NCBI GenBank assembly: GCA_021414115.1
Contig: JAIOPD010000051.1
Coordinates: 1 to 38,141 of the forward strand
Direction of reading: 5' to 3'
Length of the DNA: 38,141 bases
Origin: Planctomycetia bacterium
GTDB lineage: Bacteria > Planctomycetota > Planctomycetia > Pirellulales > UBA1268
Shown here: one piece after another, positions 1 through 38,141 of the stretch
Numbering within the stretch: the first letter of the stretch is position 1
Layout of the letters: each line of letters opens with the position of its first letter
Made by a program: the position numbers and the translations under genes
Notes under the pieces: model-generated
What the model was told of the DNA's origin: nothing
Seen by the model: only the letters and a program-made list of their open reading frames with translations
Database searches by the model: none

Positions 1-77
1 CAGCCCCGAACCACACGCCGCAAGAGCCCGCGGCCTTCCGGCCGGTCGGCTTCCCAAGGCACGAGCTCAGCGAGGGA

Positions 78-201
78 CTGCCCGTGCTCCGGGAGCCGGG
101 CTCGGCGGCCAGCGAAGCCAGGATGGCGAAGCGCAGCCGGCATCGAGTGAGCGAAGGGCACGATGCCCGCAGCGAACGTCCGGCTCCCGGGGTACGGGCA
201 G
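78..201. repeat. Imperfect 22-bp inverted repeat with 80-nt spacer
   Basis: Positions 78-99 and 180-201 are reverse complements at 20 of 22 bases, with core CCGGCTCCCGG...ACGGGCAG. The 12-mer CAGCCCCGAACC lies directly at the outer end of the right arm (199-210) and recurs at 1-12, the very edge of the window, so another copy of the unit may begin just outside. The spacer holds repeated AGCGAA words. No protein-like frame is convincing from 1 to 359. The element lies downstream of the minus-strand operon and may be a dispersed intergenic palindromic repeat; that is inference. Confidence 0.55.
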
Positions 202-323
202 CCCCGAACCGTTCACCCACCGGTGGGAACTCGAGCGTGGGCGTGCCAGGCCCGCGCGGGCACCGTCCCAGTGCCACCCGGATTCCCCGCGCTCGCGCTT
301 GGGGCTTCCCGATCGGAGGCAGC

Positions 324-341
324 GCCGGAGGTTACTCCGGC
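324..341 (-). terminator. Hairpin just after the operon's last stop codon
   Basis: GCCGGAG and CTCCGGC form a perfect 7-bp stem with a GTTA loop, starting 18 nt beyond the stop of the last minus-strand gene. No T-run follows, so it is not a textbook intrinsic terminator. It may act as a 3'-end stabiliser or be coincidental. Confidence 0.25.
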
Positions 342-359
342 CCGTTCGCTGGCCATCCG

Positions 360-1958
360 TTACTCCGCCAGGCCCGACACGATGTCCCGCGCGGCCCGTT
401 CGATCGCCCGCTGCCGCTCGGCCAACCGGTCGAGCACGGCGCGGACTTCGGGCTGGGCGGCGTGATCGGTGTCGTCGAGCACCTGCGCGAACCGCCGGGT
501 GCGGGTGTTGACCCGCATCTGCAGGGCGCGGAGCATCTTGAGCTCGGCGAGCTTGTCGACCAACGGCTGTTCCCCCGGCTCGCCCGCGCGGCCTCCGGGA
601 GCGCCGCCGGCCTCTTCTTCCTGCCGCGCTTGCTGCGCCTTCTCGACCGCCGCGAGCATCTCCTCGAGTCCAGTCACGATGTCGCCCACGATGCCGATTG
701 TCTCGCGTCCGGCGTCGCCGCGGCCCAGCCGAGCCGCCGCCTGAACGGAGTCGTCGTGGACCTGTTCGAGCGCCTGCGGGATCGCGACCGCGGTGCCGTC
801 GTCTCGCACGAGCGTCATCGCCTTCGCGGCCTCGTTCGTGATCGCCGTCTGCTCACGGCCGAGCCGGGCGGCTTCGAGCTGCCGCTCCCGCTGAGACTGG
901 CCGCCGGCCGCCGCCGCGAGCTTTTCCGCGTCGGCGAGCACGGACCGCTCGGCCCGGAGCATCCCGCGCAGCCGTGACTCCAGATTCACCAGCAGCCGCT
1001 CCACTTCCTGCTCGCGGAGTTGCCGGAGGATCTCCTCGAGCTCCGCCCGGGCGGTCTCCAGTTCCTCGATCGCCTTCTCCTGCTCGCGTCGCGCGTCGCG
1101 ACGCTTGGCGTCGTCGAGCCGCTCGCGGGCCTGTCGCATGCGGCGTTCCGCAGCCTGCAGCCGCTGCCGCGTCCGCCGCGCGCGGGCCGCATCGTCGTCC
1201 CCCTCGGCCGCTGGATCGCCAGCCGCGTCCGGTGGTTCGCCCGCGTCGCCCGACGGCTGCGCCGGCTCGCCGTCGCTCCCCTCGGCGGGCGGTGTGGAGG
1301 GCCGAAGCGGGGCACCGTCGGGAGGCGACTCCGCAGGCTTGCCCCCGTCGGCCGCGGGCTCGCGGTCGTCGATCCGCCGGGCGAAGGCGTCGATCTCTGC
1401 GCCCAGCGCACTCGCCTCGTCGGCGGCCGCTCGCTGCCGCTCGGCCAGTTTCGCCTCCTCATCGCCGGCCTCCGTCGAGCCCTCGATGTCCTTCTGTCTC
1501 GCGATCAGCTTCGTGACCCGCCCGATGAAAGCCCGCACCTCTTTCTTCGTGTCGGCGATCCGAGACTCGCCCGCCCCCGACTCGAGCAACTGGAGCAGCG
1601 ATTGAAGCTGCGCGATCGCATCCTGCTGGCTCGTGCCCGCCTTGAGCAGCTGCCCCTGTTCGAGCAGCGTCACGATCGCCGCCACCCGGTCACCCACCTG
1701 CTCCTCGCGGGCCCGTTCAAACGTGGACCGCAGGACCGCGGCGCGGCGTGGATCGGTGGCGGCGAGCAGATCGGCCAGCCGCAGGAACGACCGCTCGAGT
1801 TCACGATAGCGCTCGAGCAGTTCGGCCTCCCGGGCCGCCAATTCGGCCGTCGGCCGCGGCGTCTCGGCGGCGATGGCCGCACGGACGATCAGCCCCGTGG
1901 ACAACAGCAGCAGGAGAACGAGACGGCTCGTCCCTCGTCGACACCTCGGCTCGATCAT
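360..1958 (-). CDS. Secreted coiled-coil protein of unknown function, last gene of operon
   Basis: A 532-aa protein with an N-terminal signal peptide (basic MIEPRCRRGTSR, then a Leu/Val-rich core and an Ala-X-Ala-like site near residue 30). The rest is mostly charged alpha-helical and coiled-coil sequence: Glu/Arg/Ala-rich heptads at about 40-180 and 255-350. An acidic, Pro/Gly/Ala-rich linker separates them at about 200-255. No enzymatic motif is visible. The start overlaps the upstream gene's stop as ATGA (1955-1958), indicating translational coupling. It ends the MoxR/DUF58/VWA operon, so a periplasmic structural or scaffold role is plausible, but the function is unknown. Confidence 0.8.
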   Translation of the reverse strand: MIEPRCRRGTSRLVLLLLLSTGLIVRAAIAAETPRPTAELAAREAELLERYRELERSFLRLADLLAATDPRRAAVLRSTFERAREEQVGDRVAAIVTLLEQGQLLKAGTSQQDAIAQLQSLLQLLESGAGESRIADTKKEVRAFIGRVTKLIARQKDIEGSTEAGDEEAKLAERQRAAADEASALGAEIDAFARRIDDREPAADGGKPAESPPDGAPLRPSTPPAEGSDGEPAQPSGDAGEPPDAAGDPAAEGDDDAARARRTRQRLQAAERRMRQARERLDDAKRRDARREQEKAIEELETARAELEEILRQLREQEVERLLVNLESRLRGMLRAERSVLADAEKLAAAAGGQSQRERQLEAARLGREQTAITNEAAKAMTLVRDDGTAVAIPQALEQVHDDSVQAAARLGRGDAGRETIGIVGDIVTGLEEMLAAVEKAQQARQEEEAGGAPGGRAGEPGEQPLVDKLAELKMLRALQMRVNTRTRRFAQVLDDTDHAAQPEVRAVLDRLAERQRAIERAARDIVSGLAE

Positions 1959-4171
1959 GGCGACTCCAGAGCCTCGCGGCCGCGCTTCCGCTGTCGTTCG
2001 AGCGTCTCTTCGCGGATCTCCTCCTGCGTGCGGATCACGCCGCGGAGCCGCTCGATCACCTCGTTGACCGACTCGAGTTCGAGCATCCGCTCGAGCACCG
2101 CCCGCAGGCGGGCCAGCGCCAGATCGACCAGCCGCACCAGGCTGCGGCGATCGATCGACGAGCCACCGTTCCTCGCGGTGGCCCGGCAGGCCCGCGCCAC
2201 CGCGTCGAGCTCCCCCGCGACGACGGCCGACAGCGGTTCGGCGATCTGTGTCAGTAGCCGGGCCTCGATCTCCGGCGTGAGCAACGCGTTGTTGGCCAGC
2301 TCCCGAGCGATCCCACGAAACTCCGCGGCGATCTCGGATGTCTCGCCACTGGCGCGGACGGTCGCCTCGCCGCAGCGAGCGAGTGCCGGTGCGGAGGAGC
2401 CGGCATCGTCGGTTCGCGGTTCAGCCGTCACGATTTCGCGGGCCTTGGCAAAATCATCGATGGCCGCCTCGAACCGGCGGCGGAGAAGGATCTCGCGAGC
2501 CTCGAGCATCGCCCGCAGCGTCTCGGGGGAGACCACATCCAGCGTCCAGGTGTCGCTTCGCCCTTCGTTCGCTTCGGCATCGAGCGAGCAGGTGTCGCGG
2601 GCCGACACGACGACCTCGAGCCGCGCTCCGACGGGCAACCCAAGGCCGGCGAGCGGCACGACCTCCGGCTGAGCGGCCGGCAGCTCCACCATCGGCTCCC
2701 CGCCGCGCACGCGGGCGATCGGGAGCGTGCGTTCGAGCTCGCCCGCGGCCAGCATCACCGCGGCATTGCCGAGGGCATGGTCGTCGGAGATCACCCCCTC
2801 GATCGACAGCATCGCCTGCGGCGTGACCGCCGACGAGATGCCGACGAGCCGCACCGCAACCTCGGGCCGCGCGTCCGGTACCGCCGAAAACACGACCACC
2901 ACGGGATCGCGGTTCACCAGGCCCACGGTGTCGGTCAGATGCACGAGCACCGCGGTGTCGGCGTCGATCGCGGGGATCTGCCCGCTGATCGTCCGCGTTT
3001 CCGCTGCACCGGGCTCGAGGCTCGTTATCACCCGCTCCGCCCTCGCATCGCCGCCGGCCGGTCGCACCGCGAGCGTGGCGGCCGCGAGCGGCTTGGTCGA
3101 CGTGCAGGCAAACTCGACCGCGGCTCCGCGAGGCACCTGCACCAGTCGGCTGGCGACGAGCTCACGGGATCCGCCGCCGAGATACTCAGGCAGTGCGGCG
3201 ATGATCCTGACCTCGGCGATCGCGGGGGGATCGGCCACGACGATGCGCAGGCCGCGCAGCCGGGCATCGCCTCCCCGCACTTCGACCATGAGATCGTCAT
3301 CGATCCGCTTGAGCACATGGCCGAACAACTGCCCGGCGTCGGTGGGTCCGCCCCGGGTGCCCATGCGTTCCGTTCGCCAGCCGTCGCGGCCCCGGGTGCG
3401 GAGTTCCACGACCTCGGGCATGGTTCCCTGCGCCCGCGCCAGCACCATCACATCGACGTCGACCCCGCGGGCCACCGTGCGCACCCCGGCGGCGAAGTCG
3501 ACGGCCTCGAGCGTGACACGCCGCGGCCAGGGATCGTCGGCGAGCAGCAGCAGTCGCCGCGCCCACGCCGTCGCCACGCCCGGGCTCGACGTGGCGGCGG
3601 CCGCGGTCGCCGCCAGCGTCACGAGCGCCGTGAGCGCCACGCCCATGAGCCGCGCGCGTCGAAAGAGCGCCTCGGGCCGCACGCGATCGACGAGCGCCAC
3701 CGCCCCTGCGATCGTGCGGTCGACGAGTTCGCGATCGACAGACTCGTCCTCGCCGGCCAGGTCGCCAACCGTGGCACTGCGACGAGCGCGGGCATAGGCG
3801 ACCGCGGTCGAGAGCCCGTCGCGAAACCCGGGATGCGTCCGCTCGATCGCCAGGGCGAGCGACTCGTCGGTGAGCGGCACGCTCAGCCGGGTCACGAGCC
3901 GGGTCACGAGGATCCAGACGATGGTCGCCATGGCGGCGGCGAGGATGCAGCCCCGCACCCAGGCCGGCGGCTCGATCAGCCAGTCGATCGCCAGAGAGAG
4001 CCAGGCCGCCGCGAGGGCAGCGAGGAGGGCGAGTGCCAGCGACTCGATCCAGATCCAGCGACCTGCCTGCCGGCGAATGGAGGCGAGGAGCGCCAGCAGC
4101 GGCGCGGCTGAAACCGCCGCCTCTTCAGGGGGCGTCGCGGGCGGAACGGCGGGTGACACGGTCGCAGCCAT
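1955..4171 (-). CDS. DUF4175-like large membrane protein
   Basis: A 738-aa protein. Two hydrophobic helices lie near residues 41-63 and 73-95 and a third near 173-196. A long extracytoplasmic beta-rich middle follows (about 200-545) and then an alpha-helical, charged C-terminus with coiled-coil character (about 550-738). This plan, and the position after the VWA proteins of a MoxR cluster, fit the DUF4175-like proteins of planctomycetes and other Gram-negatives. The start lies 3 nt after the upstream stop and its own stop overlaps the next start, so all three genes are coupled. No catalytic motif is recognised. The family assignment rests on architecture and context rather than on a diagnostic motif. 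Confidence 0.7.
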   Translation of the reverse strand: MAATVSPAVPPATPPEEAAVSAAPLLALLASIRRQAGRWIWIESLALALLAALAAAWLSLAIDWLIEPPAWVRGCILAAAMATIVWILVTRLVTRLSVPLTDESLALAIERTHPGFRDGLSTAVAYARARRSATVGDLAGEDESVDRELVDRTIAGAVALVDRVRPEALFRRARLMGVALTALVTLAATAAAATSSPGVATAWARRLLLLADDPWPRRVTLEAVDFAAGVRTVARGVDVDVMVLARAQGTMPEVVELRTRGRDGWRTERMGTRGGPTDAGQLFGHVLKRIDDDLMVEVRGGDARLRGLRIVVADPPAIAEVRIIAALPEYLGGGSRELVASRLVQVPRGAAVEFACTSTKPLAAATLAVRPAGGDARAERVITSLEPGAAETRTISGQIPAIDADTAVLVHLTDTVGLVNRDPVVVVFSAVPDARPEVAVRLVGISSAVTPQAMLSIEGVISDDHALGNAAVMLAAGELERTLPIARVRGGEPMVELPAAQPEVVPLAGLGLPVGARLEVVVSARDTCSLDAEANEGRSDTWTLDVVSPETLRAMLEAREILLRRRFEAAIDDFAKAREIVTAEPRTDDAGSSAPALARCGEATVRASGETSEIAAEFRGIARELANNALLTPEIEARLLTQIAEPLSAVVAGELDAVARACRATARNGGSSIDRRSLVRLVDLALARLRAVLERMLELESVNEVIERLRGVIRTQEEIREETLERQRKRGREALESP

Positions 4172-4174
4172 CGG

Positions 4175-6577
4175 TCAGGCGAGCCTCGCGAGCCGGCGGA
4201 CAATCCATTCGATGCACAGGAAACCGCAGCCCGCAGCGAGCAAAATGGAGTTGAGCGTCTGTTTGAAGCCGGCGTCGGCGGCACCGGTCTCGTATTCGCG
4301 TCGCGACCGATCGGGTATCGAGTCGACGAGCGACCGCACCGCCTCGGCGGTGAGTCCGCCATCGGCGAGGAACCGTGGCGTCGCCCCGCCGACGACCGCG
4401 ATCTGCGACAGCAGGCCCCGATCGAGCTTCGGGTTGGCGAGTTCGCGATCCGGCAGCTGCACCTGAATGCGCCGCGACAGCGGCTCGCCGTCGCCCGTGG
4501 ACGTATCGACCTCGATCTGCCAGCCGCCTTCCCGCGACGCCACGAACGATCCCTGGAACGTCCCCGGCCGGGCCGGCTCTGCGGCGAGCGGCACCTTGAG
4601 CCGTGTGCCGTCGGGCGCGATCGCCTCGAAGGAGGCCACGCGCTGCATCAGCGCCGGATCGGCGGCCACCACGCGGACCGTGACGGTGCCGCCCACGGGG
4701 AAGCGGTCGCGATCGACGATCAGCCGCCCGCGGCGGGCCCCGCGCATGAGCCGGCCCTGCGAAACGTGCCGCACCAGCTGCGTCGCCAGCCGCTCATAGG
4801 CGGCGTCCTCGACCGCCCGTAACCGCCAGAGTTCACCGCTGCCGACGGCCAACACGATCCCCGATCCATAGAACTGCCCCGCGAGATAGATGCTCTCCCG
4901 CCCGTTGCCGACCGCCGCCCCGACCCGGGCGTAGACGGTGGCACCGGGTTTCGCGCCGGCGGAGGAACAACAGGAATAAACGCCGGGAAACTCCTGCCAC
5001 ACCTGCTCGCTGGCGGTGCGGCTGCCGGCGAGCCAGAGAAACTCCGCTTCGGTACCCTCGCGGGTGAACGTGAGCGGCCGCGGCTCGGCATTGGGTGCGG
5101 AATCGACGGCAGCGACCTGCCCCGGCCGCCGGAGTTCGACGGGATACAGGTCGCGGATGACCGCCGTCCGTTGATCGGCGAGCCAGGCGTCCATGAAGAC
5201 CGGCCCCGCGGAGAGTACCAGTCCGCCCGACTCGGCGGCCACCCACCGCTCGAGCCGCGCCTGTGCCGCGGCATCGAGCAGCCGCCAGTCGTAGTCGAAC
5301 GCGACGATGGCGTCGTACTCGCCGAGCAGGTCGTCGGATGCCGGAAAGGCGTCGAGGATCCGCCGCGCATCCTGCGAGATGCCAGCGGCCGCCGTTCCCA
5401 AGAGGACGTCCACAGCGAAGCTCTTGTCGCGCTCGAGCAGGTTTCGCATGAACTGGTACTCGCGGCCCGGACCACCCGCCATGAGCAGCACCTGCGTGAC
5501 GCGATCGACCACCTCGACATCGGTCACCTGCACGTCGTCGGCCGGGGTGCGGTCCCCGGCCGGCGGATCGACGCGGACCACGAGCGTGCGGCGTCCGGTC
5601 GTCGCGAGCCCTGGCACGTCGAAGCGGACGGGCACGAGTTCGCCATCGGCGCCGAGCGCGGCCTCGACCGTGTCGAGCACCCTGCCCTGCCCTTTCTCAT
5701 CGGCGGACCGTTCCGCGAGTTCGACGCGCACCCGCCGGTCCACCAGTCCCTGCGACTGCAGAAACCCCGTGACGGCGAACCGGTCACCGGGAAAGACACG
5801 CGCCGGTGCGAGCAGGTCGGCCACGCGGACATTGGCCGGAAGCACGTCGGCGCCGATCCCGATCGGATGCACCGGCACGCCGGCGGCGGCCGCGGCAGCC
5901 GCGGCGACACGCGGATCGATGCCGGCATTGTGGCCACCGTCGGAGAGCAGGATTACCCCTGCGAGCACGGCGGACGATTCGGCGTCGAGCACCCGGGTGA
6001 TGGCCTCGCCGAGTCGTGTTTCATAGCCGCGGGCTGCCAGCCGTTCCTGCCACGGGGTCGGCGCGGCGGGCTCGGCGCCGGCAGCATCAGCGGCACGAGG
6101 CAGGCGGAGCACCGGCTCCGCATCGGCGTCGAACCGCCACAGGCTCACCTCATGCTCGCGCCGCAGGCTCTCGAGCAGCCCCCCGGTCTCGAGCAGGTCG
6201 AGGGCCTGCCTCGACCGCGAGGCGGCGGGATCGTCCGCGTCGGCGAGCGACATGCTGGCGCTTGAATCGACGAGCACCGCGACCCGCGACGGCAGGTCGA
6301 TCTCATGCTCGGCGATCCGCTCGAAGTCGAGCAACGCAGCGGCCAGGGCGGCGAAGGCGGCGAGTCGCAGGGCGGCAAGCGCGACCGCCATAGCCGGATG
6401 CAGGTCGGCCGCGTCGCGGCGATACATCCACGAAACGAGCGTGGCGATCGCGCCGACCGCGAGGAGGGCCGCCGGCATCTGCCACCACTCGTCGAAGCCC
6501 TCGACGAGCCGGCTCGCGACACGATGCCGCACGTCGGCGGCAGCGAGAAGACACGGCAGTGAATACGGTGCTGGCAT
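4175..6577 (-). CDS. Membrane-anchored VWA-domain protein
   Basis: An 800-aa protein. Hydrophobic helices lie near residues 34-51 and 62-83, followed by a von Willebrand factor A domain whose MIDAS motif DSSAS is at 104-108. A second VWA landmark, LLSDGGHNAG, comes about 110 residues later. A long beta-rich and glutamine-amidotransferase-like middle follows; such a fold is usual in this family, though I see no complete catalytic triad. A C-terminal helix lies near residues 775-795. The intact DxSxS suggests metal-dependent ligand binding at the membrane. ATG start; 15 nt separate it from the upstream BatA-like gene. It is probably the second VWA component of the MoxR-linked envelope complex; the substrate is unknown. 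Confidence 0.82.
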   Translation of the reverse strand: MPAPYSLPCLLAAADVRHRVASRLVEGFDEWWQMPAALLAVGAIATLVSWMYRRDAADLHPAMAVALAALRLAAFAALAAALLDFERIAEHEIDLPSRVAVLVDSSASMSLADADDPAASRSRQALDLLETGGLLESLRREHEVSLWRFDADAEPVLRLPRAADAAGAEPAAPTPWQERLAARGYETRLGEAITRVLDAESSAVLAGVILLSDGGHNAGIDPRVAAAAAAAAGVPVHPIGIGADVLPANVRVADLLAPARVFPGDRFAVTGFLQSQGLVDRRVRVELAERSADEKGQGRVLDTVEAALGADGELVPVRFDVPGLATTGRRTLVVRVDPPAGDRTPADDVQVTDVEVVDRVTQVLLMAGGPGREYQFMRNLLERDKSFAVDVLLGTAAAGISQDARRILDAFPASDDLLGEYDAIVAFDYDWRLLDAAAQARLERWVAAESGGLVLSAGPVFMDAWLADQRTAVIRDLYPVELRRPGQVAAVDSAPNAEPRPLTFTREGTEAEFLWLAGSRTASEQVWQEFPGVYSCCSSAGAKPGATVYARVGAAVGNGRESIYLAGQFYGSGIVLAVGSGELWRLRAVEDAAYERLATQLVRHVSQGRLMRGARRGRLIVDRDRFPVGGTVTVRVVAADPALMQRVASFEAIAPDGTRLKVPLAAEPARPGTFQGSFVASREGGWQIEVDTSTGDGEPLSRRIQVQLPDRELANPKLDRGLLSQIAVVGGATPRFLADGGLTAEAVRSLVDSIPDRSRREYETGAADAGFKQTLNSILLAAGCGFLCIEWIVRRLARLA

Positions 6578-6592
6578 GACGTGCAGACGGCG

Positions 6593-8872
6593 TCAGGTCG
6601 CCGCGGTGCGGCGGGAAACGGGATGATATCCGGCCGCATACGCGACGGTCTGTTCGAGTAGGAGAACGACGACGAGCGTCACAAGCAGCGGCACCACCAG
6701 CGACGTGCCGGCCAGACCGCCCGCCGCCGCCTCGAAGGTATCGGCATGGTCGAGGCGGTAGGGCAGGCCACCGGTCTCGCGGTTCAGACGCTCGCGGCCG
6801 ATCCGCTCGAGTCGTCCCTCGCCCGGGTCGACGTTGACCGCGATCAATCGCTCGCGCTCGGTGCCGTCGCCCCTTCGCCAGCGGGCCTCGTAGACGCCGG
6901 CCACCAGCGCGGCCGGAAGCCGCGCCTCGAGCAGGTGCCCCTCCGCGACCGCCGCCGACTGCCGCACGACGTCGCCGGCGGGGGGCACGAGGAAATCAAC
7001 CTCGACCTCATCGACTCCCGCTTCGAGCCGCACGGCGACGGGATCTCCGACGACGAGCGAATCGGCCTGCCTCCTGATTCGCGCCAGATGACTCTCCAGT
7101 TCGAGGAGCACCACGACCCAGCTGGGATTGCCGCGGGCCCAGTTGTTCCAGGTCGGCGCCGCGGTGGTCAGCACCGCGACGACGAGCCCGTCGCCAAACG
7201 GTCTCTCGACCATGAGCGGCTGCCCGGTCCGCAACGAGAGCACACGGCGCACGCCGTGCTCCGCAGGATCATGCCCGCGTTCGACCGCCATCACGCGGTC
7301 GACCCGCACCGCATCGACGAGCGGATTCCGCTGCCCCGAAAGCACCGCCACCACCGGGTGGTCCTCCACGACGAGATCGGGCACCGGCGTTTCCGTCGTG
7401 CCGGGCAGCAGATCGACCGCTCCGGCCAGCGGAACCGGAAAGAGCCCCGCGCCCCCGCGATGCAAGGTCGCGTTCACCGTGCCCGCCTCGGTCCGCGGCC
7501 CGCAGAAAAAGACGACCCCGCCGCCACCGCGGGCATAGGCCTCGAGGGCCTGAATCTCGCCGGCCTCCAGCCGCTCGACGTCGAGCACCCAGACCACGTC
7601 GAACTTCGTGAGATCGGCCGTCGCGAGCGTCCGAGGGGACTCGACCTGCGGCCGCAGGCCCGTCGGCGCACCGGAGCCGGGCGCCAGCGCCGTGGCCACA
7701 TAGAAGGCATCGCCCGTCACGCCGCCGGCTCGCGGATCGCCGTCGATGACGAGCACGTCCACCCGGTCGACGACCTCGACCACGGCCCGGCGAACGTCGT
7801 CGGCGGGCAGCACGTCGGCCGGCACCGCCGCCTCGAGCGGGTGTCCCCCAGGCGACGTGAACCGCACGTCAAAGCGGCGCACGGCGGCGCCGCCCGCGGG
7901 GATCTCGTCGATGCGAACTCCCGGACGGCTCCCACCATCCTCGCGGAGCTCGACCATCACGTCCCGCACCGGCACGGCAGAATCGTTGCGAACCTCGACC
8001 TCGACCGGCAGGAGCACTCCGGCGGCCGGCACGCCTCCCATCACCTCCAGCCGCTCGATCGCGAGATTACTCCGGCCGGCGGCATCGGCAGCGCAGTCGA
8101 TGAACCGGATTCCCACGCCCTCCGCGGCCAGCCGGCGGAGCGTCGCCACCATGTCCTCCGCCCGCAGCCAGTCGCGGCTGCGAAAATCGCTCACGATCCA
8201 CAACACCCGGTCGCTGGCGCCGTCGGCCGTGCAAGCCGCGGCCGCCGCCGCCAGCGCTTCGCGGGGCCCCGCCGCGCCGGCCGACACGCGGGCCTGCGCG
8301 ACCACATCCCGCACCGACTGCACCGCGGCAGGTGTGAGCGGCTGCCGCGGCACGAGCAGCCGCGTGGCCGCGGGGCCAGTGCCCGTCACGGCGAGCGCCG
8401 AGGTCAGCCCCACGGCCAGCTCGTGTCGGCCGGTCGTCGCCGCGAGCTCCGTGGCGATCCGTTCCACCACACGCCGGCCCCGGTCAAACGCCGTGGCCGG
8501 TCGGGTGTCGCCTTCAGCCGCGTCCGTGACGGCGTCTCCGCCGCCCGCCAGGTCGCCCATCGAATAACTGTCGTCGAGGACGACCACGTGGGTCGCCGTG
8601 CCGCCGCCGAGCAAGCCGCCGATCGCCTGCCGCCAACGCGGCTGCGCCAGCGCGAGCACGAAACCCGCCACGGCCGCCATCCGCAGGGCGAGCAGGAGCA
8701 ACTGCCGCAGGAGCACCCGTGTCCGATACTTCCGCTGGCTGGCGACGAGAAACTCCATCGCGGCCCAGGGAACCCGCTTGTGCCGCAGGAGATTGATGAG
8801 GTGGATGACCACCGGCACTGCCACGAGCGGCAAGCCCCACCAGAGGAGCGGCGCGAAGTCGAAGGTCGGCAT
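6593..8872 (-). CDS. BatA-like VWA protein with N-terminal BatA membrane domain
   Basis: A 759-aa protein. The first 80 residues form the typical BatA/aerotolerance N-terminal region: a helix at about 8-28, then HKRVPWAAMEFL, then a second helix at about 53-76. A VWA domain follows with MIDAS residues D100, S102 and S104 (DDSYS). The long C-terminal part contains Rossmann-like and beta-sandwich stretches and ends in a membrane helix near 725-748. In bat operons such proteins work with MoxR ATPases and DUF58 proteins in envelope stress tolerance or protein maturation. The gene lies 17 nt downstream of DUF58 and upstream of another VWA gene. Confidence 0.87.
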   Translation of the reverse strand: MPTFDFAPLLWWGLPLVAVPVVIHLINLLRHKRVPWAAMEFLVASQRKYRTRVLLRQLLLLALRMAAVAGFVLALAQPRWRQAIGGLLGGGTATHVVVLDDSYSMGDLAGGGDAVTDAAEGDTRPATAFDRGRRVVERIATELAATTGRHELAVGLTSALAVTGTGPAATRLLVPRQPLTPAAVQSVRDVVAQARVSAGAAGPREALAAAAAACTADGASDRVLWIVSDFRSRDWLRAEDMVATLRRLAAEGVGIRFIDCAADAAGRSNLAIERLEVMGGVPAAGVLLPVEVEVRNDSAVPVRDVMVELREDGGSRPGVRIDEIPAGGAAVRRFDVRFTSPGGHPLEAAVPADVLPADDVRRAVVEVVDRVDVLVIDGDPRAGGVTGDAFYVATALAPGSGAPTGLRPQVESPRTLATADLTKFDVVWVLDVERLEAGEIQALEAYARGGGGVVFFCGPRTEAGTVNATLHRGGAGLFPVPLAGAVDLLPGTTETPVPDLVVEDHPVVAVLSGQRNPLVDAVRVDRVMAVERGHDPAEHGVRRVLSLRTGQPLMVERPFGDGLVVAVLTTAAPTWNNWARGNPSWVVVLLELESHLARIRRQADSLVVGDPVAVRLEAGVDEVEVDFLVPPAGDVVRQSAAVAEGHLLEARLPAALVAGVYEARWRRGDGTERERLIAVNVDPGEGRLERIGRERLNRETGGLPYRLDHADTFEAAAGGLAGTSLVVPLLVTLVVVLLLEQTVAYAAGYHPVSRRTAAT

Positions 8873-8889
8873 GGCTCACGTCGCTCCGG

Positions 8890-9807
8890 CTAGACGGCCA
8901 TGCTCGCACGGCGCGAGAGAAACCGCACGAGCGCCGCATCGACGGGTTCGCCGGTGCGCACCAGCGCGTAATCGCAGCGGATCGCCGTGGCCCGCCTGCG
9001 GACATCCGCCAGAAAGGCATGGACGGCCTCCAAGTAGCCCTCGCGGAGCGCCCGCGGATTGCAGGCGAGGTGGGCGGGGAGTTCGAGCCCCTCGAACCGC
9101 GTCGGCCCCTCGAAGGGAAAGTCGATCTCGTCGTCGTCCATGACGTGCAGCAGCGCCAGGTCGTGGCCCCGCGTCCGCAGGAGCTGGAGTCCTTTGAAGA
9201 TGCCGTCCCGGTCACCGAGCAGATCGGAGATCACGATCACCATGCCGCGCTTCGGCAGGATCTCGGCGGCCGACCGCAATACGCGGAGAAAGTCGCCGGC
9301 CCCGGCGTTGCGGGCCGCCTCGAGCACCTCGCAGACACTCGTCAGGTGCGACCGCTTCGTCCGCGCCGGCACGCTGCTCCGCAGCCGGTCGTCAAACACG
9401 CCGCAGCCCACCGCGTCGCCGTGGGAAAGCGCGAGCCAGGCGAGGCTCGCCGCGAGCGTCGCCGCACACTCGAACTTCGTCGGCCGCGTCCGCCCGCTCG
9501 CCGCGGCACCGCCGTAGTCCATGCTCGTGGAGCCATCCACGAGCAGGGTCAGCCGGAGGTTCGTCTCCTCCTCGTACTCCTTGACGTACAGCCGATCCTG
9601 CCGGCCCCAGACCTTCCAGTCGACGCGGCGGAGATCGTCGCCGCGGACATACTCCCGGTGCTGGAGAAACTCCACGGACTGCCCCTTGAAGGGGCTCTTG
9701 TGAAGGCCGGCCAACACCCCCTCGACCACCGCGCGAGCGCGGAGTTCGAGCCGGTGGATGCGGGCGATCGCCTCAGGACGCAAATATCGTCTGGAACCGC
9801 GGGTCAC
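8890..9807 (-). CDS. DUF58 family protein (VWA-like, MoxR partner)
   Basis: A 305-aa protein. The DUF58 signature is clear at residues 56-80: [14 protein letters not shown] followed by [13 protein letters not shown]-like MIDAS follows (D91, S93, S95 in DGSTS). No membrane helix is seen, so it is a cytoplasmic-type DUF58. The assigned start is GTG at 9807, giving a 35-nt overlap with the MoxR gene; a TTG at 9783 (before LRPEAIARI) is a possible alternative with an 11-nt overlap. DUF58 proteins are almost always encoded next to MoxR ATPases and are thought to relay ATPase action to VWA clients. Confidence 0.9.
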
Positions 9808-10813
9808 GCGACAACTCGTCCTCTCTGGCTGGTGTGCACTCGATGATCCGTTCGATGATGGCGTCGGACGTCACACCCTCGCTCTCGGCAGCGAAGCCGA
9901 CCACGATGCGATGCCGGAGCACTGGTGCCGCGAGCGCCTGGATGTCTTCTGCGGCGACGTGGGCGCGGCCTTGCAGCAGGGCCCGGGCCTTCGCGCCCAC
10001 GACGAGAAACTGCACCGCCCGCGGTCCCGCGCCCCACACGAGCTGATCCGACACGAATTCGGGCACTCCCTTCTCGCCGGTACGGGTCTGCCGCACGATC
10101 GCCAGCGCGTAGCGGACGAGATGATCGCTCACGGGCACCTCGCGGACGCTCCGCTGCAAGGCGATGATGTCGGCCGCCGAGAGCACGGGCCGCGGCTCCT
10201 CGGTCGGCAGGCCGGTGGTCCGGCGGGCGATCTCGAACTCGTCGGCGAACGACGGGTAGCGGACGAACACCTTGAACATGAACCGGTCCTGCTGCGCCTC
10301 CGGGAGCGGGTAGGTTCCCTCCTGCTCGATCGGATTCTGGGTGGCGAGCACGAAGAAGGGATCGACCAGCGGGTGCCGCACGCGTCCCACGCTCACCTGC
10401 CGCTCCTGCATCGCCTCGAGGAGCGCGGCCTGCGTCTTCGGGGGCGTGCGGTTGATCTCGTCGGCGAGCACCACGTTGGCGAACAGCGGCCCCTCGAGAA
10501 ACCGCGGTTGCCGCATGCCGGTGACCCGATCCTCCTCCAGCACGTCGGTGCCGATGATGTCGGCGGGCATGAGGTCGGGCGTGAACTGGATGCGGCTGAA
10601 GGAGAGGTCGAGGCTGCGGGCGAGCGTGCTCACGAGCAGCGTCTTGGCGAGCCCGGGGACGCCCTCGAGCAGGCAATGGCCCCGGCTGAACAGGCTAATG
10701 AGGAGTTCGTCGATCACCTCTCGCTGGCCGACGATGACCCTCGACAACTGTTCGAGAATCCGGTCGTGGGCCTCGTGCAGGCGGTCGACGGCGGAAGCAG
10801 CGGGATGAGTCAT
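9773..10813 (-). CDS. MoxR family AAA+ ATPase
   Basis: A 346-aa protein. Walker A is GVPGLAKT at 51-58 and Walker B is VVLADEINR at 114-122. The MoxR hallmark [13 protein letters not shown] lies at 77-89, with sensor-region [18 protein letters not shown] and RFMFK further on. Length and motif order match MoxR. These ATPases act as chaperones for assembly or metal insertion of VWA-containing complexes. ATG start, 55 nt after the prenyltransferase-repeat gene, the widest gap in the cluster, so an internal promoter is possible. The 3' end overlaps the DUF58 start. Confidence 0.93.
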
Positions 10814-10868
10814 GCGGGGCGATTCTCCGGAAGAGGGTCGGGCCGGACGGCGGCCCGTGGGCGGCGGG

Positions 10869-11984
10869 TCACCGCTGGTAGATCGGGAGCGATCCCTTGT
10901 CGAGTTGCAGGATCACGAGGTTGGTGGCGGTGGTGTAGACGTTGCCAATGTAACCCTGCGGCCAGAACGTGCCGTCGCGGTCCTTCTGGGCCTCGGAGAC
11001 CAGCCGCTTCTCGACCTGCGCCCGGTACGACTCCCACGCGGGGTCCCCCTCACGATACATCACCTGCGCGTAGTAAAAGTGGGCGTAGTGCCAATGGCCG
11101 AAGCTGTTGTTGGAAATGTTGCCGAGGTGCCGCTTCGCGTAGTCGAGCATGCGCGGCACGTGGGTGTCGTCCTCTTCGCCGGCGTTGAACAGCGAGGCGA
11201 TCGCGGCCGCCGAGATGGCGGGCCGGCCGCCGCCCCCCTTGGAACTGTATTGCACGCCGCCATCGGGCAGCGTGCAGGCGTGGATGTAGGCGATCGCCTT
11301 GTCGATGATCTCGCGAGGCACCGGGATGCCGGCGTTGCGACATCCGCGCAACCCCTGCACCTGCGTGATCGTGGTCGAGCCCTCGTCGAAGTCATGGCCG
11401 TCTTTCGCGCTGACGTATCCCCAGCCGCCGTCCTTGGTCTGGGCCCGCCCGGAGAAGACCACCGCCTTGGTGAGCACCTGCACGAGTTCGTCCCGGCGCC
11501 GTTCGTCCTCCTCCTCGCCGAGCACCTGCGAGAGGAAGAGCATCGAGAAGCCATGGCCGTAGGTGTAACGGTCGTCCGTCTTGGGATCGCCGATCAGCCC
11601 GTTGGGCCGCGAACGGCTGACGAGATAATCGACGGCCAGACGGATCGCCTCGGCGTGGGGGCCCTGCGACGTCGTCGAGCCTTCCATCAGGAGTGCCGTA
11701 CCGGCCAGCGCCGTCATCGCCGTCGGATAGCGGCCCTCGTTGGCGGCCCAGCTACCACGCCGCGACTGTTTTGCCTCGAGCCAGTCGAGCCCCTGGGCCA
11801 CGATCTCCTCGACCCGCTGCCGCGTGGGGCCCTCGGCAGAAGCGCGACCGCCCCACACGAGCAGTGCCACACACGCGCATCCGACGACCCACCCTCCGGC
11901 TCCGGGAGAGCGGCGAGGACGGCCAGACGTGGTCGCGGCGCGGTGTGCGGTCATGCCCGCATTGTATGCCGGAAACCGGTTCAC
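10869..11984 (-). CDS. Exported prenyltransferase/squalene-cyclase-repeat protein
   Basis: Up to 371 aa. After a signal segment ([17 protein letters not shown] then ASA) the protein has repeated alpha/alpha-barrel signatures of the terpene-cyclase/prenyltransferase repeat type: [32 protein letters not shown] and [10 protein letters not shown]. No DxDD or DCTAE catalytic motif is seen, so a binding or structural role is more likely than terpene cyclisation. Two starts are possible: GTG at 11984, overlapping the PQQ gene stop as GTGA, or ATG at 11954, which gives a more usual signal-peptide n-region. Such proteins commonly lie beside MoxR clusters in planctomycetes. Confidence 0.8.
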
Positions 11985-14900
11985 CGATCCGGATCGGCGG
12001 GCTGCGACCGCTCGAAGCCCTCCATGCCGCGGCGTGACGACGGTGGTCGGGCCTGCGCCTGAAACGGCGGCATCGGCGGCATCGGCTCGCCCGTGAACTG
12101 CAGAACGACGGGTCGGGCCGTCTGGTTGGCGGCCCGGATCGTGATGGTGTGGTCTTCGGGATTGCCGACCAGTTCACAGCCGGCAGCCAGTTGCTGCGGC
12201 ACCTCGATCCGAGCCTCGTCGAGGATGGCATGACCCGTCCGCTTGTCGAGACACAACAGGCTGAGGTGCTGCCGCCCGGTGCCGGCCGCGACCGTCTGGC
12301 GGCTGAACAGCAGCACCGGGAGTGCGGCGGGCTGCGCGAGGGGCAGGCTGTGCCGTGCGATCGTCGCCGGCACCGGCCAGAGCAGCCGACCGTCGGTGCG
12401 GCCCACCGCCCACACCAAGCCCCCCGTAGTCGCCGGCGGCCCGGCGGCCATGAGCAGGTCCTGCAGGGGAAACACCGTTTCGTCGGCGGCCCGGTCGTCG
12501 GGCAGTTCCGCAGGGCCGGCGCCGGCACCCACGAACACGAGATACCGGTCGCTCCAAGCGGTGACGACGAGCGATTGCGGACGGCTCGTCATGCCCGGCA
12601 GTTCGCAGCGGATGGCGACGCCACCGGCAGCGAGATCGAACACGGTGAACCCGCCGCCCGGTTCGACCACGGCGAGATGGTCGCCACCCACCGACGCGGC
12701 CCGCGCCGCGCCGGCAAACTCTCCGAGCGGCCGCGACTCACGGTCGACGGCATCGACGAGATCGAGCCTCACCCGTTCGGCGACGGATCCGTCGTCGAGC
12801 GGCGCGATCGCCACGATGCGTCGGCCGTGCGAGGCGAGCCGCTGACGGCGGTGGGGCAGATCGACGCGATGAACCAGCCGGCCGTCGTTCATCGACAGCA
12901 CCACCGAACCGCGACCGTCCACCGTGCAGCCGCAGGCGAACTCGTCGTCGCAGATCCAGTCCGACACGCCGGGGAGACCCCGACGCTCCCAGAGCACGTG
13001 CCCCGACACCGGATCAACCAGCGACACCATGCGGCCATCGGGCACGAGCACACCAGAGGCACGGGCAGCCACCCCCTGCACCGAGACAGGCCCCCCGAGA
13101 TCGTCGGGTTCGGTGATCTTCCGGCCCAGGGGCACGACACCGTCGCGGGCCACCCGTCCACCCGAACCGACTGCCGGCCGCACGAGCGTTCGATTCCAGC
13201 CCCGCTCCTGCCGCAGCGAGTGTCGCCAGATCGTGCGACCCTCGCCAGCGGCCGCGCCGATGTCGAAGGCGACGAGACCGCGGTCGCTCCGCACGAAGAG
13301 CAGGCGGCCCACGACCGACGGCTCGATGGGGGACGACTGGCCGAGCCACGGCACGCCGTTGGTCAATCGCGCGCCGTCGATCGGCAACGGTTCGGTGAGT
13401 CGGCGGCCAAACCCGTCGCAGACCAGCAACCGCCGTTGCTGCGTGTCATACCTGACGGCAATCCCGTTCATGACCGGTTCACTCGAACCGAGCAGTGGCA
13501 GCGACACGATTTGGCTGACGACGCCATCCGCGGCGTGCGTCCGTTCACCCCGCGGGCTCCGCACCGCGACCACGCCCAACGGCCACGCCGGCGCATGCGG
13601 TCCGTCCGTTGGCGGTCCTTCGATCACCGGTCCGTCGGTCGGCAGGCTCTTGGGCCGGGGGCGATCCGTGTTGAGTTGGACGAACTCACGCCGGAGCTCC
13701 AGGCCGCGTGGCAGGTCCCCCTCGGCAGCGGCTCGACGATCGATCGCGGCCAGCAAGGCCTCTCGGGCGGCACTCGCGGCGGCATGGCTGCCCAGCCGGT
13801 CGATGACGGTCTGCAGCCTGCGAATCTGCCTGGCGCCTGCGGGCTCCGCGGCGGCTTCCGCGACCAGCTGCCGCAGATCGGCGGCGATTTCTCCACGGAG
13901 TTGCTCCGGTGCTCGGGTCGCCAGTTCGGCGAGCCGACCCCGCACCCACCGATTGGGATGCACTTCGATCGCCGGGTCGGATGGGTCGGTGATCATCTGC
14001 AAGGGCTGCGGCCCGTCGTCGGCCCGCAGCATTCCACGGCAGGCCTGCCAGGCTGCGGCAAACTCGCCGCGGACCAGAAAGCCGTCGACAGCCACTCGCA
14101 CCACCTCGGAAGCCGCCACCACCGGCTCCGGCCACTCGGTCCAACCACGAGCCGCCTCGGTGAAGTCGCGACGCATGCCAAATACGAGGGCGTCGGCGAT
14201 GGCCCCGGGTGGCATGCGGAGGGCCGCGCTGCCGGCCGACTGCCGCAGCCGCGCAAGCCCGGCAGCCACGTCACCTCCGTCGAGTTGCAGTTGGCCCTTC
14301 CAATAGGAGGCCCAGGCGTCGTCAGGCCGATCGCGGAACGCCGTCTCGATCCTCGACTCGAGCGGATCGGCCTGATGGTAGACCTCGATCGCGTCCACAC
14401 CGTGCGAGATGATCTCGCCCCGGTAGGCGACGAGGTTGCCGGGGGCGACGGCCCCGCGGGCGGCCCGTCTCGAGACGACAGAGCCGTCGGCAATGGCGAC
14501 TTCCACGACTTCCGGCGAATCGAGGGGCAGGAAATAACTCGTGGCGGTGAGGATCCCGCGGCCGCTGGGCCTGCTGCCCGCGGGATGCGGCCGCGTCCAG
14601 AGCCGTCGGCCCGTGTCGGCTGCGAGCGTCTCGACGCCGTCGCGGCCCACGATCACGACCCTGCCATCGACGACCCCGGCCAGATGCCAGCGGCCGCGGA
14701 CCGGCTCACGCCATGCCGACGCGCCGTCGCGCAGCCCAAGACAGATCAGTTGCTCCGAGTCATACGGCGCAAACAGCACTCGATCCCCCGCGATCACAGG
14801 CATGGAATCATGGTGTCGGGTCGACAACTCCTCTTCCCTGCCATCCGCGACACCCCGCAGGCGGCCCATGCCTGCCGACGGCTCGGCGGCTGCAGGAGAC

Positions 14901-16621
14901 ACCGGGTAGTGGTGGGCCCAGAGGAGTGTGCGGGCGGCGACATCGACCGCCACGACGACACCTCCGCCCAGCGGACAGACGAGCACGCCGGCGGCGAACG
15001 CCGGGGTCAGTCCGGCCAGACGGCGCGCGAACGATTCGGGGTTGGCCGCCGACTGCCGCTCATCGAGATCGGCGAGAGGCTGCGACCAACGCACCGTTCC
15101 CGAAGAAGCTTCGAGCACGTCGAGCCGCAGCTGACCGCTTTCCTCGACGAGCACGAACAGGTCGTCGCCGACCACCAACGGCGCGGCCATATACCAGGCC
15201 GGCGGTGCTGCTCCCGCTTCGGCTGCCGGCAGCCGCCAGCGGATGGTGCCCTTGGCGGTGATGTCGTGCGCCGTGAGGATGTTGCCGCCGCGCCATCCAC
15301 CGCCGTCGCCGCGGCCGAACCTGCCTTCGATCACTCCTGCCGGCGGCGGCGTGAGCGCATCGGGATGGCTCTCGACGGCGAACACGAGCCGGCCGCCGCT
15401 TGACAGGCCCCCGCTGGTTGCATCGTCGAACACACGGGCGAGCGCCGGCTCCAGCCCACCCTCGACGGCCGACGCGGCAGAGGGTGGAGCGAAAGAGGAC
15501 CGGAGCCAGAGCCGCTTTCCCGTCTCGAAGTCGATCGCGAGGATGCCCGACTGGGTATGTGCGACGATGGTGCCATTGATCGCCAAAGGTGTGGCGGCAG
15601 GAATGGCATAGTCGCCCGCCGCGGCGACGCCCCGACGACGCTTGTCGAGGAGTCTTGCCTCCTCCGGATGACGCGTCAGCGGCACGCGATATCGCGGCAC
15701 GAGCAGGGGGCGGCCAGCCTCGACGATCGCGTTGCGGGCGGCATTGCCGCGAGGCTGCAGCCAGTCGTCCCCAGGACGGCGCGCCGCGGCGCCGGCGTCA
15801 TCAAAGGCTCGGAGCCATTCGGCCGCCGCGCCGTCGTCCTGCGAAAGGAGGACGTCCCGGCCACCGACCCGCACGGGACCGGCGACCCGCCGTCTGGCAG
15901 CCCGCAGCATGTCGGCCGCCGCCGGATCGCCCGCGCGGCGACCGGCCGCCGCCCGCATCAGCGTGAGCGTGGGCTCGAGCGCAGCAGCCTCGGCGGATGC
16001 CGCGAGTCGCTCGATCCACACCGACGCTGCGAGAGGCTCGCCTGCCTCGAGCGCCTCGAATGCCGTCACGAGCGCCGCCTTGCGACCTGCCGGTGTGTTG
16101 AACCAGCGGCGGGCCACAGCGATGACCGCCGCGGAGTCGTTGCGATCGAAGGCCTCCGCGAGCGCCCGCTCCGCGCGACTCCGGCAGAGAAGTGCGTATG
16201 CGTCGCGGCCCTGCGGAGGAATGCTCTCGAGCAGCCGAGTCGCCTCGCTGCGAATGCTGCGTCGAGTGGCGCTGATCGTGCCACCCTGCACGAACGCGTC
16301 GCTGTCACCTGCAAGCAGTTCGTCGATCAACGCGGCCGCGTCGGTCCATCCGCCACCATCGACAAGCCGCCGGGCCCGGTCGAGCTGCCGCTCCTTCGTA
16401 CGGTCGGCCGGGAGAAACACTCCATTGTCGTCGTCGGCGGGGGAGTCGGCGGGGGAGTCGGCAGGGTCGTCGGCGACCGGCGGCTCGGCATCATCAGCCG
16501 CATGCGACTCGAGAGCGGCCCCGGCGAGCAGCACGGCGAGCAGCGCGGCCATCGCCCACGCGGCTCCGCCGCGCAGGCAGGCGGAATCTCGGCACGGTCG
16601 TTGAAGGACGGGCACTGCCAT
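11981..16621 (-). CDS. Giant secreted PQQ-like beta-propeller protein
   Basis: A 1546-aa protein from the chosen ATG at 16621; an upstream TTG at 16678 would add 19 residues but gives a poor signal peptide. The signal sequence is followed by a low-complexity Asp/Pro/Ala linker (a short tandem repeat in DNA near 16441-16465). An alpha-helical repeat region follows, then two sets of PQQ-propeller blades with motifs such as AIDFETGKRLWLRS, VDVAARTLLWAHHYP, LVDPVSGHVLWERRG and DGRLLWPV. A helical segment separates the propellers (about 800-950). Known PQQ-propellers include quinoprotein dehydrogenases and BamB-like scaffolds; no PQQ-dehydrogenase catalytic motif was recognised, so a scaffold or sensor role is inferred. 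It is first in the minus-strand operon. Confidence 0.82.
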   Translation of the reverse strand: MAVPVLQRPCRDSACLRGGAAWAMAALLAVLLAGAALESHAADDAEPPVADDPADSPADSPADDDNGVFLPADRTKERQLDRARRLVDGGGWTDAAALIDELLAGDSDAFVQGGTISATRRSIRSEATRLLESIPPQGRDAYALLCRSRAERALAEAFDRNDSAAVIAVARRWFNTPAGRKAALVTAFEALEAGEPLAASVWIERLAASAEAAALEPTLTLMRAAAGRRAGDPAAADMLRAARRRVAGPVRVGGRDVLLSQDDGAAAEWLRAFDDAGAAARRPGDDWLQPRGNAARNAIVEAGRPLLVPRYRVPLTRHPEEARLLDKRRRGVAAAGDYAIPAATPLAINGTIVAHTQSGILAIDFETGKRLWLRSSFAPPSAASAVEGGLEPALARVFDDATSGGLSSGGRLVFAVESHPDALTPPPAGVIEGRFGRGDGGGWRGGNILTAHDITAKGTIRWRLPAAEAGAAPPAWYMAAPLVVGDDLFVLVEESGQLRLDVLEASSGTVRWSQPLADLDERQSAANPESFARRLAGLTPAFAAGVLVCPLGGGVVVAVDVAARTLLWAHHYPVSPAAAEPSAGMGRLRGVADGREEELSTRHHDSMPVIAGDRVLFAPYDSEQLICLGLRDGASAWREPVRGRWHLAGVVDGRVVIVGRDGVETLAADTGRRLWTRPHPAGSRPSGRGILTATSYFLPLDSPEVVEVAIADGSVVSRRAARGAVAPGNLVAYRGEIISHGVDAIEVYHQADPLESRIETAFRDRPDDAWASYWKGQLQLDGGDVAAGLARLRQSAGSAALRMPPGAIADALVFGMRRDFTEAARGWTEWPEPVVAASEVVRVAVDGFLVRGEFAAAWQACRGMLRADDGPQPLQMITDPSDPAIEVHPNRWVRGRLAELATRAPEQLRGEIAADLRQLVAEAAAEPAGARQIRRLQTVIDRLGSHAAASAAREALLAAIDRRAAAEGDLPRGLELRREFVQLNTDRPRPKSLPTDGPVIEGPPTDGPHAPAWPLGVVAVRSPRGERTHAADGVVSQIVSLPLLGSSEPVMNGIAVRYDTQQRRLLVCDGFGRRLTEPLPIDGARLTNGVPWLGQSSPIEPSVVGRLLFVRSDRGLVAFDIGAAAGEGRTIWRHSLRQERGWNRTLVRPAVGSGGRVARDGVVPLGRKITEPDDLGGPVSVQGVAARASGVLVPDGRMVSLVDPVSGHVLWERRGLPGVSDWICDDEFACGCTVDGRGSVVLSMNDGRLVHRVDLPHRRQRLASHGRRIVAIAPLDDGSVAERVRLDLVDAVDRESRPLGEFAGAARAASVGGDHLAVVEPGGGFTVFDLAAGGVAIRCELPGMTSRPQSLVVTAWSDRYLVFVGAGAGPAELPDDRAADETVFPLQDLLMAAGPPATTGGLVWAVGRTDGRLLWPVPATIARHSLPLAQPAALPVLLFSRQTVAAGTGRQHLSLLCLDKRTGHAILDEARIEVPQQLAAGCELVGNPEDHTITIRAANQTARPVVLQFTGEPMPPMPPFQAQARPPSSRRGMEGFERSQPADPDR

Positions 16622-16873
16622 GGAATCGCGAAGCCTGGCGACCGACCATACTTTCCGAATCGTACCACCTGCCCCCAATCCGTCGTGCCTCGGGACGGCC
16701 GCGTCGCGGCCAGCCGCTCACTTATTAAGGAGGGCCGCCTTGAGACCGTAGACCGCGTGCTCGACCGGATGCGCTGACCCCGGAAAGCAGGCTGCCCGCG
16801 TCACCCAGCGTGGCCAGGCCCTTTTTTCTCGTGAAATTCGACTCTTTCACGGCCCCGACGCCGACAAAAACAC

Positions 16874-16909
16874 GCCCCGAAGCATGGAAAACGGCCTTTT
16901 TTTCGGGGC
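16874..16909 (+). terminator. Hairpin with T-runs in the HU leader region
   Basis: GCCCCGAA (16874-16881) pairs perfectly with TTCGGGGC (16902-16909). T-runs occur at about 16811-16816, inside the loop and 3' arm (16897-16903), and at 16917-16923. From 16622 to 17043 I see no coding region. The hairpin could end a plus-strand transcript from upstream or form part of the leader of the HU-like gene. The trailing T-run starts 7 nt after the stem, so it is not ideal. Confidence 0.3.
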
Positions 16910-16926
16910 CGGACGCTTTTTTTGGG

Positions 16927-16954
16927 TTGCATTTTCAGACCCACGAAGTCTAAT
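16927..16954 (+). promoter_or_regulatory. Candidate promoter of the HU-like gene
   Basis: TTGCAT at 16927-16932 and TCTAAT at 16949-16954 are separated by 16 nt. The -10 element matches 5 of 6 consensus bases; the -35 element is weak (3 of 6). Transcription would start near 16961, giving a leader of about 83 nt before the ATG at 17044. This is by pattern only. Confidence 0.35.
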
Positions 16955-17043
16955 CGGCCTCGCGTTCGGCGTTTTGAGCCGAGATTTTCTGACGGCGGTG
17001 GGGCCCCTGCCGCATACAACTCTGACATTTTGGAGGACTGGCG

Positions 17044-17373
17044 ATGGCGAAGAAGTCGGGAAGCAAGCCGATGACGAAGACTGAAATCATGCGGAGCATC
17101 TCCGAGACGACGAACCTTCCGAAGAAGGACGTCGTGGCGGTTCTGGAGTCGCTGACCACCGAGATCCAGAAGGCCCTCAAGGGTTCCGGGATCGGTGTGT
17201 TCTCGATCCCCGGCCTCGTGAAGATCGAGCGCCGCAAGGTTCCGGCCCGCCCGGCCCAGAAGGGTGTCAAGAACCCCTTCACCGGCGAACTGCAGGACCG
17301 TCCGGCCAAGCCGGCCAGCGTCAAGGTTCGCGTTCGCGCCCTGAAGAACCTCAAGGCCATGGTTTCCGGCTGA
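17044..17373 (+). CDS. HU/IHF-family DNA-binding protein with Lys-rich N-terminus
   Basis: A 109-aa protein. Helical dimerisation residues run at about 11-48 (MTKTEIMRSIS, VVAVLESLTTEIQKAL). The conserved turn GVFSIPGLVKIERR is at 51-64 and the arm contains KNPFTGE (76-82), where Pro78 matches the DNA-intercalating proline of HU. The C-terminus is VRALKNLKAMV. It binds and bends DNA in the nucleoid. A basic extension (MAKKSGSKP) precedes the usual HU start, a feature often seen in planctomycete and chlamydial relatives. GGAGG at 17032-17036, 7 nt before the ATG, is a good ribosome-binding site, and a strong terminator follows, so this is a monocistronic, probably highly expressed gene. Confidence 0.93.
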   Translation: MAKKSGSKPMTKTEIMRSISETTNLPKKDVVAVLESLTTEIQKALKGSGIGVFSIPGLVKIERRKVPARPAQKGVKNPFTGELQDRPAKPASVKVRVRALKNLKAMVSG

Positions 17374-17406
17374 GCCGAGAAATCGACCTGTTCGCGACCA
17401 ATCGAC

Positions 17407-17441
17407 GGGCGGCATCCTCGTGATGCCGCCCGTTTCTTTTT
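17407..17441 (+). terminator. Intrinsic terminator of the HU-like gene
   Basis: A perfect 10-bp stem (GGGCGGCATC at 17407-17416 with GATGCCGCCC at 17422-17431) has a 5-nt loop and is followed by GTTTCTTTTT. It begins 34 nt after the HU stop codon. Confidence 0.9.
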
Positions 17442-17571
17442 GCTACAGGCAAGCTGGATAAAAAGGGGCGACGGCGGCGTCGGATGATCGCGGTCGTGCG
17501 GACTGGGGAAACGGGGCTGGGTTTGCCGATAGATCCGGTACCGCTTCTGTGTTGCTTCTGGAGTCGCCACG

Positions 17572-18483
17572 ATGACCACACCGCCCCGCCCCTGCCCGCT
17601 TCTCGAACGAGACTCCCGCACCACGCCCCTCGACGATGCACCGCCGCCCTGGCAGTTGCGTCGGTGTGAGGAGACGGGCTTCGTCTATCTCGCGAATCCT
17701 CCGGCGCAAGATCGCTTTCGAGACGAGTTCGCCTGGGAGGTGACCCACGCCGAGGAGTCGCACCGCCGCCGCCGTGCCGAACCCGCGATCTACGCGCTGA
17801 GTGGTGCCCTGAAGACATTCCGGCAACGATTCCTGAAACGCGACAAAGTCGCCGCGCTCGTGCAATCGCTCGTGCGTGAGTTCGGCAGCGACGAGGACGG
17901 TCCGATCCGCCTCGTCGACGTGGGCTGCGCGCAGGGCACGCTTGCCATGCGGGTCGTCAGCCGGGTGCCGCAGGACGTGGCCGCGCGACTGGAGCCGATT
18001 GGCATCGAGATTTCGACGCAACTGGCCGGCATCGCGGAGTCCACGCTCCGCCGTCGGGGAGGCCGCTGCATCCACGGCACCGGAATCGACGGGTTGGGCC
18101 AGCTTGATCGGGGCAGTGTCCACGTCGTCGTCCTGTCCTGCATTCTGGAGCACGAGATCGATCCGTTGCCGCTCCTGCGCCGGTGCCGCGAACGGCTGAC
18201 TCATGACGGCCGGATCGTGATCAAGGTGCCCAACTACGCCTCGGTCGGCCGCCACCTGCGTGGATCGAGATGGTGCGGCTACCGCTGGCCGGACCATGTC
18301 AACTACTTCACACCCCGCACGCTCGCGTCGATGGCCACGGCCGCGGGCCTCGAGGTGACGCGGATGAATGTCTTCGACCGCTCACCGACGAGCGATTCGC
18401 TCTACGCCGTCCTCGGCCGCGATCGCTCCTTCGCGGTAGCCACCCCGGCGGCTCCGCCTCCGCGGCTGCGTCACGCGGCCTGA
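17572..18483 (+). CDS. Class I SAM-dependent methyltransferase
   Basis: A 303-aa protein. The SAM-binding motif I is VDVGCAQG at 115-122. It is followed by a GIEIS segment (motif II-like) and ILEHEIDPLPLLRRC with GRIVIKVPN (motifs IV-VI). The C-terminal WPDHVNYFTPRTLASM is typical of methyltransferases of the ubiE/glycan-modifying type. An N-terminal region with Cys8 and Cys32 precedes the fold, but no full zinc ribbon is present. TGGAG at 17559-17563 supports the ATG start. The substrate cannot be deduced. The nearest downstream gene is an exported PEP-CTERM protein, a family whose clusters often carry envelope-sugar methyltransferases, but a functional link is only suggestive. Confidence 0.85.
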   Translation: MTTPPRPCPLLERDSRTTPLDDAPPPWQLRRCEETGFVYLANPPAQDRFRDEFAWEVTHAEESHRRRRAEPAIYALSGALKTFRQRFLKRDKVAALVQSLVREFGSDEDGPIRLVDVGCAQGTLAMRVVSRVPQDVAARLEPIGIEISTQLAGIAESTLRRRGGRCIHGTGIDGLGQLDRGSVHVVVLSCILEHEIDPLPLLRRCRERLTHDGRIVIKVPNYASVGRHLRGSRWCGYRWPDHVNYFTPRTLASMATAAGLEVTRMNVFDRSPTSDSLYAVLGRDRSFAVATPAAPPPRLRHAA

Positions 18484-18524
18484 CCGGCTGGCCGACGGGC
18501 GATTTCCGCCTCGCGGGCCACCAT

Positions 18525-18554
18525 TTGCCTCCGGCCCTGGCCCGCGCCTAGGAT
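18525..18554 (+). promoter_or_regulatory. Candidate promoter for the PEP-CTERM transcript
   Basis: TTGCCT (18525-18530) and TAGGAT (18549-18554) are 18 nt apart, each matching consensus at 4 of 6 bases. Transcription from near 18561 would give a leader of about 230 nt with two hairpins and a terminator before the ATG at 18794. Confidence 0.35.
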
Positions 18555-18623
18555 CGACTGAGTTCGGAACAGGCGGCAGCGGCCGTCGGTTCCGGGCCAA
18601 TCTTCGACTGGCAGACGCACCTC

Positions 18624-18666
18624 ACGAAGAACAGCCCGGCATGCCGGGAGGTTCGTCGGGACGTAA
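18624..18666 (+). promoter_or_regulatory. Structured leader element, possible aptamer
   Basis: A perfect 14-nt palindrome CCCGGCATGCCGGG (18635-18648) lies inside outer ACGAA/TTCGT pairing. GGGACGTAAGCC follows directly (18658-18669). That last segment resembles part of the conserved core of GEMM-I (c-di-GMP-I) riboswitches, GGGACGCAAAGCC, but the preceding conserved strand (AGGGCAAACC) is missing, so no class is assigned. Its position just 5' of a strong terminator and ahead of a coding region is what one expects of a riboswitch or attenuator. Confidence 0.35.
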
Positions 18667-18714
18667 GCCGGCGTGATCCGTCGCCCTCAGGGAGCGGATC
18701 GCGGCGGCTTTTTT
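18667..18714 (+). terminator. 14-bp intrinsic terminator in the PEP-CTERM leader
   Basis: The arms at 18667-18680 (GCCGGCGTGATCCG) and 18695-18708 (CGGATCGCGGCGGC) pair at 13 of 14 positions, including one G-U, and are followed by six Ts. The loop contains a smaller CCCT/AGGG pairing. It lies 183 nt after the methyltransferase stop and 80 nt before the PEP-CTERM start. It could terminate the methyltransferase transcript, attenuate the next gene, or both. Confidence 0.8.
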
Positions 18715-18793
18715 GTTGCGCCGAAAGCCATGTCGGCGCGTGACCAGGCAGCGGAAGCCGCGAGCGATCCCTTGGTCCACGCGGAGTCCCACC

Positions 18794-19726
18794 ATGAACG
18801 TCGCCCTGCGCCCCCTGCTCCATTCTTTCGCGGCCGCAACCGCGATCGCCGTCGCCGCCGCGATAGCGCTGACGGCGATGCCGGCACGTGCCGACATCTG
18901 GACGGCCACGACACTAACGGCATCCAGCACGTCGATCAATGGTACGCCGATCACCGGTCGCGCCACGCTCACGATCAGTGACACCACGCTCACCGTGACG
19001 CTCACCAACGCCTCCTCGGCAGACTCGGCGTATCGCTCCGATCTGCTGACGAGTTTTTACTTCGACATCGTGAAGTCGGGCAGTGTCCGGCCGACGCTCA
19101 CCTATGTGTCGGGCACGGGCTTTGTCTCGAAGGTGTTCACGGCCGCTCCCGACGTGCCCGTCAATTACTCGCCCCCCTACCCCGCGGGCGTGGTCCCGAG
19201 CGGCACCGGCCCGCATTTGCCCTCCAATCTCGTCGCCACAAGTCCCAACGACAACTCGTGGCAGTTCAAGTCGTGGGCCCTCGGTCCGGCCCAGTGGGAC
19301 GTCAACCAGTTCCCGCCGCTCGGCTTCGGGATCGGCACGGTGGGCAACAGCGGCACCGCGTCGGGCACCTTTTTCAACAAGTTCAACGGAAACATCGTCG
19401 ACGGCATCGATTTCGGTATCTACCGCGCCGACGGCGACCTGTCGGCGCCGAGCGGAAGCCTCAATGGACTCGTGCTCGTGAGTAACTCGGCCACGTTCAC
19501 GTTCACATCGCCCGATCTGACCGGCTTCACCAGCAGCGACGTGAGCCCGAACTTCCTGTTTGGGTTCGGCAGTGACCCGGAGACGATCCTCACTCCCGAA
19601 CCGGGCACGATCGCGATCCTCGGCTGCGCCGCGTGCGGAGCGGCCGACGCTGTCCGCCGCCGATTCCGGCGACGCAGATCGAGCGGCTCGCACCGGGGCG
19701 GCAGCCCGCCTCCCGCCGCGGGATAG
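18794..19726 (+). CDS. PEP-CTERM sorting-domain exported protein
   Basis: A 310-aa protein from ATG 18794; the longer frame from 18713 would put 27 residues before a good signal peptide, so it is rejected. The N-terminus has a hydrophobic signal (FAAATAIAVAAAIALTAMPARA). The mature part is Thr/Ser/Gly-rich and beta-strand-like. The end has the exosortase-type sorting signal: PEPGTIAIL, a short hydrophobic helix and an Arg-rich tail (RRRFRRRRSS). The tail then runs on for about 13 residues, longer than usual. It is probably a surface or extracellular-matrix protein processed by an exosortase encoded elsewhere. No domain of known function was recognised. The terminator-bearing leader upstream suggests regulated expression. 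Confidence 0.8.
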   Translation: MNVALRPLLHSFAAATAIAVAAAIALTAMPARADIWTATTLTASSTSINGTPITGRATLTISDTTLTVTLTNASSADSAYRSDLLTSFYFDIVKSGSVRPTLTYVSGTGFVSKVFTAAPDVPVNYSPPYPAGVVPSGTGPHLPSNLVATSPNDNSWQFKSWALGPAQWDVNQFPPLGFGIGTVGNSGTASGTFFNKFNGNIVDGIDFGIYRADGDLSAPSGSLNGLVLVSNSATFTFTSPDLTGFTSSDVSPNFLFGFGSDPETILTPEPGTIAILGCAACGAADAVRRRFRRRRSSGSHRGGSPPPAAG

Positions 19727-19801
19727 TCGGCCTGGGTCACGATCGGCGATACTTGCAGCCGTTCGCAGGCAGGACATTTTCCGGAGTTGAATGGATTCAC
19801 G

Positions 19802-20827
19802 ATGGGCAGCAAGATCGTCGGCAGGCTCCTCTTCCTGGTGGTCACGGCCGCCTTGGCCTTCGTCGCGTGGCAGGAGTGGTCCCGCCGGCAGGCGGCCGGC
19901 ATGCCCGCGGGCATCGTCTCGGGCAACGGGAGGATCGAGTCGATCCAGGTGGATGTGGCCGCGAAATACGCCGGCCGCGTGAAGTCGATCAAGGTCCGCG
20001 AGGGGGATCTCGTCGCCAAAGGCGACATCCTCGTGGAGATGGACACGGCCGAACTTCAGGCCGAGTTGGCGAAGGCTCGGGCGCACATCGCGGAATCCGA
20101 GGAGTCGGCCGCCGAGGCGGCCGCCGAGATCGCCAGCCAGGAAAGCCAGCTCCTGTTCGCGAAGCAGCAGTTGGCACGGGCCGAGAAGTTGCTCGCCTCG
20201 AAGACGGTCACGCGGGACGAGTTCGAGGAGAAGGAGGCCCGGGCAAAGGTGGCCGAGGCGTCGGTCAACGCCGCCCAGGCCAAGCTCCGCTCGGCCAACT
20301 CGTCGATCGAGGTGGCGACCGCGGAGGTCCGCCGGGTGCAGACGGAACTCGACGACGCGGTTCTCAAATCTCCCGTTCGCGGACGTGTGCTCTATCGGCT
20401 GGCCGAGGAGGGCGAGGTACTCTCGGCCGGCGGCAAGGCGCTCACGCTCCTCGACCTCGGCGACATCTATATGGAGATCTTCCTTCCGGCCCAGGAGGCC
20501 GCCCGGGTCAAGCTCGGCGGCGAGGCCCGGATCACGCTCGACGTCCGCCCGGAGTTCGCCGCGCGGGCGAGCGTGAGCTTCGTGTCGCCGGAAGCCCAGT
20601 TCACGCCTAAGCAGGTCGAGACCAGGAGCGAACGCGACAAGCTCATGTTCCGCGTCAAGCTGCAAATCCCCCCCGAGCTCGTGCTGCCCTTCATCGAACG
20701 GATCAAGACGGGAATCCGCGGCGTGGGTTACGTGCGCATCGACGAGTCGGTTCCGTGGCCAGAGTCTCTGCAGAAGCCGTTTCCGCCGCCGCCCCAGCCG
20801 GCCGACGCGATGCCAGCCGCCAACTGA
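19802..20827 (+). CDS. HlyD-family periplasmic adaptor of an RbbA-type efflux system
   Basis: A 341-aa protein from ATG 19802 (a TTG at 19787 is possible but sits directly on the GGAG at 19783-19786). One N-terminal anchor helix (IVGRLLFLVVTAALAFVAW) is followed by a biotinyl-lipoyl half-domain (AAKYAGRVKSIKVREGD). A long alpha-helical hairpin rich in Ala/Glu/Lys comes next, then the second lipoyl half (LKSPVRGRVLYRLAEEGEVL) and a beta-barrel domain. It spans the periplasm and links the permeases to an outer-membrane channel. It is 33 nt upstream of the two-ATPase permease gene, the order found in yhiI-rbbA-yhhJ of E. coli. The Pro-rich C-terminus is not typical. Confidence 0.88.
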   Translation: MGSKIVGRLLFLVVTAALAFVAWQEWSRRQAAGMPAGIVSGNGRIESIQVDVAAKYAGRVKSIKVREGDLVAKGDILVEMDTAELQAELAKARAHIAESEESAAEAAAEIASQESQLLFAKQQLARAEKLLASKTVTRDEFEEKEARAKVAEASVNAAQAKLRSANSSIEVATAEVRRVQTELDDAVLKSPVRGRVLYRLAEEGEVLSAGGKALTLLDLGDIYMEIFLPAQEAARVKLGGEARITLDVRPEFAARASVSFVSPEAQFTPKQVETRSERDKLMFRVKLQIPPELVLPFIERIKTGIRGVGYVRIDESVPWPESLQKPFPPPPQPADAMPAAN

Positions 20828-20860
20828 CCCCTCGTCGTCTCACGCTTCCCTGGAGATTCC

Positions 20861-23626
20861 GTGCCAGCAGCACCTCGCCCCGTGGGGGATTCAGCGGCGA
20901 TCGTGGCGTCGGTCGCCCACCTGCGGCACCGGTACGGTGGCACGACCGCACTGCGGGACCTGTCGGTCGGGATTCCCGCCGGATGCATGGTCGGGCTGAT
21001 CGGCCCCGACGGTGTCGGCAAGTCGACGTTGCTCGGGCTCCTCGCGGGCGCGAAGCGGATTCAGTCGGGCACGGTGATGGTGCTCGGCGGCGACATGGCC
21101 GATCCCCGCCACCGCAACGCCGTCTGCCCCCGGATCGCGTTCATGCCGCAAGGGCTCGGCAAGAACCTCTCCATGGAGCTGAGTGTCTTTGAAAACATCG
21201 ACTTCTTCGCACGACTCTTCGGCCAGCGAGAGGCCGAGCGGCGAACGCGAATCGCACGGCTCTTGGAAGCGACGGGGCTCGCGCCGTTTCCCGACCGCCC
21301 CGCGGGCAGGCTGTCGGGCGGCATGAAGCAGAAAGTCGGTCTCTGCACGGCGCTCGTGCACGATCCCGACCTCCTCATTCTCGACGAGCCGACGACGGGG
21401 GTCGACCCGCTGTCGCGGCAGCAGTTCTGGACGCTCATCGACGACATCCGCCGCGACCGGCCGGCCATGAGCGTGATCGTGGCCACGGCTTACATGGACG
21501 AGGCGCAGCAGTTCGACTGGCTGATGGCGATGGACCGGGGAAGGATCCTTGCCACCGGTTCGCCGACCGAGCTCCGCGGCCGCACGGGCACGGTGTCGCT
21601 CGAGGAGACGTTCGTGGCCCTCCTGCCTCTGGAGGATCGGGGGATCGGCGGACCGCTCGTGATCCCCCCACGCACGCCTTCCGCCGCGGGGCCCGCCATC
21701 GTCGCCCGGCATCTCACCCGGCGATTCGGCAGCTTCACGGCCGTCAACGACGTCTCCTTCGAGATTGACCGGGGCGAAATCTTCGGCTTCCTCGGATCCA
21801 ACGGCTGCGGCAAGTCGACCACGATGAAGGTGCTCACCGGGCTGCTGCCGGCGTCCGAGGGAGAGGCACTGCTCTTCGGCGAAAAAGTCGACGCCTCGAA
21901 TCTCGACACCCGCCGGCGCGTGGGCTACATGTCGCAGGCGTTCTCGCTCTACACCGAACTCACCGTCCGGCAGAATCTCTGGCTGCACGCCCGGCTGTTC
22001 CACATCCCCGCGGACCGGGCCCAGGCCCGGATCGACGAACTGGTCGCACGTTTCGGACTCGGCGTGCACCTCGACGACCTCGCGGAGGTGCTCCCACTCG
22101 GAGTACGGCAACGGCTGTCGCTCGCCGTCGCCGTGATCCACTCACCCGAAATGCTGATCCTCGACGAGCCCACCTCGGGCGTCGATCCGATCGCCCGCGA
22201 CGAGTTCTGGAAGCTCCTCGTCGACCTCTCGCGGCGGCAGAACGTGACGATCTTCATCTCCACCCACTTCATGAACGAGGCCCTGCGGTGCGATCGGATC
22301 TCGCTCATGCACGCGGGCACCGTCCTGGCCTGTGACACGCCGGCGGCCCTGATGGCCGCCCGCGGGAGCGGCGACCTCGAAACGGCGTTCATCGGCTACA
22401 TCGCCGACGCAACCGCCGAGCCGGCCACCACTCCGGCGGCCGCCGCCGCGGCGTTCGGATCCGAATCGGCTGCGACGGTCCCATTCCGCCCTGGCTCGCC
22501 GCCATTAGCGCGGCTGCTGGCCTACAGCCATCGCGAGACGCTCGAGATCCTCCGCGATCCCGTCCGCCTCGCCTTCGCGTTCATCGGCTCGATCGCGCTG
22601 ATGCTCGTGTTCGGATTCGGGATCACCACCGACGTCGAGAACGTCCGCTACGCCGAGTTCGACCAGGACCGGACTCCCGCGAGCCGCGACTTCCTCGCCG
22701 CCTTCTCCGGTTCGCGCTCGTTCGAGCGGCGGCCCGCGATCACTGACATCGTCGATCTGCAGCGCCGACTGCGGTCGAACGACATCGCGCTGGCCCTCGA
22801 GATTCCAGACCAGTTCGGTCGTGAGCTCGCCAAGGGAGCGGCCCCGGAAGTGTCGGCGGTGGTGGATGGTGCGAATCCGTTCCGGGCCGAGACGATCGCA
22901 CAGTACGCCCGCGGCGTCACGCTGAACCACCTTCAGGAGGAATCCCGTCGCCGACCGCGAGGCCCGGATCCCGTGGCCCGACTGCCGGCCATCGAGCCCC
23001 GATTCCTCTACAACCCGACCTTCGAGAGCATCTATGCCATGGTGCCGAGCATTCCGCCGCTCCTGCTCGTGCTGCTCCCGGCGATCCTCATGGCCGTCAG
23101 CGTGGTCCGCGAAAAGGAACTCGGGTCGATCACCAACTTCTACGTGACGCCCACCAACCGCTTCGAGTTCCTCGTCGGCAAGCAGCTCCCCTACATCGCC
23201 ATCGCGATGGTCAACTTCATGATCCTGACGGTGATGTCCACCACCGTCTTCGGCGTGCCGATCAAGGGCAGCGGGCCGATGCTCACGCTCTGTGCGTTGC
23301 TCTACGTCACCGCCACGACCGCCATCGGGCTCGTCGTGGCCTCGTTCACATCGAGCCAGGTCGCCGCCGTGTTCGTGACGGCGATCGTCACGATGCTGCC
23401 GACGACGCAGTTCTCCGGGCTGCTGCAGCCGGTGTCGACGCTCCAGGGCAACGCCCGGGTCGTGGGCATGCTCTGGCCCACGACCTACTTCATGCACGCC
23501 AGCGTGGGGGCCTTCACCAAGGGGCTCGACGCACGGCTCCTCGTGCCCGACGCCCTGGCGCTGGCCCTCTTCATCCCGGTGCTACTGGGCACCGCGATGG
23601 CCGTGCTCAAGCGGCAGGAGGACTAG
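20861..23626 (+). CDS. ABC exporter: two ATPase domains fused to an ABC2 permease (RbbA/YhiH type)
   Basis: A 921-aa protein. NBD1: Walker A GPDGVGKST (48-56), signature LSGGMKQ (151-157), Walker B LLILDEPTTG (171-180). NBD2: Walker A GSNGCGKST (312-320), a divergent signature LPLGVRQ (411-417), Walker B MLILDEPTSG (431-440). From about residue 500 an ABC2-type permease follows, with one helix at about 566-588, a large extracytoplasmic loop and about five C-terminal helices. The length and order match E. coli RbbA (about 911 aa), which was named for ribosome binding but is also a putative exporter. The start is GTG at 20861 with GGAG at 20852-20855. The yhhJ-like permease starts 2 nt after its stop. 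The substrate is unknown. Confidence 0.9.
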   Translation: MPAAPRPVGDSAAIVASVAHLRHRYGGTTALRDLSVGIPAGCMVGLIGPDGVGKSTLLGLLAGAKRIQSGTVMVLGGDMADPRHRNAVCPRIAFMPQGLGKNLSMELSVFENIDFFARLFGQREAERRTRIARLLEATGLAPFPDRPAGRLSGGMKQKVGLCTALVHDPDLLILDEPTTGVDPLSRQQFWTLIDDIRRDRPAMSVIVATAYMDEAQQFDWLMAMDRGRILATGSPTELRGRTGTVSLEETFVALLPLEDRGIGGPLVIPPRTPSAAGPAIVARHLTRRFGSFTAVNDVSFEIDRGEIFGFLGSNGCGKSTTMKVLTGLLPASEGEALLFGEKVDASNLDTRRRVGYMSQAFSLYTELTVRQNLWLHARLFHIPADRAQARIDELVARFGLGVHLDDLAEVLPLGVRQRLSLAVAVIHSPEMLILDEPTSGVDPIARDEFWKLLVDLSRRQNVTIFISTHFMNEALRCDRISLMHAGTVLACDTPAALMAARGSGDLETAFIGYIADATAEPATTPAAAAAAFGSESAATVPFRPGSPPLARLLAYSHRETLEILRDPVRLAFAFIGSIALMLVFGFGITTDVENVRYAEFDQDRTPASRDFLAAFSGSRSFERRPAITDIVDLQRRLRSNDIALALEIPDQFGRELAKGAAPEVSAVVDGANPFRAETIAQYARGVTLNHLQEESRRRPRGPDPVARLPAIEPRFLYNPTFESIYAMVPSIPPLLLVLLPAILMAVSVVREKELGSITNFYVTPTNRFEFLVGKQLPYIAIAMVNFMILTVMSTTVFGVPIKGSGPMLTLCALLYVTATTAIGLVVASFTSSQVAAVFVTAIVTMLPTTQFSGLLQPVSTLQGNARVVGMLWPTTYFMHASVGAFTKGLDARLLVPDALALALFIPVLLGTAMAVLKRQED

Positions 23627-23628
23627 CC

Positions 23629-24753
23629 GTGCGACGCCTGACGAACATTCTCTGGCTCGGCATCAAGGAGCTTCGCAGCCTCCGCCACGACGTCGTGCTG
23701 ACCGTGTTCGTCGTCTACGCCTTCACGATGGCGATCTACACGCAGGCCCGAGGCACCTCGTCGGAGGTCAACAATGCGTCGATCGCCTTCGTCGACGAAG
23801 ACCAGTCGCAACTCTCGAAGCAGCTGATCGCCGCCTTTTACCCGCCGCGATTCAAGCCCCCCACGATGCTGGCGGCGGGCGCGGTCGACCGGGCGATGGA
23901 CGAGGGCCGCTCCATGTTCGTGGTCGTGGTGCCGCCGAGGTTCGAGGCCGATCTCCGCGCCGGCCGCCGCACCGAGCTGCAGGTCAACATCGACGCGACC
24001 GCGATGTTCCAGGCGAGCACCGGGGCCTCCTACATCCAGCAGATCATGACCGACGAGATGGTCCGCTATCTGAGGCGATCCGACGAACGACTGGGGAGCC
24101 CGATGCGGCTCGTCGTCCGTAAGGCCTTCAATCCCAACGGCGACACGAGCTGGTTCAACGGCATCATCGCGATCATCAACCAGATCACGATGCTCACGGT
24201 GATCCTCACGGGGGCGGCCCTGATCCGTGAGCGGGAGCACGGCACGCTCGAACACCTGATGGTGATGCCGCTGACCGCCTTCGAGATCGTGATGGCGAAG
24301 GTCTGGTCCAACAGCCTCGTGATCCTCGTCGCCGCCACGCTCTCGCTCCTGATCGTGGTGCGGTCGATCCTCCAGGTGCCGATCGCCGGCTCGATCCCGC
24401 TGTTTCTCGCCGGCGTGGCGGTCTATCTCTTCTTCGCCACCGCGCTGGGTATTTTTCTGGGCACGGTGGCCCGGACGATGGCGCAGTTCGCCCTGCTCAT
24501 CATCCTCTTGATCATCGCCCTGCAGATGCTTTCGGGCGGGAGCACGCCCGTCGAGAGCCAGCCCCCATGGCTCCAGACGCTCACCCTCGTGCTGCCCTCG
24601 CGGCACTTCGTCACCTTCGCCCAGGCGATCATCTACCGCGGGGCGGGCTTCGACATCGTCTGGCCGCAGTTCGCCGCGGTGGGGGGAATCGGTTTGGCCT
24701 TCTTCATTTACAGCCTGAGTCGGTTCCGGGAATCGATCGCAACCAGCCGCTGA
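23629..24753 (+). CDS. ABC-2 type permease (YhhJ-like)
   Basis: A 374-aa protein, the same length as E. coli YhhJ. The first helix lies at about 20-38, followed by a large periplasmic loop. Five or six helices then run from about 178, including INQITMLTVILTGAALIREREHGTLEHLMVMP, the conserved ABC2 segment with the REREHGTLE coupling motif. It starts with GTG 2 nt after the rbbA-like gene, so the two are surely translated together and probably form the hetero-permease of one exporter. The operon ends here; no clear terminator is visible in the 93 nt before the next gene. Confidence 0.9.
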   Translation: MRRLTNILWLGIKELRSLRHDVVLTVFVVYAFTMAIYTQARGTSSEVNNASIAFVDEDQSQLSKQLIAAFYPPRFKPPTMLAAGAVDRAMDEGRSMFVVVVPPRFEADLRAGRRTELQVNIDATAMFQASTGASYIQQIMTDEMVRYLRRSDERLGSPMRLVVRKAFNPNGDTSWFNGIIAIINQITMLTVILTGAALIREREHGTLEHLMVMPLTAFEIVMAKVWSNSLVILVAATLSLLIVVRSILQVPIAGSIPLFLAGVAVYLFFATALGIFLGTVARTMAQFALLIILLIIALQMLSGGSTPVESQPPWLQTLTLVLPSRHFVTFAQAIIYRGAGFDIVWPQFAAVGGIGLAFFIYSLSRFRESIATSR

Positions 24754-24846
24754 CCTGGCCCCAGAGGTGCGGCTCGTACCGACGCCTGCTTCGGCTAGGA
24801 TGGCGTGACCTTCAGGCCCACACCCGACTTCTGCGGATGATTCGCC

Positions 24847-27800
24847 ATGGAGCGATCCGAACCGGATGCCCCCGAGGAGCAGGCCGACTCGATCGATGAC
24901 GGCGGGCTGAGCGGCTCGGGACTGACCGAACTGCTGCGACCGTCTGCCACCGCTCCGACGGCGGGCGACCTCCAGCCCGGCGCACGGCTCGGCGACGTGA
25001 CGATCGTGCGCTTCATCGCCGAGGGGGGCATGGGGCGGGTCTACGAGGGTTTGCAGGGGATGCCCTGCCGATCCGTGGCCGTGAAGGTCATCCGGCCAGG
25101 ACTCCTCTCGGCCACCGCAGCGAAGCGGTTCGAGCACGAGGCCCAGATCCTCGGGCGGCTCACCCATCCGGGCATCGCCCGCATCTACACCGTGGGAATG
25201 CAGGAGTTGCCCGGGTGCACGGTGCAGTACTTCGTCATGGAGTACATCGAGGAGGCCCTCTCGATCACCGGCTATGCGACCAGCCACGGTCTCGCGACCC
25301 GCGACCGCGTGCTGCTCTTTCGCGAGGTCTGCCGCGCGGTCGCCCACGGCCACCAGCGGGGCGTGATCCACCGCGATCTCAAGCCGAGCAACATCCTCGT
25401 CGATGCCCACGGGCAGCCGAAGATCATCGATTTCGGCGTGGCGCGGAGCACCGATGGCGACGCGGCTCTCACCACGATGCACACCGAGCTCGGGCAGCTC
25501 GTGGGTACGGTGTGCTACATGAGCCCCGAGCAGTTCGACGGCGCGAGCGATGACCTCGACGTGCGGGCCGACGTCTACTCCCTGGGCGTGGTCTTTTATG
25601 AACTCCTCGCCGGCAGGCAGCCCTATGACCTGCGGAACCGGGCTGTCTACGAGGTGGCCCGCGTCGTCAAGGAGGTCGAACCGACGTTGCTCTCCACCGT
25701 CAACTCGCGGCTCCGCGGCGATCTGACGACGATCGTCGCGAAATGCCTGGAGAAGGACCGGGGCCGACGGTATTCCAGCGCGGCCGAACTCGAGGCCGAT
25801 CTGGGCCGGTACCTTCACGGCGAAGCCATTGCCGCCAGCCCACCCCGGCTGATCGACGCGGTCGTGAGGCTGGCCCGTCGGCACAGGCTCGCGGCCATGG
25901 CGGCGGCGGGCATGGTGGCAGCGATCCTGATCGCGATCGTGGGCATCACGCTGTTCGCCGTACGTGCCGAGCGGCAGCGGATGCTCGCCGTCGGGGAGCG
26001 GGAACGGGCCGATGCCGCAAACCGGGAGGCGATGCGACAGCTCTACGTCTCCAATCTGCGGTCGCTCCGCGGGTGTCTCGACAGTCAGAACCTGCGAATG
26101 GCACGCCAGATCTACGGGCAGTCGCTCCCGCTCGCAGGGACGCCGCTCCCGCTCGAGATGCGGATACTCGGCGCGGGCGTCGACGAGGCGCTGGTGGCCC
26201 TCGACGTCGGGCAGGGTTCGGTCCGAGACGTCAGGTACAGTCCCGATGGCAGCGTGCTGGGCATGGCGACGGCCACGAAGTGGGAATCCCCCAAGACCAA
26301 GACAACACAGTTCCTGGTCGAGCATCCGGCATCCCACGTGGGAATCAACCGTCTGTCACTCTCTTTTTTCTCCGCGGATGATCGCCACCGGTACGTCCGC
26401 CTCGAATCGCAGGACGACGAGTGGATCCGCACCTGGCAAGGCCCTGCAGGCCCGGAAGACGTTTCGGCCGGCGGCACGAACGGCTCGCCCCTACCGCTGG
26501 CCATCAGTTCCGACGGCACACGGATGGCGGTGCACGCCCGGGACGGCAGCGTCCGCATCACGGCCAGAGCGACAGGACGCGACGAGATCCTGCTCGACGA
26601 GCATCGGGGACGACTCCGGCGGGTGGTCTTCAGCCCTGACGGCAGCCGCGTGGCCATTCAGAATGCAACCGGTTCACTTGGACTCTGGGATGCCGACGGC
26701 GGAGAGTGCATCACTTGGTGTGGAGGCAGAGACGCCCGGATCGCGGCGTTTGAGTTCAGTCCCCACGGCGAGCGGATCGCCGCCTTCGTGAACACGCCGA
26801 AAAGGCCTTTCGAAGTGCTCCTCTATGAGACCAGCGACGGGCGGCGACTGTGCTCGATCACGACGCCGCGGGGGCTCGGGCCATCGTCCACGTTCCTCAC
26901 ATTCGGTCCGGATGGCGACCGCCTCGTCATGACAGGTGAGAAAAACGAGTTGCACGTGTGGAATGCCCTCGACGGGCAACCGATCGCGAGCCTGCTGGGC
27001 CACGCCGCGGCGGTCACGGCAGTGGCGTACAGCCCCGACGGCAGGCAGATTGCGGGCGGGGCCACCAACGGCCATGTTCGCCTCTGGAACGCGGAATCAT
27101 TCGCCTGCGAGCGGGTTTTACTGGGACACGACGGTGCGATCACGACGCTCGCTTTCCGACCCGATGGCGAGACGCTCGCCTCCGGCTCGCACGACGGGAC
27201 GGTGCGGATCTGGTCCCGAACGGCCTCACAGCCGCTCGCCGTGCTCCCGGACGTTCCCGGGATGACGGCAGCCGCATTCAGTCCCGATGGCAGCCAACTG
27301 GCCGTCGCACCACGGGAGACTGGCGACATCGACGTCTGGCACCCGCGAACGCTGGAGCGACTCCGCACGCTCCGCGGCGGGCTGGGCAGGGTGACCGAGA
27401 TTGTCTACAGCCCTGATGGCAGGCTCGTCGCGGCCGCGTTTCAGACGTCGGGAAAAAGCGGCGACGTGCGCGTCTGGCGAACGGACACCGGAGAACTGCT
27501 CTCCTCGCTCGGGGACCACCTGCATGCTTCCAGGACAATGACGTTCAGCCCCGACGGGTCGCGGCTCGCGACGACCTCGCCCGGGGGCATCGTGAAGCTC
27601 TGGAACCTGAACACGGGGGACACATGCGTGGAGTTTTCCGCGCCGCGCACGTCGCTGGACGTCGATGTCGCCGCCGTCTTCGGATTCGACGGCACTCGCG
27701 TGGCCTACGTGACATCGGAACTGCACGACGCGGCGACGGGCCGCGTCGTGGCGACCATGAGCCCGCGCGGCATCGTCTCCTGCCTTGCAGCCAGCCCCGA

Positions 27801-28284
27801 TGGGAGAGTGCTGGTCACCGGCATGGCGATCGGCACCGTGTACCTCAACGACTTCGTCACCGGCGAAGGGGTCGCCTCACTCGTCGGCCACAGCGACCAG
27901 GTGAGGTCCGTCGTCTTCGATCCCATGGCCCCCCGCCTCGTCACCGGTTCGCTCGATGGGACGGCCCGCCTCTGGGACCTCTCGACCGGGGAGGAACACC
28001 GCGTCTTTCGCGGCCACGAAGGCCCGGTCGAAAAGGTGTTGATCACTCCAGACGGCCGCCGTGTCGTGACGGCCGCGACCGATGGCACCGTGCGCATCTG
28101 GGACGCCGCCACGGGCGACGAACTCTGCAGTCTGGCCGGGCAGCCGGACATGCCCCGCGCGCTGGCCATGAGTCCTGACGGCACGACGCTCGTCACCGCG
28201 AACGCCACTGGCGAGGTGAGGGTCCAGGGGCTCTCCAACGCGGCCGTGACCGCCGCGCGGGGGGCCGTCACCGCTCCGCGCTGA
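24847..28284 (+). CDS. Membrane Ser/Thr protein kinase with C-terminal WD40 propellers
   Basis: A 1145-aa protein. The Hanks-type kinase domain is at about 51-325: glycine loop AEGGMGRVYEG (58-68), Lys80 in VAVK, HRDLKPSN (175-182, catalytic Asp177), DFG at 195-197 and SPE in place of APE (226-228). All catalytic residues are present. One membrane helix lies at about 349-372. After a short helical region, many WD40 repeats run to the end with blade signatures such as SPDGRQIAGGATNGHVRLWN and DGTVRIWDAATGDELCS, enough for two propellers. Topology predicts a cytoplasmic kinase and an extracytoplasmic propeller sensor. TAGGAT at 24796-24801 may be a -10 element. The 3' end overlaps the convergent peroxidase gene by 17 nt. 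Confidence 0.93.
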   Translation: MERSEPDAPEEQADSIDDGGLSGSGLTELLRPSATAPTAGDLQPGARLGDVTIVRFIAEGGMGRVYEGLQGMPCRSVAVKVIRPGLLSATAAKRFEHEAQILGRLTHPGIARIYTVGMQELPGCTVQYFVMEYIEEALSITGYATSHGLATRDRVLLFREVCRAVAHGHQRGVIHRDLKPSNILVDAHGQPKIIDFGVARSTDGDAALTTMHTELGQLVGTVCYMSPEQFDGASDDLDVRADVYSLGVVFYELLAGRQPYDLRNRAVYEVARVVKEVEPTLLSTVNSRLRGDLTTIVAKCLEKDRGRRYSSAAELEADLGRYLHGEAIAASPPRLIDAVVRLARRHRLAAMAAAGMVAAILIAIVGITLFAVRAERQRMLAVGERERADAANREAMRQLYVSNLRSLRGCLDSQNLRMARQIYGQSLPLAGTPLPLEMRILGAGVDEALVALDVGQGSVRDVRYSPDGSVLGMATATKWESPKTKTTQFLVEHPASHVGINRLSLSFFSADDRHRYVRLESQDDEWIRTWQGPAGPEDVSAGGTNGSPLPLAISSDGTRMAVHARDGSVRITARATGRDEILLDEHRGRLRRVVFSPDGSRVAIQNATGSLGLWDADGGECITWCGGRDARIAAFEFSPHGERIAAFVNTPKRPFEVLLYETSDGRRLCSITTPRGLGPSSTFLTFGPDGDRLVMTGEKNELHVWNALDGQPIASLLGHAAAVTAVAYSPDGRQIAGGATNGHVRLWNAESFACERVLLGHDGAITTLAFRPDGETLASGSHDGTVRIWSRTASQPLAVLPDVPGMTAAAFSPDGSQLAVAPRETGDIDVWHPRTLERLRTLRGGLGRVTEIVYSPDGRLVAAAFQTSGKSGDVRVWRTDTGELLSSLGDHLHASRTMTFSPDGSRLATTSPGGIVKLWNLNTGDTCVEFSAPRTSLDVDVAAVFGFDGTRVAYVTSELHDAATGRVVATMSPRGIVSCLAASPDGRVLVTGMAIGTVYLNDFVTGEGVASLVGHSDQVRSVVFDPMAPRLVTGSLDGTARLWDLSTGEEHRVFRGHEGPVEKVLITPDGRRVVTAATDGTVRIWDAATGDELCSLAGQPDMPRALAMSPDGTTLVTANATGEVRVQGLSNAAVTAARGAVTAPR

Positions 28285-29512
28285 CGGGTTGGTCCTCGAT
28301 CCCGGGAAGCGGGGGCGGCCGCATGCCGCGCGGCGGTTCCTCGAGCGACGCCAGAAACGCGGCGAGGTCGTCCAGATCCTGGCGGTTGAGACCCAGCGGC
28401 TTCAGGTGGGGTGATTTGACCGGAAACTCCCCGTCGTCCCGCTCGAACGCCTGCCGCTTCAGCGTCACCATGCCCGCGTTGTACATGGCGAGCACGCCCC
28501 GCAGTTCGAACATGCCGGTGTGCATGAAGGGCGAGGTCTGCGTGACGTCCCGGAGCGTGGGCGTGCGGAAGCGACCCTTGTCGGCCGGATCATGGGTGAT
28601 CCGATAGCGGCCGAGGTCTTCGTTCGTCCGTCCGTGGAAACTCAGGCCAAGATCGTGAAAGCGGCCGTCGCTGAACATGGGCCCGTGGTGACAGTTCATG
28701 CACCGGGCGTCGCGCCGGAAAAGGTCGAGGCCGAGGACTTCCTCGTCGGAGAGCGCGGAAGCATCTCCCTTCATGAAGGCGTCGAATCGTGACTTTCCTC
28801 CCACGACGGTTCGCTCGAAGCAGGCCACCGCCTCGACCACCGCCGCAAACTCGAGTGCCCGCCCCGGAAACGCGTCGTCGTAGAGTTTTCGATAGCCGGG
28901 GGTCGCTGCGAGCAGTCGGACCACCTGGTCGCGATCAGCGGCCATCTCGGCCGGATTCGTGAGTGCCTCCTCGATCTGTTCCTCGAGGCTGGCCGCTCTG
29001 CCGTCCCAGAACAGCGCCGGCTGAAAGACCGCATTGCGGATCGTCTGGGCGTTCCTGCCAGGCCCCTTGCCGCGCGGCTCGCTCACGCCCCGACCATCGG
29101 CCCAGCCGAGACTCGGCTCGTGGCAGGAGACGCAGGCCAGTTTGCCACTCGCCGAGAGTCGGGCGTCGAAGAAGAGCGTGCGTCCCAGCGCCTCCTTCTC
29201 CGTGCTGCGGGGATTCGATTCCGGATGGACGACCTCCGGGAGCAGGCCGATCTCGCGCCACTCGATCTCCGGATCGACGTGGGGCGGCGGCCATGAATGC
29301 GGGTCCCCGCGATAGATGTCTCGCAGCCGATTGGCGGCGATGACACGTGTCGCCGCGGTCCGCTCCGGCCGCGGTGGCTTTTTCGGAGTGGCCCCCTGCT
29401 GCGCCTCACCGTTGCCGGCAACGCCCAGGGTGATCGCCGCGGCCAGAGCCCTGATAACGACGGCCCAAGATCCGCGCACGGCCGACTGCGACTGCGACCA
29501 GGCTGCGTCCAT
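28268..29512 (-). CDS. Di-haem cytochrome c peroxidase / MauG-family protein
   Basis: A 414-aa protein from ATG 29512, preceded by GGAG (7-nt spacing, in the complement of about 29520-29524). A GTG at 29533 would add 7 residues and lacks such a site. A signal peptide directs it to the periplasm. Two c-type haem sites are clear, CVSCH and CMNCH, with the family landmarks GRNAQTIRNAVFQPALFWDGRA between them and a later SPFMHTGMFELRGVLAMYN. It may reduce H2O2 or carry out MauG-like oxidation; the client is unknown. The gene is convergent with the WD40 kinase and the 3' ends share 17 nt, so neither has room for its own terminator. Confidence 0.92.
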   Translation of the reverse strand: MDAAWSQSQSAVRGSWAVVIRALAAAITLGVAGNGEAQQGATPKKPPRPERTAATRVIAANRLRDIYRGDPHSWPPPHVDPEIEWREIGLLPEVVHPESNPRSTEKEALGRTLFFDARLSASGKLACVSCHEPSLGWADGRGVSEPRGKGPGRNAQTIRNAVFQPALFWDGRAASLEEQIEEALTNPAEMAADRDQVVRLLAATPGYRKLYDDAFPGRALEFAAVVEAVACFERTVVGGKSRFDAFMKGDASALSDEEVLGLDLFRRDARCMNCHHGPMFSDGRFHDLGLSFHGRTNEDLGRYRITHDPADKGRFRTPTLRDVTQTSPFMHTGMFELRGVLAMYNAGMVTLKRQAFERDDGEFPVKSPHLKPLGLNRQDLDDLAAFLASLEEPPRGMRPPPLPGIEDQPVSAER

Positions 29513-29617
29513 CGATTTCTCCTGCGTTCCCACAGGATACCAGCCACCACGGCCCTCCAGTTGCCGCCGAGCCCCCGGCTTTTGCGGTTACCAGCGGGGC
29601 GATCACCCGCTAAAACC

Positions 29618-29639
29618 TCCGCCCGCCACCGAGGGCGGA
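29618..29639 (+). promoter_or_regulatory. Hairpin covering the ribosome-binding site
   Basis: TCCGCCC (29618-29624) pairs with GGGCGGA (29633-29639), a 7-bp stem with an 8-nt loop, ending directly at the ATG at 29640. The only purine-rich Shine-Dalgarno candidate (GAGGG) is in the 3' arm, so folding would hide it. Confidence 0.4.
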
Positions 29640-30761
29640 ATGATGCGGAGCCCACGCGTGTTGCTGCGACCCTCCACCATCCTCCTGCCGCTGACTGCCT
29701 GGGCCGGAATGCTCGTCGGGCCCGCAGCTGCGCAGCCACCGGCGGACCGCGGCGGCGAGCGGGTGGCCCGGCTGCCGCCCGTCGAGTTCAACCTCGAGGA
29801 AGACGTCTTCGCCAACGAACCGATCTCCGACCTCGATCCGGAGGCGGCCGTCCCACGCCAGCGGCCGACGGCGACATTCGGTGCGGCGGCGCCGTTTTCG
29901 ATCGGGGGTTTCTGGGCGCCGGCGGTCGACGTCGATGGGCAGGCGGATCAACTCGCCATGAACGCGCAGTTCGCCCGGGTCGCGGTCCCGATCGGCGTGC
30001 CCGCCGAGGGGCGGCCGCTGTGGATCGCAATCGCCAAGTTCGGTCGCCTCGAACTGGCCACCGACGCCGTGCTGCCCGACTCCGGCCAGGCGATTCCGGG
30101 ACAGCTGTGGCTTGTCGAGACGGGCTTCATGCACATCCGTCCGCTCGCTGGTGGCGGCAGCCTGGGAGGCACGTTTCTCTTCGGATCGGCGAGCGACCGC
30201 CCCTATGCGGCCGGCCGCGACCTCACCCTGATGACGGTCGGCTTCTACAACCGCCCCGCCGCCAATGCCCGCGACGAGTGGAGTTACAGCCTCTTCTATT
30301 CGCCCACGTCGCAGCTGCCCTATCCGCTGCCGGGCATCGCCTACGTGTGGCGGCCAAACGACAGGTTCGAGGCGAAGATCGGCGTGCCCCCTTCGCTCGA
30401 ATACCGACCGACGGACGACTGGACCTTCACCGCGAACTACTTTCCCTTGGTCAACTTCAACGCCACGGCCCGCCGCCGTCTCGCCGACACGCTCTCGCTG
30501 CTGGCCTTCTACCGGAGCGACACGGAGATCTACTTTCTCGCCGATCGCGTCAAAGACGATCAGCGGTTCTATGTATTCGATCAGCGGGCGGCCGTCGGGC
30601 TGGAACAGGCCCTTGGCCGCGGCTTCACGCTGGAAGCGACGGCCGCGTATCTCTTCGATCGCACGCTCTTCCAGGGAATGAGCTTCACGTCCGGACGCAC
30701 CGACGTGGTCAACTTCGACGATGGGCTGGGACTGTCGCTCCAGGTGCTCTGGCGACGGTGA
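29640..30761 (+). CDS. Exported beta-barrel-like protein, possibly DUF6268
   Basis: A 373-aa protein. The start is ATG 29640 (a second ATG follows immediately); the open frame extends upstream to 29316 but that part lies antisense to the peroxidase gene and lacks a signal peptide. A signal peptide (STILLPLTAWAGMLVGPAAAQ) is followed by an acidic Pro-rich linker. Alternating aromatic/hydrophobic strands then run to the end, with the last residues LGLSLQVLWRR giving a barrel-like terminal strand. The segments ATFGAAAPFSIGG, FYNRPAANARDEWSY and EAKIGVPPSLEYRPTDDW resemble the planctomycete outer-membrane family DUF6268; the match is from memory. Function is unknown. Confidence 0.7.
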   Translation: MMRSPRVLLRPSTILLPLTAWAGMLVGPAAAQPPADRGGERVARLPPVEFNLEEDVFANEPISDLDPEAAVPRQRPTATFGAAAPFSIGGFWAPAVDVDGQADQLAMNAQFARVAVPIGVPAEGRPLWIAIAKFGRLELATDAVLPDSGQAIPGQLWLVETGFMHIRPLAGGGSLGGTFLFGSASDRPYAAGRDLTLMTVGFYNRPAANARDEWSYSLFYSPTSQLPYPLPGIAYVWRPNDRFEAKIGVPPSLEYRPTDDWTFTANYFPLVNFNATARRRLADTLSLLAFYRSDTEIYFLADRVKDDQRFYVFDQRAAVGLEQALGRGFTLEATAAYLFDRTLFQGMSFTSGRTDVVNFDDGLGLSLQVLWRR

Positions 30762-31151
30762 TTGGGCGGCGGTTCGAGCGGTTCGCCGAGGTGTGTCAGG
30801 ATTCTCCGGATGGGCCACGGCTTGGGTGTAACGCAATCAGCCGGATGTCGCCGCCACACCCCAGGACACTCAAGCGGAAACTCCTCCCCGACCCGCGCCA
30901 TGAGCGGCCGTTCTTTCCGGCCCCGTGGGCCGGAGCCATGGCACACGCCCGTTGGTCTGTGGCACAACGGAAGCCCGCCCCCGGCTTCCATGACCGAGGC
31001 CAGGGCGTGGGCTCCGGCGCACTGCTCGGGGGGCGCGACCGCGCGATCGGGCCGGAATGCCATCGGTGTCTCGCTGGGGATCGTGTGGGCTAGGAATCCG
31101 CTCCTGCGCGCCGCAACAATCGCGGGCGGTCATTCCTGACAGGAGCAAGCG
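30762..31151 (+). other. 390-nt intergenic region upstream of the G6PD gene
   Basis: No convincing coding frame is seen. A 7-bp hairpin (CCGGCCC 30917-30923, GGGCCGG 30927-30933) has a CGT loop and no T-run. TAGGAAT at 31091-31097 lies 54 nt before the gene's start and could be a -10 element, without a clear -35. A strong AGGAG at 31141-31145 serves the G6PD gene. Confidence 0.4.
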
Positions 31152-33065
31152 ATGCGAACAGGGCCGGTGGAAACAGTGTCCGCTGAGGACCGGGACAACT
31201 CGAGGCTTGGCGGCGGGGCAGTCGCCGCGCCGGGCGTGCTCGTGATCCTGGGCGCCTCCGGCGACCTCACGAAGCGGCTCCTGATGCCGGCGCTCTACAA
31301 TCTCGTCTGTGACGGTCTGTTGCCCGAGGCGTGTGCTGTCATCGGCATGGCCCGCCGTTCGCTCGATACGACGGCGTTTCGTGAGCAACAGCGACAGGAC
31401 ATTCAGCGGTTCCACACGCGCCGCGACTTCGACGCCGACCGCTGGGCATGGCTGGAGTCGCGGCTCCATTACACGGCGGGCGATTTCTCCGACCCGGAGG
31501 CCTATGCGCGACTCCGTGATCTCGTGCTGGCTGTCGGCGGCGATTGCGGGGCCGCCGGCAACACGCTGCTATACCTCGCCATTTCCCCGGAGTTCTTCCA
31601 GACGGTGAACGGGCTCTTGGACGGGGCCGGGTTCACACGCCTCCCGGGCCGCCGGAAAATCATCGTCGAGAAGCCGTTCGGCAAGGACCTGCCGTCGGCC
31701 GTGGCGCTCAATCGCTCGCTGCTGACCCACTGGCGCGAGGACGAGATCTACCGCATCGACCATTACCTGGGAAAGGAAACGGTCCAAAACCTGTTGGCGT
31801 TCCGCATGGCCAACGGGATCTTCGCTCCGCTCTGGAACGCCGCGCACATCGACCACATCCAAATCTCGGCCACGGAAACCGTGGGTGTGGAGACGCGCGG
31901 CGAGTATTACGACAAGACGGGCGTGGTTCGGGACATGCTGCAGAATCACCTCATGCAGATGCTGGCCTACGTGTGCATGGAACTTCCGGTGTCGCTCCAT
32001 CCGTCGGCCGTGCGCGACGAGAAGTCACGCCTGCTCCGTTCCGTGCGGCTGCTCGACCCCACGGCCGTGGCCCGCGACTGCGTCCGCGGGCAGTATGGTG
32101 CGGGCACGAAGGCCGACGGGGCCGTCGTCTCCGGTTATCGGCAGGAGCCGAACGTCGATCCGAACTCCAATACGCCGACGTATGCCGCGATCAAACTGCA
32201 TCTCGACAACGACCGCTGGGCTGGGATGCCCGTCTACCTGCGGTCGGGAAAATCGCTCTGGAAGCGGGGGACCGAGATCGTCGTGCAGTTCCGGCCACAG
32301 GCCGGCGACGGCGGCGAGCCCAATGTGCTGATCTTCCACATCCAGCCCTTCCAGGGTGTCGAGATTCGCATCCAGGCGAAGCGGCCCGGCCCGGCGTTCG
32401 ATCTGCAGCGGGCCGGCATGCGGTTCGACTACGCCGAGACCTTCGAGGCGACGCGTGGCACGGGCTACGAGGTGCTGCTCTACAGTGCCTTCAACGGTGA
32501 TCCGACCCTCTTCTCCCGCACCGACTTCGTGGAGGCTGGATGGCGGATCGTGCAGCCGGTGCTCGATCTCTGGAACGAGACGCGGGCCGACGACTTTCCC
32601 AACTACATGGCCGGCACGTGGGGCCCGCTCGCCGCCCATGCGCTGCTCGCCCGCGACGACCGGCGCTGGCACGAGTGCATCACCCGTGAGGTGCTGCTGC
32701 GGAGCGAGTTTTTCTCACATGCACCCGCGGTCTTGCTCAACAACCTCACGCTCGCCTGTCAGCCCCGGGCGGTCAAAGCCGGGGCGACGGTCGTCGAGCG
32801 GGGTGAACAGAGCTCGGATCTGTATGTGGTCTGCCGCGGGGAACTGGAGGCGCTGGATGAGGACGGTCGCAGGCTGGGGGGCGTGAAGGAGGGCGAGTGC
32901 TTCGGCGAGATGGCGCTGCTGGACAACCGGCCGCGCAACGCCACGGTGCGGGCGGTTTCTCCATGCGATCTGCTCGTGCTGGCGGCCACCGACTTCCGGC
33001 GGATCGTCGAGGATTTTCCGGAGGCGGAGGCGCAGTTTCGCCGAATCGCCGAGCGGCGGCGGTAG
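31152..33065 (+). CDS. zwf: Glucose-6-phosphate dehydrogenase fused to a cyclic-nucleotide-binding domain
   Basis: A 637-aa protein, about 130 residues longer than usual G6PD. Residues 27-510 are a complete enzyme: NAD(P) motif GASGDLTK (34-41), EKPFGK (173-178, Lys174), substrate motif RIDHYLGKE (201-209), and DMLQNH (261-266), whose His266 corresponds to the catalytic base. It oxidises glucose 6-phosphate to 6-phosphogluconolactone. Residues about 515-637 form a CNB domain: GATVVERGEQSSDLYVVCRGE, then the phosphate-binding cassette FGEMALLDNRPRNATV (584-599) with the ligand-binding Glu586 and Arg595 kept. The fusion lies in one uninterrupted frame. AGGAG 6 nt before the ATG supports the start. 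No other pentose-pathway gene is adjacent. Allosteric control by cAMP or cGMP is inferred. Confidence 0.95.
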   Translation: MRTGPVETVSAEDRDNSRLGGGAVAAPGVLVILGASGDLTKRLLMPALYNLVCDGLLPEACAVIGMARRSLDTTAFREQQRQDIQRFHTRRDFDADRWAWLESRLHYTAGDFSDPEAYARLRDLVLAVGGDCGAAGNTLLYLAISPEFFQTVNGLLDGAGFTRLPGRRKIIVEKPFGKDLPSAVALNRSLLTHWREDEIYRIDHYLGKETVQNLLAFRMANGIFAPLWNAAHIDHIQISATETVGVETRGEYYDKTGVVRDMLQNHLMQMLAYVCMELPVSLHPSAVRDEKSRLLRSVRLLDPTAVARDCVRGQYGAGTKADGAVVSGYRQEPNVDPNSNTPTYAAIKLHLDNDRWAGMPVYLRSGKSLWKRGTEIVVQFRPQAGDGGEPNVLIFHIQPFQGVEIRIQAKRPGPAFDLQRAGMRFDYAETFEATRGTGYEVLLYSAFNGDPTLFSRTDFVEAGWRIVQPVLDLWNETRADDFPNYMAGTWGPLAAHALLARDDRRWHECITREVLLRSEFFSHAPAVLLNNLTLACQPRAVKAGATVVERGEQSSDLYVVCRGELEALDEDGRRLGGVKEGECFGEMALLDNRPRNATVRAVSPCDLLVLAATDFRRIVEDFPEAEAQFRRIAERRR

Positions 33066-33447
33066 CGGGGCCGCTGTGCCCGCGACAGGGTCCTGGCGTG
33101 CTAAAGGCAGCGGCATCCTGTGGCGGGGATGTTGCACGAGACCGGGTGGCCGCGGAGCACCTCGAAGTCAAACCGCACGCATGCCTTCACCTGATCGTTG
33201 GTGAATGTGCGCCGTGCCGAACCACGAGGGCCGAGCGTCTCGGCCCGGAAGCCGTGGGCTCGACGATCACCGTCTCCAGCGGCGTCATGTTCCCCAGACC
33301 TCTGATGCGCTCTGGTGCAGAAACCAGAAAGGCGTCGCAGCGTGTATGCGCCGCAACTCTAGAACCTGCAAACGATGACTGGAATCTTTCCAGGAATATC
33401 TGCAAAGAGGCTTGACCAAACCAAGGACTCCGTGAAAAAGAGCCTCC
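33066..33447. other. Non-coding or decayed stretch between zwf and IS remnants
   Basis: About 380 nt, becoming more AT-rich than its surroundings from about 33350. On the minus strand a frame ending near 33101 reads without stop over some 70 codons (including TFTNDQVKACVRFDFEVLRGHP), but it has no convincing start or recognised family. I assign no gene. It may be decayed coding or insertion DNA. Confidence 0.4.
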
Positions 33448-33585
33448 TCAGCAGATTCTGTGAGTGAACGCAGGCTCCGGTAATCGGCCGAGCACATGAA
33501 AGATGGCGATTTCGATGCCCCGCGGCGTCCGGAAGCCGAACGCTTTTCTGGTGGTCAGTTTCGCCTTGCCGTTGAAAATTGTCAT
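33448..33585 (-). pseudogene. C-terminal remnant of an ISL3-like transposase
   Basis: The 45-codon frame reads FNGKAKLTTRKAFGFRTPRG, then a hydrophobic IAIFHVLGRLPEPAFTHRIC and stop. This matches what I know of the C-terminal tail of ISL3-family transposases (NSKAK...R.AYGFR...LYH.LG.LPEP). The upstream catalytic DDE part is absent: the fragment begins exactly where the IS21-like left end starts, and the apparent ATG (33583-33585) is contributed by that terminus. Family call is from motif memory. Confidence 0.6.
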
Positions 33586-33593
33586 TCGGCGCG

Positions 33594-33631
33594 CCAAAAC
33601 CGGCCACTCATCGGCTCCCAAAACCGGCCAC
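33594..33631. repeat. Terminal direct repeats of the IS21-like left end
   Basis: CCAAAACCGGCCAC occurs at 33594-33607 and 33618-33631, a 24-nt period. An inverted related copy, TGGCCGGTTTTG, is at 33769-33780 inside the istA fragment. The diverged counterparts at the right end are TGACCGGCCA and TGATCCCGGTCA. They are probable transposase binding sites. Confidence 0.7.
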
Positions 33632-33706
33632 CGTGTGGGGTGTATTGGACGGAGGAATCCTCTTGTTCGAACCTTTTGGCAAGTGGCTTGATCAGATCGT
33701 AGCGGC

Positions 33707-33925
33707 TTAAGCGGTGGTATCGACGTCGGCTTTTGCCGCTTTCTGCCGTCGATTTCCGGTCGGCGCGCTGGCCGGTTTTGAAATCGGATCTCGGACCAGT
33801 CGCAGGTGCCGAGAGACCGTCTCCCGGTGAATCCCGAGCCGTCGAGCGATCTCGCGACAGGACAGTCCTGCCGATCGTAGTGAATGAATCGCCTCGACCA
33901 TCATCATCTCCAGCACATTCGCCAT
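33707..33925 (-). pseudogene. IstA N-terminal HTH fragment (IS21 transposase), 72 aa
   Basis: The frame holds a resolvase/Hin-type helix-turn-helix: IHSLRSAGLSCREIARRLGI then HRETVSRHLR, as in the N-terminus of IS21 IstA proteins. A Pro/Ala-rich linker ending in a lysine-rich tail and a stop replaces the DDE integrase core (a full IstA has about 400-500 aa). Its ribosome-binding site, AAGGAGG 7 nt before the ATG, is among the best in the window, so a small DNA-binding protein may still be made. It could bind the element's own ends and those of full-length relatives. Confidence 0.72.
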
Positions 33926-34256
33926 AACAGGCCTCCTTCCGCGGCCATGCCGCTGGAAGACCTGTAGGTCGAAATGCTTCGTGACGATGACCGGGATCAG
34001 GCGCCGATCACTGGCCGGTCACGGGCGCCGACTGACAGTCGCAGCAGGCCGAGTACGACGCGGCGTTCGGCGGCGACCACGGCGTGCATCTACCGCCTGG
34101 TGCGATGCGCTGTCTCGTCTTGTCATGGATGCCGAGGTTCGCCGCCGCGAACGGCCGAAGATCGTCGATCATTACCGTCGCCATTACGTCCTCGGCGCAG
34201 ATCCGCAGCTCCTGTGGGGGGCGATCCGCCGCGCCCTCGCCACGCGGCTTGCGCAG

Positions 34257-34518
34257 CGGGCGGCCTCTGACGAACCGCTCGGGGTGGCGGGCATGGGCGT
34301 CGGCCAGCACGGCGGCCCGCGACTCGATGGCTGCCTCGGTATGGCCGGTATGCACGACGGCTGGCGTCAGGAGCCCGATGCCCCAGTGGCGGTGCTCTTC
34401 GTTGTGCCAGTTGAAGAACCGGCGACAGAAGGAGAGGCCGTGGTCGAAGGTGGCGAACAGGTCCGGGAAGTCGGGGCGGTATTTGAGGGTCTTGAACTGG
34501 CTTTCAGAAAACGGGCCC
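34257..34518 (-). pseudogene. C-terminal remnant of an IS3-family OrfB transposase
   Basis: On the minus strand the frame reads GGPFSESQFKTLKYRPDFP, then FCRRFFNWHNEEHRHWGIGL, LTPAVVHTGH and finally HPERFVRGRP. This is the end of the IS3 integrase core (rve_3), including the third catalytic acidic residue (Glu of FSESQFK). The upstream D,D part and the usual VWIN tail are missing: the similarity stops on one side near 34518 and on the other near 34257. It is a dead fragment. The orientation is the same as the IS21 fragment. Confidence 0.8.
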
Positions 34519-34671
34519 CCGACGCGGACTCTGCCCCTTGGCGAGCGAGCGGATCGTCCGCAGATCGAGCACGCCTTTTGCTCCCCAGCCCCTTACGCGC
34601 AGGCCTGAACTCCTCGTAAAAAGCAAGGGCCTCAGCAGCCAACTCCCGGGGGCGGTAGGCGCGGGCAGCGT

Positions 34672-34791
34672 CGTCATCGCCGGCTCATCGATGCCGATGC
34701 GGCCACGGAGATGCTCGCCTGGGGCAACAGCGGCGGATTCTCGGTCGACGCCAGACACGCCCCCGCGGCACAAGGCCGCCGCGTGGATTGA
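34672..34791 (+). pseudogene. Short remnant of an IS91-family transposase
   Basis: The plus-strand frame reads RHRRLIDADAATEMLAWGNS then GGFSVDARHAP and a stop (34789-34791). The run EMLAW...SGGFSVDA matches a conserved region of IS91 (Y2 HUH) transposases, in which GFSVDASVRI and RYCARPPFA normally follow; these are missing. Only about 40 codons survive. Family call is by motif memory. Confidence 0.55.
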
Positions 34792-34930
34792 CCCGAGCCG
34801 CACGTGGCAGACATCGCGGCCGGGAGCCCACGGCGTCGTGAGTCTCCCGCCCTTCGAGTTCGTCGACGGGCTTGCGGATTGCGTGGGCCAAACTCATGGC
34901 CCGCGTGGGGAAGATTCTCTTACGATCCAG

Positions 34931-35003
34931 TGGACAGGGCCGGAATCGAACCGGCGACACATGGATTTTCAGTCCATTGCTCTACCAACTGAGCTACCTG
35001 TCC
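34931..35003 (-). tRNA. tRNA-Phe(GAA)
   Basis: A full cloverleaf on the minus strand: acceptor GGACAGG/CCTGTCC, D stem GCTC/GAGC, anticodon stem ATGGA/TCCAT with anticodon GAA (34970-34968), variable loop GTGTC, and T arm GCCGG-TTCGAAT-CCGGC. The discriminator base is A, and CCA is not encoded. It borders the IS graveyard on one side, a common location for insertions, and is 98 nt from a kinase gene on the same strand. Confidence 0.97.
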
Positions 35004-35101
35004 CGAGCCCCTTTCGTAGGCGGAAACCGGGAAATTGTCAACGAGAACCCTCTGTTTCCCGCATGGAAACGGCACCACTCTTGGCAGCCTTCCCTGGGCT
35101 G

Positions 35102-36568
35102 CTACCGCGACCTGCGGCTCGTGGTTCCCAACATCGTTTGCAGCGCGAACAGAATCAGAAAGGCGGTCCACCCCAGTCTCGCCGGCGTCGTGCCGCGAAG
35201 CAGGCTCGCGAAACGCTCGGGGTCGATGCTCCGCACCACGTCCATCGCCCAGCCAAAGGCGAGGCCGACCGGCACGGCAAGGAAGAGCGCCTGCGTCGTG
35301 ATCCCGACGAGTCTCGGCAGCCCGATCTCCTTCAGGATCTTCATTCCCCACGCCCCCGCCTCGACCGCCGGCTGAATCGTGAAGTCCGAGACACCTGACA
35401 GGGTCGACGACCGCTCCGCTGCCCCCGACCCCGCAGCGGTCGGCAACGGCGGCGGCCGAATGGCGTCGCGAGATCGGGCGGCGGTCGAATCCAAGGCGGG
35501 CACCCCCTTGGAAAAAGCCCCTTGTCCCTCCGGCAGCCAGGGACGCAGCCGCTCGACCACCTCTGCCGCCGAGCCGATCCGTCCGGCTGACGACTTCACC
35601 ATCATGTCTTCGATCACTTTGCAGAAGGCGTCACTGAGGTGCGGCGCGAGCAGCCGCACGGAATCGGGAGTCTCGGTCAGATGCCGGTGCATCTTCTCCT
35701 TGCGGCTCCCTCCCGGAAACGGCACGCGGCCCGTCACGGCGTAGTAGGCCGTGCAGCCGAGCGCGTAGATGTCGGCAGACGGCCCTACGTCGTCGGGCAT
35801 CCGGATTTGCTCGGGGGCGATGTAGTCCATCGTGCCGACGATGCGGCCGATCCGTGACGATTCCTCCTCCAGTTGCGAGCCGGCGAGGCCGAGATCGAGC
35901 ACCTTCACGCGGCCGTCCTGCATGACCAGCAGGTTGCCCGGCTTCACGTCGCGGTGCACGAGCCCCTGATCGTGCGCATGGGCGAGCCCGCGGGCCGCCT
36001 GCGCGATCACCGAGGCCGCCGCCGCCTCGCCGAGCGGGCCATGCGTCTGCACGTGCTGCTTGAGATCCATGCCAGGCACGAGCTCGGTGACGAGATAGGA
36101 GACCATCGCGTCATAGCCGGCGTCATAGGCCCGCACCAGATTTTCATGGTCGAGCCTGCCGAGCATCCGCATCTCGCGCCGAAACGCTGCTTCGGACTCG
36201 GGCGTCGACTTGGCCCGCGGCAAGACCTTCACGGCCACCTCGCGGCCCATCATCGCGTGCTCGGCACGAAACACCTGCCCCATACCCCCCTTGCCGATCT
36301 CGTCGAGCACGGTGTATTGGCCGAGCCGGAAGCGGCGGCGGCCAGCCAGCATCTCGCGAGCTTGAAACGGGGTCAGCAGCCCCTGCGAGACGAGCCGCTC
36401 CGATACCGCACGGTCCCAAGCCTCGGGATCGGCGGTCCGTGCATCGATCACGAGACCGATCTCTTTCTCCGCCGCCGCGAGCTGGGCGTCGTCAAGCAGT
36501 CCGCTCGCCACGGCCGTGTCGTGAAACCGCAGGCGCTCGGAACGGTGCTGGGCGGCAGGCTTGGTCAT
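35102..36568 (-). CDS. Hanks-type Ser/Thr protein kinase with C-terminal membrane helices
   Basis: A 488-aa protein. An N-terminal helical region (about 1-82) contains a segment DRAVSERLVSQGLLTPFQAREML, common ahead of planctomycete kinases. The kinase domain (about 85-345) has glycine loop IGKGGMGQVF (91-100), Lys114, HRDVKPGN (205-212), DLG instead of DFG (225-227) and APE (251-253). A Pro/Ser-rich linker follows, then two helices at about 420-442 and 464-482, so the enzyme is membrane-anchored with the kinase cytosolic. DLG is frequent in active planctomycete kinases. It lies 44 nt after the pseudouridine synthase stop on the same strand, so they may be co-transcribed. Substrates unknown. 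Confidence 0.93.
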   Translation of the reverse strand: MTKPAAQHRSERLRFHDTAVASGLLDDAQLAAAEKEIGLVIDARTADPEAWDRAVSERLVSQGLLTPFQAREMLAGRRRFRLGQYTVLDEIGKGGMGQVFRAEHAMMGREVAVKVLPRAKSTPESEAAFRREMRMLGRLDHENLVRAYDAGYDAMVSYLVTELVPGMDLKQHVQTHGPLGEAAAASVIAQAARGLAHAHDQGLVHRDVKPGNLLVMQDGRVKVLDLGLAGSQLEEESSRIGRIVGTMDYIAPEQIRMPDDVGPSADIYALGCTAYYAVTGRVPFPGGSRKEKMHRHLTETPDSVRLLAPHLSDAFCKVIEDMMVKSSAGRIGSAAEVVERLRPWLPEGQGAFSKGVPALDSTAARSRDAIRPPPLPTAAGSGAAERSSTLSGVSDFTIQPAVEAGAWGMKILKEIGLPRLVGITTQALFLAVPVGLAFGWAMDVVRSIDPERFASLLRGTTPARLGWTAFLILFALQTMLGTTSRRSR

Positions 36569-36612
36569 GGCAACGAAAGTCTACCAACGAGCAGTGGCCG
36601 GTCGTTGGCCGA

Positions 36613-37335
36613 TCACGAGCCGGCGCGACCACGAAACAGACTCGGAAAGACATCCTTCCACACCGACTCACAGGGCGATTCGAAGGTCATCCGCTTGCCC
36701 GTCGCAGGGTGGGTGATCGTGAGCCGGACGGCATGCAGAGCCAAGCCGCCCGTGCGGCATGGCAACCGGCTGCCGTACAGGCGATCGCCGACGATCGGGC
36801 AGCCGCGGGAGGCGAGCTGCACCCGCAACTGATGGCGGCGGCCGGTGGCGGGTTCGAGCTCGACGAGCGAGACCTCCCCTGCCCTGCGGGTGACCCGGGC
36901 CTTGGACAGCGCCACCCGCGGTACGCCGTCGCCGCCATCCTCGCGAGCCGCGGCAGCGGGGTGGATCTCCGACGCCCGTTCCCCGGGATGCCGTGAAATG
37001 GCGTCGTGCCACTCGATCCACGTGCCGAGCGGGGCCGGAAATCGCCCTGTTACGACGGCCGCGTAGGCCTTGTCGACCGTCCGCTCCCGGAACTGCTCGG
37101 CGAGGCTCGCGGCCGCGGTCGGCGTCTTGGCGATGACGACGACCCCGGAAACCGGTGCGTCGAGCCGACTGACGATGCCGACAAACGCAGCTTGGCCGAA
37201 GCGGCGTTTCAAGGCGGTAAACACGCTCGCTTCCCCCTGGGCCGCGTTTGCGGTCGGCAGGCCGGCGGGCTTGACCACGGCAATCAGATGGTCATCCTCG
37301 AAGAGGACTTCGATGCCGCGAACGGGAGCTTTCAT
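36613..37335 (-). CDS. RluA-family pseudouridine synthase
   Basis: A 240-aa protein. The catalytic motif is SRLDAPVSG with the nucleophilic Asp, equivalent to HRLDxxTSG of the family. It is followed by DKAYAAVVTG, KARVTRR and the C-terminal ELEPATGRRHQLRVQLASRGCPIVGDRLYG, all classic for RluA/RluC/RluD. No S4 domain is present, as in RluA or TruC. It converts uridine to pseudouridine in rRNA or tRNA; the exact target cannot be read. Its ATG (37335-37333) interlocks with that of the divergent Maf gene, so its ribosome-binding region lies within maf; that region has no strong Shine-Dalgarno. Confidence 0.92.
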   Translation of the reverse strand: MKAPVRGIEVLFEDDHLIAVVKPAGLPTANAAQGEASVFTALKRRFGQAAFVGIVSRLDAPVSGVVVIAKTPTAAASLAEQFRERTVDKAYAAVVTGRFPAPLGTWIEWHDAISRHPGERASEIHPAAAAREDGGDGVPRVALSKARVTRRAGEVSLVELEPATGRRHQLRVQLASRGCPIVGDRLYGSRLPCRTGGLALHAVRLTITHPATGKRMTFESPCESVWKDVFPSLFRGRAGS

Positions 37336-37948
37336 GAGTCAAGGGTCGCCGAGGACGATCGTGCTTGCAAGTCGTTCGCCGCGACGGCTGCAACTGGCCA
37401 GAGCGGAGGGCTGGAACGTGACGGTCGTGGCCGCTCCGGAAGAGGCCGAATCCGGGGCACCACCCCAGGCACACGACGAAACGCTCGGCGACTATGTCCG
37501 TCGGCTGGCCAACGCCAAGGCCCAGGCAGTGGCCGCGATGGGTGTGAGCGGCACGATCCTCGCCTGCGACACGCTCAGCGAGGTCGATGGCGAACCCCTG
37601 GGCAAGCCCGTGGATCGCGACGATGCCCGTAGCATGCTGCAAAAGCTCTCCGGCCGCCGGCATCGGGCGATATCGGGGGTCTGCCTCTGGCGCCCCCCTC
37701 ACCATCCACCGCTCACCCGTGAGGCGGAAAGCATTCTGGAAATGGGACCGCTCACCGACGACTTCCTCGAGTGGTATCTCGAGAGCGGGATGTGGCAGGG
37801 CAAAGCCGGTGCCTGCGGATTCCAGGACGAGCGTCTGCCACTGCGGCTCGTGTCAGGGAGCCCTTCAAATGTCGTCGGCCTCCCGCTCGAACTCGTTCGG
37901 GAGATGCTCGCGGATCTCGACCGCCGACTGGGCGATGTCGCCCTCTAG
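37334..37948 (+). CDS. maf: Maf-family nucleotide pyrophosphatase
   Basis: A 204-aa protein from ATG 37334. The open frame runs upstream to 37070, but that part is antisense to the pseudouridine synthase, and homology begins at IVLASRSPRR. Motifs: LASRSPRR (Maf signature), LACDTLSEVDGEPLGKP (acidic catalytic region), and the C-terminal GKAGACGFQDE plus GSPSNVVGLPLELV. Maf proteins hydrolyse non-canonical or modified NTPs and prevent their incorporation. GGGAG at 37323-37327, inside the first codons of the divergent gene, is 6 nt before the ATG. The stop codon overlaps the left inverted repeat of the element that follows. Confidence 0.93.
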   Translation: MSQGSPRTIVLASRSPRRLQLARAEGWNVTVVAAPEEAESGAPPQAHDETLGDYVRRLANAKAQAVAAMGVSGTILACDTLSEVDGEPLGKPVDRDDARSMLQKLSGRRHRAISGVCLWRPPHHPPLTREAESILEMGPLTDDFLEWYLESGMWQGKAGACGFQDERLPLRLVSGSPSNVVGLPLELVREMLADLDRRLGDVAL

Positions 37949-38126
37949 AGCGCATCCAGTCGAAGTGTAGCGTCGTGTTGGCAAGCCAGGACGGGGAGGC
38001 GACGGGAGGGTCGGCACACGCTCGACGAGCGTCGGCGATCCTGCCGCCGCGAGAATCCGAAGGACCGCGAAGCGGCGACTTTTGGCCCCCCGAGCCGGCA
38101 AAACACCAAAGTCGAATGCGCTCTAC
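37946..38126. repeat. 181-bp element with 10-bp perfect terminal inverted repeats
   Basis: TAGAGCGCAT (37946-37955) and ATGCGCTCTA (38117-38126) are exact inverted copies; GTCGA also recurs in inverted order just inside both. The interior contains a small hairpin (ACGCTC/GAGCGT) and a CGCCGC/GCGGCG pairing, with no coding frame of note. The shape suggests a MITE or dispersed palindromic repeat. The left repeat includes the maf stop codon TAG. Confidence 0.45.
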
Positions 38127-38141
38127 CGCTGAGCAGCGAGG

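Follow-up and report, generated by a model that had tools for sequence, protein, structure and literature searches.

Phage Mu carries an internal enhancer near one of its ends, and its repressor shares the DNA-binding domain of the transposase. For the IS21 family, the available part of a report on IS5376 describes that both halves of a repeat are touched by IstA, through its domains HTH-1 (1–39) and HTH-2 (55–104), that two complete repeats are required at each end, and that assembly is cooperative (PMC10122671). Short elements consisting mainly of two ends have been described for other families; according to the accessible sections of the respective article, MITEPsy1 is thought to be derived from ISPsy2, and MITEPsy1 and MITEPsy2 have been linked to relatives of IS5 and Tn3 and not of IS21 (PMC3189936). 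In the titles and abstract openings of the literature, we have recognised no description of IS21 mini-elements or of end repeats inside istA or istB.

We have analysed a stretch of 38,141 nucleotides from a Planctomycetia bacterium (contig JAIOPD010000051.1, in full length, referred to as the window), in which positions 33580–34037 on the minus strand hold a well-bounded IS21 remnant of 458 bp, a chimera of both genes instead of a bare transposase head. This mini-element is very probably an internal-deletion derivative of an IS21-family element, formed across end-like repeats within the genes, and a decaying relic without demonstrated function.

Termini and Gene Content of the Element

As istA lies on the minus strand, the element has its left end at 34037 and its right end at 33580. 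The start at 33580 reads TGTCATTCGGCGCGCCAAAACCGGCCAC, and the other terminus, taken from the opposite side, reads TGTCAGTCGGCGCCCGTGACCGGCCAG; these IS21-type ends (TGTCA...TGACA) bound 33580–34037 exactly and are of the same kinds as those of full-length relatives. One of these relatives (L050) extends from 118 to 3031 on the planctomycete contig JAIXPT010000292, and its termini are known to the base because an exact 8-bp repeat, GCGTGTGG, flanks the element. With the ends of L050 fixed by this duplication and termini of the same kinds in the window, the two coordinates are therefore exact, just as an earlier inspection of the letters (the sequence-only reading) had placed them. The right, istB-side end (33580–33631, plus strand) holds two exact CCAAAACCGGCCAC repeats, which close R1 (about 33580–33607) and R2 (about 33608–33631), respectively. 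At the left, istA-side end (33985–34037, minus strand) the repeats have diverged, with an outer L1 at about 34010–34037 and a degenerate L2 at about 33985–34009. Two substitutions, A16G and A18G, are seen in L1; in a comparison from which the G179_C182 rows have been left out, A occupies both positions in 15 of 18 other distinct listed L-end sequences, and G at both occurs in none (0/18). Terminal inverted repeats that consist of repeated sites and terminate in TG...CA, the mark of an IS21 origin, are thus present, and both terminal regions with their internal repeats have been kept as the sequence-only reading had it, those on the left in diverged form.

Between these ends, a frame of 72 codons (33707–33925, minus strand) has been found to be an in-frame fusion of IstA and IstB. 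Six bases before its ATG lies an AGGAGG ribosome-binding site (33932–33937, minus strand), which is istA's own and is identical in the relatives L045 and L132. The IstA part, codons 1–48 with the HTH-1 region (33782–33925, minus strand), has been assigned by DNA identity to L045, which amounts to 91% over 279 aligned columns for the left half of the mini-element, and by matches to Pfam (HTH_38, E = 3.3e-9) and NCBIfam. The latter match, to NF033546 (transpos_IS21), is partial and covers model positions 2–49 with E = 2.5e-6 and 27 bits against a cut-off of 160, compared with 245.5 bits for the IstA of L050. Codons 49–55 (SKPASAP, 33761–33781, minus strand) form the junction and belong to a repeat common to istA and the istB tail; a SKPASAP-like stretch occurs in both IstA and the IstB tail of L045, L050, and L048, and the mini-element reads IstA before this stretch and IstB after it. 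Codons 56–72 with the TAA (33707–33760, minus strand) have been identified as the C-terminal tail of IstB by a whole-genome search and by alignment to relatives. The sole match of the L050 IstB protein in the whole genome is window 33698–33784 on the minus strand, which corresponds to IstB residues 255–283 at 86% identity; therefore, the frame consists of IstA 1–48, the shared SKPASAP, and the IstB tail. It ends at a TAA where L045 and L050 carry a glutamine codon.

An intact IS21 element possesses an istA coding for a DDE transposase and an istB coding for an AAA+ helper, of which only IstA codons 1–48 and the IstB tail residues are left here. The HTH frame with a very good ribosome-binding site and the loss of the DDE core of istA had already been recognised from the letters; the accompanying statements that istB is gone and that only the transposase head has been kept are not borne out by the fused IstB tail.

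A Probable Deletion Junction Between End-Like Repeats

Aligned to the DNA of L045, the mini-element falls into two pieces that overlap by 23 bases, 20 of which, AAAACCGGCCAGCGCGCCGA, are identical in both parental genes, and the excised part comprises about 2.4 kb. The deletion junction coincides with a repeat copy at about 33761–33780 that resembles an internal inverted repeat. Counts of the motif AAAACCGGCCA in four full-length relatives, with up to one mismatch, amount to 7, 6, 6, and 7 copies, where codon shuffling of the same relatives leads to expectations of 0.04, 0.04, 0.01, and 0.035. Each relative contains internal direct copies, one at istA codon ~50 and one or two in the istB tail, and one or two internal inverted copies at istA codons ~65–80; the remaining copies sit in the ends. 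Moreover, the nearest relative changes across the junction, from L045 on its left side (0.903; L050 0.853) to L050 on its right side (0.889; L045 0.794).

From these features we infer a route that starts from a parent element in which the end repeat was also present within the genes, in istA immediately downstream of HTH-1 and in the tail of istB. A recombination or slippage event involving these two direct copies could then have led to the loss of about 2.4 kb, by which IstA 1–48 would have been joined in frame to the IstB tail, with the ends, the leader, and the ribosome-binding site left in place. Since the nearest relative switches at the junction and the flanks are unrelated, the event may have joined two different copies of the element in one step, and such a recombination between two copies would explain the two unrelated flanks as well. 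The changes in the left end and the shortening of the IstB tail would represent decay after the deletion.

Further defective copies exist in the family, and 4 of the 5 distinct junctions that can be assigned (the window included, G263/G199 counted once) lie on the motif. In G151:C530, L1 is joined to the istA copy of the motif, and the HTH head is therefore missing. L1 is joined to the istB tail in G263:C24 (L161, 3447–3707), with the same junction at the same site in G199:C134 (L154) and an imperfect match to the motif on the istB side. Both genomes belong to one genus, the right end has been lost in G199, and since 975 bp of left flank are common to both at 95.6%, this mini-element has probably been inherited and not re-created. 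An inverted istA copy joined to R1 has been found in G195:C292, where the HTH head is kept and an N gap of the assembly follows further left. The deletion in G239:C18 has its junction off the motif; in G172:C72, filler without a match lies between the ends, and the junction is not assignable. As the retention of the head depends on which copies recombine, selection for the HTH head is unnecessary to assume.

Flanks, Copy Number and Probable Decay of the Window Copy

The genome is available as a 95% complete draft of 4.35 Mb in 144 contigs, in which we have found one copy of the mini-element plus one 43-bp solo end on contig C113. No istA or istB beyond the mini-element has been found elsewhere in this draft, which could lack a helper. 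The sequence-only reading had named, as the outcome that would speak for simple decay, a lone copy in a genome devoid of related elements, and within the limits of such a draft this is the situation encountered, with the solo end as the one exception. Some match to the mini-element occurs in 20 of 72 genomes of the family; among the matches listed, none in the other 71 genomes spans the junction, and a comparison with plasmid DNA has yielded no match.

A target duplication is absent from the flanks of the window copy (0 bp). Its absence discriminates poorly, as a duplication is likewise missing from 3 of the 4 distinct full-length elements for which both flanks are available (8 bp in L050; 0–1 bp in L045, L048, and L051). 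For ISPve1, another IS21-family element, insertion has reportedly been associated with deletions of adjacent DNA, according to the part of the article at hand (PMC9330008). In the window, the two sides of the mini-element abut two unrelated sequences. The left neighbour is the end of an ISL3-family transposase gene (33433–33576, minus strand), cut at 33576 and separated from the mini-element by AAT; the assignment to ISL3 has been scored on the C31 copy (298 bits), and the same IS occurs elsewhere in the genome on C31, C14, and C5. The right neighbour is a gene fragment (34038–34264, plus strand) with 79% identity to G025:C28 and 77% to G311:C166, both matches beginning exactly at 34038, and the gene is uninterrupted in G025 and G311. 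From its translation we take it to be a glycosyltransferase; the rest of the gene has not been found in this genome. A reciprocal product of an inter-copy crossover within the same genome has been considered and rejected, as the rest of this gene has not been found elsewhere.

In the wider neighbourhood, the window contains a 637-aa frame (31152–33065), which according to its translation is presumably a glucose-6-phosphate dehydrogenase with a C-terminal cyclic-nucleotide-binding-like domain, and minus-strand remnants (34264–34520), which we take for the end of an IS3-type OrfB; a 115-aa frame covering part of the latter has no Pfam match. As a separate observation, a 1.2-kb unit that opens with a bare IS21 right end is located at 70643–71870 of G000:C113 (L002, L100) and at 311–1505 of L092 (G104:C34). 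It lies at the 3' terminus of a tRNA-Arg(tct) gene, the 3' sequence of which is repeated at the close of the unit; a homologue (92%) from another genus is without the tRNA. The unit codes for two frames, one of 345 aa, in which an HTH match stays below the threshold, and one of 121 aa.

Because of the missing duplication, the unrelated flanks, the changes in the left end, the single copy, and the lack of istA and istB elsewhere, the window copy looks dead and is probably a decaying relic rather than an active mini-element. Comparison of 49 codons of the IstA part with L045 has revealed 10 synonymous and 6 non-synonymous differences, 5 of the 6 adjoining the junction, and one amino-acid change in codons 1–43, which hold the HTH core. 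Most of the divergence from L045 may predate the deletion; so small a number of amino-acid changes in the HTH core would likewise be compatible with selection acting on the frame.

Alternative Interpretations

The sequence-only reading had suggested a MITE-like element that could be moved in trans. In that case, a full-length relative would have inserted a mobile non-autonomous mini-IS21 of 458 bp as one unit, which we consider to be very unlikely for the window copy. What stands of the suggestion is a mini-IS21 with both ends, and full-length relatives are indeed common in the family, where those of G179 lie at contig ends as multi-copy elements do. Moreover, the general idea of such trans-mobilised mini-elements is not absurd, because G172, another genome of the order, harbours a mini-element of 195 bp (L101, 164–358) that has both IS21 ends, contains no long frame, and is flanked by a target duplication of 6 bp (GCCGAT); however, this element is itself present in a single copy. 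Movement in trans of the window copy is not supported, since the copy is single and without a duplication, its flanks are two unrelated sequences, L1 is changed, no istA or istB has been found elsewhere in the 95% complete draft, and no junction-spanning match is listed for the other 71 genomes. A MITE would be recognised by several copies or by a duplication showing movement as a unit, and the window copy displays neither. Clean transposition of the 458-bp unit has been rejected on the basis of the missing duplication, the unrelated flanks, and the single copy, and multi-copy behaviour of the G172 element has been rejected as well.

A second suggestion was that the 72-aa product acts as a repressor of IS21 transposition by occupying the end repeats. 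The preserved HTH, the unchanged ribosome-binding site, and the few changes in the HTH core would be expected of such a protein, yet the predicted role is weakened because, of the two domains that bind DNA, the mini-element has retained only the HTH-1 part and has lost HTH-2, its partner in IS5376, along with every assembly domain. Nor has an element to be repressed been found in the genome, and no promoter-like or terminator-like site has been detected around the mini-element (33450–34250), the search being a weak test in this phylum. As the mini-elements of G151:C530 and G263:C24 lack the head, its retention is no rule, and a working repressor would appear highly improbable. A chimeric contig formed by collapse of different IS21 copies, which the contig breaks inside these elements in G179 and the N gap in the G195 mini-element might bring to mind, has a next to negligible probability, as the element is embedded in a contig of 38 kb and is distinct from all relatives that have been found (nearest stretch among the matches listed: 94% over 159 bases of G179:C187), and as the genome contains no second copy with which it might have been collapsed.

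Internal End Repeats as a Trait of One IS21 Subgroup

An internal deletion between end-like repeats, the origin we favour for the window copy, directs attention to the parents: the remnant represents ordinary IS decay, and the repeat arrangement of its parents is less ordinary and worth following. A survey for internal repeats has been entered with 62 loci, of which 13 were dropped for having no istB or no istA beside it (L049, L168, L205, L209, L215, L225, L227, L234, L237, L242, L247, L249, and L250). After L049 had been restored by hand, 50 elements were surveyed; 2 are without end sequence, 7 without a motif common to both ends, and in 11 the motif is not strong enough to be scored, so that 30 scorable elements remain, 29 of them distinct, with L051 and L152 being one and the same. 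Two or more internal copies of the end repeat are present in 7 of these 29, one copy in 1, and none in 21, with a chance expectation of 0 to 0.17 per element. The seven elements (L045, L048, L049, L050, L051, L166, and L169), in which the copies lie at istA +145 to +235, comprise five planctomycete elements, whose ends are of the AAAACCGGCCA type, and two proteobacterial elements with ends of the AAATTCCTCCA type, which come from plasmids of Caballeronia and Paraburkholderia. Copies in the istB tail occur in the planctomycete members; those of Caballeronia and Paraburkholderia are confined to istA +153 to +214. IS1631 (L167) and the similar L211 are among the elements with too weak motifs, L167 still showing a 10-mer copy at istA +225, and the dropped L168 has 10-mer copies at +158 and +205. 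In alignments to IS5376, the internal copies are located between the HTH-1 match (query 13–47) and the next matched stretch (query 151 onwards), an interval that is 37 residues longer than in IS5376.

Internal copies of the end repeat are, accordingly, a trait of one IS21 subgroup. The letters of the internal repeats differ between the clades and match the ends of the respective element. Since IstA of the Caballeronia and Paraburkholderia elements is 35% and 34% identical to that of L050, respectively, and the repeats of each element match its own ends, the gene-borne repeat appears to keep in step with the one in the ends. As far as can be judged from the letters, the internal copies may be either functional sites or the product of sequence exchange between ends and genes. 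In this subgroup, predicted transposase binding sites would be built into the part of istA that separates HTH-1 from the DDE domain and, for the planctomycete members, into the istB tail as well. That in each clade the sites have the end sequence of the element to which they belong (AAAACCGGCCA versus AAATTCCTCCA) suggests a working internal operator or enhancer comparable to that of Mu, with mini-elements carrying the HTH head as by-products able to act on this switch; we put this forward tentatively and regard it as unlikely. If functional, the internal sites would constitute an internal control region in an IS family with a solved transposase structure and would thus be directly testable. 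They also offer a reason for internal deletions in this IS21 family tending to break at the same places.

Comparison with Known Systems

Like MITEPsy1 and MITEPsy2, as described in the accessible sections of the article, the window mini-element is short and has two ends and no transposase (PMC3189936). In contrast to MITEPsy1, which according to the same sections is multi-copy, is flanked by a 4-bp duplication, and has been seen to transpose, it is single and without a duplication (PMC3189936). With the IS21 family, as represented by IstA and IstB and by the IS5376 structures 8b4h and 8q4d, it has in common ends composed of repeated sites, TG...CA termini, the HTH-1 region of IstA, and the IstB tail, and its full-length relatives encode DDE and AAA+ proteins that score above the curated cut-offs. 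It differs by the absence of HTH-2, the DDE core, and the AAA+ domain, and by the fusion of the remnants of both genes. With phage Mu, the subgroup shares internal sites near one end that are putatively bound by the transposase, and the mini-element corresponds in coding for a protein with the DNA-binding domain of the transposase. Unlike those of Mu, the internal sites of the IS21 subgroup, known here from sequence alone, are copies of the end repeats themselves.
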